A DNA stretch of 64,000 nt from an uncultured Roseburia sp. GTDB taxonomy: Bacteria > Bacillota > Clostridia > Lachnospirales > Lachnospiraceae. Each line of letters starts with the position of its first letter. The stretch's first letter is position 1. The DNA lies in NCBI GenBank assembly GCA_934358955.1, contig CAKRLC010000001.1, forward strand, positions 1 to 64,000, in the 5' to 3' direction. Below, in pieces: positions 1 through 64,000 of this stretch. Below the pieces are notes generated by a model. It searched no databases and was not told where the DNA came from. It was given only the letters and a program-made list of their open reading frames with translations. The translations under genes and the position numbers were made by a program.

Positions 1-8
1 TTCATCAT
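1..8 (-). CDS. rpmA: Start of rpmA, ribosomal protein L27 (partial, runs off the left edge)
   Basis: Only the first codons lie in the window: reading leftwards from base 8 the sequence opens ATG-ATG-AA. A strong ribosome site (AAGGAGGTG, about 16-24) precedes it. The call rests on the conserved Firmicutes order rplU-prp-rpmA, in which L27 follows the Prp protease that trims its N-terminal extension. Too little coding sequence is present to prove identity. Confidence 0.5.
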
Positions 9-11
9 GTC

Positions 12-341
12 TTACACCTCCTTGAATGTTAGAATGATATAATCATTTCCATAAGTATTTTGTATTCCTTGTAAGCCTAAAACCAATGATTTCATGAGTA
101 AATCAGCGTCATGACCAGCCGGTGAGTGAAACTTTAACTGTATCATACCGGTCTCTTCATCAGAATCTGTAGAGAACTTCTCTTTCGTATACATACCAAG
201 AGAATTGATCGTGTTGATCACCAGTGCAGAAATCCCTGCACAGACAATATCTTCACCTTCCTCTGCATATCCTGCATGTCCAAGACAGTCAAAACCTAAA
301 AACGCATGATCCTGGTTTCTGAAAATCGTTATCTTAGTCAT
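12..341 (-). CDS. prp: Ribosomal-processing cysteine protease Prp (YsxB family)
   Basis: 109 residues, normal length for Prp, which cleaves the short N-terminal extension of L27 before ribosome assembly. The catalytic pair is visible as His22 in LGHAGYAEEGEDIVCAG and Cys34 in the same motif. The gene lies between rplU and the start of rpmA with gaps of only a few bases, the standard ribosomal operon arrangement. An AAGGAAG ribosome site sits just upstream of the ATG. This genotype implies that L27 is made with a cleavable leader. Confidence 0.95.
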   Translation of the reverse strand: MTKITIFRNQDHAFLGFDCLGHAGYAEEGEDIVCAGISALVINTINSLGMYTKEKFSTDSDEETGMIQLKFHSPAGHDADLLMKSLVLGLQGIQNTYGNDYIILTFKEV

Positions 342-359
342 AACAATCTTCCTTATCGA

Positions 360-665
360 TTACGCATTAATTTTTTCGATTTTAACCTGTGTAAACGCCT
401 GTCTGTGGCCGTTTTTGTTGTGATAACCGGTTTTTCTCTTATACTTGTAAACGATAACTTTTTTACCTCTGCCTTCTTTAACTACAGAAGCTTCTACAGA
501 TGCGTTAGCTACGTCTGCTCCAACTTTCATTCCGTTGTCAGAAACTGCTAATACCTGATCAAAAGTTACTTTCTCACCAGCTTCAACACCAAGTTTTTCA
601 ATGGTAATGATATCACCTTCGGAAACTTTATACTGTTTACCACCTGTTGCGATAATTGCGTACAT
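360..665 (-). CDS. rplU: 50S ribosomal protein L21
   Basis: 101 residues, full length for bacterial L21. The N-terminus [18 protein letters not shown] and the basic C-terminal stretch with [16 protein letters not shown] are hallmarks of the family. It is the first gene of the L21-Prp-L27 operon. A near-consensus promoter lies about 90 bases upstream, and the intervening leader is long and probably structured. The ribosome site AGGAGGTG directly precedes the ATG. Confidence 0.98.
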
Positions 666-745
666 ATGGCACCTCCTATTATCATTACTCGCCAGTTGTG
701 GTTTCTACGAAATCGCAGAATTTGAGACCTCACTGTGCGGCATAC
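666..745 (-). ncRNA. Probable L21 mRNA leader (autoregulatory)
   Basis: About 80 nt of untranslated leader separate the predicted transcription start near 745 from the rplU ATG. Firmicutes commonly carry a conserved structured L21 leader at this position that mediates ribosomal-protein feedback. I see a long G/C-containing leader ending in the ribosome site but could not fold it or match it to the Rfam model. The call rests mainly on position. Confidence 0.4.
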
Positions 746-751
746 TTCGTT

Positions 752-780
752 ACTATAGCATAAGGATAGAGTTTCGTCAA
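752..780 (-). promoter_or_regulatory. SigA promoter of rplU-prp-rpmA
   Basis: On the minus strand TTGACG (780-775) and TATAGT (757-752) are separated by exactly 17 bases. Transcription would start near 745. Confidence 0.8.
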
Positions 781-835
781 GTGTTTTTTGTGGAAAATAT
801 AAAAAAATAAAATGTAAACTGCAACAAGATATTTG

Positions 836-870
836 TTGACAATGACGCCTGCACAGTGCTACTCTATAAC
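836..870 (+). promoter_or_regulatory. Possible promoter of bioB
   Basis: TATAAC at 865-870 lies 17 bases after ATGACG (842-847). A consensus -35, TTGACA, is at 836-841 but would leave a 23-base spacer. No clear BirA operator half-sites were recognised around it. The rest of the 666-967 gap holds the rplU leader and a short palindrome at 876-931. Confidence 0.35.
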
Positions 871-875
871 TCATA

Positions 876-931
876 GGATTCTGGTATCAAAAGGTCTTAT
901 TGATATGGACAGATTTATGACACCAAAGTCC
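876..931. repeat. Miniature palindrome related to the window's hairpin family
   Basis: The left arm at 876-897 and the right arm at 911-931 pair over about 20 positions. Both contain degenerate versions of the GATTCGGGTGTCAAAA / TTTTGACACCCGAATC arms that end the large palindrome at 37553-37830. Here only the outer stem remains, with a 13-base loop. It lies between the bioB promoter and its ATG, so it would be part of the bioB 5' untranslated region. Confidence 0.5.
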
Positions 932-967
932 GCATAGAGAAGACTATTCATATGAGAGGATCGAATT

Positions 968-1933
968 ATGACGACACAGAACACAGAGGATACAATACTT
1001 ACAAAAGAAGAAGCGCTTGCTATTTTAAATACACCGGATAACGAGTTAGATGAGCTGATCGCCCGGGCAGAGAAGCTTCGCAGAAAATATAAGGGGAACA
1101 AGGTTGGAATCAATATTTTAACCAATGCCAGAAGTGGAAACTGCTCCCAGGACTGCGCATATTGCGCACAATCCTGCCGCTCTACTGCTGCAATTGACAA
1201 GTATCGCTGGGTAGAGGAAGAAAAACTTTACAACGATAATGAATTTGTAAATAAAAACCATCTTGCAAGACACTGTATCGGCTTAAGTGGAATGAAGTTT
1301 TCGGACGCCGAGATTGAGGAGCTTGCCGGAAAAATCCGTAAAATGAAAGAAACAGGAACGCACCTCTGCTGCTCCATTGGATTTTTAACGGAAAAACAGG
1401 CACGGATATTAAAAGACGCCGGACTTGACCGCATTAACCATAACTTAAACAGCAGCAGATCATTCTATCCGAACATCTGTTCTACACACACCTTTGATCA
1501 GCGTGTTGCCAATATTAAAATGCTGCAGAGCCTTGGATATGAGATCTGCAGCGGTGGTATTATTGGTATGGGAGAAAGCAAGGAAGATGTTGTCGATATG
1601 CTGTTAGAGCTTCGTGAAATCAATCCGGAAGCAATCCCGATCAACTTCCTGCTGCCGATTGAAGGAACCCCACTTGCCAATAAAGATACATCCGGACTGA
1701 CGGCTGAATATGGACTGAAGGTTCTCTCCCTTGCAAGAATCCTCGTTCCGCAGGCAGACATCCGCTGTGCTGCAGGACGTGAGGTTTATTTCAAAGGAGA
1801 AGAAAAACGGCTATTATCCGTTGTAAATTCCATCTTTGCCTCCGGTTATCTGACCGAAGACGGCCAGGGCATCGAGGATACCATCCGGGTGATCGAGGAT
1901 GCCGGATTTACCTATGAGATTGAATCTGCATAG
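968..1933 (+). CDS. bioB: Biotin synthase BioB
   Basis: 321 residues, the usual BioB length. It converts dethiobiotin to biotin by radical SAM chemistry. The SAM-cluster cysteines are Cys59, Cys63 and Cys66 in GNCSQDCAYCAQS, followed by the conserved YRWVEEEKL and GGIIGMGE segments. A GAGAGGA ribosome site is 7 bases before the ATG. No other biotin gene is nearby. It is read against its neighbours and its stop is only 13 bases from the convergent rng stop. It sits inside what is normally a continuous rng-rplU block, so it was probably inserted there. Confidence 0.95.
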   Translation: MTTQNTEDTILTKEEALAILNTPDNELDELIARAEKLRRKYKGNKVGINILTNARSGNCSQDCAYCAQSCRSTAAIDKYRWVEEEKLYNDNEFVNKNHLARHCIGLSGMKFSDAEIEELAGKIRKMKETGTHLCCSIGFLTEKQARILKDAGLDRINHNLNSSRSFYPNICSTHTFDQRVANIKMLQSLGYEICSGGIIGMGESKEDVVDMLLELREINPEAIPINFLLPIEGTPLANKDTSGLTAEYGLKVLSLARILVPQADIRCAAGREVYFKGEEKRLLSVVNSIFASGYLTEDGQGIEDTIRVIEDAGFTYEIESA

Positions 1934-1946
1934 AAATAAGAATCCG

Positions 1947-3230
1947 TTAATTCATTTTAAGACTGTCTCTTAAAGATTTTTTAATCTTTTTTCTGGTTAC
2001 TTCTACCAGCCCGAGCTTCGTCATGTCGATGAGATCTGTTTTTACAGAATCTTCTTTCAGGCATGCACGAAGCTCTTTTAATAAAATGGCTTCATCTTCT
2101 TTAACCGGAAGATTGATAAAATCAATGATGATAATGCCGGAAATATTACGGAGCCTGAGCTGGTAGGCAATTTCTTTTGCTGCTTCTATATTAATACGGA
2201 GCAGATTCTCTCGCATATCTTTTTTGTTAATATTCTTACCGCTGTTGACGTCAATTACGGTAAGTGCCTCTGTGTGCTGCAATATGATCGATGCTCCGGA
2301 TTTAAGCCAGATCTGTTCCCGAAGAGCCTTTTCGAGAAAAGATTTTACACTGTAAAGCGAAGATAATGACAGCATCGGGTCGTGATAATATGTTATGGTC
2401 AAAGGTTCTTCTGCTGTCTTGGAAACAGGTATCTGAAATTGATCAACCGGGACAGGAAGAACTCCTGTTGTATACAATTGATCCTGACAGATCCCGTAGT
2501 CCATACAGATTGTTTCAAAAAGCATCCGGTCATCGGTAAGAATTTCACCAATGGATCCATCACGTTGGTTTTTCAGTTCCTCCAGATAAGATGGTCTTGC
2601 TTTTTTTAAAATACTATAGCAGGTTTTATGTGGTGCACTCTCCCGGATGGACATCCACTCCTGTTCCAGACCGCGGATCTCCTGGATCAAAATGTCATCG
2701 GATACACCTGCAGCGTTTGTACGGACGATCAGTCCATAGGAGTCGGTATCAAATTCCTGCAATAATTCCTTGTAATGGTTTTTCTGTTCTTTTGTAAGCT
2801 TCGAGGAAATACCAAGTCTGCGGTTTGCCGTTGTAAGTACGGCATACTTTCCTGCAAAGCTCAGATTGGCAGTGAGGGCAGGTTCTTTTGTTTTTAATGC
2901 TTCACGTTCAATCTGGACTAAAAGCTCATCTCCGGTGCAGATTTCTTTCCGGGAGGACTGCTTTTTCGTAAAAAAAGCATTTTTCAGCTTATCAAATGGC
3001 AGGTAACAGGTTTGTCCGGTCGAAATCTTTACAAAAGCAGCACGGATATTGGATACAACATTTTCTACCCGTCCAATATAAATATTTCCAAGTAAGCTGT
3101 CCTCTTCCGGCGCTGTCAGCGTTACCTCGATCATCTTTTTCGCTTCATTATAAAGAGCAGAAACGATAAAGTCCTGCTCTTCTTTATTCAAGGTGTTTAT
3201 TTTTTCATGTGTGATAATGTATTTGTTCAT
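1947..3230 (-). CDS. rng: Ribonuclease G/E family endoribonuclease
   Basis: 427 residues from the ATG at 3230, chosen over an upstream in-frame start because AGAGG lies at good spacing. The S1 RNA-binding fold is at about residues 40-120 (LLGNIYIGRVENVV). The catalytic metal-binding core shows VIDVNSGKN and IIIIDFINL, supplying the two aspartates. The length fits RNase G-type proteins without the long scaffold tail of E. coli RNase E. It cuts single-stranded A/U-rich RNA in mRNA decay and rRNA maturation. It follows two radical-SAM-associated genes, a common clostridial order. Confidence 0.93.
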   Translation of the reverse strand: MNKYIITHEKINTLNKEEQDFIVSALYNEAKKMIEVTLTAPEEDSLLGNIYIGRVENVVSNIRAAFVKISTGQTCYLPFDKLKNAFFTKKQSSRKEICTGDELLVQIEREALKTKEPALTANLSFAGKYAVLTTANRRLGISSKLTKEQKNHYKELLQEFDTDSYGLIVRTNAAGVSDDILIQEIRGLEQEWMSIRESAPHKTCYSILKKARPSYLEELKNQRDGSIGEILTDDRMLFETICMDYGICQDQLYTTGVLPVPVDQFQIPVSKTAEEPLTITYYHDPMLSLSSLYSVKSFLEKALREQIWLKSGASIILQHTEALTVIDVNSGKNINKKDMRENLLRINIEAAKEIAYQLRLRNISGIIIIDFINLPVKEDEAILLKELRACLKEDSVKTDLIDMTKLGLVEVTRKKIKKSLRDSLKMN

Positions 3231-3281
3231 AAGGACCTCTATATGCAACAGATTCTTTTCATAACACAGATACAAAAAGAT

Positions 3282-3998
3282 TTAAGCAATTTCTTCTCCC
3301 ATATCGCCCAGAGAAATAAAACTGTCATTTTCTCTTGCATACACATCGATACGATGAATCTGGATCGCATTGGCATTATAAGGAATGTTCATATATCCGA
3401 ACAGGGATTCTAAAACAAGTTCTGGTTTCAGGTTGTCAGAGCTTCCGGTACTGAGGTTGATATAGAAGAAAGGCGCTTCCTCTGTACCTTCCACACGGAA
3501 ATCATATACAAGCTGTTTTAAGTCCATGATTTTTTCACTTTTCTTTGTCTGCTTTGTAATAAGTACTTCCGCAGGAGTGATGAAATAATCGTGAATTGCC
3601 TGTGCAGCCTCTGTTTTGGTAAATGGAACTGCATAGCCTTCTTTAAAGAAAAGGTTATAATCAGCAGCTGCTACCAAGGACATGGCAGTTTTTGCATTGT
3701 CCGGAAGCTTCACATATCCGCTGATCTCTACGCCTTCTACCATAGTCGCATTTAATGCAGACATTGCTTCTTTTGTGGATTTACTTTCATGTACCTCAAT
3801 GTCTAAATATTCTCCGTCACTTGTGATCCCAACACCGAGTGGCGCAGCAAAGGACATGATCTGATGAGGAGAAAAGCCTTCTGAATAACAGATATCGATA
3901 TCTGCACGGCGCATTGCTTTCTGGAAATAACGCATAATATCAAGGTGTCCGATAAATTTCATAACACCAAATTTTCTGAATTTAATTCTTATCTTCAA
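3282..3998 (-). CDS. TIGR03936-type protein (DUF2344), partner of the upstream radical SAM gene
   Basis: 238 residues if translation starts at TTG 3998. A longer reading from 4016 exists, but the only good ribosome site, GGAGGAGGTG, lies 6 bases before this TTG, and the resulting N-terminus KIRIKFRKFGVMKFIGHLD matches how the family begins. The start lies inside the end of the upstream gene (17-base overlap), implying coupling. The family is always found next to or fused with TIGR03960 radical SAM proteins. Its biochemical role is not established. Confidence 0.85.
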   Translation of the reverse strand: MKIRIKFRKFGVMKFIGHLDIMRYFQKAMRRADIDICYSEGFSPHQIMSFAAPLGVGITSDGEYLDIEVHESKSTKEAMSALNATMVEGVEISGYVKLPDNAKTAMSLVAAADYNLFFKEGYAVPFTKTEAAQAIHDYFITPAEVLITKQTKKSEKIMDLKQLVYDFRVEGTEEAPFFYINLSTGSSDNLKPELVLESLFGYMNIPYNANAIQIHRIDVYARENDSFISLGDMGEEIA

Positions 3999-5850
3999 AA
4001 CAGACACCTCCTCCAAATTTCATCGCTCCGCAGCCGGAACATTTCATACGGCAGTTCGGAGTTACTTTTTCATCATGCGCATTCTTCCATTCGCGTTTTA
4101 AAAATTCCTTGGAAACACCGATATCGATGAAATCCCAAGGGAAAATCTCATCTAAATCACGTTCCCTCATCGTATAGAAGTCTGTATCAATACCACATTC
4201 TGCAAAAGCATCTTCCCATCGCTGATAGTCAAAATATTCGCTCCAGGCATCGAAAATACCACCCTTTTCGTAAACCTTTAAGAGCGCCTGCCCGATCTTT
4301 CTGTCACCTCTTGCAAGAATACCCTCTAAAACCGTGACATCTGCCTCGTGCCAGTTATATTTAATACTCTTGTGATTTAACTGCGAACGGACACCTTCAT
4401 TTACAATGCGCGCTCTGCCAAGATAATCGCCTGGCGTATACATTCTTGCCCACTGGAATGGTGTAAATGGTTTCGGTACAAAGAAGGATGTACTGATCGT
4501 GATCTGGCATTTTCCATTTCGTTTTTCCTTTGGAACGGTGTCATAATATAAGGCTGCAATCTCATTGGCAAGCTCTGGGATCGCTTTCATATCTTCCTCT
4601 GTTTCGGTAGGAAGACCAAGCATAAAGTATAATTTCACTTTATTCCAGCCACCTTCAAAAGCAAGTCTTGAGCCATTTAAAATCACTTCCTCTGTCAGAC
4701 CTTTGTTAATTACATCACGAAGTCTCTGGGAACCGGCTTCCGGTGCAAAGGTTAAGCTGCTCTTTTTGATATCCTGTACTTTGCTCATGACATCGAGAGA
4801 AAAAGCATCAATTCGTAAAGATGGAAGTGAAATATTTACGCCTTTTCCACGGAATTCATCGATCAGGAAGTTTACAAGCTCTTCTAACTGGGAATAATCA
4901 GAGGAACTTAAAGAACTTAAGGAAATTTCTTCATGTCCGGTTGATTTTAACATCTTGTAAGCAAGCTCTTTTAAGCGTTCCACATCCTTTTCACGGACTG
5001 GACGGTATACCATTCCTGCCTGGCAGAAACGGCAGCCGCGGATACAGCCACGCTGGATCTCTAAGACAACACGATCCTGTGTAGCTTTAATAAAAGGAAC
5101 AACCGGTTTCTCCGGATAGACCGCAGGTGTCATATCCCGTACGATCTGTTTTTGTACAGTTCTTGGAACATCTTCATAGATTGGCTCAAAGGCTGCGATC
5201 GTTCCATCTTCATGATAGCTTACTTCATAGAGGGATGGTACGTAAATGCCAGGTACTTTGGACGCTTCATGTAAAAATTCATGGCGTGATTTTCCTTCAG
5301 CTCGCATTCTCTTATACAGATCAAACAGTTCATAGAAAGAAATCTCACCTTCACCCATGTAAAACAGGTCAAAAAAGTCAGCTAACGGCTCCGGGTTATA
5401 GGCGCAGCATCCTCCGCCAATCACAAGCGGATGTTCTTCTGTACGGTCTTTTGCAAGCAATGGGATCTGTCCAAGATCTAAGATCTGTAATACATTGGTG
5501 TAACACATCTCATAATTTAATGTAAAGCCAATAAAATCAAAGTCCTTAAGAGGTTCCTGGGATTCAAGACCAAATAAAGGGATTTGCTGTTCTTTCATGA
5601 TCTGGTGAAGATCTGGCCATGGAGAGTATACTCTCTCACACCATACATCCTCCATTTTATTGAACATATCATATAAAATCTGAACGCCAAGATGTGACAT
5701 TCCTATTTCGTATACATCCGGAAAGCACATGGCAAAACGGATTGCTATTTTTTCTTTATCTTTTTTGATACTGTTTAATTCATTTCCGATATAACGCGCA
5801 GGTTTATCGATCTTCATCAGTATCTCGTCTGATAATGCTAATTTTGTCAT
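3982..5850 (-). CDS. TIGR03960 family B12-binding-type radical SAM protein
   Basis: 622 residues. The N-terminal half resembles a cobalamin-binding Rossmann domain (FPDVYEIGMSHLGVQILYD). The radical SAM core carries Cys269, Cys273 and Cys276 in RGCIRGCRFCQAGM. The C-terminus adds a cysteine-rich segment (CRMKCSGCGAMKFGGGVC). The pair with the downstream DUF2344 gene is conserved in Firmicutes beside rng and rplU. A tRNA- or rRNA-modification role has been suggested by association but not shown. It heads the operon and has its own promoter. Confidence 0.9.
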   Translation of the reverse strand: MTKLALSDEILMKIDKPARYIGNELNSIKKDKEKIAIRFAMCFPDVYEIGMSHLGVQILYDMFNKMEDVWCERVYSPWPDLHQIMKEQQIPLFGLESQEPLKDFDFIGFTLNYEMCYTNVLQILDLGQIPLLAKDRTEEHPLVIGGGCCAYNPEPLADFFDLFYMGEGEISFYELFDLYKRMRAEGKSRHEFLHEASKVPGIYVPSLYEVSYHEDGTIAAFEPIYEDVPRTVQKQIVRDMTPAVYPEKPVVPFIKATQDRVVLEIQRGCIRGCRFCQAGMVYRPVREKDVERLKELAYKMLKSTGHEEISLSSLSSSDYSQLEELVNFLIDEFRGKGVNISLPSLRIDAFSLDVMSKVQDIKKSSLTFAPEAGSQRLRDVINKGLTEEVILNGSRLAFEGGWNKVKLYFMLGLPTETEEDMKAIPELANEIAALYYDTVPKEKRNGKCQITISTSFFVPKPFTPFQWARMYTPGDYLGRARIVNEGVRSQLNHKSIKYNWHEADVTVLEGILARGDRKIGQALLKVYEKGGIFDAWSEYFDYQRWEDAFAECGIDTDFYTMRERDLDEIFPWDFIDIGVSKEFLKREWKNAHDEKVTPNCRMKCSGCGAMKFGGGVCFEDKN

Positions 5851-5915
5851 TCGGTTTATCCTTTCTTTTCAGGCAACCCAAATAAAAAGATAGATTGCCG
5901 CAATCTAACATTCCT

Positions 5916-5944
5916 ATTATATATGCATCTTCAAACAAGTTCAA
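5916..5944 (-). promoter_or_regulatory. SigA promoter of the TIGR03960-TIGR03936-rng operon
   Basis: TTGAAC (5944-5939), a 17-base spacer, and TATAAT (5921-5916) on the minus strand, about 65 bases before the ATG. A short dyad AGATTGCCGCAATCT lies in the leader. Confidence 0.85.
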
Positions 5945-6024
5945 GAAGTAAATTTTGCACAAGCTGCTAACATAAACGAAAACGCAGATTTTTTTGCCAC
6001 GATCTCATCTTGTAAAGTAAAAAG

Positions 6025-6055
6025 TCCTGCACGGCAGAACTGCTGCCATACAGGA
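6025..6055 (-). terminator. Terminator of the glycerol operon, possibly bidirectional
   Basis: TCCTG and GGCAG pair with CTGCC and CAGGA. On the minus strand CTTTTTACTT follows; on the plus strand a T-rich run also follows. It lies 63 bases past the last glp-operon gene. Confidence 0.75.
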
Positions 6056-6117
6056 ACTCTTTTCTTTTTATTAACTCAGCAGAAAACCAGGGATTTCCTC
6101 ACTGAGCAGGAATGATA

Positions 6118-6477
6118 TTAATCTACATTTTTTGTGGCTACGATAGAAACACCTGTACCGGCTACATTTTCAAGGATCACATCTCCGATGTGGACCGGTG
6201 CAGGAACCACAATGTTCTTTAACGCCTTGATACATTCAAATATCTTCCCTTTTGGAATGTCTTCTTTTGTTTTGACAGAGACCATATCAATACTGCCGCC
6301 GGAAACTTTTACGGTGGATGTCACGATTCTTGTTGGAGCTGTCACTTCTTTTCTGGCATAAACATCACCACGTTTACAGGTATTTCCAGTGACGCTTACG
6401 ACTTCATTTCCGTTCATTACGACTGTAAGAGGGCAGCCCATAGGACAGCCGATACATGTTAATTTTCTCTCTTCCAT
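6118..6477 (-). CDS. DUF1667 domain protein, third subunit of the glycerol-3-phosphate oxidation set
   Basis: 119 residues. The N-terminus has a cysteine cluster, Cys8, Cys11 and Cys15 in TCIGCPMGCPL with Cys34 in GNTCKRG, suited to binding an iron-sulphur cluster or zinc. It follows the FAD oxidoreductase gene by 3 bases in the same operon. In Clostridia, DUF1667 genes usually accompany a GlpA-like dehydrogenase and an NAD(FAD)-dependent oxidoreductase. By analogy with GlpABC it could be an electron-transfer subunit; that is inference. Confidence 0.88.
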   Translation of the reverse strand: MEERKLTCIGCPMGCPLTVVMNGNEVVSVTGNTCKRGDVYARKEVTAPTRIVTSTVKVSGGSIDMVSVKTKEDIPKGKIFECIKALKNIVVPAPVHIGDVILENVAGTGVSIVATKNVD

Positions 6478-6480
6478 TGC

Positions 6481-7749
6481 TTACGCCTCCTCGATTTTTA
6501 ATGTGATTGTCTTAAGATCCGGATATTGCAAAAGCTGCTCTTTTGTCAGCTTGATCTCTTCCATCTCACCAGGTGCAACAACCGGACGTTTTCTGTGGAT
6601 CACACGTTCATCGTCAAAATATGCGCTGATATAACAATTCTTGTATACATCACCTACACGGAAACGCACTGTCATAGTATCATCCATACGGTCTACATGA
6701 ATCGTTCCAGGAACAGTATAACGAACGCCTTCAATCGGATTCAGCTTAATTTCTGTTCCACCCTGTTTGCGGGCTTCTCCGAGTTTAATATATTCTGCAG
6801 CATTTTTACCTGCTGTTGCAGCTTCTTCTGATACAAAGTCTACCAGGTCATGTACATGAAGTACATTTCCGCAGGCAAAGACACCTTCAATGTTTGTCTC
6901 AAGACTCTCATTTACCTTAGGACCGGATGTGACAGGGTTCATATCGACACCCATACCTCTTGAAATCTCGTTTTCCGGAATAAGTCCTACAGAAAGCAAA
7001 AGTGTATCACAGCTATAATATTCTTCTGTTCCAGGAATCGGTTTTCCATGATTATCAACCTGAGCTAAGGTAATTCCTTCCAAACGTTCTTTTCCTTTGA
7101 TGTCAACAACCGTATGACTGAGTTTCAACGGAATATCATAGTCATCCAGACACTGTACAATATTTCGTTTCAAACCGCCAGAATATGGCATTAATTCAGC
7201 AACAACCTTTACCTTTGCACCTTCAAGGGTCATACGTCTTGCCATAATAAGTCCGATATCTCCGGAACCTAAGATCACAACCTCACGTCCCGGCATATAT
7301 CCTTCGATATTAACCAGCCTCTGTGCTGTACCGGCAGAGAAGATACCAGCAGGACGATAGCCAGGGATATTTAAGGCTCCTTTGGAGCGCTCACGGCATC
7401 CCATTGCAAGAATAACTGCTTTTGCCTGGATCTCGAACAGTCCCTCTTTACGGTTCATTGCAGTTACAACTTTCTGTGAGCTGATATCCATAACCATGGT
7501 ATTTAATTTGTATTCAATATCCAGTTCTTTTGCCTGATCAATAAAACGTCCTGCATATTCCGGTCCGGTCAGTTCTTCTTTAAAGGTATGAAGTCCGAAT
7601 CCGTTGTGGATACACTGATTCAGGATACCGCCAAGTTCTTTGTCTCTTTCCAGGATCAGGACACTGTCTACCCCGCTTTTTTTTGCAGAAATTGCAGCTG
7701 CAAGCCCTGCAGGTCCTCCTCCGATGACAACAATATCATAAGCTTTCAT
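6481..7749 (-). CDS. FAD-dependent pyridine nucleotide-disulphide oxidoreductase family protein of the glycerol operon
   Basis: 422 residues. An FAD-binding GxGxxG is at the N-terminus (DIVVIGGGPAGLAAAIS), and a second dinucleotide-binding motif (VVILGSGDIGLIMARRM) lies mid-protein. The segment GVFACGNVLHVHDLVD is the terminal FAD motif of this superfamily. It lies between the GlpA-like dehydrogenase (16-base gap) and DUF1667. It probably passes electrons from glycerol-3-phosphate oxidation to an acceptor, as GlpB does in enteric bacteria, although it is a different fold family. The physiological acceptor is not visible here. Confidence 0.88.
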   Translation of the reverse strand: MKAYDIVVIGGGPAGLAAAISAKKSGVDSVLILERDKELGGILNQCIHNGFGLHTFKEELTGPEYAGRFIDQAKELDIEYKLNTMVMDISSQKVVTAMNRKEGLFEIQAKAVILAMGCRERSKGALNIPGYRPAGIFSAGTAQRLVNIEGYMPGREVVILGSGDIGLIMARRMTLEGAKVKVVAELMPYSGGLKRNIVQCLDDYDIPLKLSHTVVDIKGKERLEGITLAQVDNHGKPIPGTEEYYSCDTLLLSVGLIPENEISRGMGVDMNPVTSGPKVNESLETNIEGVFACGNVLHVHDLVDFVSEEAATAGKNAAEYIKLGEARKQGGTEIKLNPIEGVRYTVPGTIHVDRMDDTMTVRFRVGDVYKNCYISAYFDDERVIHRKRPVVAPGEMEEIKLTKEQLLQYPDLKTITLKIEEA

Positions 7750-7765
7750 GATTCAATGCCTCCTT

Positions 7766-9202
7766 TTATAACGAATCTTTATTAGTTCCAACAACAATGT
7801 TAGAATCTTTGCCGGATTTTGTAATATCAAACATGCTTACATTGCGTTCTCTTGCAAGAATCTCCATAGTCTTAGGTGAGCAGAAACCAGCCTGGCAGCG
7901 TCCCATTCCGGCACGCGTTCTACGCTTTACACCATCTAAGGATTTTGCGCCAAGTGGTCTTTGGATCGCATCGATGATCTCGCCTTCTGTGACCATTTCG
8001 CAACGGCAGATAATATTTCCATATTCAGGTTTTTCTTTGATCAATTCATTACGTTCTTCCATACTGAGCGTCTTAGGGTCTAAGATACCTTTTCTTGTTG
8101 CGATAAAATCTTCATTTGCTTCCAGATTCATTTTTTCTTTTAAAATCTGAGCTACCATTTCTCCAATTGCAGGAGCACTGGTAAGTCCTGGAGACTCAAT
8201 ACCTGCACAGTCAATGAAGCCCTTTGCATCTTCTAATTCACCGATCAGGAATTCGTGACCGTCTTCATGCGCACGGAGTCCGGCAAAAGAAGTGATCACC
8301 TGACGAAGTGGAATGTTTTTTACATTCATCTCAGCTTTAGAGATAACCTGTTCTAATCCTTCCCTTGAGGTATTCGTTCCTTCTTTGTCTTCAATATCGG
8401 TTGCAGTAGGTCCGAGAAGAAGGTTCCCATGAACCGTTGGTGTAACCAGGATGCCTTTTCCATATTTTCCAGGAAGTGAGAAGATGGTTCTACTTACGTG
8501 AGTTCCGGCAGTTTTGTCTAACAGACAGTATTCTCCTCTTCTAGGGGTAATATGGATTTTCTTTTCGCTTACCATATTGTGGAATTTGTCAGCATAAACG
8601 CCTGCTGCATTCACGACATACTTTGTCTGGAAGGTTCCGTTATTTGTATGGACTTCCCATCCACCTTCCATTGGTTTCAGATCTATGACTTCTGTATCAA
8701 ATTTAAATTCTACACCATTCGTATATGCATTTTCAGCCATAGCAATGTTCATATTAAATGGACATACAATACCGGCTGTTGGAGCATAAAGGGCAGCGCA
8801 TGCTTCATCAGAAATATTTGGTTCCATTTCTTTTAACTCTTCACGGTTCAGGATTCTTAAATCCTTAACGCCATTTGCGATTCCTCTGTCATACAGTGCC
8901 TGAAGATTTGGCATGTCTTCTTCGTGCAGGCATACAACCAGTGAACCGTTCTTTTTAAATGGAAAATCAAGCTCTTTGGAAAGCTGTTCCATCATCTGAT
9001 TTCCTCTGACGTTTAATTTTGCCATCAGGGATCCTTCTGCTGCATCATAACCAGCATGGACAATGGCGCTGTTTGCCTTGGATGTTCCACAGCATACATC
9101 TTCTTCTTTTTCAATTACACATGCTTTCACTTTATAACGAGAAAGCTCTCTTGCTGTTGACGCACCGGATACGCCGGCTCCGATAATTATTACATCATAC
9201 AT
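7766..9202 (-). CDS. GlpA-like anaerobic glycerol-3-phosphate dehydrogenase with BFD-type [2Fe-2S] domain
   Basis: 478 residues. The DAO-type FAD domain begins MYDVIIIGAGVSGASTAREL, and the C-terminal BFD-like domain carries four cysteines in IICRCEMVTEGE and GRCQAGFC. It would oxidise glycerol-3-phosphate, the GlpK product, to dihydroxyacetone phosphate. It heads the distal half of the operon, behind an intrinsic terminator after glpK. Automated annotation often calls it simply an NAD(P)/FAD-dependent oxidoreductase. The glp context makes the G3P role likely but not proven. Confidence 0.87.
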   Translation of the reverse strand: MYDVIIIGAGVSGASTARELSRYKVKACVIEKEEDVCCGTSKANSAIVHAGYDAAEGSLMAKLNVRGNQMMEQLSKELDFPFKKNGSLVVCLHEEDMPNLQALYDRGIANGVKDLRILNREELKEMEPNISDEACAALYAPTAGIVCPFNMNIAMAENAYTNGVEFKFDTEVIDLKPMEGGWEVHTNNGTFQTKYVVNAAGVYADKFHNMVSEKKIHITPRRGEYCLLDKTAGTHVSRTIFSLPGKYGKGILVTPTVHGNLLLGPTATDIEDKEGTNTSREGLEQVISKAEMNVKNIPLRQVITSFAGLRAHEDGHEFLIGELEDAKGFIDCAGIESPGLTSAPAIGEMVAQILKEKMNLEANEDFIATRKGILDPKTLSMEERNELIKEKPEYGNIICRCEMVTEGEIIDAIQRPLGAKSLDGVKRRTRAGMGRCQAGFCSPKTMEILARERNVSMFDITKSGKDSNIVVGTNKDSL

Positions 9203-9240
9203 TTCCAGATCACTCCTTAAACTTAAATAAGTAATTTAAA

Positions 9241-9272
9241 CAATAGAAGGTGCATTTCACGAAATTCTATTG
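9241..9272 (-). other. Stem-loop between the glp terminator and the dehydrogenase gene
   Basis: CAATAGAA (9241-9248) pairs with TTCTATTG (9265-9272). There is no T-run. It sits just past the intergenic terminator and could be part of an antitermination switch or a processing site. Confidence 0.4.
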
Positions 9273-9277
9273 TTATG

Positions 9278-9331
9278 AAAAAAAGCCTGCCAAGTAAACG
9301 CACTCTGTCATGCGCTTATCCTGTCAGGCTC
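9278..9331 (-). terminator. Intra-operon terminator after glpK, candidate GlpP antitermination target
   Basis: Minus-strand transcript: AGCCTGACAG pairs with TTGGCAGGCT, with an inner GCGC/GTGCG pairing, followed by seven T residues. It separates glpK from the dehydrogenase. B. subtilis GlpP acts on such a leader terminator before glpD; the parallel here is inference from gene content. Confidence 0.75.
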
Positions 9332-9372
9332 TCCTCTCTCATGCCACTACAATTTTTAATTATATAAGATAT

Positions 9373-10890
<1,518 letters not shown>

Positions 10891-10955
10891 TTATTACTTT
10901 GCATGTTTATATTAAATAACTCTTTGTGAGCAAATAATATCGATATCTTTGTGTT

Positions 10956-11525
10956 TTACATGTTCCAGACATCATGGTTTGTAGTTGAAACTGCGATCGC
11001 CCCTGCTGAGAGCGCGGACATCACAGATTCTTTGTCTGAGATCAGACCGCCTGCAATAATTGGTGATTTGGATATCTTACAGGCCTTGGCGATCACCTTT
11101 GGCATCACACCGGGAAGTACCTCAACAAAATCTGGTTTTACCGTATGCTGCTGCTGACTGATACTCTCGTATGCCATGGAATCTAATAAAAAATATCTGA
11201 GAACGGTATACATTCCTAATTCATTTGCTCTTTTGATCAGGGATGCTTTTGTGGAAATAATCCCGTCAGCTTCTGTGTATTTCCGGATAAAATCAACGAC
11301 GATTTCCTTGTTGCTCAATCCATTGATCAGATCTATATGTACCATGGCAATTTTCCCTGCCGCTTTTACTTTATGCACGATCTCCTGAATCGAACAAAGA
11401 TCACCAAATAAAATAAAAATAACTCTGATGTCTTCTAGGGAGCAGCAGATCTGCAAATCATTCATATTCTTGATCGCTGCAATAATTGGATTATCTTCTA
11501 CTGCTTCATGGAATAAATGATTCAT
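10956..11525 (-). CDS. glpP: Glycerol uptake operon antiterminator GlpP
   Basis: 189 residues from the ATG at 11525, preceded by AAGGAGG. A longer in-frame reading from 11585 is rejected because it runs through the leader terminator and lacks a ribosome site. GlpP binds leader RNA in response to glycerol-3-phosphate and prevents termination. Family features are the TIM-barrel-like segments MVHIDLINGLSNKEIVVDF, GIISTKASLIKRANELG and SPIIAGGLISDKE. It precedes glpK, and its own leader carries a terminator, so it may control itself as well as the downstream genes. Confidence 0.95.
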   Translation of the reverse strand: MNHLFHEAVEDNPIIAAIKNMNDLQICCSLEDIRVIFILFGDLCSIQEIVHKVKAAGKIAMVHIDLINGLSNKEIVVDFIRKYTEADGIISTKASLIKRANELGMYTVLRYFLLDSMAYESISQQQHTVKPDFVEVLPGVMPKVIAKACKISKSPIIAGGLISDKESVMSALSAGAIAVSTTNHDVWNM

Positions 11526-11555
11526 CTTTCCTCCTTGTAATTGCAAATTAAGGAC

Positions 11556-11607
11556 AAAAAAAAGAGCGCACAATACATTAACCATTCGGTTAATATCATA
11601 TTCGCTC
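11556..11607 (-). terminator. Leader terminator of the glpP operon (candidate GlpP target)
   Basis: On the minus strand GAGCG (11607-11603) pairs with CGCTC (11568-11564), enclosing a second perfect arm pair TTAACC/GGTTAA, followed by eight T residues (11563-11556). It lies about 35 bases after the predicted start of transcription and 30 before the glpP ATG, a typical attenuator position. Confidence 0.8.
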
Positions 11608-11651
11608 TCCCATCACAGCTTCTCTATGTAATTGTCTCTTCACTTGAAAAC

Positions 11652-11680
11652 ACTATAACACATTGCATAAATAAATGCAA
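11652..11680 (-). promoter_or_regulatory. SigA promoter of the glycerol operon
   Basis: TTGCAT (11680-11675), 17 bases, TATAGT (11657-11652). The -35 region is part of a dyad, ATTGCAT-6-ATGCAAT, that could be an operator. Confidence 0.75.
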
Positions 11681-11708
11681 TCATTTTTTGCTGAAATATA
11701 CATAAAGT

Positions 11709-11903
11709 ACAAAATATAGGTACTGTTCATTCAGCAGGAAAACACTGGCTGTTTTGCTGCGTAAGAAAGTGATGCAAGAGTGAGCAGACTCCTTTTGCGC
11801 AGCAAAAACTTAAAATGAGTCTGCGAATCGTTACTGGAACGAGGTACGAGTGAACAGTAACAAAATATAGGTACTGTTCATTCAGCAGAAAAACACTTGC
11901 TGT
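11709..11903. repeat. 44-bp direct repeat enclosing inverted repeats
   Basis: The 44 bases at 11709-11752 recur at 11860-11903 with two substitutions. Between them, TACTGTTCA (11721-11729) is inverted as TGAACAGTA, and GTTTTGCTGCG is inverted as CGCAGCAAAAAC, so the left copy and spacer can fold into a long hairpin. It contains AATGAGTCTGCGAAT, which also occurs inverted near 15497-15511. It occupies most of the gene-free stretch 11681-11916. It looks like a REP-type or decayed mobile repeat. Confidence 0.7.
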
Positions 11904-11916
11904 ATGTGAAAATAAT

Positions 11917-12192
11917 TCAGATGTGAACAGACGTGAAAAATACAGATTCGCTAATTATCTCACGGATCTCATCGGCATCATAGCCAAGTACGTCGCACTT
12001 CTCGTAATAAAGCAGCAGAAATCCGAGAAACAGAACAAGGGAGATCAGGATCCGCACCTTTAAAAAGATGAAGTACGTTGCAGGTGCCTCCGCCTGCACG
12101 GGCTCATCCATTCTGGATGACTCCGGTGCATCAAAGGATTCGCGGATACTTTTCACATATTCCCTTCGCCTGATTTCGTAATTTTCTTCCAT
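11917..12192 (-). CDS. Small single-pass membrane protein of unknown function
   Basis: 91 residues. The first 40 are charged and cytoplasm-like, followed by one hydrophobic segment (FLKVRILISLVLFLGFLLLY) and a short acidic tail. I recognise no family. Translation could start at the ATG at 12192 with AAGGAAG about 10 bases upstream, but that ribosome site lies inside a terminator stem whose T-run ends at the ATG. It follows the his-acyltransferase operon in the same direction. Confidence 0.6.
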   Translation of the reverse strand: MEENYEIRRREYVKSIRESFDAPESSRMDEPVQAEAPATYFIFLKVRILISLVLFLGFLLLYYEKCDVLGYDADEIREIISESVFFTSVHI

Positions 12193-12245
12193 AAAAAAAG
12201 AACTTCCTTCTATTTCCTTTACAAAAATATATGAAGTCCTTTTTT
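12193..12245 (-). terminator. Terminator of the his operon that overlaps the next ribosome site
   Basis: On the minus strand AAGGACTTC (about 12241-12233) pairs with GAAGTTCTT (12206-12198), followed by a run of seven T residues ending at the ATG of the next gene. One base pair is G-U in minus-strand RNA but A-C in plus-strand RNA, so the minus transcript is the functional one. The AAGGAAG ribosome site of the small membrane protein lies at the base of this stem. Confidence 0.7.
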
Positions 12246-12327
12246 ATATATGACAGTACATCAATTACAAAATAACCATACGAGTACGCATCTTACGTAA
12301 TCGCAGAGTTATTTCTGAGTAAATATA

Positions 12328-13407
12328 CTAGTTTTTCGTCTTGCCTGACAGCTTATCAAAGAGAATCGAAATTCCTCTTAAAATCGGTGAGATCAGAAGA
12401 AAATCGACCACAGCTGCACCGATCAATGAAAAAAGCAGTGTCAGAAGCACCATGGCGAGGCTTCCTAAAATCCCATATCCGGCAAGCACATTGACATGAA
12501 GAATCTGTTTTACAAGAACATGAAGAATCCCCCAGTGGATAAGCAGGATTCCGAAGCTATACCGGCTGATCAATGTTATAAAATGGGTTTCTGTCTGTTT
12601 GGATATAAAAAGCTTCTTTACTGCAAGAAACAAAGCCATCGTATAAAACATCATAAGCGGTGCATGGTTATAGATATACCTGTCATAGGCATTACCGGAA
12701 AAAATATGGCATATTGCCAATATGACAGAGACTGCCCCGGCACCAAAAATCAACAGCTCCAGCCATTTTGGATGATCCTTTGTCAGATAGTACCCTGCAA
12801 TAAATACGCCTGCAAAAGAACCAATGATCCCAGCATATACCGGATTAAAATACAGTGGGTCGCAGTAGGTATAGAGAATCTGTGCAGCCAGTATCACAAG
12901 GATGAGTCCATTATATATGGGATCCGGTATATGCTGGATCAGATAACGGATCACCGGTGTCAGTACATAGAGCCAGAGGATCACATAAATCAGCCAGAAA
13001 TGTGGGGCTTCCTCCGGAGCTCCGGTCAGGATCCGCTGCAACAAAGCTGGCCAGTTCGCCGGCAGCAGCCAGCGGAAGCCTTCTTTTGCACATACATATA
13101 AAATATAATAAACGATCATGGGAACAAGTACTTTAAGAAATCGCTTTCTGTAAAAGGTTACTGCCCGTTCTCCCTTTACGGGAAGGAGCAATGCACCGCT
13201 TATCATAATAAAAAGCAGATTGCAGGATAAAAACAGATACCCTGCAATCTCAAATGCGTACCATTGTGTACTGCCTGCCTGGGCTACGGATGCGCCCAGA
13301 GATGCAGTATGTACAGCAATCACAAAAACAGTTGCGATCACCCTTAGAATATCAATATAAACCTGCCGCCCCGCAGATGTCTTCTCTTTTGTAATCGTGG
13401 TCATCAT
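12328..13407 (-). CDS. Acyltransferase 3 family membrane protein
   Basis: 359 residues with about ten hydrophobic segments. The N-terminus shows the family pattern YIDILRVIATVFVIAVHTAS with the essential His, then FIMISGALLLP and YRKRFLKVLVPMIVYYILY. Members O-acylate cell-surface glycans or similar acceptors at the membrane. Its ATG overlaps the hisIE stop by four bases (ATGA), so it is translationally coupled to histidine synthesis genes. No functional link with histidine is evident, and the substrate is unknown. Confidence 0.88.
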   Translation of the reverse strand: MMTTITKEKTSAGRQVYIDILRVIATVFVIAVHTASLGASVAQAGSTQWYAFEIAGYLFLSCNLLFIMISGALLLPVKGERAVTFYRKRFLKVLVPMIVYYILYVCAKEGFRWLLPANWPALLQRILTGAPEEAPHFWLIYVILWLYVLTPVIRYLIQHIPDPIYNGLILVILAAQILYTYCDPLYFNPVYAGIIGSFAGVFIAGYYLTKDHPKWLELLIFGAGAVSVILAICHIFSGNAYDRYIYNHAPLMMFYTMALFLAVKKLFISKQTETHFITLISRYSFGILLIHWGILHVLVKQILHVNVLAGYGILGSLAMVLLTLLFSLIGAAVVDFLLISPILRGISILFDKLSGKTKN

Positions 13408-14684
13408 CTCTGTGAAAGCTCCTGTGTCACCTGTTCCCAGGTAATGCCTTTTTCAGCCATTAAAACCATGAGGTGATAGATATAATCAGAAATCTCATAT
13501 TTTAAGTCATCTGCATCGTTATTTTTGGCTGCCAGGATCACTTCCGTGCTCTCTTCGCCTACTTTTTTTAATATTTTATCAAGACCTTTTTCAAAGAGAT
13601 AATTGGTATAAGAGCCTTCCTTTGGATTGGCCTTACGGTCTAATATAATCTTGTAGACATCCTCAAGTACTTTCTGCGGATTTTTTTCCGTGTAGTCTCT
13701 TTTTACGATCTCATTAAAAAAACAAGTGCGGTTTCCGGTATGGCAGGCAGCACCTACCTGGGAAACTTTGGCAAGGATCGTGTCATAATCACAGTCGGCT
13801 GTCAGTGACTTTACAAACTGGAGATGTCCCGAAGTTAATCCCTTTGTCCATAATTCGTTGCGGCTTCTGCTGTAATAAGTCATTTTTCCAATATGGATCG
13901 TTGTATTGAAAGCCTCTTCATTCATGTAAGCAAGCATGAGAACCTCGTCGGTACGATAGTCCTGTACGATCACAGGAACCATGCCATCGGAGTTCTTTTT
14001 GAGATCTTCCCAGTGAAGAGCCGGCTCAAAATTATCCATCTTAATTCCTGCTTCAGATAAAGCAGACTTTAATTTCATAATATCTGTTTTTGGATCATTA
14101 ATGAGAGAACCTGCGATCCCTCTTACATTTTTTCTGGATAAAACGGATGTGATCTCATCCATATTGTCACTATCGAGCTGCAAAACATAAGGGACATCGG
14201 TAATCCCTTCAATCGAATCAAGTACAGCTTTATTGAGAACAAGAAGCTCATGGAAGGTTTTTGCCATTTTATCATGATGCTTGAAAATAAAGTTTACATT
14301 TTCGACGGATACAAGGATCCGGTCTTTTCCAAAGCGTCCGCTGGCCTCTTCTGCCAGTTCGATACTGTTTGGTTTGGAGCCGTTTAAGATGACCTGAAGG
14401 CATCCGGCATAAATCAGCTTCTTGATATCTTCCATACGGTTAATATTACCGCCTGCACATACTTTGATCTCTACGTTGCGGTTAATATTCTTGATCGTAT
14501 GTATATTCTTTTCATGTTCTTCGTCTGTGGTAGAAAGATCAAAGATCATGATCTTATCGACGCCACTGTCGTTATACAGCTTTGCCAGAGAGATCACGTT
14601 ATCGTAAGGTTCAAAGTTGTTACGGTCTTTTACAGCAACTCCATTTTTTAAATAAATGGTCGCCACAATATTTTTATGTTCCAT
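13404..14684 (-). CDS. hisIE: HisIE with an extra N-terminal HisA/HisF-like TIM-barrel domain
   Basis: 426 residues, about twice a normal HisIE. Residues 1 to about 210 resemble HisA/HisF (VKVCAGGNINR-like and LVSVENVNF segments). Residues about 215-325 are phosphoribosyl-AMP cyclohydrolase HisI (VIVQDYRTDEVLMLAYMNEE, with cysteines in ADCDYD and ACHTGNRTCFF). The rest is phosphoribosyl-ATP pyrophosphatase HisE (KVGEESTEVILAAKN). In the barrel the usual first-strand Asp of HisF (CLDV) is replaced (TIYLKNG) and the later one is Glu, so this domain is probably not catalytic. It carries out steps 2 and 3 of histidine synthesis. Confidence 0.92.
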   Translation of the reverse strand: MEHKNIVATIYLKNGVAVKDRNNFEPYDNVISLAKLYNDSGVDKIMIFDLSTTDEEHEKNIHTIKNINRNVEIKVCAGGNINRMEDIKKLIYAGCLQVILNGSKPNSIELAEEASGRFGKDRILVSVENVNFIFKHHDKMAKTFHELLVLNKAVLDSIEGITDVPYVLQLDSDNMDEITSVLSRKNVRGIAGSLINDPKTDIMKLKSALSEAGIKMDNFEPALHWEDLKKNSDGMVPVIVQDYRTDEVLMLAYMNEEAFNTTIHIGKMTYYSRSRNELWTKGLTSGHLQFVKSLTADCDYDTILAKVSQVGAACHTGNRTCFFNEIVKRDYTEKNPQKVLEDVYKIILDRKANPKEGSYTNYLFEKGLDKILKKVGEESTEVILAAKNNDADDLKYEISDYIYHLMVLMAEKGITWEQVTQELSQR

Positions 14685-14706
14685 TAAAAATTACATTCCT
14701 TTCTTT

Positions 14707-15294
14707 TTACAGACTTCCTTTTGTAGAAAGGATATCTGTAATACGCGGATCGATCATAGTTGCCTGATCGAGCGCTTTTGCAAATGCCTTAAACATTGCT
14801 TCTATCATATGATGATTGTTGCCTCCGGAGAGGACTTTTATGTGAAGGTTCATTCCTGCTGCATAGGAAATGGCATAGAAAAATTCTTTTACCATCTCCG
14901 TATCCATATAACCTACACGGTCTGTTGTAAATTCTCCATCGAAAACAAGATACGGTCTTCCAGACAAATCTATGGCACAGAGCACAAGTGTCTCGTCCAT
15001 TGGAAGGATGCAGCTTCCATAACGACGGATCCCCTTCTTGTCCCCGACAGCCTCTTTGATCGCTGTTCCAAGAACAATACCGGTATCTTCAATTGTATGA
15101 TGGCAGTCTACAGCAAGATCCCCGACTGCATTCACCTTCAGGTCAAACAGACCATGTCTTGCAAAGCCATCAAGCATATGGTCAAAAAAACCAATCCCGG
15201 TATGCAGGGAAGCATTTCCAGTTCCATCCAGATCCAGATGCATGGAAATATCTGTTTCTTTTGTTTTTCGAACAACATCTGACGTACGAGCCAT
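14707..15294 (-). CDS. hisB: Imidazoleglycerol-phosphate dehydratase
   Basis: 195 residues from the ATG at 15294; a TTG four codons earlier is also open, but it stands only two bases from the AAAGG site and the family starts at MARTSDVVRKTKETDI. Metal-binding motifs GIGFFDHML and DCHHTIEDTG near the N-terminus, and GGNNHHMIEAMFKAFA near the C-terminus, are intact. It is the monofunctional form without the histidinol-phosphatase domain. A PHP-type phosphatase gene lies separately at 36254. It lies 22 bases before hisIE. Confidence 0.96.
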   Translation of the reverse strand: MARTSDVVRKTKETDISMHLDLDGTGNASLHTGIGFFDHMLDGFARHGLFDLKVNAVGDLAVDCHHTIEDTGIVLGTAIKEAVGDKKGIRRYGSCILPMDETLVLCAIDLSGRPYLVFDGEFTTDRVGYMDTEMVKEFFYAISYAAGMNLHIKVLSGGNNHHMIEAMFKAFAKALDQATMIDPRITDILSTKGSL

Positions 15295-15527
15295 ATTTTT
15301 AACCAAACCTTTCTTTCTGCTTTCGTAGGATGTAAATCTGTCGCAACATATACATCATTTATATATTTGTCTGAAATGCTACAGTAAAAATCTGATTTAC
15401 ACCAAACAAACATATTTTACCAAATCTTACCGGTATCCGTAAATAAAAAATGTAATTTTTTGGCGATAATCCATTATAATCAGTTATTGAAATGAGATAT
15501 TCGCAGACTCATTTCTGTGAATCGGCA
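15295..15527 (-). other. Unusually long gap between hisD and hisB
   Basis: The other his genes are nearly contiguous, but 233 bases separate hisD and hisB. The gap holds a small hairpin (AAATGAG at 15493-15499 with CTCATTT at 15511-15517) and a TATAAT on the minus strand near 15471-15476 without a good -35. It shares AATGAGTCTGCGAAT with the repeat near 11814. A second promoter or an RNA processing site is possible. Confidence 0.35.
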
Positions 15528-16820
15528 TTAATCTTCAAAACGGACGCGGATTGAATTTGCATGTGCAGTCAGTTTTTCACATTCTGCAAATTGTACAATA
15601 TCCTTGTATACCGGTTCTAAGGCTTCTTTTGAATAAGAAATAATGCTGGACTTTTTAATGAAGTCATCGACTCCAAGCGGAGAGAAAAATTTTGCGGTTC
15701 CATTTGTCGGAAGAACATGGTTTGGTCCGGCAAAATAATCTCCTAATGGTTCACTGGAATATTCCCCAATAAAGATGGCTCCTGCATTGCGGATCTTTGT
15801 CATCACTTCAAATGGGTTTTTGGTTACGAGCTCTAAGTGTTCGGAAGCAATCTCATTTACGGTATCGATCGCATCCTGCATACTGTCTGCTACAAGAATA
15901 TAACCATAATTGTCCAGAGACTTCTGGATGATCTCTTTTCTGGAAAGCGTTGCTACAAACTGATCCACTTCTTCGGAAACCTGTGAAGCCAATGACTCAC
16001 TTGTTGTTACAAGAATCGCGGAGGCCATTTCATCGTGTTCCGCCTGTGAGAGAAGGTCTGCAGCTACAAAACGCGGATTTGCTGTTTCGTCAGCAAGTAC
16101 CATGATCTCGCTTGGACCGGCAATAGAGTCGATGCTGACATAACCGAAGACCGCTTTTTTTGCCAATGCAACATAAATATTTCCAGGACCAACGATCTTG
16201 TCAACCTTAGGGATGCTTTCGGTACCGAAAGCAAGTGCTGCGATCGCCTGGGCTCCCCCTACTTTAAAAATCTTATCGACGCCTGCTTCATGTGCAGCAA
16301 CCAGCGTGGATGGGTAAACCTTTCCATCCTTTCCACATGGAGTTGTCATAATGATATTGTCTACACCGGCTACCTTTGCAGGTAATACATTCATCAGAAC
16401 GGAAGACGGATAGACAGCCTTTCCACCAGGGACATAGACACCGACCGTTTTTAATGGGGTTACCTTCTGTCCGAGGATAATTCCGGATTCATCGGAATCA
16501 AACCAGGAATACTGTTTCTGCTTTGCATGGTAATCACGGATATTGACAAGTGCTTTACGGATGACATCTAAAAGCTTAGGGTCAACTAAGTCATAAGCTT
16601 CCTGTATTTCTGCTTCTGTTACCTGAATATTTTCTTTAGAGATGACGGCACCGTCGAATTTTAATGTATAATCAAAAATAGCCGCGTCGCGGTTTTCACG
16701 GACATTTTGAATGATCTCATTTACGCGGTTTTCAAATTCACCATAGGAATTTGGGCTTCTTTTTAACAGATTTTCAAGAATATTTGTCTGTGTTTCTTTG
16801 GTAAGTTTTAAGATTCTCAT
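15528..16820 (-). CDS. hisD: Histidinol dehydrogenase
   Basis: 430 residues, full length. It performs the last two oxidations, L-histidinol to L-histidine, with NAD and Zn. Recognisable segments are VPGGKAVYPSSVLMNVLPA, GGAQAIAALAFGTESIP, GPGNIYVALAKK, DSIAGPSEIMVLADE and the zinc region LLSQAEHDEMASAILVT. It lies 18 bases after hisG in the operon. Confidence 0.98.
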   Translation of the reverse strand: MRILKLTKETQTNILENLLKRSPNSYGEFENRVNEIIQNVRENRDAAIFDYTLKFDGAVISKENIQVTEAEIQEAYDLVDPKLLDVIRKALVNIRDYHAKQKQYSWFDSDESGIILGQKVTPLKTVGVYVPGGKAVYPSSVLMNVLPAKVAGVDNIIMTTPCGKDGKVYPSTLVAAHEAGVDKIFKVGGAQAIAALAFGTESIPKVDKIVGPGNIYVALAKKAVFGYVSIDSIAGPSEIMVLADETANPRFVAADLLSQAEHDEMASAILVTTSESLASQVSEEVDQFVATLSRKEIIQKSLDNYGYILVADSMQDAIDTVNEIASEHLELVTKNPFEVMTKIRNAGAIFIGEYSSEPLGDYFAGPNHVLPTNGTAKFFSPLGVDDFIKKSSIISYSKEALEPVYKDIVQFAECEKLTAHANSIRVRFED

Positions 16821-16838
16821 AGCTTTTCTCCTGTTATA

Positions 16839-17498
16839 TTAAGATTGCTGCTGTAAAAGTGCATTTTTTAAATCTGCGATCAGCTTTGTGATCCGTTCAT
16901 TTTCCATTTTCATACTCACCTGGTTTACGACCATGCGGGCAGACAATGGGCAAACCTCCTCTAAAACGGTCAATCCGTTTTCGCGTAAGGTTGAACCGGT
17001 TTCTACGATATCACAGATTACTTCAGACAGACCGACGATCGGCGCAAGCTCTATGGAACCATTTAATTTGATGATCTCAACGGTCTGATGTTTTTTATTG
17101 TAAAAATAATCTTTTGCGATATGCGGATATTTGGTTGCAACACGGATCAGTTCATGATGCTGCAGCAGATCTTTGGCCTTGGCAGGTCCACAGATGCACA
17201 TGCGGCATTTTCCAAAGCCAAGGTCTAACACTTCATAAATATTGCGGCCTTCTTCTAAAATCGTGTCCTCTCCAACAATTCCGATATCAGCTGCACCGTA
17301 CTCTACATAAGTAGGAACATCCGGTCCCTTTGCCAAAAAAAAGCGCAGCTTTAAATCTTCGTTGACAAAAATCAATTTTCTTGTATCTTTATCTTTCATT
17401 TCCTCACAGGTGATGCCAATCTGTTCGAACAGCTCTAATGTTTTACGGGCAAGTCTGCCCTTTCCAAGTGCAAATGTGAGGTATCTCATTTCTTCCAT
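16839..17498 (-). CDS. hisG: ATP phosphoribosyltransferase, short form
   Basis: 219 residues. This short form lacks the C-terminal regulatory domain and needs HisZ for activity and histidine feedback; hisZ is the immediately preceding gene, 5 bases away. Motifs include [42 protein letters not shown] and [14 protein letters not shown], which binds PRPP. The ATG at 17498 follows GGAGG by 10 bases; a second ATG three codons in is possible. It catalyses the first step of histidine synthesis. Confidence 0.97.
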
Positions 17499-17503
17499 CT
17501 GTA

Positions 17504-18694
17504 TTAGTCCTCCATGAATGTGATCGAAGCAATGCGGTTCCGTTTTGCATAGCTTTCATAATCTTCTTTTGAACGGTCATCTGATTTTTGGATAAGCTCT
17601 ACCGGAATTCCTGCTTTTCTTTGCTCTTTTGCGGTAAGGATTGCTTTTTTCTTTGTTTCCTTTGTATACACGATCAGTTCACCATGGTTTTCAACCGGGA
17701 TACAGATCTTTTGTCTGGATAATGCAGCCATCAGCTGATCCACAACAATTGCAAAACCGATGGAAGCAGATGCTTTTCCATAATAAGTCAGCAGTTTATC
17801 ATAGCGGCCACCCTTTACGATCGCCTCACCGCTGCCAAATGTGTAGCCGGAAAAAATAATGCCGGTATAATATTGGTAATTACTGATGACACCGAGTTCA
17901 TAAGAAATATACTTCTGTATACCGTATACTTCAAGCACCTTATGAAGCTCTTCCAGATTCCGGATCGCAGCAAGGATTCTTGGATAAGCTGCAGAAAGCT
18001 GCTGTGCTTTTTGCAGATCGTCCGGATCGGTATAGAGATTACCGAGCATATGGAATAACTGGATAAGATCGTCACTTAAATTCAGTGTTTCTACAAATTC
18101 TTCTACACCGAAAAAGTTCTTATTAGAGATCAGGCTTCGCAGCTCCTCTTCTGCTTCGTCACTAAGGCCAGCTGCCTCTGCAAGCCCCTGGAAAAAGTCT
18201 GCATGACCGACACTGATCTGGAATTCTTTTAATCCGGCCTTTTGCAGGCATTCCACTGCCATAGATAAAATCTCGGCATCTGCATCGACTGTGCTGTCAC
18301 CGATCAGCTCTGCGCCAAGCTGGGTACATTCCTTCAATCTGCCCTGATAACTGCTGTTATTAATAAAGGTATTTCCCATATAACAGAGGCGGATCGGCAT
18401 GTCTTCGTCCATAAAATACTTTGCGGCAGCCCTTGCGATCGATGGTGTCATATCCGGCCGTAATACGAGGGTATTCCCCTCCCGGTCAAAAAATTTATAT
18501 AATTCCTTTGAAGGAGTTGTTCCAATCTCCTTCCCGAAGATATCAAAAAACTCAAATGTAGGCGTCTGGATCGGATGATAACCATAACCTTTTAATACCT
18601 GCAATAATTCTGACTGCAGAGATAGTTTTTTTTCACATTCTTCATTATAAATATCCCGAACACCTTCCGGTGTATGTAACAACTGTTTTTTCAT
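17504..18694 (-). CDS. hisZ: ATP phosphoribosyltransferase regulatory subunit HisZ
   Basis: 396 residues, class II HisRS-like. It shows motif 2 of class II synthetases in modified form ([19 protein letters not shown]) and a motif 3-like [12 protein letters not shown], but not the tRNA-binding elements of true HisRS. Together with the short HisG it forms the hetero-octameric enzyme. It is the first gene of the his operon. The leader is only about 58 nt, too short for a T-box. Confidence 0.95.
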
Positions 18695-18761
18695 AAATAA
18701 ATGAATCCCCTTTTCGATGCTTTAGTGTGCTAATGTGGTAGCAAACGAAACTACTTGTTTT

Positions 18762-18790
18762 ATTATATGAAAAGAAAAAAGGAATGTCAA
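18762..18790 (-). promoter_or_regulatory. Consensus SigA promoter of the his operon
   Basis: TTGACA (18790-18785), exactly 17 bases, TATAAT (18767-18762): a perfect match to consensus. The -35 lies inside the last codons of recU. Confidence 0.9.
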
Positions 18791-19320
18791 TCCCTGATTT
18801 CCAAATCCTTTTGCAGTGTATCTAAATACGGAACAAGGACGCCTCTGGCACGCGGCAGAAAAAATTCGGGTTCCAATTCTTCATAGCGGAAGCTCTTTCT
18901 GCCACCATCCCTGGCACGATTCCAGAATTCAAGCATTTTGGCAAAACGAAGATAGTAAAATTCATCCCGGTGCGTATAGCTGATCAGAAAAAAAGCAATC
19001 CCTCCCTGCTTTTCAAAATTTTCCATGAAAATGACCTGATGCTCATGGATATTCTGCAATGGAAATGTATCCGTATGACATTCTTTGGCGTCAAAGCAGA
19101 CCGGAATCCCCTGGACAGCCCCGATATAGTCTACGGTACTTTTCTGATCGAAATAAGCAAGTGTAATATGCCTTGTCTGCTTGTCAATGTTGATCGGAGT
19201 GATCGGTGTGGGAATCTTTTGGATCAATGCCAGTCCATTTTCCTGATATTTTTCATTTGTGCGGTTTATATATTCTTCTAAAGTGGATCCTCGAAGTCCA
19301 CGCGAATTCCAGGTTGCCAT
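18787..19320 (-). CDS. recU: Holliday junction resolvase RecU
   Basis: 177 residues, as in Firmicutes RecU. The N-terminus WNSRGLRGSTLEEYINRTN is characteristic. The nuclease core shows STVDYIGAVQGIPVCFDAKE (catalytic Asp, Asp, Lys) and the following stalk region. It cuts Holliday junctions during recombination repair and chromosome segregation together with RuvAB, which is encoded at 52278-53960. It stands alone with its own promoter rather than beside a PBP1 gene, its common partner in Bacilli. Confidence 0.93.
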   Translation of the reverse strand: MATWNSRGLRGSTLEEYINRTNEKYQENGLALIQKIPTPITPINIDKQTRHITLAYFDQKSTVDYIGAVQGIPVCFDAKECHTDTFPLQNIHEHQVIFMENFEKQGGIAFFLISYTHRDEFYYLRFAKMLEFWNRARDGGRKSFRYEELEPEFFLPRARGVLVPYLDTLQKDLEIRD

Positions 19321-19388
19321 AGTTCTTCCTTTTCCATTTCTGATGGTTACATGTTACATAATTTGAATTTTGCAACACTTTATTGAAT

Positions 19389-19417
19389 ATTATATAGGAA
19401 ATAAAGAATGAATTCAA
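19389..19417 (-). promoter_or_regulatory. SigA promoter of recU
   Basis: TTGAAT (19417-19412), 17 bases, TATAAT (19394-19389). It is back to back with the promoter of the DtxR-type gene. Confidence 0.85.
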
Positions 19418-19440
19418 TGAAAATGGATAGGGAGATTTAT

Positions 19441-19477
19441 TTGTAAAAAAAAGTTACTTATGTTATTATAGTAATAA
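19441..19477 (+). promoter_or_regulatory. Promoter of the DtxR-type gene with overlapping dyad
   Basis: TTGTAA (19441-19446), 17 bases, TATTAT (19464-19469). A perfect dyad TTATTA-TAG-TAATAA at 19463-19477 covers the -10 and is a candidate autoregulatory operator. Confidence 0.65.
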
Positions 19478-19550
19478 TTAACGTAACGTGAATAGAACTA
19501 TTTGACGTATGGCGTTAGCAGTGAGTGACGAATTATTGGAGGAAAGTTAT

Positions 19551-19922
19551 ATGGTAATGAATGAGTCAGCAGAAAACTATTTGGAGACGATCCTTGTGCT
19601 GAATCACAGATTGGGAAATGTTCGATCCATAGATATTGCAAATGAAATGAATTTTAAAAAACCAAGTGTCAGTGTCGCAATGAAGAATCTTAGGGAGAAT
19701 GGTTATATTACTGTAAGCCCGGAAGGATATATTCATCTGACTGATTCGGGGCTGGAAGTGGCAGAAAGAATTTATGAGCGCCATACAACGCTTTCAAGCT
19801 GGCTGATCATGCTTGGCGTTGATCCGCGTGTCGCCGCAGAGGATGCCTGCAAGATCGAGCATGATGTCAGCGCAGAGAGCTTTGAAGCGATTAAGCGCCA
19901 TATCAGGAGTGTTTCAAAATAA
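19551..19922 (+). CDS. DtxR/MntR family metal-dependent regulator
   Basis: 124 residues from the ATG at 19551, which has GGAGG 8 bases upstream; an earlier in-frame start at 19509 lacks one. A winged helix occupies about residues 1-65 (IDIANEMNFKKPSVSVAMKNL), followed by a dimerisation domain with metal ligands (ERIYERHTTL, EDACKIEHDVS). The Cys-x-x-Glu-His pattern resembles DtxR/IdeR more than MntR, but the DtxR N-terminal Met ligand is Asn here (AENYLETI). There is no SH3-like domain. No metal transporter is adjacent, so the metal is uncertain. Confidence 0.88.
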   Translation: MVMNESAENYLETILVLNHRLGNVRSIDIANEMNFKKPSVSVAMKNLRENGYITVSPEGYIHLTDSGLEVAERIYERHTTLSSWLIMLGVDPRVAAEDACKIEHDVSAESFEAIKRHIRSVSK

Positions 19923-19973
19923 AAAAGAGAAAACGGGGTTTTGTTTGCAAGATTTTTCACCCTACATAAAAAA

Positions 19974-20029
19974 GAGCCTGGTTGTAAAAGAAAAACAGAT
20001 CGTTCTTCTTTACAGCACGGCTCTTTTTT
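19974..20029. terminator. Bidirectional terminator between the DtxR-type and RluA-type genes
   Basis: AGAGCC pairs with GGCTCT and TTGTAAAAGAA with TTCTTCTTTACA, flanked by A and T runs on both sides. It serves both convergent genes. Confidence 0.85.
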
Positions 20030-20032
20030 GCG

Positions 20033-21013
20033 TTATTCTAATCCCTGGATATAGCTCCATGCCCGTTCAAACTCATTACCGGATGGAGCGATCACTTCTC
20101 TTCCATCTTCAAATACGATCCGGTATGCATGCAGCATCTGTGAACGGATCCGCACTTCCCTGCGGAAAAGTTCATTTGTTTTCGGATCACCGTATTTTAC
20201 ATCACCGATGATCGGATGCCCGATGGACGCAAGATGCGCACGGATCTGATGGGAACGTCCCGTGATCAGGTGCACTTCTAATTCCGTGTAACCGCTGGCT
20301 GTTGCCACCGGACGGTATTCTGTTTCGATAGGCAGATATTCTTTACGTTCAGATTCATTTACGTGAGAAAGAATCTGAACCTTGTTTGTCCGTTCCTCTT
20401 TTTTCAGATAGCCTTTTAAATGGGTTTTCTGATGAAGCTCACCTTTTACGATGCAGCGGTAGAACTTCTGTACCGTACGTTTTTTTAAGGCAGCAGACAT
20501 CTCCTGCAGACCCTTCATGGATTTTCCGGCGATCAGAAGCCCAGACGTATTCCGGTCAAGCCGATTGCAGACGGAAGGCTTAAACGTCTTCAGCTGGTTC
20601 TCGTCTAACTCTCCTTTTCGGATCAGATAAGACAGAATATATTCATTTGCAGAGATATCTTCCGGTACAGCTTTTTGGGAAAGCATACCGGAAGGCTTAT
20701 TGATCATAAGTACATCTTTATCTTCATAAACAATGGAAAGTCTGGAAGAATCAATCGCTTTTAAGCTGGCAAATTCAGAATCCGTTTTCTCGGCTCCAGA
20801 AAATTTGTCAAAGGTATCATCCGAAAGGAACAGCTTTACAAGATCACCGGAGGAAAGCTTTTCTGTCCCGTCGGCCTTATGGTCATTTAAAGTGATATTT
20901 TTTTTTCGAAGCATTTTGTATACAAAGCTTCCGGAAGCGTTGCTTAATAATTTTTTCAGATATTTATCAAAACGTTGTCCGGATTCATTTGAACCAATCG
21001 TAAACTGTTTCAT
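20033..21013 (-). CDS. RluA-family 23S rRNA/tRNA pseudouridine synthase
   Basis: 326 residues. An N-terminal S4 RNA-binding region (QRFDKYLKKLLSNAS) precedes the catalytic domain with VCNRLDRNTSGLLIAGKS, where Asp of RLD is the nucleophile, and LITGRSHQIRAHLASIGHPIIGD. The usual HRLD reads NRLD, a variation seen in RluC-like proteins. It isomerises specific uridines in RNA; the target cannot be named from sequence. It follows the YgiQ-type gene by 14 bases and is probably co-transcribed. Confidence 0.9.
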   Translation of the reverse strand: MKQFTIGSNESGQRFDKYLKKLLSNASGSFVYKMLRKKNITLNDHKADGTEKLSSGDLVKLFLSDDTFDKFSGAEKTDSEFASLKAIDSSRLSIVYEDKDVLMINKPSGMLSQKAVPEDISANEYILSYLIRKGELDENQLKTFKPSVCNRLDRNTSGLLIAGKSMKGLQEMSAALKKRTVQKFYRCIVKGELHQKTHLKGYLKKEERTNKVQILSHVNESERKEYLPIETEYRPVATASGYTELEVHLITGRSHQIRAHLASIGHPIIGDVKYGDPKTNELFRREVRIRSQMLHAYRIVFEDGREVIAPSGNEFERAWSYIQGLE

Positions 21014-21027
21014 AATTGTTCTCTTTT

Positions 21028-22977
21028 CTAATGTTTTTTGCCGCCGGAAGATCTGGAAGGTGAAGCTTTCTTTCCATGGACATTCCGGATCGTCTTTTTC
21101 TTAGTTGGACGTTGTTCAGATTTCTTACCCCGTGTGTTATCTCTGCGGTCATTTCCATAATTTTTGTGTTCACCCTGTCTTGGACGGATCAGGCACTTCT
21201 TATCAAAACCGATCAGATCCGTTCTTCCTGCTTTAATAAGTGCCTCCTGGACCAGTTCATAATTTTTTGGATTGCGGTACTGGATCAGAGCACGCTGCAT
21301 AGCCTTTTCATGCGGATTTACAGCAACATAAACAGGCTGCATCGTCCGCGGATCAACGCCGGTATAATACATGCAGGTTGAAATCGTAGAAGGCGTTGGG
21401 TAGAAATCCTGTACCTGCTCCGGCATATAGCCGAGATCTCTTAAAAATTCTGCCAGCTCGACCGCTTCTTTTAAAGTGGAACCAGGATGGGAAGACATCA
21501 GATATGGAACGAGGTATTGCTTTTTGCCGATTTTTTCGTTCATATCTTTATACGCCTTTACAAAACGATTGTATACATCTACGCTTGGCTTGCCCATTTT
21601 TTCAAGAACTGCATTTGAAATATGCTCAGGTGCTACTTTTAACTGACCGCTGACATGATGCTCGCATAATTCCCTTAAGAATGTGTGGTCTGAATCGTAG
21701 ATCAGATAGTCAAAACGGATTCCGGAACGGATAAAAACTTTCTTTACATTTGGCAGTGCGCGCAGCTCTCTGAGCAGCTTCAGATAGTCTGAGTGATCAA
21801 CACGCAGGTTCTGGCATGGTTTTGGGAAAAGACACTGTTTGTGAGGACAAGCACCTTTTGTCAGCTGCTTGCTGCATGCCGGTGCCCGGAAGTTGGCAGT
21901 CGGACCACCAACATCGTGAATATACCCCTTAAAGTCAGGTTCCCAGATGATTTTATTCGCCTCAGCAAGAATGGATTCATGACTGCGTGTCTGTATGATC
22001 CTGCCCTGATGGAAGGTCAGTGCACAGAAGCTGCAGCCGCCATAGCATCCACGATTGCTGATGAGCGAAAATTTGACTTCCTCGATAGCTGGTACTCCGC
22101 CGAGCGCTTCATAAGAAGGATGATAAGTTCTCATATAAGGAAGTGCGTAAACAGAATCCATTTCCTGCTGGGTTAATGGTTTGGATGGTGGATTCTGTAC
22201 AACAAACAGCTTCTCATCATAGGTTTCAAATAAACGTTTTCCGGAAAATGGATCGGTGTTGCTATACTGAATATAAAAGCTTTTTGCATATTCTAATTTG
22301 TCAGCTTTCAGTGCCTCAAAATGTGGCAGTTCGATCGCATCATAGATACTGTCACGGTCTCTTGTTTTATAGACGGTTCCATCGATAAAAGTGATATCCC
22401 GGATGTCGAGACCGCTGTCAAGTGCGTCTGCGATTTCAATGATACTGTGCTCTCCCATTCCGTAGGAAATAATATCAGCACCGGAATCAAGCAGAATGGA
22501 TCGTTTTAATTTGTTGGACCAATAATCATAATGAGCAAGTCTTCTTAAGCTTGCCTCAATTCCGCCAATAATGATCGGTTTGTGTTTGTAGGTCTGGCGG
22601 ATCAGATTACAGTATACGATCGTGGCATAATCCGGTCTTTTACCCATAACACCGCCTGGTGTGAAAGCATCGGTTGTTCTTCTTTTCTTGGAAACAGAAT
22701 AATGGTTTACCATAGAGTCCATATTACCGGCAGAGACAAGGAAACCAAGACGCGGTTCACCAAGCTTGTTGATGGATTCTTTGTCTTTCCAGTCCGGCTG
22801 CGCAATAATGCCGACTTTGTAACCGTGTGCTTCTAAAAGTCTTGTGATAATGGCATGTCCAAAGGACGGGTGATCCACATAAGCATCACCACTGATATAT
22901 ACAAAATCAAGCTGGGCGATACCAGCTTCTCTCATATCCTCTTTACTGATTGGTAAGAAACCCTGATTCATTTGCAT
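21028..22977 (-). CDS. YgiQ family radical SAM protein
   Basis: 649 residues. The radical SAM cluster is in [19 protein letters not shown] near residue 310. The N-terminal SPRASM-like YgiQ region ([20 protein letters not shown]) and the RGE-type [14 protein letters not shown] segment are conserved. The last 50 residues are strongly basic and low-complexity (KKKTIRN, GKKASPS), suggesting RNA binding. The role is unknown, although the family is widespread in anaerobes. Transcription probably starts upstream near 23000, but no clear promoter was found. Confidence 0.92.
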
Positions 22978-23068
22978 TAACCTTTCTGTTTGCTGACAAT
23001 CTTTTGTGTATGGAAAATTGTCTGATTTATTCTATGATTTTTCAAAAATATAACCTTAACAGTATAAC

Positions 23069-23788
23069 TTATTTATTGCATTTTTTCAATGCCGCAATCT
23101 CTTCTTCTGTCAGTGGACGGTAATCTCCAGGTGCAAGGTCTTCCGGTAGCTGTAACGGTCCCATGGAGATACGTTTTAAATAAAGAACCTTTTTGCCAAC
23201 TGCTTCAAACATCCGTTTTACCTGATGAAACTTTCCTTCTGTGATTGTCAACTCAATTTCTGACTTTGGTTCACTTTTTAAAATGCGCAAAGCACCAGGT
23301 TTTGTAAGGCTTTTCTCACCGATATCAACCCCATTTTTGAAAAGGTTGACATCGTCATCTGTAACGATTCCTTCTATTACAGCGAAATATGTCTTTGCCA
23401 CATGCTTTGCAGGGCTTAAAAGTTCATGCGCCAGAGCACCGTCATTGGTGATCAGAAGCAGTCCTTCCGTATCAATATCGAGTCTTCCGACCGGAAAAAG
23501 ATCGGAACGTACCGTGTCGGTCAGATAGTCCATTACCGTTTTATGAAGGTTATCCTCGGTTGCGGTCACACAGCCTGCAGGTTTGTGAAATAAATAATAT
23601 TCATATTGGCAATATGAAATCTGTTTTCCGTTGCAGCAGACAATATCAGCTTCCGGATCAAGTTTCTGCTCTGGTTTTACGGCAACTGTGCCGTTTATGG
23701 TAATTTGTTTTGCTTTGATTCGTTTTTTGACCTCAGAGCGGGTTCCGTAACCCATTTCGGTCAGAAATTTGTCTAAACGTGTTTGCAT
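23069..23788 (-). CDS. rsuA: RsuA-family 16S rRNA pseudouridine synthase
   Basis: 239 residues. An S4 domain covers about 1-60 (RLDKFLTEMGYGTRSEVKKRIK). The catalytic motif is VGRLDIDTEGLLLITNDG with the nucleophilic Asp, followed by TITEGKFHQVKRMFEAVGKKV. The family forms pseudouridine 516 in 16S rRNA or related sites. AGGAGA precedes the ATG. It lies 57 bases after the M23 peptidase gene. Confidence 0.92.
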   Translation of the reverse strand: MQTRLDKFLTEMGYGTRSEVKKRIKAKQITINGTVAVKPEQKLDPEADIVCCNGKQISYCQYEYYLFHKPAGCVTATEDNLHKTVMDYLTDTVRSDLFPVGRLDIDTEGLLLITNDGALAHELLSPAKHVAKTYFAVIEGIVTDDDVNLFKNGVDIGEKSLTKPGALRILKSEPKSEIELTITEGKFHQVKRMFEAVGKKVLYLKRISMGPLQLPEDLAPGDYRPLTEEEIAALKKCNK

Positions 23789-23845
23789 GAAAAGGATTCT
23801 CCTGTGTTATAGTGCGCATCAATATGCAATGTTGCCAAGGCAACC

Positions 23846-24568
23846 CTAACGATTTTTACCTTTTAAATAGCTCAGCAGTGGAAACGGATTTACACTGAAT
23901 TCTTCCCCGTTTTCATCATTAAAATAAATGCCAAAATGAAGATGTACCGGGAAATTACCGGTCGTCCCTTCTTTATCGCTGTATCCGGTATCCCCCATAA
24001 ATCCAAGGAGTGTACCGGCAGTAACTTCATCTCCGATCTGAAAATCTTCTGCATATCCGGAAAGGTGTGCATAGTAAAAATAGGCACCGCGTGTGCTTCT
24101 TATTCCGATCCGGTAGCCGCCGAGCCGTAGCCAGCCAATCTTCTCAACAACGCCATCTGAGACACTGCGCACAGGGTAAATACCACGTTCATTGATAGAT
24201 GGCATAATATCGCAGCCTTCGTGAAAGCGCTCTCCTCCGAAGGTACGGCCTTCTTTCCATGAATTGGAAAAAGAAACGTCTGCATCTGGATGATTTGTAA
24301 TACTTCCTACAGGGAATACAATGGCATCACCCCACATAGCTTCCATTTTACTCTGTATCTGTTCAAATTTTTCCGGCTGGTATTTTTGCAAGAGGGAAAG
24401 CTCTTCCGTGATCGTTCCATCCCGGAAATTCTCCAGTGCAGTCTCATAAGCCAAGGAATTGTCGGCATACAATTTTGTGTCAATCTGCCGTCGGAAAAAC
24501 AGATTCACACATACGGCAAGAAACAGTGATAGAAAAAGATAAAAATAAAAATGCTGCTGATTTTTCAT
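23846..24568 (-). CDS. M23 family metallopeptidase, membrane anchored
   Basis: 240 residues. An N-terminal membrane segment (FYLFLSLFLAVCVNLFF) is followed by a linker and a LytM/peptidase M23 domain. The zinc ligands are visible as FHEGCDIMPS (HxxxD) and HLHFG (HxH). It probably acts outside the membrane on peptidoglycan or as a scaffold, as SpoIIQ does in sporulation; catalytic residues appear intact. It has no obvious sporulation neighbours apart from the divergent YlbJ-like gene. Confidence 0.88.
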   Translation of the reverse strand: MKNQQHFYFYLFLSLFLAVCVNLFFRRQIDTKLYADNSLAYETALENFRDGTITEELSLLQKYQPEKFEQIQSKMEAMWGDAIVFPVGSITNHPDADVSFSNSWKEGRTFGGERFHEGCDIMPSINERGIYPVRSVSDGVVEKIGWLRLGGYRIGIRSTRGAYFYYAHLSGYAEDFQIGDEVTAGTLLGFMGDTGYSDKEGTTGNFPVHLHFGIYFNDENGEEFSVNPFPLLSYLKGKNR

Positions 24569-24724
24569 ATAGGATAAGCCTCTTGCTCTTTTATATTCCG
24601 GAAGACAGCATCACGATTTCTGTACGCCACCATTTATATGTCTGCAACCAGTGCTTTTGGTATAGTATGCGAATACGGATGGGATTTCTGGCATAGAAAC
24701 TGACTTCCTATAATATAGTTTATT

Positions 24725-25642
24725 ATGAAAAAAAACAGCTTATTCTTTGGTATTTTTGTTTTAATCGCATATGCTCTTATTTTCCCTTCCGATGCCATAA
24801 AAGCAACACAGGATGCGTTGCTCCTCTGGTATCAGAAAGTATTGCCAACCTTGCTTCCGTTTGCCATTTTTTCTAATATTCTTATTTCTTCGAATTGTAT
24901 TACGGCGTTGACGTCACGTTTTTTTAAACGTTTTGGTAAAATTCCGGTCAGTGAAGATGGGGTGTTTGTATTATGCACAGGTCTGCTGTTCGGATTTCCG
25001 ATGGGGAGCAAAAATTGTGCAGAGCTTCTGAAGAAAGAAAAAATTTCAAAAAAAGAAGCGGACAGTCTTCTCTTAATGTCGAATCATATCAGTCCGGCAT
25101 TTATAAGCGGATATCTACTGACAGATCAGCTTGGCTTAAAAGACTTATTTCCTGTCAGCATCGCACTGCTCTACGGACCGGCACTGTTGCTTGGAACCGC
25201 AGGTCTTTGTAAAATACAAATGAGCTTTCACGAAAAAAAAGAGGCATCAAGATCTCAAATTAACTTTAAAATCATTGATGCCGGAATTATGAATGGATGT
25301 GATACCCTCGTAAAAATAGGCGGTTATATGATGCTGTTTGCCCTGATCGGCGCTGCAATCTCAAAGGTGCCAATGCCGGGTATGCTGTATGTGATCTTTA
25401 TGAACCTTCTTGAGATCACAAATGGACTTCATCTTCTGGCATTGCAGCCACTGGATCTGAGAATAAAATATTCACTGGCCATGGCTTTTACGGCATTTGG
25501 CGGGCTCAGCGGTATCGCACAGACTGGTTCCATGATCCGTGGAACTTCTCTTTCTATAAGAAAATATGTCTGCCAAAAGATACTGCTTTCTGGAATATCA
25601 TTTTTACTTGCGTGGTGCATCGGCTTCGTCTATGGTATCTGA
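24725..25642 (+). CDS. YlbJ-like membrane protein with nucleoside-recognition (Gate) domains
   Basis: 305 residues with about eight hydrophobic segments. Segments QKVLPTLLPFAIFSNILISS, GLLFGFPMGSKNCAELLKK and LMSNHISPAFISGYLL match sporulation integral membrane proteins of the YlbJ/SpoVV type, which move dipicolinic acid or similar solutes during spore formation. The specific substrate is inferred from the family. The ATG has no good ribosome site but TATAAT lies close upstream, so a short leader or leaderless start is possible. It is divergent from the M23 gene. Confidence 0.8.
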   Translation: MKKNSLFFGIFVLIAYALIFPSDAIKATQDALLLWYQKVLPTLLPFAIFSNILISSNCITALTSRFFKRFGKIPVSEDGVFVLCTGLLFGFPMGSKNCAELLKKEKISKKEADSLLLMSNHISPAFISGYLLTDQLGLKDLFPVSIALLYGPALLLGTAGLCKIQMSFHEKKEASRSQINFKIIDAGIMNGCDTLVKIGGYMMLFALIGAAISKVPMPGMLYVIFMNLLEITNGLHLLALQPLDLRIKYSLAMAFTAFGGLSGIAQTGSMIRGTSLSIRKYVCQKILLSGISFLLAWCIGFVYGI

Positions 25643-25675
25643 GTCTTATCCGAATGTAGTACACAAAACAGGATG

Positions 25676-26290
25676 TTATTTTAACATATCCGGAGAAACC
25701 TCAATCTGCGGAAGATCTTCGGTATCCTGAGAAGGAGCTGCATTGCTATCAGCAGGTGGATTCAATTCTGCACGGTTAGAGGAAACTACGTCATAGAATT
25801 CCTGGAGAGAAGACATATAATTGTCATGTCTTGCTTTTGCAGAATCCATGGCATGGGAAATAGCCAGTTCAAGATTGCCGAGAATGTCATTTGTATACTG
25901 CATAGCACCCATACGGATACCATTGGCATCATTAGTAGCATTGTCAAGAATCTCCTGAGCCTGTTTGGTCGCGATCATGACAACCTCATTTGCCTGGGCA
26001 TAAGCCTGCTGCATGATCTGATGCTCACTTACAAGTTCGTCCGTTTTTACCTGAGCCTGCGCAATGATGGAATCAGCCTTTGCCTGGGCATCTGCTAAAA
26101 TTGCTTCTTTGTTGCTGATGATCTTCTGGTAACGCTTGATCTCTTCCGGTGTCTTTGTACGAAGCTCATTTAAAAGCTCTTCCATTTCATCTTTGTTTAC
26201 GATAATTTTAGTAGATGATAATGTCTGATATTTACAATTATCAATATATTCTTCTATCTCATCTATGATCTGTTCTATTCTGCTTGCCAT
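25676..26290 (-). CDS. Coiled-coil protein, DivIVA/ATP synthase B-like, unknown function
   Basis: 204 residues. Residues about 45-150 form a long alanine/glutamine-rich coiled coil (AILADAQAKADSIIAQAQ, ATKQAQEILDNATNDANG) like those of DivIVA or ATP synthase b subunits. The C-terminus is acidic and proline-rich. The DivIVA membrane-binding start is not evident. It is the last gene of the yicC-coaD operon, 11 bases after coaD. A cell-division or envelope role is possible; I do not assign one. Confidence 0.75.
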   Translation of the reverse strand: MASRIEQIIDEIEEYIDNCKYQTLSSTKIIVNKDEMEELLNELRTKTPEEIKRYQKIISNKEAILADAQAKADSIIAQAQVKTDELVSEHQIMQQAYAQANEVVMIATKQAQEILDNATNDANGIRMGAMQYTNDILGNLELAISHAMDSAKARHDNYMSSLQEFYDVVSSNRAELNPPADSNAAPSQDTEDLPQIEVSPDMLK

Positions 26291-26301
26291 AGCGATACTC
26301 C

Positions 26302-26787
26302 TTATTTTTTAATATTATATTTTGCATAAATCCGGTCAATAAACTGCGCTGGAACAAACTTTGAGATGTCACCTCCGTAAGATGCAAATTCTTTTACAAT
26401 CGTGGAACTAAGATAAGAATACTGCAAACTGGTTGTTAAAAAAATAGTCTCTACGCCAGGATTCTCTACATGATTTGTTTGTGCGATCTGAAGTTCATAT
26501 TCGAAATCTGTTACAGCACGGAGCCCACGCACGATGATCGTCGCATCAATCTGCTTCATGTATTCTACCAGCAATCCATTAAAAGAGGTAACTGTCACAT
26601 TTGGAAGGTCTGCTGTCATCTCTTTAATCATACTAACACGTTCATCCAGAGAAAACAATGAATTTTTTGCACTGTTATTCAATACTCCGACAACCAGCTC
26701 ATCAACAATGGCAGATGATCTTTTTATAATATCGATGTGTCCGAGTGTTAACGGATCAAAGCTGCCCGGATAAATTGCTTTTTTCAT
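26302..26787 (-). CDS. coaD: Phosphopantetheine adenylyltransferase
   Basis: 161 residues, standard length. The nucleotidyltransferase signature [14 protein letters not shown] (TxGH) opens the protein, and [17 protein letters not shown] and [18 protein letters not shown] follow. It makes dephospho-CoA from phosphopantetheine and ATP. It follows rsmD by 28 bases, a pair conserved across bacteria. Confidence 0.98.
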
Positions 26788-26815
26788 AATCGTAATTACC
26801 TTTCCGTGTATCCGT

Positions 26816-27370
26816 TTATTCTTTCTTCATAATAAATGCATGCACATTTGTTTTGTATGTTTTTAATTTTGTCAGTGTGAAACCAAGCTCGTCAAGATAG
26901 TCAAAGGATGTATCAAGGGAAGCTTCCACGATGATCAGAGTATCTTCTTTGAGAATGGAAGAATCTTTTAAATACTCCAGAACTTCTTTTTCGTATAACT
27001 GGTTGTATGGAGGATCCATAAATATAATATCAAATTTATATTTTCCTTCCATGCTGCGGATCGCAGATATTGCATCGCTTGCGATCAGTCTGGTTTCTTT
27101 ATCAAATTTTGTAAAATGGATGTTGTCCTCAATGCAGGCACAGGCTTTTTTATTATTTTCTGCAAAGACTGCATAACGGGCACCACGGCTGACGGCCTCA
27201 AGACCGATCTGGCCGCTTCCGGCAAACAGATCAAGGAAATAGCTGCCAGGGATTTCATTTTGGATCACGTTAAACAACGTTTCTTTGATACGGTCTGTTG
27301 TTGGTCTTGTATCCATGCCTTCAATGGTTTTTAATGGCAGGCTTCTCGCCGTTCCGGCAATAATTCTCAT
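26816..27370 (-). CDS. rsmD: 16S rRNA (guanine966-N2)-methyltransferase RsmD
   Basis: 184 residues. The SAM-binding motif I is [20 protein letters not shown] and the catalytic tetrapeptide is DPPY in [10 protein letters not shown]. The N-terminus [15 protein letters not shown] is typical. It methylates G966 of 16S rRNA. It is coupled with coaD in order. Confidence 0.97.
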
Positions 27371-27398
27371 AAAATGAACCTCGCTTTGTTCAGAAATT

Positions 27399-27941
27399 TT
27401 ATTTCTGTTCTTTTAAAACAGCTTTGTTTTTTACAATGTAATCAATCAGTGAAACAACTGTTAAAATCAGTGCTACATAGGTTAAAATCATACCCAGGAT
27501 CTGGAAAAAGCTGTTCTGGATATTTAAGATCAGCACAATGACCATAAGCATCTGGAAGGTTGTTTTGAACTTGCCCCAGTAGCTGGCAGCGATCACGACT
27601 CCATTATCAGATGCGATCAGACGGAATCCGCTGATGATAAATTCTCTTGCGATAATGATAACTACGATCCATGCAGCAAGCTGGCCGGTCTGGATCAGAC
27701 AGATCATTGCGGAGCAGACAAGCAGCTTATCTGCGAGAGGATCCATAAACTTTCCAAAGTTTGTGACCAGATTATATTTTCTTGCAATCTTTCCGTCTAA
27801 CATGTCTGTCAGACTTGCTACGATAAAAATTGCAACTGCAATATAATTGTTATAACCGGTTGTATTTGGAGTAAGCATAAAAAATACAAAAAACGGAATT
27901 AATATGACACGGAAAATGGTTAATTTGTTAGGTAAATTCAT
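27399..27941 (-). CDS. pgsA: CDP-diacylglycerol-glycerol-3-phosphate 3-phosphatidyltransferase
   Basis: 180 residues, four or more membrane helices. The CDP-alcohol phosphotransferase motif is complete (DMLDGKIARKYNLVTNFGKF then DPLADK). The N-terminus MNLPNKLTIFRVILIPFFV is characteristic of PgsA. It makes phosphatidylglycerol phosphate at the cytoplasmic membrane. It lies between rimO and rsmD, a common order in Firmicutes. Confidence 0.97.
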   Translation of the reverse strand: MNLPNKLTIFRVILIPFFVFFMLTPNTTGYNNYIAVAIFIVASLTDMLDGKIARKYNLVTNFGKFMDPLADKLLVCSAMICLIQTGQLAAWIVVIIIAREFIISGFRLIASDNGVVIAASYWGKFKTTFQMLMVIVLILNIQNSFFQILGMILTYVALILTVVSLIDYIVKNKAVLKEQK

Positions 27942-27997
27942 AATTGCCTTCTTTCTGAAGTCTTTCAGGCTTCTGATTTTTTAATGATATAAAAAAC

Positions 27998-29326
27998 TTA
28001 TGGGTTGACGATCTCTCCGATCAGGTCATATTCATAAGCACCGGTCACCCTGACTTTCACAATATCTCCGGTCATTAACATTTCATCGGTATTGATAAAA
28101 ATATAACCGTCAACATCCGGCGCATCACGGTAGGTTCTTCCGACATAAGCCTGGTCTCCATCTACCTGTCCTTCTATAAAGACATAGAGTTCACGGCCTT
28201 TCATCGCTTCATTCTTATCAAAGCTGATCTCTTCCTGAAGCTCCATAATATCAGCCTGCCAGTCGGCTTTTACTTCTTCATCTACCTGGTCTTCAAATGC
28301 AGCAGCAGGTGTGCCTTCTTCAGGAGAATAGGTAAATGCACCAAGACGGTCAAATTCCATCTCATTAATAAAGCGCATCAGTTCTTCATGCATTTCCTGG
28401 GTTTCACCAGGGAAGCCGCAGATTAAGGTCGTGCGCAATGTAATGTCCGGGATACGCTCGCGTAAATGAGTGATAATGCGGACAAGGTCGGCGTGGTTTG
28501 TACGGCGTCCCATACGTTTTAAAATCGCATCTTCGGAATGCTGAATCGGAATATCGAGATAATGACAGACCTTTTCATTCCGGATCATAGCATCGATCAG
28601 ATCATCGTAAATCTCTTCCGGATAGCAGTACATAATGCGGATCCAGAACAGCCCTGGGATCTTATTCAGTTCATCTAATAAGCGATGTAATGATTTTTCA
28701 CCATACAGATCCATTCCGTAAAGTGTAGTCTCCTGGGCAACAAGGATAAGCTCCTTCGCTCCGTTTGCAACAAGCTCTTTTGCCTGTTCGATCAGATCTT
28801 CCATCGGGACACTGCGGTAATTGCCACGGATATAAGGAATAATGCAGTAAGTACAACGTTTGTTACAGCCTTCTGCAATCTTTAAATAAGCAAAATGACC
28901 GCCGGTTGTTACGCTTCGTTTTGTATGAACAGACGGAAGTCCTTCTAATGTTTTGAAATTTTTGTAAAAATGGCCGTCCAGTGCTTCATGGACCGCATTT
29001 ACGATATCTTCATAAGAATTTGTTCCAAGGATCGCATCTACTTCTGGGATCTCCTGATGGATCTCATCTTTATAGCGCTGTGCCAGACATCCGGTAACGA
29101 TCAATGCCTTCAGCGGTCCTGTCTTTTTGTATTCTGCCATCTCAAGGATCGTATTGACGCTTTCTTCTTTTGCATCATTGATAAAACAGCATGTATTAAT
29201 GACAATGATATCTGCTTCTGTCTCATCATTTGTCATTTCAATACCGTCATCACGAAGCATTCCAAGCATAAATTCTGTATCGACTAAGTTTTTATCACAT
29301 CCAAGGGATACAAATAATAATTTCAT
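27998..29326 (-). CDS. rimO: Ribosomal protein S12 methylthiotransferase RimO
   Basis: 442 residues. The N-terminal UPF0004 domain has its three cysteines (SLGCDKNLVD, INTCCFI, VTGCLAQRY). The radical SAM motif is EGCNKRCTYCIIPYIRGNYRS. A C-terminal TRAM domain follows. It adds a methylthio group to Asp of S12. The closely related MiaB is encoded separately at 53979, so the two paralogues can be told apart by their radical SAM flanks. A terminator lies between rpoZ and this gene. Confidence 0.96.
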   Translation of the reverse strand: MKLLFVSLGCDKNLVDTEFMLGMLRDDGIEMTNDETEADIIVINTCCFINDAKEESVNTILEMAEYKKTGPLKALIVTGCLAQRYKDEIHQEIPEVDAILGTNSYEDIVNAVHEALDGHFYKNFKTLEGLPSVHTKRSVTTGGHFAYLKIAEGCNKRCTYCIIPYIRGNYRSVPMEDLIEQAKELVANGAKELILVAQETTLYGMDLYGEKSLHRLLDELNKIPGLFWIRIMYCYPEEIYDDLIDAMIRNEKVCHYLDIPIQHSEDAILKRMGRRTNHADLVRIITHLRERIPDITLRTTLICGFPGETQEMHEELMRFINEMEFDRLGAFTYSPEEGTPAAAFEDQVDEEVKADWQADIMELQEEISFDKNEAMKGRELYVFIEGQVDGDQAYVGRTYRDAPDVDGYIFINTDEMLMTGDIVKVRVTGAYEYDLIGEIVNP

Positions 29327-29371
29327 GCAGTTCTCTCTTTCTTTTTATAGCTTTTTGTGCAGATGGGAAAA

Positions 29372-29403
29372 GGGCTGCCACACCTTCTATCGTGCAACAG
29401 CCC
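29372..29403 (-). terminator. Terminator/attenuator between rpoZ and rimO
   Basis: On the minus strand GGGCTG pairs with CAGCCC, with inner GCAC/GTGT-type pairing, followed by TTTT. It would partly uncouple rimO-pgsA-rsmD-coaD from the upstream genes. Confidence 0.65.
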
Positions 29404-29417
29404 GTATGGATCTTACA

Positions 29418-29663
29418 TTAGTCCTGATCATCTGACTCAGGAACAATCTTTACTTTGCCTTCATAAAGCTCTTCTACTGCAATGGATAATGGCTTTGGAC
29501 AAGTTGCCTTTTCTGCCATTGGTTCTGCACCGGCAATAATCTGGCGTGCTCTTTTTGCTGTTGCGATCACGATAGAATAACGGCTGTTTACAACTGGTTC
29601 TTCGCCGATCTCAACGTCATTATTTACAACTTTCATTAATTCTACATAAGATGGATGTATCAT
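29418..29663 (-). CDS. rpoZ: RNA polymerase omega subunit
   Basis: 81 residues. The conserved core NSRYSIVIATAKRARQIIAG and KPLSIAVEELYEGKV are present. Omega binds the beta-prime subunit and assists core assembly. It lies 89 bases after gmk, its usual neighbour. Confidence 0.95.
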   Translation of the reverse strand: MIHPSYVELMKVVNNDVEIGEEPVVNSRYSIVIATAKRARQIIAGAEPMAEKATCPKPLSIAVEELYEGKVKIVPESDDQD

Positions 29664-29752
29664 AATATTACCTCTCTTCTGCCTTACGGCTGATTCATTT
29701 TCATTTATTTTTTAAAAAGATATCCGGATCTGTGATATCTTAATGGAAGCTT

Positions 29753-30391
29753 TTATTCCCTGGAGAAAGCAGTTAACTGGTTTCTCATATCGTAGATTGC
29801 AGACAGATTTCTGGAAACACGATAATGCTCATTGCGGATAATAGAATGGACTTCTTCCACACAGGCATCCAATTCGTCGTTTACGATCAGATAATCGTAA
29901 GCTTCAATTCCCTGGGCCTCCTCAACAGCTCTTGACAGCCGGGATTCAATCACACTCATCTCTTCTGTCCCTCTGCCAACCAGACGGTTCTTCAGCTCAT
30001 CGGCACTTGGCGGAGTCACAAACATAAGAAGTGTATCCGGGAATTTTTCTTTTACCTTTAAGGCTCCCTGGATCTCAATCTCTAAAATGACATCCTTGCC
30101 GGCCAAAAGCTGCTCTTCCACATATGCCTTTGGAGTGCCATAATAATTATTGACATATCTTGCATACTCGATCAGCTCATCTGCCTCGATCATTGCCTCA
30201 AATTCCTCTGTTGTCCGGAAAAAGTATTCCACACCATCTGTTTCACCAGGTCTTGGATTTCTTGTGGTTGCGGAAATCGATAATGCATACTGATCAGAAT
30301 AGCGTTTCATGAGCTCTTTCATGATCGTGCCTTTTCCAGAGCCGGAAAATCCGGAAAGTACAATTAAAATACCTTTATTCTTTCGTATCAT
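29753..30391 (-). CDS. gmk: Guanylate kinase
   Basis: 212 residues from the ATG at 30391, which has AGAGG at 6 bases; the open frame extends six codons further without a ribosome site. The P-loop is LSGFSGSGKGTIMKEL, and GMP-binding residues lie in SATTRNPRPGETDGVEYFF. It converts GMP to GDP. The start overlaps the end of remA by 17 bases. Confidence 0.97.
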   Translation of the reverse strand: MIRKNKGILIVLSGFSGSGKGTIMKELMKRYSDQYALSISATTRNPRPGETDGVEYFFRTTEEFEAMIEADELIEYARYVNNYYGTPKAYVEEQLLAGKDVILEIEIQGALKVKEKFPDTLLMFVTPPSADELKNRLVGRGTEEMSVIESRLSRAVEEAQGIEAYDYLIVNDELDACVEEVHSIIRNEHYRVSRNLSAIYDMRNQLTAFSRE

Positions 30392-30644
30392 AGTCAACCT
30401 CTGCTGCATTTCCGTTAAAACGTCCAGCCAGTGTTTCCGGCTGTAATGCAGATAAAATAATTTTATTGTTTTCTGTAAAAATCACACTCTTCGTTCTGCG
30501 TCCCTGTGTCGCATCGATCAGGATCTCAGCTTCTTTGCCGCGCCCGATCATCCGTTTGGCTGGTGCAGAATCAGAGGAGATAATACTGACAATCTTATCG
30601 GTATTCACCATATTACCGAATCCGATGTTCATTAACTTTGCCAT
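30375..30644 (-). CDS. remA: RemA family regulatory protein (DUF370)
   Basis: 89 residues: MAKLMNIGFGNMVNTDKIVS and DATQGRRTKSVIFTENNKII are signatures of RemA/DUF370. In B. subtilis RemA is a DNA-binding activator of matrix genes and osmoprotection. The yicC-remA-gmk-rpoZ order is conserved well beyond biofilm formers, so its role here is not certain. Confidence 0.95.
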   Translation of the reverse strand: MAKLMNIGFGNMVNTDKIVSIISSDSAPAKRMIGRGKEAEILIDATQGRRTKSVIFTENNKIILSALQPETLAGRFNGNAAEVDYDTKE

Positions 30645-30655
30645 ATAAAATCCTT

Positions 30656-31534
30656 CTATTCAATATTCTGGATCTGTTCACGGACTTTTTCAATATCAGT
30701 TTTCAGATTAATACCCGTGTCAGAAATCTCAAGGTCATTTGCTTTGGAAAGAATCGTATTTGCTTCACGGTTCATCTCCTGGGCGATGAAATCAAGCTTA
30801 CGGCCAATGCTTCCGCCGGCCTCTAACGCTTCCTTTGTACCTCTGATATGGCTTCTTAAACGTACCGTTTCTTCATCTACACAGATCTTATCGGCAAATA
30901 TGGTCACTTCTGTTGCAATACGGCCATCATCGATCTGCCTGTCTGCAAGAAGCTCCTTTACCTTATTCTCAAGGCGTTCCCTGTACTCTTTCATAATGAC
31001 AGGGGACCGTTCCTCAATAAAATCAACATACGTAAGCATCTGATCCAGCTTGCCACAAAGATCCTGCTTTAAGTGTTCCCCTTCTGCAATGCGGCTTGCA
31101 ACGAACTGTTCTGCTGCTCCGCGGATCGCTTTTTCAAGGCCTGCCCATAACTCCTGCTCATCTGCCTCTACCTGCTCCATCGTGAATACATCCGGATAGC
31201 GGGATAACGTACTGACTCTGATATCATTCTCAAGACCAAACTTGTCTGCCATGCTGTTTAAATGCATCAGATATTCACCTGCCAGATCTTCATTATATCT
31301 TAAGGCAAAATTATCTTCCGAAAAATCTTCATATGTGATATACAGATCAACCTTTCCGCGTTCCATATATTCTTTCAGAAGATTTCTGATCGTGCTTTCA
31401 AAAAAATTGAGTGCCTTAGGCATCTTAATATTCACATCAAGATAACGATGATTGACTGACTTCATCTCTACCGTGTATTTACGATTCCCTTCGGTCACTT
31501 CACATCGACCAAAACCGGTCATGCTTTTGATCAT
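30656..31534 (-). CDS. YicC family endoribonuclease-type protein
   Basis: 292 residues from the ATG at 31534, chosen because MIKSMTGFGRCEV is the family N-terminus and AAAGGTG lies upstream; the frame is open for 11 more codons. YicC_N covers about 1-155 and DUF1732 the C-terminal end (GRKLDFIAQEMNREANTILSK). Recent work describes YicC homologues as endoribonucleases. It is the first gene of the gmk-rpoZ operon. Confidence 0.94.
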   Translation of the reverse strand: MIKSMTGFGRCEVTEGNRKYTVEMKSVNHRYLDVNIKMPKALNFFESTIRNLLKEYMERGKVDLYITYEDFSEDNFALRYNEDLAGEYLMHLNSMADKFGLENDIRVSTLSRYPDVFTMEQVEADEQELWAGLEKAIRGAAEQFVASRIAEGEHLKQDLCGKLDQMLTYVDFIEERSPVIMKEYRERLENKVKELLADRQIDDGRIATEVTIFADKICVDEETVRLRSHIRGTKEALEAGGSIGRKLDFIAQEMNREANTILSKANDLEISDTGINLKTDIEKVREQIQNIE

Positions 31535-31602
31535 AATATTCTCACACCTTTCCATACCTCGCATCACATGCTCTAAAATATACTGTATGCATAGGTAATT
31601 TT

Positions 31603-31631
31603 ATTATAAATCGAAAGTGGGATGGCGTCAA
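31603..31631 (-). promoter_or_regulatory. SigA promoter of yicC-remA-gmk
   Basis: TTGACG (31631-31626), 17 bases, TATAAT (31608-31603). The remainder of the 31535-31897 gap holds a solo palindrome arm at 31699-31746 and nothing else recognised. Confidence 0.85.
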
Positions 31632-31698
31632 TATTTTTCTTCCACTTCCCGTATGTCCTGTTACTGCTTCTGTTATTGCTCCTTGCAATATTTTTTTT

Positions 31699-31746
31699 GC
31701 AATCTGCCAGCATAAAGTTAAAGACAGACTTTTTGACACCCGAATC
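31699..31746. repeat. Solo arm of the palindrome family
   Basis: These 48 bases align with the right end of the large palindrome at 37553-37830 (37761-37806): both run from GCAAT through CCA and AAAGTTA to TTTTTGACACCCGAATC. No matching left arm was found nearby, so this is a decayed or partial copy. Confidence 0.6.
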
Positions 31747-31897
31747 TTGCTGTGCGTCCAGGTACGGTTACTCGAATAAAAAATGATGATATGGAACATA
31801 ATAAATGCAAATGCTGATCTTAAGATATTTATTTTCAGCATGAAAACAGATTGCCGAGGTTAGGGTAAAGGGAAAATATAAAATGGAGGAAATGATT

Positions 31898-32326
31898 ATG
31901 TCCGATACGGTAAAACTATTGCGTGAATGTAATTCCGGTATTCAGATGGCTGTTTTTTCAATGGATGAGATCCTGGAGAAGGTAAAGGATGAAAGTCTGC
32001 ATGAATTATTGGAAAAATCCAAAGAAAAACATGAAAAGCTTGGTGATGAAGCACATCTGCTTCTGATAGAATGCGGGGATGAAGTCAAAGAACCGAATAT
32101 GCTGACAAAGGGTATGTCATGGATGAAAACAAATGCAAAGGTTTTCATGGACGACAGTGATAAAACAATTGCTGAACTGATCGTGGATGGGTGCGACATG
32201 GGAATCAAAACGCTCTGCCGCTATGAAAATGAGTATACCGGAGCAGAGGAAAGAGCGGTCCGGCTGACAGAGGAACTGATCCGGCTGGAAGAAAAATTAA
32301 GACAGGATCTGAGAAAGTATTTGTAA
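31898..32326 (+). CDS. Helical bundle protein of unknown function (DUF2383/ferritin-like in appearance)
   Basis: 142 residues from the ATG at 31898, which has GGAGG 8 bases upstream; earlier in-frame ATGs overlap that site. The sequence is almost wholly helical and charged (LLRECNSGIQMAVFSMDEI, LHELLEKSKEKHEKLGDEAH, ELIRLEEKLRQDLRKYL), suggesting a four-helix bundle like small ferritin-like or stress proteins. Family assignment is by general resemblance only. It stands alone between palindromic repeats. Confidence 0.7.
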   Translation: MSDTVKLLRECNSGIQMAVFSMDEILEKVKDESLHELLEKSKEKHEKLGDEAHLLLIECGDEVKEPNMLTKGMSWMKTNAKVFMDDSDKTIAELIVDGCDMGIKTLCRYENEYTGAEERAVRLTEELIRLEEKLRQDLRKYL

Positions 32327-32337
32327 TGATTTTTGCT

Positions 32338-32384
32338 GTCAGATTACACAAAGAATATTCGAAGCTTGCTTTGTGTAATCTGAC
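32338..32384. repeat. Stem-only miniature palindrome
   Basis: A perfect 16-base inverted repeat (GTCAGATTACACAAAG / CTTTGTGTAATCTGAC) with a 15-base loop, between convergent genes. The arm resembles the CAGATTACGTAAAAG arm of the full palindrome at 37102-37323. No T-run follows, so it is not a classical terminator, although it may act as one. Confidence 0.6.
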
Positions 32385-32441
32385 TATGCAGCTAAAATGC
32401 CATATGATCGCCCCTGGCGTCCTTTTGGCAAAAATTTATAT

Positions 32442-34244
32442 TTATGCTTCTACTAATGCTTCCATTTCTTTGATGATCTCACCAAAGGAATTCAATGCAT
32501 CCTGGATCGGTGCCGGTGTTTCAAGGTTTACGCCGGCAATTTTAAGCAGTTCAACCGGAGCCATGGAGCAGCCGCCGGATAAGAATTTTTTATAGCGTTC
32601 TACGGCAGGAGCACCCTCTTCTAAAATCTTATGTGCAACAGAGAATGCAGCACAATAACTGGTTGCATACTGATAAACATAGAAATTGTAATAAAAATGA
32701 GGGATTCTTGCCCATTCATAACCGATCTGCTCATCTGAAATAATATCAGATCCGTAATATTTTTTATTAAGCTCAAGATATACATTGCTTAAGTTGTCAG
32801 CATTTAAGCTTTCGCCGTCTTCATACATCTTATTTGTAAGCATCTCATACTCTGCAAATTGAGTCTGACGGTAAACAGTTCCCTTGAAGCTGTCAAGATA
32901 ATGGTTCAGCAGATAGGCACGCTCTTTTTTATCGGTTGTATTCTTCAGGAGATATTCCATCAGAAGGATTTCATTACAGGTAGATGCTACTTCTGCAACA
33001 AAAATCTTATACTCTGCATAAATGTATGGCTGAGTCTCGTTTGAATAATAAGAATGCATTGCATGTCCCATCTCATGTGCTAATGTAAACATATCGTCTA
33101 ATGTTCCGTTGTAATTTAAAAGGACATATGGGTGGCAGCCGTAAGCTCCGGCAGAGTAAGCACCGCTTCTCTTTCCCTGATTCTCGTAAACATCGATCCA
33201 GCGGTTTTCAAAGCCTTCTCTTACCTTATTCACATAGTCTTCCCCTAATGGTGCAAGCGCTTTTAAAACGGTCTCTTTTGCTTCTTCAAAAGGAATTTCC
33301 TTTGCCATATCCGGGATCATTGGTGTATAGATATCATACATATGAAGCTCATCATAACCAAGGCATTTTTTGCGCAGGGAAACATACTGGTGCATCTTAT
33401 CAAGGTTCTGATTTACCGTGTCGATCAGGTTGTGATATACACTGGAAGAAACGTTATTTGCATCTACCGCACATTCCAGGGATGAGGTATAATTTCTTGC
33501 TTTTGAGTGGAATACCTGCTGTTTTATATTGCCGGAATAGAGACTTGCAGATGTATTTAAAAACTGTTTGTAGGTCGCATATAGCTTTTCAAAGGCTTCT
33601 TTTCTTACACGTCTGTCAGCAGACTGCAGAAACTGTCCGTACCGTCCATGAGTAATACGTACTTTTTCACCTTTTTCGTCTTCAATTTCAGGGAAGATGA
33701 GATCTGCATTATTCAAAATAGAAAAAGTATCTGCCGGTGTCTGGCTCATTTCTGCTGTCATTGCAAGTAGCTTCTCCATTTCTGCGGAAAGGCAGTGCTC
33801 CTTCATCCGGCGGATCTCTTCGATCTGTTTTCGATAAAGTTCAAGCGCAGGGATTTCTGCAAAAAATGCTTCTAATGTGTCATCCGATGCTGCAATGATC
33901 TCCGGATCGACAAATGCTGTCCTGCTGCCTGTTTCTGCATAAAGGGAATATGCTTTTGCAGACATGGACTGATGTGCAGTATTTGTCTGGTCTTCATCAA
34001 ACAGACGTTCCGCATAATTAAATGCCTTGTCGAGTTTTTCACCGGCTGCGGCAAACTGCTCTAAAACAGTGAACAGATTCTGTGCGGTTGCGGTTACTTT
34101 TCCTTCGTATGAAACAATGGTGTCAACGATGCCGGAGATGGTTTTTAATTCCTGCTCCCAGGCCTCATCATTTTCATACATATCCTTCGTGTTCCATGTA
34201 TTTTCTTCTTTTACTTCGCTTCTTTTTAATAATTCTGTTGCCAT
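32442..34244 (-). CDS. pepF: Oligoendopeptidase F
   Basis: 600 residues, full length for M3B peptidases. The zinc site is LAHEMGHAMHSYYSNE (HExxH) with the downstream ligand Glu in AEVASTCNEILLMEYLL. It degrades 7-17-residue peptides in the cytoplasm. It is monocistronic, divergent from rqcH, and shares a promoter region with it. Confidence 0.97.
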   Translation of the reverse strand: MATELLKRSEVKEENTWNTKDMYENDEAWEQELKTISGIVDTIVSYEGKVTATAQNLFTVLEQFAAAGEKLDKAFNYAERLFDEDQTNTAHQSMSAKAYSLYAETGSRTAFVDPEIIAASDDTLEAFFAEIPALELYRKQIEEIRRMKEHCLSAEMEKLLAMTAEMSQTPADTFSILNNADLIFPEIEDEKGEKVRITHGRYGQFLQSADRRVRKEAFEKLYATYKQFLNTSASLYSGNIKQQVFHSKARNYTSSLECAVDANNVSSSVYHNLIDTVNQNLDKMHQYVSLRKKCLGYDELHMYDIYTPMIPDMAKEIPFEEAKETVLKALAPLGEDYVNKVREGFENRWIDVYENQGKRSGAYSAGAYGCHPYVLLNYNGTLDDMFTLAHEMGHAMHSYYSNETQPYIYAEYKIFVAEVASTCNEILLMEYLLKNTTDKKERAYLLNHYLDSFKGTVYRQTQFAEYEMLTNKMYEDGESLNADNLSNVYLELNKKYYGSDIISDEQIGYEWARIPHFYYNFYVYQYATSYCAAFSVAHKILEEGAPAVERYKKFLSGGCSMAPVELLKIAGVNLETPAPIQDALNSFGEIIKEMEALVEA

Positions 34245-34336
34245 ATAAAATAACTTCTCCTTTCCAACGCACTCCTTGTTCCTTCCATCTTTAAATTAAG
34301 ATGGCAGAAAAAACATGATGCGTACACAGCTCTTTC

Positions 34337-34365
34337 ATTCTATCATACGGTTGGTAGGAAAACAA
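34337..34365 (-). promoter_or_regulatory. Promoter of pepF
   Basis: TTGTTT (34365-34360), 17 bases, TAGAAT (34342-34337). Back to back with the rqcH promoter; the dyad ACAAG-TTTG-CTTGT (34362-34375) overlaps both -35 regions. Confidence 0.65.
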
Positions 34366-34371
34366 GTTTGC

Positions 34372-34400
34372 TTGTCAACTATCGCAGAATCTATTATAAT
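34372..34400 (+). promoter_or_regulatory. SigA promoter of rqcH
   Basis: TTGTCA (34372-34377), 17 bases, TATAAT (34395-34400). Confidence 0.85.
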
Positions 34401-34436
34401 AAAGCGGATATTATGAAATAAAGGAGTTCTTTTACA

Positions 34437-36179
34437 ATGGCATTAGATGGATTTGTAATTTCAAATATAGTACATGAGCTGAATCAGACAGTTTTAAATG
34501 CAAAAATAAGCAAAATCGCACAGCCGGAAACGGACGAGCTTCTGTTTACCTGCAAAGGGACAAACGGGCAGTTCCGCCTTGCCATGTCTGCAAGTGCCTC
34601 GCTTCCGTTTTTATATCTGACAGATCAGAATAAGCCAAGCCCAATGACGGCACCGAACTTTTGTATGGTGCTGCGTAAGCATATTGCAAATGGCCGGATC
34701 GTAAAGATTTATCAGCCGCACATGGAGCGTATCATCCAGTTTGATATTGAACATCTTGATGAACTTGGAGATCTGTGTCAAAAAACGCTGATCGTCGAGC
34801 TTATGGGAAAACACAGTAATATTATTTTCTGCAATAGTGAAGGAAAAATCATTGACAGTATCAAGCGGGTTTCATCTATGATGAGCTCCCTGCGAGAGGT
34901 CCTTCCAGGAAGGGACTATTGTATCCCGGCAACGCAGGATGACCGGTTAAATCCACTTGAAGTGACCGAGCAAGCTTTTATGGAATCTGTCATGACAAAG
35001 CCTCTGTCTATTACCAAAGCGCTGTACACGTCGTTTACCGGATTAAGTCCGCTGCTCGCTTCCGAGATCTGCTACCGCAGTTCGATCGATGGGGATATGC
35101 CGGTAGATTCTCTTGATGAAAATGGGAAAAAACATTTATACAACAATCTTTCCTGGATCATGGAAGATGTAAAAAATCATCATTATCAGCCCAATATTAT
35201 TTTTAAGGGAAAGGAACCGATTGATTTTTCCTGCATCCGTCTGACGCAGTTTGCCGATTATGACGCAAGGGAATATGATTCTATCTCCAAAGTATTAGAG
35301 GAATACTATGCACAGAAAAACGTGTATACAAGGATTCGTCAGAAATCAGTTGATTTAAGAAAAATTGTCACAACAGCATTGGAACGTAACCGTAAGAAAT
35401 TCCAGCTTCAGGAAAAACAGTTAAAGGACACGGAAAAACGTGAAAAATATAAAGTATACGGCGAATTGATCCATACTTACGGCTATGGTCTTGAAGAAGG
35501 CGCCAAAAAGCTGGATGCACTGAATTATTATACGAACGAAATGATCACCATCCCACTTGATCCTCAGCTGGATGCAAAGGAAAATGCCCAGAAATATTTT
35601 GACCGTTATAATAAGTTGAAACGTACATATGAAGCATTAATTACACTGACTGCGGAAACGCAGACAGAGATCGACCATCTCGAAAGTATTGCAACTGCGC
35701 TTGATATAGCACTGACCGAGGATGATCTTGTCCAGATCAAAGAGGAACTTGTGGAATTTGGCTATATTAAGCGGAAAAAGACAGATAAAAAAGCAAAAAT
35801 CAAGAGCAGACCTTTCCACTACCGCTCTTCTGATGGGTATGATATTTATGTTGGAAAAAATAATTATCAGAATGATGAACTGACATTCAAGTTTGCGACC
35901 GGAAATGACTGGTGGTTCCATGCAAAAGGAATGCCTGGCTCTCATGTGATCGTCAAGTCGAATAATGAAGAACTTCCTGACCGCGTTTTTGAGGAGGCAG
36001 GCATGTTAGCAGGTTACTATTCCAAGGGGCGTGATAATGAAAAGGTGGAGATTGATTATCTCCAGAAAAAGAACGTGAAGAAGCCGAATGGAGCTGCACC
36101 GGGATTTGTTGTCTATTACACCAACTACTCTCTTACGATCCATCCGGATATTTCAGGGCTGACATTGATCTCTGATTAA
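34437..36179 (+). CDS. rqcH: NFACT family ribosome quality control factor RqcH
   Basis: 580 residues. NFACT-N covers about 1-190, followed by HhH and long coiled-coil segments (about 300-430), then NFACT-R with YRSSDGYDIYVGKNNYQND and DWWFHAKGMPGSHVIV. RqcH binds obstructed 50S subunits and adds C-terminal alanine tails. The conserved Asp97-Arg98 pair of B. subtilis RqcH is Glu97-Arg98 here. Older annotation would call it a fibronectin-binding protein. AAGGAG precedes the ATG. Confidence 0.95.
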   Translation: MALDGFVISNIVHELNQTVLNAKISKIAQPETDELLFTCKGTNGQFRLAMSASASLPFLYLTDQNKPSPMTAPNFCMVLRKHIANGRIVKIYQPHMERIIQFDIEHLDELGDLCQKTLIVELMGKHSNIIFCNSEGKIIDSIKRVSSMMSSLREVLPGRDYCIPATQDDRLNPLEVTEQAFMESVMTKPLSITKALYTSFTGLSPLLASEICYRSSIDGDMPVDSLDENGKKHLYNNLSWIMEDVKNHHYQPNIIFKGKEPIDFSCIRLTQFADYDAREYDSISKVLEEYYAQKNVYTRIRQKSVDLRKIVTTALERNRKKFQLQEKQLKDTEKREKYKVYGELIHTYGYGLEEGAKKLDALNYYTNEMITIPLDPQLDAKENAQKYFDRYNKLKRTYEALITLTAETQTEIDHLESIATALDIALTEDDLVQIKEELVEFGYIKRKKTDKKAKIKSRPFHYRSSDGYDIYVGKNNYQNDELTFKFATGNDWWFHAKGMPGSHVIVKSNNEELPDRVFEEAGMLAGYYSKGRDNEKVEIDYLQKKNVKKPNGAAPGFVVYYTNYSLTIHPDISGLTLISD

Positions 36180-36208
36180 AATCGGACAAAAAGATCATAT
36201 TTAAGTCT

Positions 36209-36260
36209 GTATTAGCAGATTGCAAAAAGAAACCTGAACTATTTTTGCAATCTCTAATAC
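36209..36260. repeat. Stem-only miniature palindrome between convergent genes
   Basis: GTATTAG and AGATTGCAAAAA pair with TTTTTGCAATCT and CTAATAC around a 13-base loop. The inner arm resembles the AGATTGTAAAAAGAAA arm of the copy at 44017-44253. The right end includes the stop codon of the PHP gene. It may terminate both genes. Confidence 0.6.
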
Positions 36261-37045
36261 CAAAATACGGAACCTGCATATTTTTGGGCAAGCCGGATAC
36301 AGCCCTGATAAGATGCAAGATCAGCATAATCCTCTGGATGATGCGCATCTACACCGATTATGAAATCGTTTCCGTTAGCTGCCGCAATTTTTATAAAACG
36401 TTCATCCGGATAATTGCATTTTTCACGGAAACCATTTACATTGATCTCAACCGGGATCTGCTCCTGCTTTAAGCGCTGCACTAATTTGTCCATGTATGTT
36501 GCATACAGACTGTTATCTCCCACAAAACCAAGAATGTCAGGGTGAGCAACAAGATCAAAACATCCGGTATCCAACGCCTCAAAAAGAAGGGACAGATAAC
36601 GGTTTAAGTGTGCTTCGTCAGTCCAGTCTTTGCGCACACTGATAAAATGATCTTCTTCCGGAAAGAAGTGCTGTGCTAACAGCATATAATCCAGGGGATA
36701 TTGTTCTATCTCATGGATCGTCGGTTCAAAAATATCCGGAAAGTATTCCATTTCCAATGCTGAAAGAATGGTAATTTCGTTTTTATATTCTGCTTTCAGC
36801 TTCTCGATTGTATCTACATAATTTTCCAATTCATTCATTTTCATCCGTATCGTTGAGACAAAGCCATTTTTGAACAAATACGGGGAATGGTCTGAAAATC
36901 CTATGACCTCAACCCCCTGTTCTAAGGCTGCCTCCACATACTCACGTTCTTCGCCGGAAGCATGCTGGCATCTTTTTGTATGCGAATGAAAATTGCATTT
37001 TTTTGATTTGTAATCTGAACTGTTAAAAGAATGAATCCGTTTCAT
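36254..37045 (-). CDS. PHP-domain histidinol-phosphatase-like phosphoesterase
   Basis: 263 residues. PHP-family metal-binding motifs are present: NFHSHTKRCQHASGEEREY, GFSDHSP, LSALEMEYFPD, LVAHPDILGF and VDAHHPEDYAD. This is the HisK/HisJ type. The his operon at 12328-18694 lacks a phosphatase domain on HisB, so this gene could supply histidinol phosphatase activity, but it is not in the operon and the substrate is inferred. Confidence 0.85.
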   Translation of the reverse strand: MKRIHSFNSSDYKSKKCNFHSHTKRCQHASGEEREYVEAALEQGVEVIGFSDHSPYLFKNGFVSTIRMKMNELENYVDTIEKLKAEYKNEITILSALEMEYFPDIFEPTIHEIEQYPLDYMLLAQHFFPEEDHFISVRKDWTDEAHLNRYLSLLFEALDTGCFDLVAHPDILGFVGDNSLYATYMDKLVQRLKQEQIPVEINVNGFREKCNYPDERFIKIAAANGNDFIIGVDAHHPEDYADLASYQGCIRLAQKYAGSVFWY

Positions 37046-37101
37046 AATCTTACTCTCACTTTTTTGATATTTATTATTAATGATGCACTAGCTGGATGTC
37101 T

Positions 37102-37323
37102 GGGCAGAATGTATGCTTATAAACAGTTTGATAACAGATTACGTAAAAGAAATATTTTATGTTTCTCTTTTGTGCAATGGAGATAAGACTCATGAATCGT
37201 GGAAGCCTTTGCTGAACACGATTCATGTTTTCAGAGGCTTATCGAAATGTTTTGCACAATGAAACAAAAAATATTTCTTTTACGTAATCTGATCGAAATA
37301 ATGGAAATACATACATTCTGCCC
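37102..37323 (+). repeat. Palindrome family copy 1, full length
   Basis: Nested inverted repeat of 222 bp. Outer arms GGGCAGAATGTATG (37102-37115) and CATACATTCTGCCC (37310-37323) are perfect. The second stem is 37135-37165 with 37261-37291. Further in, TGTGCA/TGCACA and GATAAG/CTTATC pair around conserved internal loops. The apical stem CATGAATCGTG/CACGATTCATG encloses the loop GAAGCCTTTGCTGAA (37202-37216). It lies in the 834-base gap 37046-37879 together with copy 2; the sequence between the copies (37324-37552) is AT-rich with nothing recognised. Confidence 0.85.
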
Positions 37324-37552
37324 GATTTTTTTCGGTACAGCTTATGATACGCTTATTTTTTTTAGAATGTCAAGTCATAACACAGATGTTATATTCTCAA
37401 AATCACGATTGGCAAAGCTATCCTAAATTTTGAAAATATAGCAAAAAATGCATGTGTATCTTTTTGTTTTCTTCATATACTACCATTGAACAAACAAAAA
37501 GAAATTTTTGAATGTTCTCTAAACGAAGAATATGCTTGCACATTCTTGCAGA

Positions 37553-37830
37553 GCAATTTTTTACATTACAGGATTCGGGTGTCAAAAGATCTGCTTTTTA
37601 GTTTAGTGGAGTCAAATTGCACAAAAAAATATTGCAAGTTTCATTGTGCAAACATTCCGATAAGCCTCTGAAAACGTGAATCGTGTTCAGCAAAGGCTTC
37701 CACGCTTCATGAGTCTTATCTCCATTGCACAAAGAGAAACTTTTCATATTTCTTTTGCGCAATTTACCAATAAAAGTTATGGAGCAGATTTTTTGACACC
37801 CGAATCATTACAGGCAATGTAAAAAATTGC
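37553..37830 (-). repeat. Palindrome family copy 2, full length, inverted relative to copy 1
   Basis: 278 bp. Perfect 15-base outer arms GCAATTTTTTACATT (37553-37567) and AATGTAAAAAATTGC (37816-37830). Next in are GATTCGGGTGTCAAAA and TTTTTTGACACCCGAATC, then TCTGCT/AGCAGA. The core matches copy 1 on the opposite strand, with the loop TTCAGCAAAGGCTTC (37686-37700), the reverse complement of the copy 1 loop. This copy has the longest preserved ends. It is immediately upstream of the SASP gene. Confidence 0.85.
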
Positions 37831-37879
37831 GGGCGCATAAGAAAAAAATGGAGTCAGAAAACAAAGGAGGGTTTTTATC

Positions 37880-38086
37880 ATGACAGGACGTTCATCTAAC
37901 AAAGCAGCTGTTCCGGAAGCCAAAAGTGCATTAGACAGATTTAAGTATGAGGTAGCCGGTGAACTCGGTGTTCCGTTAAAAGACGGTTATAACGGTGATC
38001 TTACTTCCCATCAGAACGGATCTGTTGGTGGGTATATGGTCAAAAAAATGATCGAGGCCCAGGAACAGCAGATGGCAGGAAAATAA
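37880..38086 (+). CDS. Alpha/beta-type small acid-soluble spore protein
   Basis: 68 residues, usual SASP size. Family motifs are KYEVAGELGVPLKDGYNGDL, containing the GPR protease cleavage region, and GSVGGYMVKKMIE. SASPs coat spore DNA and protect it from UV and heat. AAAGGAGG precedes the ATG. A SigG promoter would be expected, but none could be recognised; the upstream 50 bases are occupied by the end of palindrome copy 2. Confidence 0.96.
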   Translation: MTGRSSNKAAVPEAKSALDRFKYEVAGELGVPLKDGYNGDLTSHQNGSVGGYMVKKMIEAQEQQMAGK

Positions 38087-38150
38087 ATTTTCCGAAAATA
38101 AATTTTCCGAAAATAAATTTTCCAAAAATAAATTTTCCGAAAAAGAATTT
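38083..38150. repeat. 15-bp tandem repeat after the SASP gene
   Basis: Four complete units of ATAAATTTTCCGAAA (one with CCAAAA) and a partial fifth. The first unit contains the SASP stop codon. Each unit holds GGAAAAT/ATTTTCC, which can pair with its neighbours. Probably a slippage-generated array. Confidence 0.9.
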
Positions 38151-38156
38151 TTATGC

Positions 38157-38194
38157 CAAAAACGGGACGGACACAGATTCTGTGCCTGTCCCGT
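38157..38194 (-). terminator. Terminator of panE
   Basis: ACGGGAC and CACAG pair with CTGTG and GTCCCGT (38162-38194). On the minus strand TTTTTGG follows. It could also stop SASP transcription, but no T-run follows on the plus strand. Confidence 0.8.
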
Positions 38195-38258
38195 ACATAG
38201 TTTCAGGAGTAGTTCCTTTCCTGGTTCTGCAGTGATAGAACATTCTAATTGTCTTTCA

Positions 38259-39215
38259 TTATTTTGCAAAGGTCATTTTGTTATTCGTATTATCATAGTC
38301 AAATTTTCCATCATTTTTTTCTTCCAGGGCTTTTATCATATGATAGGTATATTCATTGTATGGTGTTGGAATTTCAAGTTCCTTTCCCATACGGACCAGT
38401 GCACCGGAGAACATATCGATCTCTGTATGGCGTCCGGCATCCAGATCCTGTAAGGTAGAATATCTCGCAGATGGAGGAACAGCGCTTCCATGACTGGAGG
38501 AAGCATCTGCTTTGCTGATGTCAATCCCTTTTGCAGCGGCAATGGCTTCAAGCTCTTGCCGGAGTCCATTACTGATCTGTTTCATATGTGTGCTGTCCTG
38601 ATAACAGCCGACGCCTGCGCCAAGAATTGCCTGTGGCAGATTGTTGCAGACATTTAGACGGAACTTGCTCCATATTTCTTCGCGGATATGCTCTGTAATA
38701 CGGTAATGCAGCCCGGTATCCTGGAACAGTGCATCGATCGCCTGTACACGCTCACTCTCATAAGGAGCTGAAAGTTCCCCCAAAATGATTCCAATCGTAG
38801 TATCCGGCTGGAAGCAATATCCGTTTCCTTCTTTGTGGGAGGCAATTTTTATTAATGAATGCAGAACGTGGGAACTGCCGATTCTGTCAGCAATAAGCTC
38901 TTCACTGTCGACTCCGTTCATAAGACTCATAACGGTTGTATTTTCACCTGTGATCGTCTGAATACTGTCAAGGCATTTGGCTAATGCCCCATACTTCAAG
39001 GAAACAATGAGCAGATCGGTTCCTTTTGCTTCCTGCGGTGACCATACCTGGGGATAATAGGTTTCTCCATTGATCAGGCAGCCTTTTTTCAGTCGTTCTG
39101 CGCGTTCCCCTTCTGCGATCACTCCAAGATGAATATCTTTACGATGGGAAAGTCCCCATATTACATACGATCCAACTGCTCCTGCTCCAAGAACTGCAAC
39201 TGTTTTTATCTTCAT
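38259..39215 (-). CDS. panE: 2-dehydropantoate 2-reductase (ketopantoate reductase) family protein
   Basis: 318 residues. The NADPH-binding motif is AVLGAGAVGSYVIWGLS. The catalytic region has IWSKFRLNVCNNLPQAILG with Lys and two Asn. It reduces ketopantoate to pantoate for CoA synthesis; some paralogues in this family act on other 2-keto acids, and no pantothenate genes are adjacent. AAAGGAGA lies 9 bases before the ATG. A TTGACA from an adjacent solo palindrome arm could be its -35. Confidence 0.85.
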   Translation of the reverse strand: MKIKTVAVLGAGAVGSYVIWGLSHRKDIHLGVIAEGERAERLKKGCLINGETYYPQVWSPQEAKGTDLLIVSLKYGALAKCLDSIQTITGENTTVMSLMNGVDSEELIADRIGSSHVLHSLIKIASHKEGNGYCFQPDTTIGIILGELSAPYESERVQAIDALFQDTGLHYRITEHIREEIWSKFRLNVCNNLPQAILGAGVGCYQDSTHMKQISNGLRQELEAIAAAKGIDISKADASSSHGSAVPPSARYSTLQDLDAGRHTEIDMFSGALVRMGKELEIPTPYNEYTYHMIKALEEKNDGKFDYDNTNNKMTFAK

Positions 39216-39262
39216 GTCTCATTTTCTCCTTTAGTTCTTTTTTATTTATTTTGGATTTTTAT

Positions 39263-39312
39263 ACTTCGGGTGTCAAGAACTTATATCCATATTTCTATTG
39301 GTAAATTACACA
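39263..39312. repeat. Solo arm of the palindrome family upstream of panE
   Basis: Reads CTTCGGGTGTCAAGAA, then TATTGGTAAATTACACAA. This is colinear with the reverse complement of the right end of copy 2 (37752-37806). On the minus strand it provides TTCTTGACACCCG pointing toward panE; CAAAAT lies 17 bases beyond the TTGACA. Confidence 0.6.
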
Positions 39313-39324
39313 ATCAGAATGTCC

Positions 39325-41382
39325 TTACAGGTTCAGCTTATTTCTCCGGTCTGCAAGAAACTGTTCCAAATAATGTTTTAAGTTCTGATGCTCTTCACCC
39401 TCTAATGATGGGTCATCCTCAAGAAGCTGTTTTACATCGTCTGCAGCTTTCTGAAGAATGTAGGCATCCTGATAAATATCTGCCAGGGCAAATTGCATTT
39501 CACCGGATTGCCGGATCCCGAAGAAATCACCCGGACCACGTAGCTTTAAGTCCTCGCTTGCAATTTGAAAGCCGTCGTTTGATTTATTCAAAATGTCAAG
39601 CCGCTTCATAGATTCTTTAGAGCCACTTACATTTACCATAATACAATAGGACTGTGCATCCCCTCTTCCGACACGCCCACGCAGCTGATGAAGCTGTGCC
39701 AGACCGAAATGCTCTGCATTTTCAATCATCATAACGGTTGCATTCGGCACATTGACACCAACCTCTACTACGGTTGTTGATACAAGAACCTGGATCTCAT
39801 TGGCGGCAAACTGCTCCATGACTTTGTTCTTTTGTGCAGGCTTCATCTGTCCGTGAAGAACTCCGATCACGATGTCTTCCGGCAGCTCCTCTTTTAACTG
39901 CTTCGCATAATCAGCAACATTTTCTGCTTCCATATTCTCGCTTTCTTCCACGAGTGGGCAAATCACATAGGCCTGATGCCCGGCCCGTATTTCCTTTTCA
40001 ATGAACTGATATGCTTTTGGACGGTATCTGGTGTCGACAACGCAGTTTTTGATCGGCAGTCTTTTTGCCGGTACTTCATCGACAACAGAGATATCAAGAT
40101 CCCCATATAATATGATTGCAAGCGTTCTTGGGATTGGTGTTGCACTCATGACCAGTATGTGAGGTGTCTGCCCTTTCCCGGAAAAGGTCTCGCGCTGTTT
40201 TACTCCAAAACGATGCTGTTCATCGGTAATGACCAGTGCCAGATCCTGATAAATTACCTTTTCCTGGATCAGCGCATGTGTTCCGATGACCAGTGCATTT
40301 GGAGATTCTGCAAGCTTTTGGTACGCTTCTCTTTTCTGCTTTGCTGTCATGGAGCCTGTGATTAAAATTAATGGATAATCCAGACCAAAAAGCTCACACA
40401 TTTCTGTGAATGACTGGAAATGCTGTTTTGCAAGCACTTCTGTCGGAGCCATGATCGCAGACTGGTAACCATTGTGCGCCGCATCTGCCATAGCGAGAAA
40501 TGCCAAAACCGTTTTTCCGGAGCCGACGTCACCCTGGATCAGCCGTTGCATCACGTCCGGTTCGCGCATATCTTTTTCAATCTCTTTTATAACACGAAGC
40601 TGTGCATTGGTTAAGCGGTATGGTAATTGCTGGATCAGCCCGTCAATAAATGCATCATCGCGGAAAGAAAAAAGGTTCTTTTCTTTTTCACGTTTTTCCT
40701 TCTGATACTGAAGGCTTAATACAAATAAAAACAATTCATCAAAAACAAGACGCTTTCGGGCATCAATCAGAGTGTCCATGTTATCCGGAAAATGAATCTG
40801 TTTTGTTGCGTAATTATATTCGCAGAGCTGATGCTTTTCACGAAGCTGCTCTGGCAGATAATCCCGGAAAAGCTGCTCTTCCATAAGGATCGCACGCTCT
40901 GTTTTTGTCATAAGCTGATTGGAGATTCCTTTTGGGAGGCTATAGACAGGAAGAAGAAGCTGCTCCATTCCCTTATACTGCTCCTGTGTATACACAGCAG
41001 GCTGTTCCATACATAACCGGCCGTTTTTTTTCTGGACTTTTCCATAAAAAATATAGGATTCTCCTGGATGGAGCATATTTTTTATATACGGCAAGCGGAA
41101 CCAGACAAGTTCTAAGCGTGCGCCAAGAGAAGTCAGCGATGTGACTGTGATCTGCATGCTGCGCACCCTCTTTACGATCGGTTTCTGGCTGATCTGCCCG
41201 TAGACAGCAGCAATCTCTCCTTCTGCAACCTGATCTGCATGCTTTACTTCCGGAAACTGAATGTAAGTTCTTGGATAAAACAAAATAGCATCCTGAACGG
41301 TTTCAATATTTATTTTTTGAAAAAGGGCAGCGGTCTTCTCACCAATCCCTTTTACCTCCTGGATGGATGAATTTAATTGCAT
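39325..41382 (-). CDS. recG: ATP-dependent DNA helicase RecG
   Basis: 685 residues. A wedge/OB domain is at about 60-170. Walker A is LIQGDVGSGKTVLAFLAMAD and motif II is ITDEQHRFGVKQR. The helicase C-terminal TRG-type motif lies in LRGRVGRGDAQSYCIM. RecG reverses stalled forks and branch-migrates Holliday junctions. It follows the DAK2 gene, a common Firmicutes order (Asp23-DAK2-recG). Confidence 0.97.
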   Translation of the reverse strand: MQLNSSIQEVKGIGEKTAALFQKINIETVQDAILFYPRTYIQFPEVKHADQVAEGEIAAVYGQISQKPIVKRVRSMQITVTSLTSLGARLELVWFRLPYIKNMLHPGESYIFYGKVQKKNGRLCMEQPAVYTQEQYKGMEQLLLPVYSLPKGISNQLMTKTERAILMEEQLFRDYLPEQLREKHQLCEYNYATKQIHFPDNMDTLIDARKRLVFDELFLFVLSLQYQKEKREKEKNLFSFRDDAFIDGLIQQLPYRLTNAQLRVIKEIEKDMREPDVMQRLIQGDVGSGKTVLAFLAMADAAHNGYQSAIMAPTEVLAKQHFQSFTEMCELFGLDYPLILITGSMTAKQKREAYQKLAESPNALVIGTHALIQEKVIYQDLALVITDEQHRFGVKQRETFSGKGQTPHILVMSATPIPRTLAIILYGDLDISVVDEVPAKRLPIKNCVVDTRYRPKAYQFIEKEIRAGHQAYVICPLVEESENMEAENVADYAKQLKEELPEDIVIGVLHGQMKPAQKNKVMEQFAANEIQVLVSTTVVEVGVNVPNATVMMIENAEHFGLAQLHQLRGRVGRGDAQSYCIMVNVSGSKESMKRLDILNKSNDGFQIASEDLKLRGPGDFFGIRQSGEMQFALADIYQDAYILQKAADDVKQLLEDDPSLEGEEHQNLKHYLEQFLADRRNKLNL

Positions 41383-41416
41383 GGATCCACTCTCTTTCCT
41401 TACATAGCTACGAAAA

Positions 41417-41458
41417 GAAAGCAGACTGCTGTAGTAATATGTAACAGCATCTGCTTTC
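41417..41458 (-). terminator. Strong hairpin between the DAK2 gene and recG
   Basis: GAAAGCAGA (41417-41425) pairs with TCTGCTTTC (41450-41458), with inner TGCTGT/ACAGCA. The minus-strand run after it is only TTTTCG, so it may be a partial terminator or processing hairpin. Confidence 0.6.
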
Positions 41459-41479
41459 CGTATAAACTGACTTTTTTAT

Positions 41480-43189
41480 TTATTCAACCGAAATGACATA
41501 GTAATAAATCGGCTGGCCGCCGCTGTGAACTTCTACTTCCACATCCGGGTAAGAATTCTCAATCTTTTCAGCAAGAGCTTCTGCAGCAGATTCTTCCATC
41601 TCTTCACCATAATAAATACTTACGATGGCAGAATCTTCATCGATCATTTCTGCGATCATGGTAAGTGTTGTCTTCTCCATGTCTGTGCCGACAGAAAGGA
41701 TGCCTTTATCACCGATTCCCATATAATCGCCCTGACGGATCTCTTTGTCATCAATAACGGTATCACGCACTGCGTAGGTTACCTGACCTGTCTTAACAAG
41801 CTGGATCTCTTCTGTCATACGTTCTTCGTTATCCTCTGGAGTGCTGTCCGGGATATAATTTATAAGAGCAGTGATTCCCTGCGGGATGGTCTTGGTCGGG
41901 ATTACGATCACATTCTTATCCTCGGTAAGGGAAGCTGCCTGATTGGCTGCCATAATAATATTCTTGTTGTTTGGAAGAATAAAGATATTCTTTGCGTGAA
42001 CCTTTTCAATCGCAACAAGCATATCTTCTGTACTTGGATTCATTGTCTGACCACCTTCGATGATATAGTCAACGCCAAGTCCTTTGAAAATCTCGTTGAT
42101 ACCCTCTCCGATACTTACAGAAATAAAGCCCATTTCTTTTTCTTCAACAGGTGCTTCTTCTGCTTCCTGCTCTTCTGCAGCTTTGATCTCTGCTTCTGCG
42201 TTCTGGGCACTCTGCATTTCTTTTTCTTTCATGGCAGAGATCTTCTCATCACGCTCTAAACGCATATTTTCAATGATGATTGTTGTAAGACTTCCATAGG
42301 AAAGACCCTTCTGCATTGCCATACCAGGATCATTCGTATGTACATGTACTTTGACGATCTCATCATCTGCAACGACAACAATAGAATCACCAATAGATTC
42401 TAAATAGCCTTTGAATTCATTTTCCTGCTTCTCGGTAAAAGGATGCTCGAGCATGATCAGAAACTGTGTACAATAAGTAAAGGTGATCTCCTGCTCGGCC
42501 TGTGCATCAATATAAGAATTCGCAGTTGCTGCAGCATCTCCTGATGGCATCTCGATCGTGTAATCAACTTCTTTTCCATTCAGTGCATCCAAAGCGCCCT
42601 TTAACACCTGCATTAATCCCTGTCCGCCGGAATCTACAACACCAGCCTGTTTTAAAACAGGAAGCATGTCTGGCGTCTTGGATAATACATGATCGCCTTC
42701 TTTGATGATCTCTTCGCAGAAATAAACAAGATCATCTGTTTCTTCGCCTAATTCCAATGCCTTATCGGACATTCCTTTGGCAACGGTAAGGATCGTTCCT
42801 TCCTTTGGCTTCATAACTGCTTTGTAGGCAGTCTCCGTTGCTTTCTGGAAAGCTTCAGATAAAATTCTTACATTAAGTTCATCATATTCTGCAATAATCT
42901 TGGTAAATCCACGGAATAACTGGGATAAAATAACACCGGAGTTACCTCTGGCACCGCGTAAGGAACCGGAAGAAATTGCTTTTGCCAAAGAAGCCATCGT
43001 AGGATTCTCAATCGCCATTACTTCCTTTGCAGCAGACATGATCGTCATTGACATATTGGTTCCGGTATCTCCGTCTGGTACAGGGAATACATTTAATTCA
43101 TTGATCCATTCTTTTTTGGCTTCCAGATTATTCGCTCCAGCCAGAAACATCTTGGCAAAAAGCTCAGCATTTATTGTAGTGACTTCCAC
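41480..43189 (-). CDS. DAK2 domain fatty acid kinase FakA-like protein (YloV family)
   Basis: 569 residues. The N-terminal DAK2/DhaL domain begins near residue 8 with NVFPVPDGDTGTNMSMTI, whose Asp residues bind Mg-ATP. A Glu/Ala-rich linker (residues about 325-355) separates it from the C-terminal DegV-like half. FakA phosphorylates fatty acids presented by a FakB protein for phospholipid synthesis. No FakB gene is adjacent. It follows the Asp23 gene by 15 bases. Confidence 0.92.
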   Translation of the reverse strand: MEVTTINAELFAKMFLAGANNLEAKKEWINELNVFPVPDGDTGTNMSMTIMSAAKEVMAIENPTMASLAKAISSGSLRGARGNSGVILSQLFRGFTKIIAEYDELNVRILSEAFQKATETAYKAVMKPKEGTILTVAKGMSDKALELGEETDDLVYFCEEIIKEGDHVLSKTPDMLPVLKQAGVVDSGGQGLMQVLKGALDALNGKEVDYTIEMPSGDAAATANSYIDAQAEQEITFTYCTQFLIMLEHPFTEKQENEFKGYLESIGDSIVVVADDEIVKVHVHTNDPGMAMQKGLSYGSLTTIIIENMRLERDEKISAMKEKEMQSAQNAEAEIKAAEEQEAEEAPVEEKEMGFISVSIGEGINEIFKGLGVDYIIEGGQTMNPSTEDMLVAIEKVHAKNIFILPNNKNIIMAANQAASLTEDKNVIVIPTKTIPQGITALINYIPDSTPEDNEERMTEEIQLVKTGQVTYAVRDTVIDDKEIRQGDYMGIGDKGILSVGTDMEKTTLTMIAEMIDEDSAIVSIYYGEEMEESAAEALAEKIENSYPDVEVEVHSGGQPIYYYVISVE

Positions 43190-43204
43190 TTTTTAAATTC
43201 CTCC

Positions 43205-43564
43205 TTAATCGATGACACGTACGCCTTCGACGTATATGTTAATCTTTTTAATTTCCATTCCGGTAAATGCTTCTACCTTATATCTGACTGTCTCAATCAG
43301 ATTGTCCGCAACTGTGCTGATGCTGACGCCATAAGATACAATCACATGAAAATCAATTGTAATTTTATTCTCTTCATCTACCGATACATTAATACCATGT
43401 GTCAGATAATCTCTTTTTAATAACTTTACGAGTCCATCTTTCATATTTACCGCAGCCATACCTACGATACCAAAACATTCGACTGCTACAGAACCTGCAT
43501 AAGTTGCAATTACTTCAGTATCAATTGTAACTTTGCCTAATTTGGTTTCCATCTGTCCATTCAT
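43205..43564 (-). CDS. Asp23/Gls24 family envelope stress protein
   Basis: 119 residues. Asp23 domain features: LGKVTIDTEVIATYAGSVAV, GIVGMAAVNMKDGL and VIVSYGVSISTVADNL. Members are membrane-associated and abundant in Gram-positive bacteria. GGAGG lies 7 bases before the ATG. In Firmicutes it precedes the DAK2 gene, as here. Confidence 0.95.
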   Translation of the reverse strand: MNGQMETKLGKVTIDTEVIATYAGSVAVECFGIVGMAAVNMKDGLVKLLKRDYLTHGINVSVDEENKITIDFHVIVSYGVSISTVADNLIETVRYKVEAFTGMEIKKINIYVEGVRVID

Positions 43565-43673
43565 ATTCTATAACCTCCTGCACATAAAAATGCTAGTTTA
43601 TAGTCTATTATAACCGCTTTTCTTCAAAATTCATAGTCATAAATTACATTTTTATATTTTTTTTAAAATTCAC

Positions 43674-43702
43674 TTGCAATATCTATTTTTTTCTGATAGA
43701 AT
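43674..43702 (+). promoter_or_regulatory. SigA promoter of rpmB
   Basis: TTGCAA (43674-43679), 17 bases, TAGAAT (43697-43702), about 62 bases before the ATG. Confidence 0.8.
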
Positions 43703-43764
43703 AAATGATGTTGTGAGCCTGTTCAACGATATAGGCTTAGGAAAATGCGAGGAGGTGCAAAACA

Positions 43765-43950
43765 ATGGCAAAATGTGCAGTTTGTGGAAAGGGCGCTCAT
43801 TACGGAAATAATGTAAGCCATTCTCATAGAAGATCAAATAGAATGTGGAAATCAAACATCAAACGTGTTAGCTGCAAAGTTAATGGAACACCTAGAAAAT
43901 TATATGTATGTGCTTCCTGTTTGAGATCCGGCAAAGTAGAAAGAGCTTAG
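43765..43950 (+). CDS. rpmB: 50S ribosomal protein L28
   Basis: 61 residues. It contains two CxxC pairs (MAKCAVCGKG and YVCASCLRSGKV), the zinc-binding form of L28, and the conserved HSHRRSNRMWKSNIKRV. GAGGAGGTG precedes the ATG. It is monocistronic with its own promoter and terminator, and divergent from the Asp23 gene. Confidence 0.98.
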   Translation: MAKCAVCGKGAHYGNNVSHSHRRSNRMWKSNIKRVSCKVNGTPRKLYVCASCLRSGKVERA

Positions 43951-43961
43951 TCTTGATACTT

Positions 43962-43992
43962 AGAGAACTGCTTACGCAGTTCTCTTTTTTTT
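43962..43992 (+). terminator. Intrinsic terminator of rpmB
   Basis: AGAGAACTGC pairs perfectly with GCAGTTCTCT around TTAC, followed by seven T residues. Confidence 0.97.
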
Positions 43993-44016
43993 CAATCTAA
44001 AATACTTTACTGCAGA

Positions 44017-44253
44017 GATCCAGGTATCGAGCGGTCTGCTTCATAACCTTTATTAATAGATTGTAAAAAGAAATATTCCAGGTTTCTCTTTTGTGCAATG
44101 AAAATAAGACTCATGAAGCGTGGAAGCTTTTGCTGAACACGCTTCACGCTTTCAGAGGCTTATCGGAATGTTTTGCACAATGAAACCTGGAATATTTCTT
44201 TTTTACAATCTACCAACAGAAACTTAAATGCAGACCGTTGGATATGAGGATAC
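44017..44253 (+). repeat. Palindrome family copy 3, full length
   Basis: 237 bp between the rpmB terminator and a small membrane-protein gene, filling the 307-base gap. Stem 44058-44086 pairs with 44182-44211 almost perfectly. The apical stem GAAGCGTG/CACGCTTC (44115-44122, 44138-44145) encloses GAAGCTTTTGCTGAA. The outer region has GGTCTGC/GCAGACC and degenerate ends related to the GATTCGGGTGTC end of copy 2. Compared with copy 1, paired positions change together. Confidence 0.85.
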
Positions 44254-44257
44254 ACTC

Positions 44258-44395
44258 TTAACAGCAAAACAGATAGTATCCGACCAGAAGGCACATCACG
44301 ATCAAAACGATCCCGATAAATTCATTTTCTATAAAAAGCATGGCAAACATGCCTAATCCAAAGAAAAATAATGCAAATCCCCAAATTCGTTTCAT
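44258..44395 (-). CDS. Small two-helix membrane protein, unknown function
   Basis: 45 residues if started at the ATG at 44395 (MKRIWGFALFFFGLGMFAML); the frame is open upstream but without a ribosome site, and this start has a weak GGTG. Two hydrophobic segments and a terminal CC. Similar short proteins with this N-terminus are, to my recollection, common in Clostridia near sporulation or cell-wall genes; no function is known. Confidence 0.6.
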   Translation of the reverse strand: MKRIWGFALFFFGLGMFAMLFIENEFIGIVLIVMCLLVGYYLFCC

Positions 44396-44500
44396 TTTAA
44401 GCACCAAAAAAGACATATATCTGTTATAATATATGCCTTTTGTGAAATCATTGTCTCTTATTTTGAGTTGACGTTTGCTTTGAATGGAAAGCAAACTCTG

Positions 44501-44941
44501 CTACTCTTCTTTGTTGACGGAATCCTTTAAAATATCTTCCATTTCTTTTGCAGCAGTCTTTTTTGCTTCAACATCTTCATCGTTCGAAGAAGCAGTCACA
44601 CCATCGTCCTTTTTAGAAGTAAAGCGGTTCACAAAATCAGGAACCATATCGAGGATCTTTGTTACACCGTCCTGATTCTTGACGTTCACAAGCTTTGTTG
44701 TGCCGTTTTGGATGACGAGCACTGCACTTGGCATGATCTTTCCGCCCATACCACCTGCGCCGTTATTCTTTTTATCCTGGCTGAATGCTCCGGCTGCTAC
44801 GCCAAAAGATACGTCAACCAGTGGAAGGATGATCGTATCACCGATGTGGATCGCATCTCCAACAACCGTTTTGGTTGTAATAAAGCTATCCATTCCTTTG
44901 AATAAAGATTCTACTGTTGTATGAAAACTATTGTCTCCCAT
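44501..44941 (-). CDS. gerW: GerW family sporulation protein (YtfJ)
   Basis: 146 residues. Signature VVGDAIHIGDTIILPLVDVSFGV and the glycine-rich GAGGMGGKIMPSAVLVI are characteristic. GerW is made in the forespore and is needed for proper spore germination in Bacillus. It follows the DUF2953 gene by 23 bases, a pairing (ytfI-ytfJ) also found in Bacillus. Confidence 0.93.
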   Translation of the reverse strand: MGDNSFHTTVESLFKGMDSFITTKTVVGDAIHIGDTIILPLVDVSFGVAAGAFSQDKKNNGAGGMGGKIMPSAVLVIQNGTTKLVNVKNQDGVTKILDMVPDFVNRFTSKKDDGVTASSNDEDVEAKKTAAKEMEDILKDSVNKEE

Positions 44942-44964
44942 ATCCTGATACCCCTTTCTATTCC

Positions 44965-45900
44965 TTACCTGTTATGCAATATTTTTTTCAGAACTGTCCG
45001 GACCTCTTTATCCAGGATCATTCTTACTGCCACGATCAGCAGACGAATGATGCGGACGCGTCCTTTGACGGAAAAGGTTCCTTTTATATAAAGCTGCTCT
45101 GCTTCAAAATCCGGATAAATGTGAACATCACCTGTATACAAAACCGGGATGATACAAAGCAGTCCAAGGATCTGTCCTGTAAGTGCAGGATCTGCCAGAG
45201 AAAATGTCAGATCGGAAGCAATCTTACGGATGCCAAAATGTTTCAGAAGGTACTTTAACTCACCAAGAGTCTTTTGTACGACATGCTGATTCATTGGATC
45301 GGTCAGATTTGCCTTTATTTTTTCCCAAAATGCTCTTTTTGATGCAAAGGATCTTTTTAATCGCAGAAACCCCTCACGGATCCTCTCCGGGATATGCACT
45401 ATCCGCGCCCAAAAGGTCTTCCACTTTCGCAATAAGCTCTTTTTTTCTTTTGTGACTGTATTCTCAGTTCCTGCCACAGCAGATGCGGTCTGGCTGTCTG
45501 CGGTACTGTTGTCTTTTGGCTCTTTTAACTCGGTTGCCTCTATTGCAGGTGCCGGTTGTTTGGCTGCCTGTTCAGGTGCTTCTTTCGTCACCGTTGGTTC
45601 AGATTCTGCCTCTTCTTCCAGTTCTGTTTCCAGATCCTTTTCTGCTTTTTTATGAAGAGGAACGCCAAAAATACGGACTGCTTCCTGAAAATCTCCATTT
45701 TCAAAAGAAAATTCAAAACGGATCAGCGATAAAAGCCAGCTGATCTTTCCTGTGATCTGATAACTGTCCTCGATCCTTCCTGTTGCGGAATATCGTACCG
45801 GTACAAACAATATCAGACACAGTGCTAATATAATAATCCCCAGGATCACCAGTAACAGGATCCCGATGATTTTTAAAACAGTGAGTAAAAATCCAATCAT
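44965..45900 (-). CDS. DUF2953 domain protein (YtfI-like)
   Basis: 311 residues. An N-terminal membrane anchor (LLLVILGIIILALCLILFVPV) is followed by a beta-rich segment, a low-complexity Glu/Ala/Thr linker (about 90-145), and the DUF2953 part (FGIRKIASDLTFSLADPALTGQILG). The partnership with gerW suggests a role in sporulation or at the membrane. The ATG overlaps the previous stop by four bases. Confidence 0.85.
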   Translation of the reverse strand: MIGFLLTVLKIIGILLLVILGIIILALCLILFVPVRYSATGRIEDSYQITGKISWLLSLIRFEFSFENGDFQEAVRIFGVPLHKKAEKDLETELEEEAESEPTVTKEAPEQAAKQPAPAIEATELKEPKDNSTADSQTASAVAGTENTVTKEKKSLLRKWKTFWARIVHIPERIREGFLRLKRSFASKRAFWEKIKANLTDPMNQHVVQKTLGELKYLLKHFGIRKIASDLTFSLADPALTGQILGLLCIIPVLYTGDVHIYPDFEAEQLYIKGTFSVKGRVRIIRLLIVAVRMILDKEVRTVLKKILHNR

Positions 45901-46229
45901 GCTGAACCGGAATGTTTCCTTTTCTGTTCCAGATAAGCAGCGATCTTAAATGCCCCGGTCTGGCGGTAAGTCTCATCTATAATAGATGTGGCTATTTCGA
46001 TCGCCTCCTGATATCCCTTAGCAAGTCCTACGACATAAAGGTCTTTTTTCGGATAACCTTTCTGTAACAGTTCGTGTGATGGGATGATATCCAGAAGATT
46101 GTTCTTATTCGATGCCAGTGTGATCACATAAATATCCAGCTGGCCTGCATTGTGAAGAATTTTCCATTGGATTTTCTTTTTCTTATGTACGATGCTTTCG
46201 CCTACATACAAATCGTCATACCATTTCAT
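45897..46229 (-). CDS. Conserved hypothetical protein of the Nudix-DUF2953-gerW operon
   Basis: 110 residues from the ATG at 46229 (MKWYDDLYVGESIVHKKKKI), preceded by GAGG at 6 bases. The sequence is globular with no membrane segment: YVITLASNKNNLLDIIPSHE, YVVGLAKGYQEAIEIATSII. Recognised only as a conserved Lachnospiraceae-type neighbour of these genes. Function unknown. Confidence 0.75.
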   Translation of the reverse strand: MKWYDDLYVGESIVHKKKKIQWKILHNAGQLDIYVITLASNKNNLLDIIPSHELLQKGYPKKDLYVVGLAKGYQEAIEIATSIIDETYRQTGAFKIAAYLEQKRKHSGSA

Positions 46230-46237
46230 GTAAATCC

Positions 46238-46696
46238 TCACGACTGAAAATATTTATGGTTTCCCCATAAATTATTTCTTTTTAATTCCAAATACTCATT
46301 ATATGCTTTTTCCAAAATCTGTTTTTCATTTGAAAATTTTAATAAATGATAAGCTTCATGATACTTATAAAATCCGGAATCAACAAAATACTCTTCGCGT
46401 TGTGGTTTGCTGTAATAACTGTCGGCCATCATAAGATACCAGTGCACGTCCTTTTCAACGGTATCCTCCGGAACGGTAAATGTATACTGGCTCTTTCCGA
46501 CATACTTTATGATCGTTGCCGCAGAACCGCTTTCTTCAAGCACCTCTCTGAGTGCCGTATCCGGATATTCTTCGCCTGGTTCCACAGTGCCCTTCGGAAG
46601 AACCCATCCTTCATATTTGTTCTTATAATTCTTATATAAGAGAAGTATTTTACCTCGAAATATTACCACACCCCCACAACTAGTTGCCTCTATCAT
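46238..46696 (-). CDS. Nudix hydrolase
   Basis: 152 residues. The Nudix box runs from GTVEPGEEYPDTALREVLEE through SGS, with all catalytic Glu residues. It hydrolyses a nucleoside diphosphate derivative; the substrate is not predictable. It is the first gene of the four-gene group ending with gerW and has its own promoter. Confidence 0.92.
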   Translation of the reverse strand: MIEATSCGGVVIFRGKILLLYKNYKNKYEGWVLPKGTVEPGEEYPDTALREVLEESGSAATIIKYVGKSQYTFTVPEDTVEKDVHWYLMMADSYYSKPQREEYFVDSGFYKYHEAYHLLKFSNEKQILEKAYNEYLELKRNNLWGNHKYFQS

Positions 46697-46738
46697 TGCA
46701 ATACCTCCTGATGTGGTGAAAAATAAACTTTTGTCATA

Positions 46739-46767
46739 AGTATAATACTTTTCATTTTATCGCGCAA
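46739..46767 (-). promoter_or_regulatory. SigA promoter of the Nudix-gerW operon
   Basis: TTGCGC (46767-46762), 17 bases, TATACT (46744-46739). It begins immediately after the stop of the PBP gene. Confidence 0.7.
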
Positions 46768-46768
46768 G

Positions 46769-48256
46769 CTACTCTGAATAATAAGTGTCAAATATTTTTC
46801 TTGCGATCGGTACAGCATATTCGCTTCCGGCGCCGGAATCTTCTACGATGATCGCAACTGCAATGTCCTCTTTATCATCGCGATGGGCGTAGCCTACAAA
46901 CCACGCATGGGATGCTTTGGAGGAAGTGGAAAATTCTGCACTTCCTGTTTTTCCGGCAGCAGTATAGCTTTTTCCTTTTAGCTTCTCTGCTGTGCCATTC
47001 TGTACTGTTTCGCTCATAAAAGACTGCAGCAGGGAGGCATCTTCTGCTGAAAGCAGCTGACCATATTCAGATGGCTCTGTTGTATCTACTTCCACTCCAT
47101 TATAATTCTCTATACGATCGATCAGATATGGATTCATCAAAACGCCGTCATTTGCAATTGCCGATGTCACTAACAGCATATGAAGAGGTGTGACCAGTGT
47201 TTTCCCCTGGCCGATCGCAGTTTCCATGATGGCAGAATCCGTAGCATCTTCTTCGATAGAAAAGCTGCTCTTCGAGGCCTCCATCTTAAAAGGGAGCTTC
47301 TGGTTAAAGAGCAGGCTGTTACACAGCTCCTGAAACTGTGTTTTATCCAGCGTCAGCCCAAGTGATGCGTAGGACGAATTACACGAATTGGCAAAAGACT
47401 CCATCAGATTCTCTGTTTTGTGTTTCTTATTATTATAACAATGGATCGTGGAGCTGCCGGCGGTATATTTTCCGACACAATCAAAGGAGTAATCTTCATA
47501 ATTGCTGTTTTCATGCACATATTCTAATGTAGTAAAAATCTTAAAAATAGATCCCGGAGGATAAAGGCCCTGGGTTGCACGGTTCAAAAGAACGGTACTT
47601 TCACTGTCTTCTGAAGTGAGTTCTTCCCAATCTTCGGATATTTTATTCGGATCATAATCCGGTTTGGATACCATCGTTAAAATCTTTCCGGTTGACGGTT
47701 CCATAACGAGTACTGCCCCATCGTATTTTCCAAGCGCCTGATAAGCCGTCTGCTGCAGGTCATAATTCAGGGTAGTAATGAGATTATCGCCGATATTTTT
47801 CTGTCCCTGGAAACCATTTACGATCTTTTCAAGAAAAAACGTATGAGAACGCAGGAGGCTGAAATTGGCGTAAGACTCAAGTCCTGCTTTGCCATTGGTA
47901 TCAAAACCGACCACATGTGCAAACAGATTCTTATAAGGATAATTTCTTGTCTCTTCCCCATTCTCATCTGTCACTGTTTCTGCCAGCACATAGCCGTCTT
48001 CGGATAAGATTTCGCCGCGGACTACATTTTTGGCAAACAGATCCTGTCTTTTGTTGTAAGGGCTATTGATAAAATCTTCGCTCTTTATAAATTCAAAATA
48101 GGTAAAATAGCCCATCATACAGACAAAAATTGCCAGAAAGACATACATGATCACTGCAAATTCTTTATTTTTTTTACGAGAAGTCTTCGACATTTGCCCT
48201 TTCGAATCCGGTTTTCTTTTTGCGGTTCTGCCGGATGTTTTTTCCCTTTGATTCAT
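46769..48256 (-). CDS. Penicillin-binding protein, class B-like transpeptidase
   Basis: 495 residues from the ATG at 48256 (GGGAG at 6 bases); the frame is open 17 codons further. A short basic cytoplasmic tail and one membrane segment (AVIMYVFLAIFVCMMGYF) precede the transpeptidase domain. Active-site motifs: PPGSIFKIFTT (SxxK), ANSCNSSYA (SxN) and AAGKTGSAEF (KTG). It crosslinks peptidoglycan. It overlaps the 3' end of the FtsW-type gene by 83 bases, and the two likely work as a SEDS-bPBP pair. Confidence 0.94.
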   Translation of the reverse strand: MNQREKTSGRTAKRKPDSKGQMSKTSRKKNKEFAVIMYVFLAIFVCMMGYFTYFEFIKSEDFINSPYNKRQDLFAKNVVRGEILSEDGYVLAETVTDENGEETRNYPYKNLFAHVVGFDTNGKAGLESYANFSLLRSHTFFLEKIVNGFQGQKNIGDNLITTLNYDLQQTAYQALGKYDGAVLVMEPSTGKILTMVSKPDYDPNKISEDWEELTSEDSESTVLLNRATQGLYPPGSIFKIFTTLEYVHENSNYEDYSFDCVGKYTAGSSTIHCYNNKKHKTENLMESFANSCNSSYASLGLTLDKTQFQELCNSLLFNQKLPFKMEASKSSFSIEEDATDSAIMETAIGQGKTLVTPLHMLLVTSAIANDGVLMNPYLIDRIENYNGVEVDTTEPSEYGQLLSAEDASLLQSFMSETVQNGTAEKLKGKSYTAAGKTGSAEFSTSSKASHAWFVGYAHRDDKEDIAVAIIVEDSGAGSEYAVPIARKIFDTYYSE

Positions 48257-49568
48257 GTTCTTCTCCCTCATCCTGTCGCATAATATATAATCCCTGAATA
48301 ATAGCAAAGATCACCATGGAGCTAAGCAGCGAGCTTCCACCATAGCTGACCAATGGCAGGGTAACACCTGTAGATGGTATGAACTTTGTTGCACCGCCGA
48401 TCGTTAAGATCACCTGGAAAGCATACGTTGTGCCAAGACCTAATGCGATCAGCTTATAAAACTGGTCTTTCATCTGCATCGCAATATTTAAAAACATTAA
48501 AAAGCAGCTGAAGCATACCATGATCAGACAAAGGGCAAAAATACCACCCATCTCTTCGGAAATCGCAGAAAATATAAAGTCCTGTTTTACAACCGGGATT
48601 TTATCCGGGATTCCCTGGTATAAGCCCATCCCAAACCAGCCACCGGTTCCAATCGCAAATAAAGATTGTGCTACCTGATAGCCCTGCTTGTCGATATAAG
48701 CAAGTGGATCTTTCCATGCAAGAACACGTACCTGGATGTGGGAAAAAATATGGTATGCAATGACGGATGCAAATGCTCCGGCAACCAGGCCGCCTGCAAA
48801 ATACCGGACATCCCTTGTAGCCACATATAACATGACTACATAGGTTACGAAAAACAGGAGTGCCGCGCCAAGATCCCTGGAAAAAACAAGGATCAGTACA
48901 TGTGCGGCTGCAATCGCAGTTGTGATGCATACCTGCCGGAAGTCTGTCATCTGATACAGCATACCCGCCACAAAAAAGACAAACAGGATCTTTACAAATT
49001 CACTTGGCTGGACAGAAATACCTGCGATGGAAAGCGAGATCTTTGCTCCATAGCTGGTAGAACCTGCAATCGCCACAAAAAGAAGCGCTGCGAGCCCACC
49101 GCCCGCAAATAACCAGTACAGTTTTCGCACAAAGCCGACATTTTTGATCAGAAGTGGCACGATCAGTGAAAAGACCATGGAGATTGCGGCAATGTAAAAC
49201 TGCTTTTGGGCGCTGTCAAAGGATAATCTTGTCAGCATAATGAAGCCAATGGCTAAAAGCATGCACAGATGATTGGTCACAAGCCGGGATGATCTGCTGT
49301 AAAACAATTGATAGCAGACCTGGATCAGTGCAAGAAAAATTGCCTGCTCTGCATAAAACAAGAGGATCTGCGGATCCTTTGTCACCAGATAAAGGACAAG
49401 GAACGCATCCAGATGGATCAGAAAAATCGCAGCGCACTGCCTTCCTAAAATATGCTGTCTCTGCTCAGGCTTTATCTTCTGGCGAAATGCAGCAAAGCAT
49501 TCATATGTGTAAAAAACAAACATAAAAATCATGAAATATTTCGATGATTCTATGAAGAGATTTGTCAT
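48174..49568 (-). CDS. FtsW/RodA/SpoVE family SEDS glycosyltransferase
   Basis: 464 residues with about ten to twelve membrane segments. SEDS features: SIAGISVQPSEFVKILFVFF with the pore-facing residues, FSRDLGAALLFFVTYVVM, and the C-terminal TGVTLPLVSYGGSSLLSSM. It polymerises glycan strands together with the downstream class B PBP. It lies 4 bases after the U32 gene. Which of FtsW, RodA or SpoVE it is cannot be settled by sequence inspection. Confidence 0.95.
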   Translation of the reverse strand: MTNLFIESSKYFMIFMFVFYTYECFAAFRQKIKPEQRQHILGRQCAAIFLIHLDAFLVLYLVTKDPQILLFYAEQAIFLALIQVCYQLFYSRSSRLVTNHLCMLLAIGFIMLTRLSFDSAQKQFYIAAISMVFSLIVPLLIKNVGFVRKLYWLFAGGGLAALLFVAIAGSTSYGAKISLSIAGISVQPSEFVKILFVFFVAGMLYQMTDFRQVCITTAIAAAHVLILVFSRDLGAALLFFVTYVVMLYVATRDVRYFAGGLVAGAFASVIAYHIFSHIQVRVLAWKDPLAYIDKQGYQVAQSLFAIGTGGWFGMGLYQGIPDKIPVVKQDFIFSAISEEMGGIFALCLIMVCFSCFLMFLNIAMQMKDQFYKLIALGLGTTYAFQVILTIGGATKFIPSTGVTLPLVSYGGSSLLSSMVIFAIIQGLYIMRQDEGEEHESKGKNIRQNRKKKTGFERANVEDFS

Positions 49569-49572
49569 AGGC

Positions 49573-51783
49573 TTACTCTACTCCTCTTTTATAATGTCCG
49601 TTTGTATAGTCTCCCTGATAAACATCCTGTAGTTTTTTTCTTCCGGTTACAAATACATCCTCGCAGGCTGAGAGTATCCTCTCAACTTCCTTTGGTTTTT
49701 CTATTGTAAAGGAAATTCTGTAGCAGGAAAAGCCGGCCTTTTTCAGGTCTTTTTCGTAACCAAAAAGAATCAGTGGTATCGAATTATAAATCGTATTATA
49801 GCACGCAAAGCAATGGTTTTTCACCGGGAAAAACTTTCCATAGCGGTCCTTTAACCAGGTGATCTGTCGTTCTTTATCACAGCGGAGCGCATTTGCATGA
49901 ACACATTGTGCAGATGTCATAAGCGGCAGATATCCGTAAAGCAGCAGCTCACTGTCTGTATTATCCCGCATGGACAATTCGTGGCGGTTCAACTCAAATG
50001 GCGCTGTTAAGCGCAGCGGATGATATTGGCGCAGCAGCCCGATTGCCCTGCTGTTAAAGGAATACATACCCTGATCTAAGATAACCGGTAAATCTGTCCA
50101 GTTTTCCAGCACAAATGCAAGCGCATCATAACTTTTGACGAGCACTCCATCTGCCCCTGTTTTTATGAATGCATCTGCATGTTCCAGATAAAAGTCAGAT
50201 GTATTTTTTCGAAATACCGTTGGCAGGACCATATATGCCCTTTTTCCATGCGCATGGATTGATGTTACATCCTCTGCCAGCTCGGTAAGAATTGTTCTTC
50301 TGCTGTAGCAGGCAGGATCCAGATAAACATCTTCGATCCAGTCAGATGTAAGTACAGGCGCAAGCTGCTGACGGGATTCGACAGAAGCAGAATAATGCTC
50401 CTTTGGGGAGCCAGGCAAAGATTTCTGTATGCTCTCGTTCTTTTTGGATACAGGTTCATCTGATACCTCCTCTTTTCTTCGGTAAGAAAGTACCAGTTTT
50501 TCTTCCAGCCCGGATAAAGCATCACGGCGCAGCTGATTTAATGCTTTCATTGGAAGAAAAATATCTTCCTGTGCATCAATATGAAGCTGTGCAAATTCAA
50601 ACGGTGTATTTCCGGTTTTCTCAGCATTCTCACGGATCTTCTCTGCAGAAAGCGGCTGCTTCAATGCCGGCTGTACAAGATCACCAGTGGCTGTAAATGA
50701 TACATTTCCAAGTGACACTTCCATCATAGCAGGTAAATCTTTGGATAATGTTAAGATTCCTTTGATTTTTTCTTTCTTTTGCTGATTACAATAAGCATTC
50801 CGGATCTGATCCTGAAGCTGTTCGTTTCCTTTTGCGTGGTTTGGCTTCTGGAAGGTGATCATATTTTTCCCGTTATGCTGTTCGTAATAACCGCTGGTAA
50901 AGCCACTGCGGTTACCAAAATCGAATAGCTTCCGGTTGTCTTCTGCGGAGACTTTGTAGTCTTTGGCACCATATTCTAAATAACGGTCGATATATTTGCG
51001 GTAAATAGAGACAACGCCCGCAGCATATTCTGCCTGTTTCATTCGTCCTTCGATTTTAAAGGAATAAATGCCGCTTTCTGCAAGCTGCGGAATGGATTCG
51101 ATCGTACACAGATCCTTCGGGCTTAAAATATAAGGACCTACCGGGATTTTTTTCCGGTGTTCGTCATATACTTCATAAGGAAGTCTGCATGGCTGGGCGC
51201 ATCTGCCCCGGTTTCCGCTTCTGCCGCCGAGCATACTGCTGAGCAGGCACTGTCCGGAATAACAGTAGCATAAAGCTCCATGTATGAAGCTTTCGATTTC
51301 GATATCTACATGATCGGAAATATCCTTAATCTCAGCAAATGACATCTCGCGCGCAGTTACGACACGGTTGGCACCCAGATCCTTCATCAGCTGTGCACCA
51401 TAGCGGTTTGCAACCGTCATCTGTGTACTTGTGTGAATGTCTAAGTCCGGAAAAGATTCCCGTATCAGTGAAAATGCTCCCATATCCTGCACAATGACTG
51501 CATCGAGTCCCTTCCTGTAATATGGAAGCAGATACTGGTACAGCTGTGTATTCAGTTCATCTTCTTTTAAAAGCGTATTCACTGTCAGGTACAGCTGTTT
51601 TCCATGAATATGTGCATCGTCAATGGCACGGAGCAGCTCTTCCTCGGAAAAATTATTTGCATAAGCTCTTGCACCAAACTGGCTGCCACCGACATAAACA
51701 GCATCTGCTCCTGCATTCAGTACAGCCTGAAAAATTTCATAAGAACCTGCAGGTGCTAACAGTTCTAATTTCTTTTCTGTCAT
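49573..51783 (-). CDS. Peptidase U32 family protein, long form
   Basis: 736 residues. The N-terminal U32 domain begins KLELLAPAGSYEIFQAVLNA and includes the cysteine-bearing signature HGALCYCYSGQCLLSSMLGG and RGRCAQPCRLPY. A DUF3656-type region lies in the middle, and a further barrel-like part is at the C-terminus (YGYLPLMTSAQCVHANALRC). Related proteins such as RlhA hydroxylate 23S rRNA and others modify tRNA or act in ubiquinone synthesis; no protease activity should be assumed. Confidence 0.93.
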   Translation of the reverse strand: MTEKKLELLAPAGSYEIFQAVLNAGADAVYVGGSQFGARAYANNFSEEELLRAIDDAHIHGKQLYLTVNTLLKEDELNTQLYQYLLPYYRKGLDAVIVQDMGAFSLIRESFPDLDIHTSTQMTVANRYGAQLMKDLGANRVVTAREMSFAEIKDISDHVDIEIESFIHGALCYCYSGQCLLSSMLGGRSGNRGRCAQPCRLPYEVYDEHRKKIPVGPYILSPKDLCTIESIPQLAESGIYSFKIEGRMKQAEYAAGVVSIYRKYIDRYLEYGAKDYKVSAEDNRKLFDFGNRSGFTSGYYEQHNGKNMITFQKPNHAKGNEQLQDQIRNAYCNQQKKEKIKGILTLSKDLPAMMEVSLGNVSFTATGDLVQPALKQPLSAEKIRENAEKTGNTPFEFAQLHIDAQEDIFLPMKALNQLRRDALSGLEEKLVLSYRRKEEVSDEPVSKKNESIQKSLPGSPKEHYSASVESRQQLAPVLTSDWIEDVYLDPACYSRRTILTELAEDVTSIHAHGKRAYMVLPTVFRKNTSDFYLEHADAFIKTGADGVLVKSYDALAFVLENWTDLPVILDQGMYSFNSRAIGLLRQYHPLRLTAPFELNRHELSMRDNTDSELLLYGYLPLMTSAQCVHANALRCDKERQITWLKDRYGKFFPVKNHCFACYNTIYNSIPLILFGYEKDLKKAGFSCYRISFTIEKPKEVERILSACEDVFVTGRKKLQDVYQGDYTNGHYKRGVE

Positions 51784-51814
51784 ATTTTATTTTCTCCATA
51801 ATAAGCAGCGGATG

Positions 51815-52216
51815 TTATGCATCCTCTAAAAGTTCTTCCAATTCTGTTTTATCTTTTAGCAATGCATGATTTTTATCTTCCAGCTCTTTTAATGTTTTTT
51901 CATCCTCTTCCATCTTAAGCTGACTGGAGATCAGTTCGTGCTTGAGACGGTAAATTTCTTTTTCTTTTGCTTCCAGTTCGTTTTCCAGGCGTTCAATCTG
52001 TTCCTTTGACTTGAAATAATCATCTGCGATATTGAGCTGTAAAAGAGTCCCTTTCATATCCGAAGAAATACGATGATAACTGTCCATCGCTTCAAAGCGG
52101 CTTATTTTTTCATTCAGATAAGACGCAACCTTTTGTAAATAGGCCTGTTCCTCATACCCACTCAGCGTGTATACTTTTCCTCCGATGATCACATCGGTAC
52201 TTGTTTTTTCTGCCAT
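51815..52216 (-). CDS. zapA: Cell division protein ZapA
   Basis: 133 residues from the ATG at 52216; the frame is open upstream into the ruvB end but lacks a ribosome site. The ZapA head is STDVIIGGKVYTLSGYEEQA and ISRFEAMDSYHRIS. A long coiled coil with heptads fills the rest (QIERLENELEAKEKEIYRLK). It stabilises FtsZ bundles at midcell. The gene order ruvB-zapA-U32-ftsW is coherent with division. Confidence 0.88.
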   Translation of the reverse strand: MAEKTSTDVIIGGKVYTLSGYEEQAYLQKVASYLNEKISRFEAMDSYHRISSDMKGTLLQLNIADDYFKSKEQIERLENELEAKEKEIYRLKHELISSQLKMEEDEKTLKELEDKNHALLKDKTELEELLEDA

Positions 52217-52277
52217 CGCTTGGTTCCCTGCCTTTCTGTCAAACTGTATATTTTTAATCCTGTCAGTCGTCTTGTAC

Positions 52278-53270
52278 TTATTTTGAAATTCCAAAATGCT
52301 GATAAGCAAGATCTGTCACCATACGGCCTTTTGGAGTTCTGATAATAAAGCCATTCTGGACGAGATATGGCTCATAGACATCCTCGATCGTACCGGAGTC
52401 TTCTCCGATCGAAGCTGCTAAGGTATCAAGGCCGACCGGCCCTCCCTGAAACTTCTCAATGATCGTCATTAAAATATTACGGTCATTCTGGTCAAGCCCA
52501 TATTTATCAACCTCAAGCAGATCCAGCGCAAAGGCTGCCACTTCCTTTGTGATCCTGCCATCATATTTTACCTCTGCAAAATCCCTGACACGTTTTAGCA
52601 AGCGGTTGGCAAGTCTTGGAGTACCACGGGAACGGCGTGCCATCTCGTAGGCTCCTTCCTCGTCTATCTCTACGCCAAGCTTTGCCGCAGAATGTAAAAT
52701 AATTACCTTTAATTCCTCTACGGTGTAAAATTCCAGATGATGGATCACACCGAAGCGGTCTCTTAACGGTGCGGATAATAAGCCGGCTCTTGTTGTCGCG
52801 CCTACTAATGTGAACTTTGGAAGATCCAGACGGATGGAACGGGCAGTTGCCCCTTTCCCGATCATAATATCGATCACATAATCTTCCATTGCCGGATACA
52901 ATACTTCCTCAACCTGACGGTTTAATCTGTGGATCTCATCGACAAATAAAATGTCTCCTTCCTGGAGATTACTTAAAATAGCAGCCATCTCACCAGGTTT
53001 TCCGATTGCCGGTCCGGAAGTGATCTTCATATGAGTTCCCATCTCATTTGCGATGATCCCTGCAAGTGTAGTTTTACCAAGTCCCGGAGGTCCGAAAAAG
53101 AGAACATGATCTAAGGACTCGCCTCTTTGCTTCGCTGCCTCAATATAAATCTTTAAATTTTTCTTTGCTTTTTGCTGTCCGATATAGTCATCCAGTGTCT
53201 GAGGCCTGAGATTCTTTTCGTTTTTAATGTCCTCTTCCTGAATCTGGGTGGAAATCACTCTCTTTTCCAT
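52278..53270 (-). CDS. ruvB: Holliday junction branch migration ATPase RuvB
   Basis: 330 residues from the ATG at 53270, which gives the normal family N-terminus ahead of [12 protein letters not shown]; a longer reading to 53315 is open. Walker [20 protein letters not shown]. Walker [18 protein letters not shown]. Sensor: [22 protein letters not shown]-terminal winged helix binds DNA. It forms a hexamer with RuvA. Confidence 0.98.
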
Positions 53271-53348
53271 AGTTTCATCACTTTCTTTTGATAAAATGCC
53301 TGTTTTATGTCCCATACCAGGATCAATGCAGTCAATTATCTTTGTCTA

Positions 53349-53960
53349 TTATAAAAATGCCATCTTTTTTAAAGCTGCTTTCAACAGATCTTCCACATCG
53401 GTTGTTTCTGTTACTTCAAGTCCATTTAAGGCTTTTAAGGCTTCGGAAGAAGAATAACCGAGAGCGACCAGCGCCTGTACGGCTTCATTCTTTGCATCAT
53501 TTGTCTTTCCGGCCTGTACATCCGTATTCTTTGAAAGCTTTTGTTCAAAAGCATCTTCTAAACTTAATTTATCTTTTAATTCAAGGATCAGGCGCTGGGC
53601 GGTCTTCGCTCCGACACCCGGAGCCTTAGCAATCGCTTTTGCATCCTCTCCTAACACTGCAAAGCGCAGATCATCGGTCGTCATGACAGACAGGATAGCC
53701 AAAGCTCCCTTTGGCCCGATTCCGCTTACACCAAGCAGAAGCTTGAATATATTCAGCTCATCCCTGGTCAGAAAACCAAACAGGATCATCGCATCTTCCC
53801 TTACATGAAGATAAGTGTATACCTTCACTTCTTCGCGCATGGATGGCAGATCCTGGAAAGTCTGGCCTGTGGTATAAATATGATATCCGATGCCACCTGC
53901 TTCTACGACGAGATAATCCTCGCCAATCTCTTCTAACGTTCCTTTGATATAAGAATACAT
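53349..53960 (-). CDS. ruvA: Holliday junction branch migration protein RuvA
   Basis: 203 residues. Domain I OB-fold starts MYSYIKGTLEEIGEDYLVVE; helix-hairpin-helix motifs are LLGVSGIGPKGALAIL and APGVGAKTAQRLILELKD; domain III follows a flexible linker. It follows miaB by 18 bases and precedes ruvB. Confidence 0.97.
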   Translation of the reverse strand: MYSYIKGTLEEIGEDYLVVEAGGIGYHIYTTGQTFQDLPSMREEVKVYTYLHVREDAMILFGFLTRDELNIFKLLLGVSGIGPKGALAILSVMTTDDLRFAVLGEDAKAIAKAPGVGAKTAQRLILELKDKLSLEDAFEQKLSKNTDVQAGKTNDAKNEAVQALVALGYSSSEALKALNGLEVTETTDVEDLLKAALKKMAFL

Positions 53961-53978
53961 ACTGTTTGCTTCCTTTAA

Positions 53979-55427
53979 CTACACTTCTGCAATCTTTCCG
54001 ATATAATAAAATCCTCTGCACTCTTCCAGAACTACATTCTGGATCGTACCGATCATGTCTGCGGTTCCAGGGAAATGTACGGTAGAGTTATTAGTCAGCT
54101 TTCCGGTAACAAGACTTGCATCCTGTCCGTTTACTTCCTCCACAAGAACCGGCATGGTCTGTCCGGTCAGCTTTCCTGCCTTTTCAGAAGAAATCGTCTG
54201 TACTTCATTTAAGAGGCGGTCAAAACGTGCTTTCACTACGTCATCCGGAACCTGACCTTCCATCGTTGCAGCCGGTGTTCCTGTACGTTTGGAATAAATA
54301 AAGGTAAATGCACTGTCATAGCGTACTTTTCTTACTACATCCATGGTCTCTTCAAAGTCTTCCTCTGTCTCACCCGGAAAACCTACAATAATATCGGTTG
54401 TCAGTGCAATGTCCGGCACAGCTGCGCGGATCTTGTCTACGAGTTCTAAATAATGTTCCTTATCATAACGACGGTTCATAATCTTTAAAATGCGGCTGCT
54501 TCCTGACTGTAATGGTAAATGAAGATGATTACAGATTTTTTTGGAATTCTTCATAACTTCGATCAGTTCATCTGACAGATCCTTTGGATGGGATGTCATA
54601 AATCGGATCCGCTCTAAGCCTTCGATCTTTTCAATCTCCTGTAAAAGCTGTGCAAAAGTCATCGGCTGTTCCAGATTCTTTCCATAGGAGTTGACATTCT
54701 GGCCAAGCAGCATAACTTCTACAACACCGTCTGCTACAAGATGCTCGATCTCGCGGATGATCTCTTTTGGTTCACGGCTGCGTTCCCGGCCACGTACATA
54801 TGGAACGATACAGTAACTGCAGAAATTATTGCAGCCAAACATAATATTAACACCGGATTTGAAAGAATACTTCCGTTCAACCGGAAGATCTTCTACGATT
54901 TTATCCGTATCTTTCCAGATATCAATTGTCATGGAATTGGATTCCAATGCTGTTACGATCAGCTCTGCAAACTTGTAAATATTGTGGGTACCGAAAATCA
55001 GATCCACAAACCGATAGCTGGTCTGGATCTTCTCGACAACGGTCGGTTCCTGCATCATACATCCGCAGAGTCCGATCATCATGTATGGATTCTTCTTTTT
55101 GAATCCGTTTAAATAACCAAGACGTCCGTATACTTTATTGTTAGCATTTTCACGGACGGTGCAGGTATTATAAATGACAAAATCTGCCTTCTCGTCGGAA
55201 GCTTCCACGTAGCCGATCTTCTCTAAAATTCCGACTAATTTTTCAGAATCCCGGGCATTCATCTGACAACCAAAGGTTGTAACATGGAAGGTCAGCGGCG
55301 CACCTTTTTGTGCTGCAAGCTCTGCCACATACTTCTGTGCAATCTCCATAAAATAATACTGTCTGGCAGGCTCCTCAACAGGGATCTGCTTTTTATCAAT
55401 GATTGTAATATTCTTTTTATCTTTCAT
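53979..55427 (-). CDS. miaB: tRNA-2-methylthio-N6-dimethylallyladenosine synthase MiaB
   Basis: 482 residues. N-terminal cysteines: FHVTTFGCQMNARDSEK, NTCTVRENA, IGLCGCMMQEP. Radical SAM motif: MFGCNNFCSYCIVPYVRGRE, with RSREP after it, distinctive of MiaB. The C-terminal TRAM domain ends in VVLEECRGFYYIGKI. It methylthiolates A37 of tRNAs reading UNN codons. It lies downstream of a terminator that separates it from proA. Confidence 0.97.
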   Translation of the reverse strand: MKDKKNITIIDKKQIPVEEPARQYYFMEIAQKYVAELAAQKGAPLTFHVTTFGCQMNARDSEKLVGILEKIGYVEASDEKADFVIYNTCTVRENANNKVYGRLGYLNGFKKKNPYMMIGLCGCMMQEPTVVEKIQTSYRFVDLIFGTHNIYKFAELIVTALESNSMTIDIWKDTDKIVEDLPVERKYSFKSGVNIMFGCNNFCSYCIVPYVRGRERSREPKEIIREIEHLVADGVVEVMLLGQNVNSYGKNLEQPMTFAQLLQEIEKIEGLERIRFMTSHPKDLSDELIEVMKNSKKICNHLHLPLQSGSSRILKIMNRRYDKEHYLELVDKIRAAVPDIALTTDIIVGFPGETEEDFEETMDVVRKVRYDSAFTFIYSKRTGTPAATMEGQVPDDVVKARFDRLLNEVQTISSEKAGKLTGQTMPVLVEEVNGQDASLVTGKLTNNSTVHFPGTADMIGTIQNVVLEECRGFYYIGKIAEV

Positions 55428-55457
55428 ATATAATTCCTTTTTTGTAAATATTCATTA

Positions 55458-55491
55458 GAAAAAGGCTGTCTCTTATCCGGCAGCCTCTTTT
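55458..55491 (-). terminator. Terminator after proA
   Basis: On the minus strand AGGCTG (55486-55481 complement) pairs with CAGCCT, followed by TTTTTC. Separates the pro genes from miaB. Confidence 0.8.
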
Positions 55492-55513
55492 CCGATATGA
55501 ACTATCATAACAT

Positions 55514-56821
55514 TTATTTTCTTATCTGTCCATTCCCATAAATAATGTATTTTGTGCTTGTTAAGGCGAGAAGTCCCATCGGTCCCCTTGCATGTAATTT
55601 CTGCGTGGAAATGCCAATCTCTGCACCAAAACCAAATTCAAAACCATCCGTAAAACGGGTGGATGCATTCACATAAACACAGGCAGCGTCAATCTCATTT
55701 AAGAACTTTTCTGCATGTGCATAGTCATTGGTAATAATAGCCTCTGAATGGCCGGTATTATACTTATTAATATGAGCGATCGCCTCTTCAATGGATGCGA
55801 CTGTTTTTACAGAAATCTTGTAATCCAAATATTCTGTTCCGAAATCTTCTTCTGTGGCTGGAACGACCAGCTCTTTCAGGCTGCTTTCATTACCAGAGGC
55901 TGTATCCGCCATGCCTGACAGCTCCGGTATCTGTTTTGCAATATGAAGTGCCGTTTCATCGGCATGCACTTCTACATGTTTTTCGGCAAGCCGTTCATAC
56001 AGCTTTGGTAAAAAAGCATCTGCAATCTTTTCGTGAATGACAAGAGATTCGCAGGCATTGCATACGCCGATCCGCTGTGTCTTCGCATTCAGGATAATGT
56101 CTGCTGCCATGTCAAAATCCGCCGTCTCGTCAACAAAAATATGGCAGTTTCCGGTTCCGGTTTCGATTACCGGGATCGTCGCCTGATTCACAACTGCACG
56201 GATCAGTCCTGCTCCTCCTCTAGGGATCAATACGTCCACATATTCATTCATCTTCATAAAAGAAGCAGCTGTTTCTCTGGAAGTATCTTCGATCAATGAC
56301 ACTGCTTCATTTGGAAGTCCAAGGGATGCTAACGCCTCTCGAAGCGCCTTTACGATCGCGATATTGGAATGAATCGCATCACTTCCACCCTTTAAGATTA
56401 CTACATTTCCGGTTTTGAAGCAAAGTGCAAAGGCATCTGCTGTTACATTCGGTCTTGCTTCATAAATAATGCCGACAACGCCAAGCGGAACTCTCTTCTG
56501 ACCGATCATAAGACCGTTCGGTCTTTTTTTCATGCCAAGAACCTCACCGATCGGATCTTCTAATTCTGCTACCTGGCGGATTCCCTCTGCCATCTGTGCA
56601 ATACGGCTAGAAGTCAGTAAAAGTCTGTCCTGCAAGCCTTGCGGCATATGGTTCTTCTTCCCGTTTTCAAGGTCCATCTCATTTGCTGCCAGGATCTCAT
56701 CCTGCCTTTTTATGAGAAAATCAGCAGCGGTTCTTAATGCTTCATTTTTCTGGTCTGTTCCAAGAATACTGATCGCTGCAGTTGTTTCCTTGGCACTTTT
56801 ACATATATCAAGTAATTCCAT
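55514..56821 (-). CDS. proA: Glutamate-5-semialdehyde dehydrogenase
   Basis: 435 residues. The catalytic Cys lies in [16 protein letters not shown]. Other conserved parts: [42 protein letters not shown] and the C-terminal [14 protein letters not shown]. It reduces glutamyl-5-phosphate with NADPH in proline synthesis. Its ATG overlaps the 5-FCL stop by 14 bases; proB is two genes upstream. Confidence 0.98.
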
Positions 56822-57398
56822 TGGCGTATGCTCCCTTCAATTCTTTTAAGGTTCCACATTCGGTATAGATGCGATGCATCGGTATATCGTGTAGTTGTGC
56901 GGGGATCGACATTTCAAGCTGATTGGTATAGCAGATGGCATTACGCATCAGATTTGGGTATTTTTCAAAAAAACGATCGTAATATCCTTTCCCATATCCG
57001 CAGCGGTTGCCCTGCCGGTCAAAAACACTGCCGGGAACAAGTACCGGCTGACTTTCCGGTAATGCCAGTTCACATTCTATAGATGGTTCCATGACATGAA
57101 AATGTCCTTCCTGAAGCTGGCTCCAGTCAGTAATATAGAAGAAATCCATCTGAAAATCCTCTTTTACCCTCGGAAAAGCAATCCTTTTTCCGTCATTTAG
57201 TGCTTTTTTTAGAAAAGGACGGCAGTCAGCCTCTTTTCCAAGCGGATAATAGGCAAATATCTCATCCGCTTCCTCATACCAGTCTGAATGCAGAAGAGAG
57301 TCACAGATCTGTCTGCTTTTTTCTTTCACTTCATCTTCTGACATTGCATTCCGGATAGCAAGATGCTCCTTACGAAAGTTTCTTGTCTTTATTTCCAT
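56808..57398 (-). CDS. 5-formyltetrahydrofolate cyclo-ligase
   Basis: 196 residues. The family motif is [20 protein letters not shown] with DRFFEKYP, containing the ATP/folate-binding glycine-rich turn. The N-terminus [20 protein letters not shown] is typical. It converts 5-formyl-THF to 5,10-methenyl-THF. It lies between the DUF896 and proA genes and overlaps both, so it is translated as part of the proline operon despite its folate function. Confidence 0.94.
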
Positions 57399-57597
57399 AT
57401 TTTTCGCCTAAATTTTCAATGGTTCCATCATCGTTCTTTATGCTGATATTGTTCAGCTGGGCAGTCAGATTCTTTTTTACATCAGCAATATACTGTTTTC
57501 GTAAAAGAGCCTGCTCTGTTTTCTCTGCTTCTGTAAGCCCTTCTGCCTGAGATTTGCGGTATAATTCATTAATTCTATCAATCTGTGATTTTTCCAT
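57370..57597 (-). CDS. DUF896 (YnzC/UPF0291) family protein
   Basis: 75 residues. Family N-terminus: SQIDRINELYRKSQAEGLTE, then EKTEQALLRKQYIADVKKNL, two helices forming a hairpin. The B. subtilis member YnzC lies in an SOS-regulated operon; function is unknown. The start codon abuts the proB stop and its 3' end overlaps 5-FCL by 29 bases. Confidence 0.92.
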   Translation of the reverse strand: MEKSQIDRINELYRKSQAEGLTEAEKTEQALLRKQYIADVKKNLTAQLNNISIKNDDGTIENLGEKYGNKDKKLS

Positions 57598-58448
57598 TAT
57601 CCTATTGTCTCCATTATAAAATCTGCTATTTTAAAATTACTGTTTTTGTTTGCTGTAAAAACAGTTCCAACAAACTCGTCTTCAATGATATGATTTAAGA
57701 TCCGGACATCTTCGCCATTTGCGATCACCATGTCTGCACCGGAAAGGGTTGCGATCTTAGCAGCTGTCAGCTTTGTAGCCATGCCTCCGGTACCAACATC
57801 GCTTCCGGTAGAGCCCTTTGCCATTTCCAATAAATCTGTGTCGATCTTATTCACAACACGGATCAGCTTTGCATCCTTATTCTTATGCGGATCGTCTGTG
57901 AACAGTCCGTCAATATCGGATAATAAGATCAGCAGATCAGCTCCGATCAAAGAAGCTACGATCGCAGAAAGCGTGTCATTATCACCAAATTGCATCTCGT
58001 AAGTCGATACGGTGTCATTTTCATTGACAACCGGGATCACTCCAAGGCGGAATAATTCTTCAAAGGTATTTTGCGTATTCTCTCTGGAAACCGGGTTCAC
58101 CATAGTGTTCTTTGTCATCAGGATCTGCCCTGCAATCTGGTTATATTCAGCAAACATTCTCTGATATGTCATCATCAGTCGTGCCTGCCCAACTGCTGCA
58201 CATGCCTGCTTTGTGGAAATATCCTTCGGTTTTTCATTCAGACCGATCGTCTGTCTGCCAACTGCGATCGCTCCTGAGCTGACCAGACACACATCAATGC
58301 CACGGTTTCTGATATCACAAAGCTCCCGCACAAGACGTTCTACTTTTGCAAAATTCAGGTTGCCTGTTTCTCCACGGTTTAATGATGAGGAACCTATTTT
58401 TACAACGATACGTTTCTTGTCGCGAAAGCCAAAATTGTTCTCTTCCAT
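57597..58448 (-). CDS. proB: Glutamate 5-kinase
   Basis: 283 residues from the ATG at 58448 (AGAGG at 7 bases); the frame is open upstream without a ribosome site. Amino-acid kinase motifs: RIVVKIGSSSLNRGETG, CLVSSGAIAVGRQTIG, FGDNDTLSAIVASLIGADLL and GTGGMATKLTAAKIA. It lacks the C-terminal PUA domain present in many bacterial ProB proteins. It starts the proB-DUF896-5-FCL-proA operon. Confidence 0.95.
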   Translation of the reverse strand: MEENNFGFRDKKRIVVKIGSSSLNRGETGNLNFAKVERLVRELCDIRNRGIDVCLVSSGAIAVGRQTIGLNEKPKDISTKQACAAVGQARLMMTYQRMFAEYNQIAGQILMTKNTMVNPVSRENTQNTFEELFRLGVIPVVNENDTVSTYEMQFGDNDTLSAIVASLIGADLLILLSDIDGLFTDDPHKNKDAKLIRVVNKIDTDLLEMAKGSTGSDVGTGGMATKLTAAKIATLSGADMVIANGEDVRILNHIIEDEFVGTVFTANKNSNFKIADFIMETIG

Positions 58449-58497
58449 TCTCTTGTCCTCTTTCGTTTGTATTTGAACAAATATTAGTTTGCTATTT

Positions 58498-58526
58498 ACT
58501 TTAACATATGTTGCGATAAATATCAA
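58498..58526 (-). promoter_or_regulatory. SigA promoter of the proB-proA operon
   Basis: TTGATA (58526-58521), 17 bases, TAAAGT (58503-58498), 50 bases before the ATG. Confidence 0.7.
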
Positions 58527-58560
58527 ACGTTAGTGTGATAAAGTGTTAAAAAGATGTGAC

Positions 58561-58785
58561 AGTCAATAGATTTGCTTTTAGTAAACTGTGGCAGTCAGCA
58601 TACATAAAATAAATAGTTCCAGTTTCATTGCGCAAAACATTCCGATGAGCCTCAGTACAACAGATGATATCAGCAATGGCTTCTATCATCTGTTTGAGTC
58701 TCATCTCCATTGCGCAAGGAGAAACTGGAACTATTTATTTTATGTATGCTGACATTACAGTCTAGAAAAAGCTATTCTATTGACT
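58561..58785 (-). repeat. Palindrome family copy 4, full length, beside the recombinase cluster
   Basis: 225 bp in the 376-base gap between proB and the first recombinase gene. A perfect 33-base inverted repeat at 58594-58626 and 58721-58753 forms the middle stem, with outer AGTCAATAGA/TCTATTGACT arms. The apical stem ACAGATGATA/TATCATCTGT differs entirely from the other copies, yet the loop in the sense orientation is GAAGCCATTGCTGA. Internal TGCGCA/TGCGCA and GATGAG/CTCATC replace TGTGCA/TGCACA and GATAAG/CTTATC of copy 1. The remaining 39 bases before the recombinase stop are AT-rich. Confidence 0.88.
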
Positions 58786-58824
58786 ATAAAAGTTTTTAAG
58801 CAGCTTTTTTGACATAAGTATCAT

Positions 58825-60066
58825 TTACTTATATAGGACGTCTATCTTTTCTAAGCTATATACATAAACGCAGTCTACATGCTCGTGAAACAGTTCTGTT
58901 GTTATATCCTGCGGCTGCAAATGCAGATGTTCTGCGAGCATTTTGAAAACGATTTTTTCAAGTTTTGCTTCTTCGTAGAAAGTGTCCGGGCAGCTGGAAT
59001 AGATGCCCGTGATTTTTTTGTGTGGACAATAAAGTTTCGGGGTATTGCCACTATTGAGATAACCCAGCGCACTTTTACAGCAGCCGCATCGTACTTTTCC
59101 TTTCAATATAAAATCCCTTTGGATCCGATAAGCATCTTTTTTCCTTTTTCGGACAGAAGACTGTGCATTTTCAAAAGCTGCTTCTGTTACGATTGCTGGA
59201 TGATGTTCTCTTTCTATGCGAACCTGTGTTTCATCCATTTTTCGTGAGATCCGGCTTCCTGTTCGGATCGTTTTGCGCCGGCCTGTGACAAGAACTCCCG
59301 TATATTCCTGCCGTTGCAGGATCGTACGGACTTTGGCACAATCCCACAGTGCTTCCGTATCCGGTACGATCTGCCTTTGACGACTTTCAGAAGCATGATT
59401 TGCTTTTTGGTATTTGGCTGGTGTCGGTGCATGATTTTCATTCAGATAATCGGAAATCTCAGATGTGGAGCAGCCCATCCCTGCAAGCGCAAAGATATCA
59501 CATACCCAGGCAGCCGCCTGCGGATCCCTGCACCAGCCACCTGTCTGTAAATCCAGTTGATAGCCAAACGGTGGTTTGTGATAAATATGGGACTTGTCTG
59601 CTTCTGCTGTTTTTCTGTCTGTTTCAAAGTTCTTCTTTTTCCTATACATAGCAGGAGGCTGTACACGGATGGATGTATCACGGATACCGGCTGTGGCTGT
59701 ACCTGCATTTATCATTTCATACTGCCTGCTGTCATAATGATCTGCCAGTGCAAGAAACCGGACATTAAGAAATGGAAAAATATGTTCTATATAGTCTTTT
59801 ATCTCTGTAAAATCCGTTCCAAGCCTTGTGAAATCTGTAACGATCACAGTGTCAATAACCCGGTGCCTGGCATCAGAAAGCAATGCTGTAAATGCTGGTC
59901 TGTTAAAACTGTTTCCCGGATAGCCTTCATCTGTGTATTCCTTCACAGCTGTAGCTTTTAAATCAGGCTGCTTGTCCAGATATTCTGCTAAAATCTTTCT
60001 TTGTGACGCGATGGAATGGCGGGCGTCTTCCATAACGGAGTAACGCATGTAGAGTGCAGTCGACAT
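58825..60066 (-). CDS. Large serine recombinase 1
   Basis: 413 residues. The N-terminal resolvase domain (about 1-130) has Tyr6, Arg8 and the nucleophile Ser10 in ALYMRYSV, the Arg56 equivalent in SFNRPAF, and Arg81 in DFTRLGTDF; the second Arg of the usual RLGR motif is Thr84. A recombinase domain (about 160-270) and a zinc ribbon (VRCGCCKSALG and LYCPHKK with Cys in SSCPD) follow. A coiled-coil arm is short or absent. It lies 15 bases after recombinase 2. Confidence 0.92.
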   Translation of the reverse strand: MSTALYMRYSVMEDARHSIASQRKILAEYLDKQPDLKATAVKEYTDEGYPGNSFNRPAFTALLSDARHRVIDTVIVTDFTRLGTDFTEIKDYIEHIFPFLNVRFLALADHYDSRQYEMINAGTATAGIRDTSIRVQPPAMYRKKKNFETDRKTAEADKSHIYHKPPFGYQLDLQTGGWCRDPQAAAWVCDIFALAGMGCSTSEISDYLNENHAPTPAKYQKANHASESRQRQIVPDTEALWDCAKVRTILQRQEYTGVLVTGRRKTIRTGSRISRKMDETQVRIEREHHPAIVTEAAFENAQSSVRKRKKDAYRIQRDFILKGKVRCGCCKSALGYLNSGNTPKLYCPHKKITGIYSSCPDTFYEEAKLEKIVFKMLAEHLHLQPQDITTELFHEHVDCVYVYSLEKIDVLYK

Positions 60067-60081
60067 AGGCTTCCTTTCTTT

Positions 60082-61704
60082 TTAATCATAATCTCTTCCT
60101 TCTGATTTTGGATATTGAAATGTAACTTTGATATCGGTTCCGCCTGAAGAGACGTCAATCCGTTTTATATATGTGGAAACCCATTCACTGTCAAAGCTTT
60201 GGGCAGCGGCATGCTGCAAGATTGAACAAACCTCATGCTCATATCGGTTCTGATTTTGTCTGGAAGACCGAAGCGACTGCTCTGTCATTTCCAACTGCTG
60301 CTTAGTATGCTGAATCTCATGGATCAAACGTTCCCTGTCACATAAAAGGCTGTGTTTTGCTTCCATATTCTGCACAGTCTCTGCCTGTTCGATCTGTGTG
60401 CACAGCTGCAAAAAAAAGGATTCCTCTTTATGAAGCTCTTTTTCACAGGTTCTTAATACCGTGTTAAGCTCTGCCCTCTCCGCTTCAAACCGGATCTTAT
60501 TCTGCTCCTGTTGCTGTGCTAATTCTTCCGAAACTTCGCGCAGCTTATCAAGGACGGCAATCTTTATACGATTTCCGTCTACGCGGTTATTTGCGCAGGT
60601 CAGCAAAGCATGCGCCATGCCACACTGATAACGCGCACCGGTAATGCTTCTGTGTTCCGGATCATGGCTATAATGAACATAATGCATTCTTTTCCCACAC
60701 TGTGCGCAGAAAACCAGCCCTGGAAAAAGATCAGGATATTTTTTATATTCATCTTCATGCTTTTTTCGCCAGGATTTAATTTTTAGTGCAGTTTCCGCTT
60801 CCTGTTTTGTCAAAGCTTCGTAATCATCCCTTGAAATCAGTGGAGTGTGCTTGTCTTTTTGTATCAGCCAGGTCTCCTGTGCGGTCTGATATTGCTTTCG
60901 TCCTTTTTCCTCAGACTGTCCTATTCTGCCGGTCACAATGTCCCCGGTATAACATGGGTTCTGCAAAATCTTCTGGATCGTCCCCGCAGTCCATTTGGTC
61001 TCGGAGGGTTCCACTTTTGGCGTACCATATTCTAAATATTGTCCCGGCGTCGCAATCTTTAACAAATTCATCCGTCTGGCTATCTCCTGCTTTCCTGCAC
61101 CAAGCATCGTCCATTGGAAAATTGCCCTCACATAATCAGCAACTGACTCATCGACCACCAGATTTCTGCGGTCTTCTGTCCTTTTATAGCCATAAGGCGC
61201 TCTCGATAAGACCACTTCCCCGCGCTTTGCCTGTTCCTTCTTTGCTGCCCGAATCCGCTCTGATAACTTTTTGGCAAGATCTTCTTTCCACTCTTTTTCA
61301 ATCGGATGGTACAGCTTCTTTGCATCTTCCGGCCGGTTACTGTCATAATCTTCCGCCATGGAAAGAAAGCGGATCCCAAGCTTTGGAAAAATAGAAGTTA
61401 GATAATGATCCCTCTCAAGATAGTCCCTGCCAAACCGTGAAAATTCTGTTACTGCAATGCAGGAGATTTTCCCGGAACGAACATCCTCTATCAGATGCTC
61501 CCATTCTGGCTGTGCCTGCCAGTCTGTATCTGCATACAGGCGACCTTTTTCAGCAATCCCGTGTTCCTGCAAAAAATGAGCAAGCTGTTCTTCCTGATTC
61601 CTGACTATGGGACTGTCTATCGTACAGGATGGCGGAAGCTTAAGGTAAATAGCCATCTCATATTGTTCTATTTCTGTGTTATCTTTCTGTTTGTAATGAT
61701 CCAT
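60082..61704 (-). CDS. Large serine recombinase 2, catalytic serine apparently replaced
   Basis: 540 residues. The resolvase domain aligns at AIYLKLPPS, where the canonical Tyr-x-Arg-x-Ser reads Tyr20-Leu-Lys-Leu-Pro24; the later motif EFSRFGRDYLE keeps both Arg. The Arg45-equivalent position (GKL.RP in resolvases) reads QAQPEW. A recombinase domain (about 165-275), zinc ribbon (LVFCAQCGKRMHYVHY, YQCGMAH, LTCANN) and a long coiled coil (about 390-490) follow. Thus the accessory domains are intact but the active site is degenerate. Ser26, two residues on, is the only nearby alternative. Confidence 0.88.
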   Translation of the reverse strand: MDHYKQKDNTEIEQYEMAIYLKLPPSCTIDSPIVRNQEEQLAHFLQEHGIAEKGRLYADTDWQAQPEWEHLIEDVRSGKISCIAVTEFSRFGRDYLERDHYLTSIFPKLGIRFLSMAEDYDSNRPEDAKKLYHPIEKEWKEDLAKKLSERIRAAKKEQAKRGEVVLSRAPYGYKRTEDRRNLVVDESVADYVRAIFQWTMLGAGKQEIARRMNLLKIATPGQYLEYGTPKVEPSETKWTAGTIQKILQNPCYTGDIVTGRIGQSEEKGRKQYQTAQETWLIQKDKHTPLISRDDYEALTKQEAETALKIKSWRKKHEDEYKKYPDLFPGLVFCAQCGKRMHYVHYSHDPEHRSITGARYQCGMAHALLTCANNRVDGNRIKIAVLDKLREVSEELAQQQEQNKIRFEAERAELNTVLRTCEKELHKEESFFLQLCTQIEQAETVQNMEAKHSLLCDRERLIHEIQHTKQQLEMTEQSLRSSRQNQNRYEHEVCSILQHAAAQSFDSEWVSTYIKRIDVSSGGTDIKVTFQYPKSEGRDYD

Positions 61705-62005
61705 TTTTTACCTCGTTTTTTTGACAGGTGGAATTGTGCAGATTTCACAAAGATTTTTGCAATTTTGGAAGCTGCTATTGCCAAAACTGACTTTTCTATG
61801 TATAGTTAAAACAATCGATTCTGTTCGCAGATTTCATATAAAAGACTGCGAATCCAAATTTTAAAGCAGATTTCATAATGCTGCATTTCTTAATTTATTT
61901 TCCCATTAAAAAGTACGTTGATAATTGAATATTGAATAAAGGCTTTATTGATTATAAAGGCTTTCCGCCTTTTTTATTAAAACTATTTTCAAAGGAGGCT
62001 TGCTT
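61705..62005. other. Gap between recombinase 2 and the Rpn gene
   Basis: 301 AT-rich bases. It contains a hairpin TTCGCAG/CTGCGAA near 61823-61851 and, just before the Rpn gene, two short inverted repeats described separately. No convincing promoter for either divergent gene was found. Confidence 0.5.
61935..61975 (+). terminator. Possible attenuator ahead of the Rpn gene
   Basis: A 15-base palindrome AATAAAGGCTTTATT (61935-61949) is followed by AAAGGC-TTTCC-GCCTTT with a run of six T residues (61956-61975), ending 30 bases before the ATG. Both hairpins share AAAGGCTTT, so alternative pairing is possible. Confidence 0.55.
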
Positions 62006-63022
62006 ATGGCAAACACACAACAAACTTACACGATCACAGACGTCTTGGGACCGGCAATATCAAAAGAAGAAGCTCTTTCTATGATCTCATCCGATGCCGA
62101 TTCTTATGAAACCTATCAATCCTTAAACACTTCTTATCAGGAAATGCTGCTTCATTTTCTCATGGGACAAAACGGGCTCGCTATCACCTATGACAAAGTA
62201 TTTCGGGCTGTCATGCTCCCTGGCGGTTCGACAGACCGGCTTGCCCATTTTTTATCCATCTTTTTTGATGCCCCTGTTTTAATTCAGACGCTATTGCAAC
62301 GGGAAGGAAGCCAGATTGACGAAACATCTCATCTTGTCATTGCCGATATCATAGCAAAAATGTCTGATCAATCTCTTGTAAACGTCGAAATACAAAAAAT
62401 AGGCTATGCTTTTCCCGGTGAACGTGGAAGCTGCTATACCGCGGATATGATCATGCGGCAATACAATTCATTAAAAAATAAAAATCCAAATTTTACATAT
62501 CGTGACATGAAACCAGTCTATCTCATTGTTCTTATGGAAAACAGCCCTCAATGTTTCAAAACTCCCTCTAACGATTATATCCATCGAATGCACCATGAAT
62601 TTGATACAAAAATAAAAGTAAAGCTTTTGGACCATATTATCTTTGTTTCACTTGACACATTTGATTCTATGAAGCACAATATAAGTACAGAACAGGATGC
62701 ATGGATGACATTTTTAACTGCAACAAACCCGGATGAAATTCTTCATCTGGTCAATGCATATCCGGAATTTCTTGCATGCTATCATGACCTTATTTCATTT
62801 CGAACCAAACCAAAGGAGCTGATTTATATGTTTTCAGATGCACTCCGTCAAATGGACCATAATACGGAACTTTATATGATCGAAGAACTTCATAATGAGC
62901 TGTCTTCCGCTAAGGAAGAACTGTCTTCAGCTAAAACTAAACTCTCTTCCACTGAAGCAGAACTCGCGCAAGCCAATTCACGCGTCAGGGAATTGGAACG
63001 TCTTCTTGCTGAAAAAAGTTGA
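62006..63022 (+). CDS. Rpn family recombination-promoting nuclease / PD-(D/E)XK nuclease family transposase
   Basis: 338 residues from the ATG at 62006, 7 bases after AGGAGG; a TTG two codons earlier is less likely. The nuclease core resembles the Rpn/PDDEXK_2 fold: HLVIADIIAKMSDQSLVNVE followed by IQKIGYAF, the last part carrying the ExQ motif, and GERGSCYTADMIMRQY. The C-terminus from about 300 has heptad-like repeats (EELSSAK, TKLSSTE, AELAQAN) predicting a coiled coil. Such proteins promote RecA-independent recombination in E. coli. It is read opposite to the flanking recombinase genes. Confidence 0.85.
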   Translation: MANTQQTYTITDVLGPAISKEEALSMISSDADSYETYQSLNTSYQEMLLHFLMGQNGLAITYDKVFRAVMLPGGSTDRLAHFLSIFFDAPVLIQTLLQREGSQIDETSHLVIADIIAKMSDQSLVNVEIQKIGYAFPGERGSCYTADMIMRQYNSLKNKNPNFTYRDMKPVYLIVLMENSPQCFKTPSNDYIHRMHHEFDTKIKVKLLDHIIFVSLDTFDSMKHNISTEQDAWMTFLTATNPDEILHLVNAYPEFLACYHDLISFRTKPKELIYMFSDALRQMDHNTELYMIEELHNELSSAKEELSSAKTKLSSTEAELAQANSRVRELERLLAEKS

Positions 63023-63042
63023 CAATCCGGCTTCATCTGGGA

Positions 63043-64000
63043 TCAACTCAGATGAAGCCATTTTTCTGGCAATAATGCTTTCCACTCAGCCTTTTCTAAT
63101 ATAACCTGCACCGTTTCAAAGTCATTCACTTCCACACGCGTCACCCACCTTTTTACATCGTCTGCCTGGAGTTCTTCCGGTAAACTTGTGTCTGTAAATA
63201 AACGGATCCATTCGTTCTTCAAACTATAAGCGATTCTTTTTCGCTCGGCATCCTTTGTAATAGCTGTCATTTCTGCCTCGTATACAAAAAGCCTGCCACG
63301 GAGTTCTTCCAGCTGTTCTTCATACACAGATTCTGTGATCCCGCCTGCGAAAAACGATTGATAAAGTAAAATCCGTTCCCTGGATAATGCTGCCGTCTCA
63401 GCAAAAATCTCTTCTGCCCGGTCAGAATCCTTTTCTAACTGCTCCTGCAAAAAAAACGTTCCCTCGCCTGCATTCAGATGTTGCACAACCTGTCCTGCCA
63501 TCTGTATCTCTTCTGCAATTGATTTCAAAACTGCGTCAGCTACATCTTCATATAAAATATACTTTCTGCGGTTTTTAGGAAGGCAATTTACCTGTGCATT
63601 TGCCACAAATGCGATATCACCCGAAGAAAAATTGCGTTGAAACAAAGGCTTTCCTGTTTTTGCATCAAAAATGCGTTTTGAAAAAATGCTGTGCTTTACT
63701 CCGTTATTTCGGGCTTTCCTGCCACAGCTCCTGCATTTTTCCTGTGCTTTCGCAAATACCTCCGGTGCAATGATCGGTGCGATTGGGATCCGGTAAAAAA
63801 TACCGCCAAACTTTTTCTCCCAGTATCCGGCATAGGCGGTGCAATGGACAATTCGGCGTATTGCCCCGTCTGTCCAGCTACTATCTCTGCGTTGTGCCAT
63901 ATGAACCGCCGGAGAAGGTATCTCACAGGAATTTAAAACATCACTGATCTGTGTAAAGCTTAAATCTTCAAGAACCATCTGAAAAATCTCACGGATCACT
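63043..64000 (-). CDS. Large serine recombinase 3 (N-terminal part beyond the window edge)
   Basis: The visible 318 residues begin inside the recombinase domain (IREIFQMVLEDLSFTQISDV, DGAIRRIVHCTAYAGYWEKK), so the catalytic resolvase domain lies past base 64000 and its active site cannot be judged. The zinc-ribbon region is reduced to a single CRSCG pair and NCLPKN. A coiled-coil arm (about 190-260) and a C-terminal strand region (RVEVNDFETVQVILEKAEWK) end the protein. It is convergent with the Rpn gene, 20 bases away. Confidence 0.85.
   Translation of the reverse strand, partial: VIREIFQMVLEDLSFTQISDVLNSCEIPSPAVHMAQRRDSSWTDGAIRRIVHCTAYAGYWEKKFGGIFYRIPIAPIIAPEVFAKAQEKCRSCGRKARNNGVKHSIFSKRIFDAKTGKPLFQRNFSSGDIAFVANAQVNCLPKNRRKYILYEDVADAVLKSIAEEIQMAGQVVQHLNAGEGTFFLQEQLEKDSDRAEEIFAETAALSRERILLYQSFFAGGITESVYEEQLEELRGRLFVYEAEMTAITKDAERKRIAYSLKNEWIRLFTDTSLPEELQADDVKRWVTRVEVNDFETVQVILEKAEWKALLPEKWLHLS

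What the first reader, a model, noticed from the sequence alone, without database searches (positions are those of the whole stretch)
37102..37830. Two full-length copies of a long nested palindrome with a conserved apical loop and covarying stems
Copies at 37102-37323 and 37553-37830 lie in opposite orientation in one 834-base gap. Each folds as outer stem, middle stem, internal loops, apical stem, and a 15-base loop reading GAAGCCTTTGCTGAA. Compared with the copies at 44017 and 58561, the stems change sequence while pairing is kept: GAATCGTG/CACGATTC to GAAGCGTG/CACGCTTC, TGTGCA/TGCACA to TGCGCA/TGCGCA, GATAAG/CTTATC to GATGAG/CTCATC. The loop and internal loops stay constant. That is the reverse of what neutral decay gives. 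Either a structured RNA is selected, or a hairpin-type mobile DNA element is kept palindromic by arm-to-arm copying. I do not recognise it as a named family.
Basis: partly seen in the sequence, partly recalled or inferred. Interest (0 to 1): 0.88.

Follow-up and report, generated by a model that had tools for sequence, protein, structure and literature searches.

The report
Palindromic mobile element with rewritten arms
The two hairpins look like copies of an undescribed small mobile DNA element of gut bacteria whose two mirror-image arms change together, which imitates the signature normally taken as proof of a functional RNA.

Summary
Four copies of a long nested hairpin lie in the window; 76 more were found in genome contigs, mostly Lachnospiraceae. 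Covariation is strong: 18 of 28 core pairs change on both sides, which 0 of 500 shuffles reach. Yet mismatches are symmetric (arms of 157 copies: G·U 183, A·C 208; core of 155: 22 and 14), while 10 tRNAs give 20 and 0. At 14 loci shared with a sister species 52 base pairs changed on both sides, 30 by transversion, 44 of them in three loci: punctuated rewriting of both arms. Best reading: a palindromic MITE whose arms are kept complementary at DNA level, probably by replication template switching, around a constrained tip. Copy 2 is a complete insertion with 15-bp terminal repeats and a 9-bp duplication, placed in a small hairpin. The same ends flank Rfam's candidate RNA TwoAYGGAY (RF01731) in 10 of 30 loci examined, 7 of them in one genome, so a published 'covarying RNA' rides in the same kind of element. 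Transposase, expression and the role of the tip remain unknown.

The parts
37102..37323 (+). copy c1: nested hairpin; core 37154-37269; loop GAAGCCTTTGCTGAA 37202-37216
   Evidence: 121.1 bits with the family model; c1 is in the model's own training set
37573..37805 (-). copy c2, complete element: 15-bp terminal inverted repeats ATTCGGGTGTCAAAA at 37573-37587 and 37791-37805; core 37634-37748; loop 37686-37700
37564..37572 (.). left target-site duplication CATTACAGG of c2
37806..37814 (.). right target-site duplication CATTACAGG of c2
37816..37830 (.). right arm of the target-site hairpin (AATGTAAAAAATTGC)
44017..44250 (+). copy c3: core 44075-44190; outer repeats CGGTCTGC 44032-44039 and GCAGACCG 44230-44237; loop 44123-44137
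58544..58802 (-). copy c4: core 58618-58733; perfect 33-bp inner arms 58594-58626 and 58721-58753
31731..31745 (-). solitary terminal repeat ATTCGGGTGTCAAAA, perhaps the remnant of a decayed copy
   Evidence: stretch folded; no family-model hit there

Best explanation
Each hairpin is a copy of a non-autonomous palindromic transposable element (MITE) of Lachnospiraceae. It inserts between genes; in some lineages the ends are ATTMGGGTGTCAAAAG with a duplication of about 9 bp. Its tip is a constrained folded segment (GGA/GGA internal loop, GATGAG/CTCATC stem, one-sided bulge, tandem-GA tip). The two arms are kept complementary at DNA level: at some loci changes reach both arms together, in bursts. 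I infer replication template switching (quasipalindrome copying): one arm serves as template for the other, which rewrites and now and then extends the palindrome into the flank. Shown: the family, its covariation, the ends and duplication of c2, one locus with and without a copy, symmetric mismatches, concerted punctuated arm change. Inferred: template switching as the agent, and that the tip is read as folded single-stranded DNA by the enzyme that moves it.
For: Mismatches: arms of 157 unique copies, Watson-Crick 7975, G·U 183, A·C 208, other 675 (p = 0.22 for asymmetry); core stems of 155 copies, 2741 / 22 / 14 / 13 (p = 0.24); control: 10 distinct tRNAs in the loci then held, 201 / 20 / 0 / 0. 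Shared loci: 14 between C. comes (G001) and its sister genome G238; 52 double changes (22 transitions, 30 transversions) and 54 one-sided changes; 44 of 52 double changes in 3 loci, variance/mean 10, 0 of 20000 even-spread simulations as high. Arms at shared loci are either 0.86-1.0 alike or 0.56-0.67, the range of best matches between unrelated copies (0.44-0.69). Mobility: 9-bp duplication at c2; repeats and duplications in Blautia sp. An249 (by eye); second copy of C. comes locus L127 absent in G238 (gap 470 against 108; junction read by eye). Flank capture: in L037 about 40 bp that include the last seven codons and stop of the neighbouring 433-codon ORF recur inverted on the far side.
Against: No transposase with these ends was found; the one lead, a PF12784 ORF (27.8 bits, cut-off 27.4) beside a single end in L261, was not followed. 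Both ATTMGGGTGTCAAAAG ends (at least 13 of 16) are present in only 10 of 161 copies (random positions 18 of 4000); other lineages have other ends. Template switching was not seen in the act, and the source of new arm sequence is unknown: a 111-base arm was found nowhere else in its genome but in its partner arm. 8 of 14 shared loci show no double change and 12 of 14 some one-sided change, so plain decay also occurs; one-sided changes are uneven too (variance/mean 3.5), mostly at two loci where the 5' arm hardly aligns. The copies counted are related, not independent. Template switching should also mend the conserved internal loops, so selection on the tip must be added.
Confidence: 0.62

Rival explanations
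1. A structured non-coding RNA: the hairpin is selected as transcript (RNase III substrate, protein-binding RNA or leader) and covaries by compensatory substitution.
For: Strong covariation, constant unpaired GGA/GGA and tip; close kin by its ends is the candidate RNA TwoAYGGAY; the core shows a slight, non-significant G·U surplus, 22 to 14.
Against: No G·U excess in arms and none significant in the core, against 20 to 0 in tRNAs; 30 of 52 double changes are transversions, which no G·U step can bridge; no fixed orientation to neighbour ORFs in 56 copies (17 same/same, 15 opposite/opposite, 14 same/opposite, 8 opposite/same, 2 with one side unassigned); arms up to 109 kept pairs.
Confidence: 0.14
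2. The arms are selected, not copied: a folded single-stranded DNA hairpin is the substrate of an unknown transposase or recombinase, and only copies with paired arms persist or move.
For: Predicts the same symmetry of mismatches and the conserved unpaired tip.
Against: Copies present in both species are still well paired although they need not have moved; 13-16 pairs rewritten at single loci with 1-2 one-sided changes is hard by stepwise selection.
Confidence: 0.16
3. The rewritten loci are replacements: a different copy of the family replaced the old one at the same site (re-insertion, or conversion from another strain's allele).
For: Rewritten arms are no more alike than unrelated copies (0.56-0.58); the core of L160/L166 is only 0.85 identical.
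Against: Locus-specific sequence just outside the arms is shared at L160/L166; cores of L133/L171 and L205/L196 are 0.97 and 0.96 identical; no donor with the same arms among the 60 arms compared, which do not cover other strains.
Confidence: 0.1

Closest known systems
TwoAYGGAY candidate RNA, Rfam RF01731 (listed in PMC2864571 as probably RNA, probably not cis-regulatory; two passages read)
   Same: In 10 of 30 loci examined (30 of 126 matches were fetched) it lies between the same ends, at least 13 of 16 on both sides, at near-fixed distances of about -72 and +58; 7 of the 10 are in genome G182. Long palindromic arms, many copies per genome (62 in G003, 32 in G128, 23 in G182), five close minus/plus pairs in G003; arms G·U 78, A·C 55 (p = 0.056).
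   Different: The centre is different (two GGAUG-loop hairpins); the window has no RF01731 match; none of the 7 G003, 4 G163 and 3 G172 loci examined shows both ends.
Bacterial palindromic MITEs such as ERIC, Correia/NEMIS, QMITE (review PMC10969869, passages read)
   Same: Short, without transposase gene, terminal repeats, intergenic, target duplication (7-9 bp in QMITE2), stable fold.
   Different: No parent IS identified; arms differ in sequence between copies of one genome and change in concert; conserved folded tip. Whether the named families do the same was not tested.
Quasipalindrome / template-switch mutation (PMC8794818: abstract, outline and passages; PMC8604942: abstract and outline)
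   Same: Double changes without intermediates; arm homogenisation; can create perfect stems in one event.
   Different: Those papers treat RNA genes and yeast coding DNA; here it would act repeatedly on a dispersed mobile family with a fixed tip.
REP/RAYT elements and integron attC sites (recalled, not searched as families)
   Same: Palindromes whose folded single strand is the functional form.
   Different: Much longer arms; conservation at the apex instead of the base; no Y1 transposase or integrase was looked for.

Membership tests
MITE (non-autonomous transposon) | terminal inverted repeats | tested here: met
   c2: 15/15 bp; 10 of 161 copies have both ends at 13 of 16 or better against 18 of 4000 random positions; other lineages have other or decayed ends
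MITE (non-autonomous transposon) | target-site duplication | tested here: met
   c2 CATTACAGG on both sides; Blautia L104 TGTAATAGG, L003 CCTATTAC (by eye); not seen at the C. comes empty site
MITE (non-autonomous transposon) | dispersed copies; locus with and without insertion | tested here: met
   44, 7, 18, 9, 11 and 18 copies in six genomes chosen because they had hits; one presence/absence locus (junction by eye); two other candidates (L128/L199, L141/L192) were not clean
MITE (non-autonomous transposon) | autonomous partner with the same ends | tested here: inconclusive
   20 end-bearing regions of up to 2.8 kb (four cut to under 400 bases by contig ends): no ORF recognised as transposase by eye except L261, PF12784 'nuclease family transposase' at 27.8 bits beside a single end (7 ORFs tested); 7 PF13751 loci without both ends
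TwoAYGGAY RNA (RF01731) | covariance-model score of at least 43 bits | tested here: not met
   no match in the window nor at E up to 10 over 37080-37860
structured non-coding RNA | compensatory covariation | tested here: met
structured non-coding RNA | G·U tolerated more than A·C | tested here: not met
   control. In one search the anchors favour consensus in the GATGAG/CTCATC stem and the apical register was chosen for best pairing, so the core counts are conservative on mismatches of both kinds
structured non-coding RNA | expression as a defined transcript | not testable with these tools
   no RNA-seq held
REP/RAYT | Y1 (REP-associated) transposase with GTAG-type hairpins | not tested
   not searched; hairpins here are 200-300 nt, not 20-40 (length of REPs from the abstract of PMC3733652 in the listing)

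The most novel reading that the evidence does not exclude
This family and TwoAYGGAY are exchangeable folded centres of one superfamily of palindromic elements, and their covariation is written by an active arm-copying process coupled to the element (an unknown hairpin-reading enzyme or targeted template switching) that rewrites both arms in single events. If so, at least one Rfam candidate RNA rests on DNA-level covariation, and the arms are a natural hotspot of templated mutation.
Probability: 0.3. Interest if true: 0.85.

Novelty: new variant of a known kind. Interest (0 to 1): 0.66.

Why it matters
Covariation is the standard proof that a bacterial intergenic hairpin is a functional RNA. 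Here a large family passes that test while the mismatch symmetry and the transversion-rich, bursty double changes point to DNA. Counting G·U against A·C and transitions against transversions gives a simple filter for RNA discovery. The C. comes / sister-species pair supplies natural replicates of arm rewriting, so template switching as the keeper of palindromes becomes directly testable. The shared ends tie a published orphan RNA, TwoAYGGAY, to a mobile element.

Tried and rejected
Rejected: terminators or cis-regulators (no fixed orientation to ORFs in 56 copies; one terminator-like site in 36900-38200, at 36953-36969 and not in a copy, against 1.0 expected). Arms as captured foreign or 'guide' sequence (a 111-base arm of L146 matches only its own two arms in G003; one arm tested). 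Phage or plasmid origin (c1 alone searched: no match in phages or plasmids; the single viral pattern hit L001 shows no such hairpin; the second viral pattern gave 0). A shared neighbour gene: clusters of 1227 ORFs gave transporters, two-component systems and the like among the 18 largest clusters, judged by eye. An IS1182-type partner, a guess from recall. Insertion into the loop of pre-existing palindromes as the general source of arms: fits c2's site, but not loci whose arms changed in place.

Weak spots. 18 of the 98 pattern hits were dropped as chance because they lack the upstream core; that was judged by eye. A filter lost 7 true copies, restored. Fifteen shared loci were tried and one (first copy of L126/L202) dropped because its G238 core was not recognised. 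Four further probable shared loci, seen by arm likeness alone (L137/L191, L158/L169, L124/L170, L206/L201; 0.94-1.0), are not in the count of 14, so the rewritten share is nearer 3 of 18. In one search the pairs L135/L172 and L138/L195 gave 0 and 5 comparable positions; one search used a four-way alignment instead, where L138/L195 is mostly gaps. The arm count (190 to 204) included loose distal alignment; one search is the strict one. The family survey (15 of 299 genomes) used stricter filters with at most 12 candidates scored per genome. The terminal-repeat survey has a high background, see the report. The G·U/A·C test of TwoAYGGAY is borderline (78 to 55, p = 0.056). In one search the output was cut; only the L037 case is used. 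An automatic first look for RNA families in nine further loci gave only sub-threshold matches.

Literature: no paper on this family was recognised in the listings of searches of an open-access library; subscription papers are not held, so this is weak evidence of novelty. PMC10434271, PMC6649704 and PMC2267715 were seen in search listings only.

Full report
WHAT IS THERE. Two hairpins of 222 and 233 bp lie in opposite orientation between a PHP-domain gene (36254-37045, minus) and a gene for a small acid-soluble spore protein (37880-38086, plus). Two more copies lie at 44017-44250 and 58544-58802. All four score 98.8 to 121.1 bits with a family model that was itself trained on them. Chance does not give this: the two-part core pattern occurs 4 times in the window and 0.00 times on average in 100 shuffles.

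COPY 2 IS A COMPLETE INSERTION. It is bounded by ATTCGGGTGTCAAAA and its reverse complement and flanked on both sides by CATTACAGG. Beyond the duplication stands GCAATTTTTTACATT...AATGTAAAAAATTGC, so the empty site would be a 15-bp hairpin with a 6-base loop. A third ATTCGGGTGTCAAAA at 31731 has no partner within 2 mismatches nearby.

THE FAMILY. A scan of GTDB species genomes for the loop plus the 3' core gave 91 stretches. I judged 17 of them chance; the other 74 hold 76 copies. Titles were printed for 80 stretches only; the real ones there are Lachnospiraceae (Coprococcus comes, Blautia, Roseburia, Hespellia and others), Clostridium, Eubacteriales or unnamed bacteria. Six genomes chosen for having hits hold 44, 7, 18, 9, 11 and 18 copies. 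In an even draw from the family 15 of 299 genomes have a match (strict filters).

ANATOMY. From base to tip: copy-specific arms; a short stem ending in N/N' that covaries through all four pairs (UA 18, AU 17, GC 13, CG 5 of 58); AU/AU; a GGA/GGA internal loop; GATGAG/CTCATC; an A·G mismatch; CTC/GAG and variants; an unpaired stretch on the 3' side only; the apical stem; GA/GA; AGC-NNNN-GCT. Weaker copies in Lachnospiraceae 28-4 have a different tip. No Rfam family matches this core at its cut-off in the loci searched, nor credibly at E up to 10 in 37080-37860.

COVARIATION IS REAL. Over 58 non-redundant copies 18 of 28 pairs carry double changes, 97.0% of cells pair, and none of 500 shuffles reaches the observed values.

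BUT IT DOES NOT LOOK LIKE RNA. In an RNA stem a G·U is tolerated and an A·C is not; a palindrome of double-stranded DNA cannot tell them apart. Arms of 157 unique copies: 183 G·U, 208 A·C. Core stems of 155 copies: 22 and 14. Ten distinct tRNAs in the loci then held: 20 and 0. Core against tRNA differs with Fisher p = 0.0009, arms (the looser count) against tRNA with p = 1e-6. The copies are related, so these p values are only a guide.

ARMS CHANGE TOGETHER, IN BURSTS. Genome G238 is a sister of C. comes; 26 of the 28 flanks at the 14 shared loci are 0.85-1.00 identical, two are 0.44. Three loci (L133/L171, L160/L166, L205/L196) carry 16, 15 and 13 double changes with 2 one-sided changes each; two more carry 4 and 3, one carries 1; eight carry none. 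In all: 52 double and 54 one-sided changes; the doubles are 22 transitions and 30 transversions. Arm similarity between shared loci is two-peaked, 0.86-1.0 or 0.56-0.67 (four further probable shared loci there, 0.94-1.0, were not in the count). Two neighbouring C. comes copies (both in L130) share inner arms and have different, yet self-complementary, outer arms. Copy 2 of L146 has arms of unique sequence: a 111-base arm matches itself and its partner (89%) and nothing else in the genome.

MOBILITY. The second copy of C. comes locus L127, directly upstream of what reads as a ribosome-binding site, is absent in G238 (gap 470 against 108). The aligner did not resolve the junction; I read it by eye and saw no duplication there. 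Blautia sp. An249 has near-identical copies at several sites with the ATTMGGGTGTCAAAAG ends, and internally deleted ones; there the pattern with up to 2 mismatches gives 18 matches, the backwards control 1. Over the family 32 of 250 genomes match with up to 1 mismatch, but the backwards control matches in 17 of 250, so single matches mean little; ten genomes have three or more, up to 36. In four of 20 regions fetched both ends are seen, 100 to 293 bases apart, around other centres. One more such element lies in a phage contig with CCATATAA on both sides (by eye).

THE LINK TO TwoAYGGAY. One such element, L264 (the same place as L295), contains Rfam RF01731 at 109.3 bits. RF01731 has 62, 32, 23, 4, 3 and 2 matches in 6 of 11 genomes searched, 126 in all, one of them below the cut-off. 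Of the 30 loci fetched, 10 have both ends at 13 of 16 or better at nearly the same distances: 7 of 7 in G182, 2 of 7 in G128, 1 of 2 in G168, 0 of 14 in the other three genomes; random positions give 18 of 4000. Its arms show 78 G·U and 55 A·C (p = 0.056). So a published candidate RNA sits, in some genomes, inside an element with the same ends as window copy 2. PMC2864571 lists TwoAYGGAY as probably RNA; no word beginning with 'transposon' or 'mobile' occurs in its main text.

MECHANISM. The simplest account has two layers. The tip is under selection for a fold, since internal loops stay while stems covary. The arms are kept equal by copying one from the other at replication. That such copying occurs, repairs stems and makes multi-base changes is described for RNA genes and yeast (PMC8794818, PMC8604942). 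It also explains inverted capture of flank: in L037 about 40 bp, including the last seven codons and stop of a 433-codon ORF, recur inverted across the element. What supplies new arm sequence at the rewritten loci is not explained, and no enzyme is identified; the one lead is a PF12784 ORF beside a single end in L261.

NOVELTY. I recognised no description of this family in the listings of searches (open-access papers only). MITEs with stable folds are known; a family with in-place concerted arm rewriting and ends shared with an Rfam candidate RNA is, as far as I could check, a new variant.

Noticed in passing
L264:169-334 (minus; same place as L295); L284, L288, L289, L292, L300, L304, L306, L307, L310: Rfam TwoAYGGAY (RF01731) lies inside elements with ATTMGGGTGTCAAAAG terminal repeats at about -72/+58; it is multi-copy in several genomes of the family.
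   Followed up: partly
L253:2303-2574, L255:140-411 (genome G172): A further palindromic element with the same ends and a different folded centre; shorter elements with these ends occur in L259 and L273.
   Followed up: partly
L273 (IMG/VR 2563367179), around 1571-1700: An element of about 130 bp with these ends sits in a phage contig, with CCATATAA on both sides.
   Followed up: no
G001 C59, C21, C86 (two), C43, C54; G003 C1, C2 (two), C4: These close pairs of copies are in minus-then-plus order, 250-800 bp apart; the window pair is plus-then-minus. The bias is unexplained.
   Followed up: no
L127:2230-2600: A second copy sits between FabG-like and FabF-like genes (names recalled from the sequence), just upstream of a ribosome-binding site; it is absent in the sister species.
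   Followed up: partly
L261:415-840 (plus): An ORF of the PD-(D/E)XK nuclease family transposase family (PF12784, 27.8 bits, cut-off 27.4) starts about 270 bases inside a single terminal repeat.
   Followed up: no
window 37806-37880: Copy c2 ends about 75 bp upstream of the start codon of a spore-protein (SASP) gene, so it may have altered that promoter region.
   Followed up: no
window 38085-38150: Short tandem repeat of an AAATAAATTTTCCGAA-like unit just after the SASP gene (read by eye).
   Followed up: no
window 31731-31745: Solitary terminal repeat without a recognised core or second end.
   Followed up: partly
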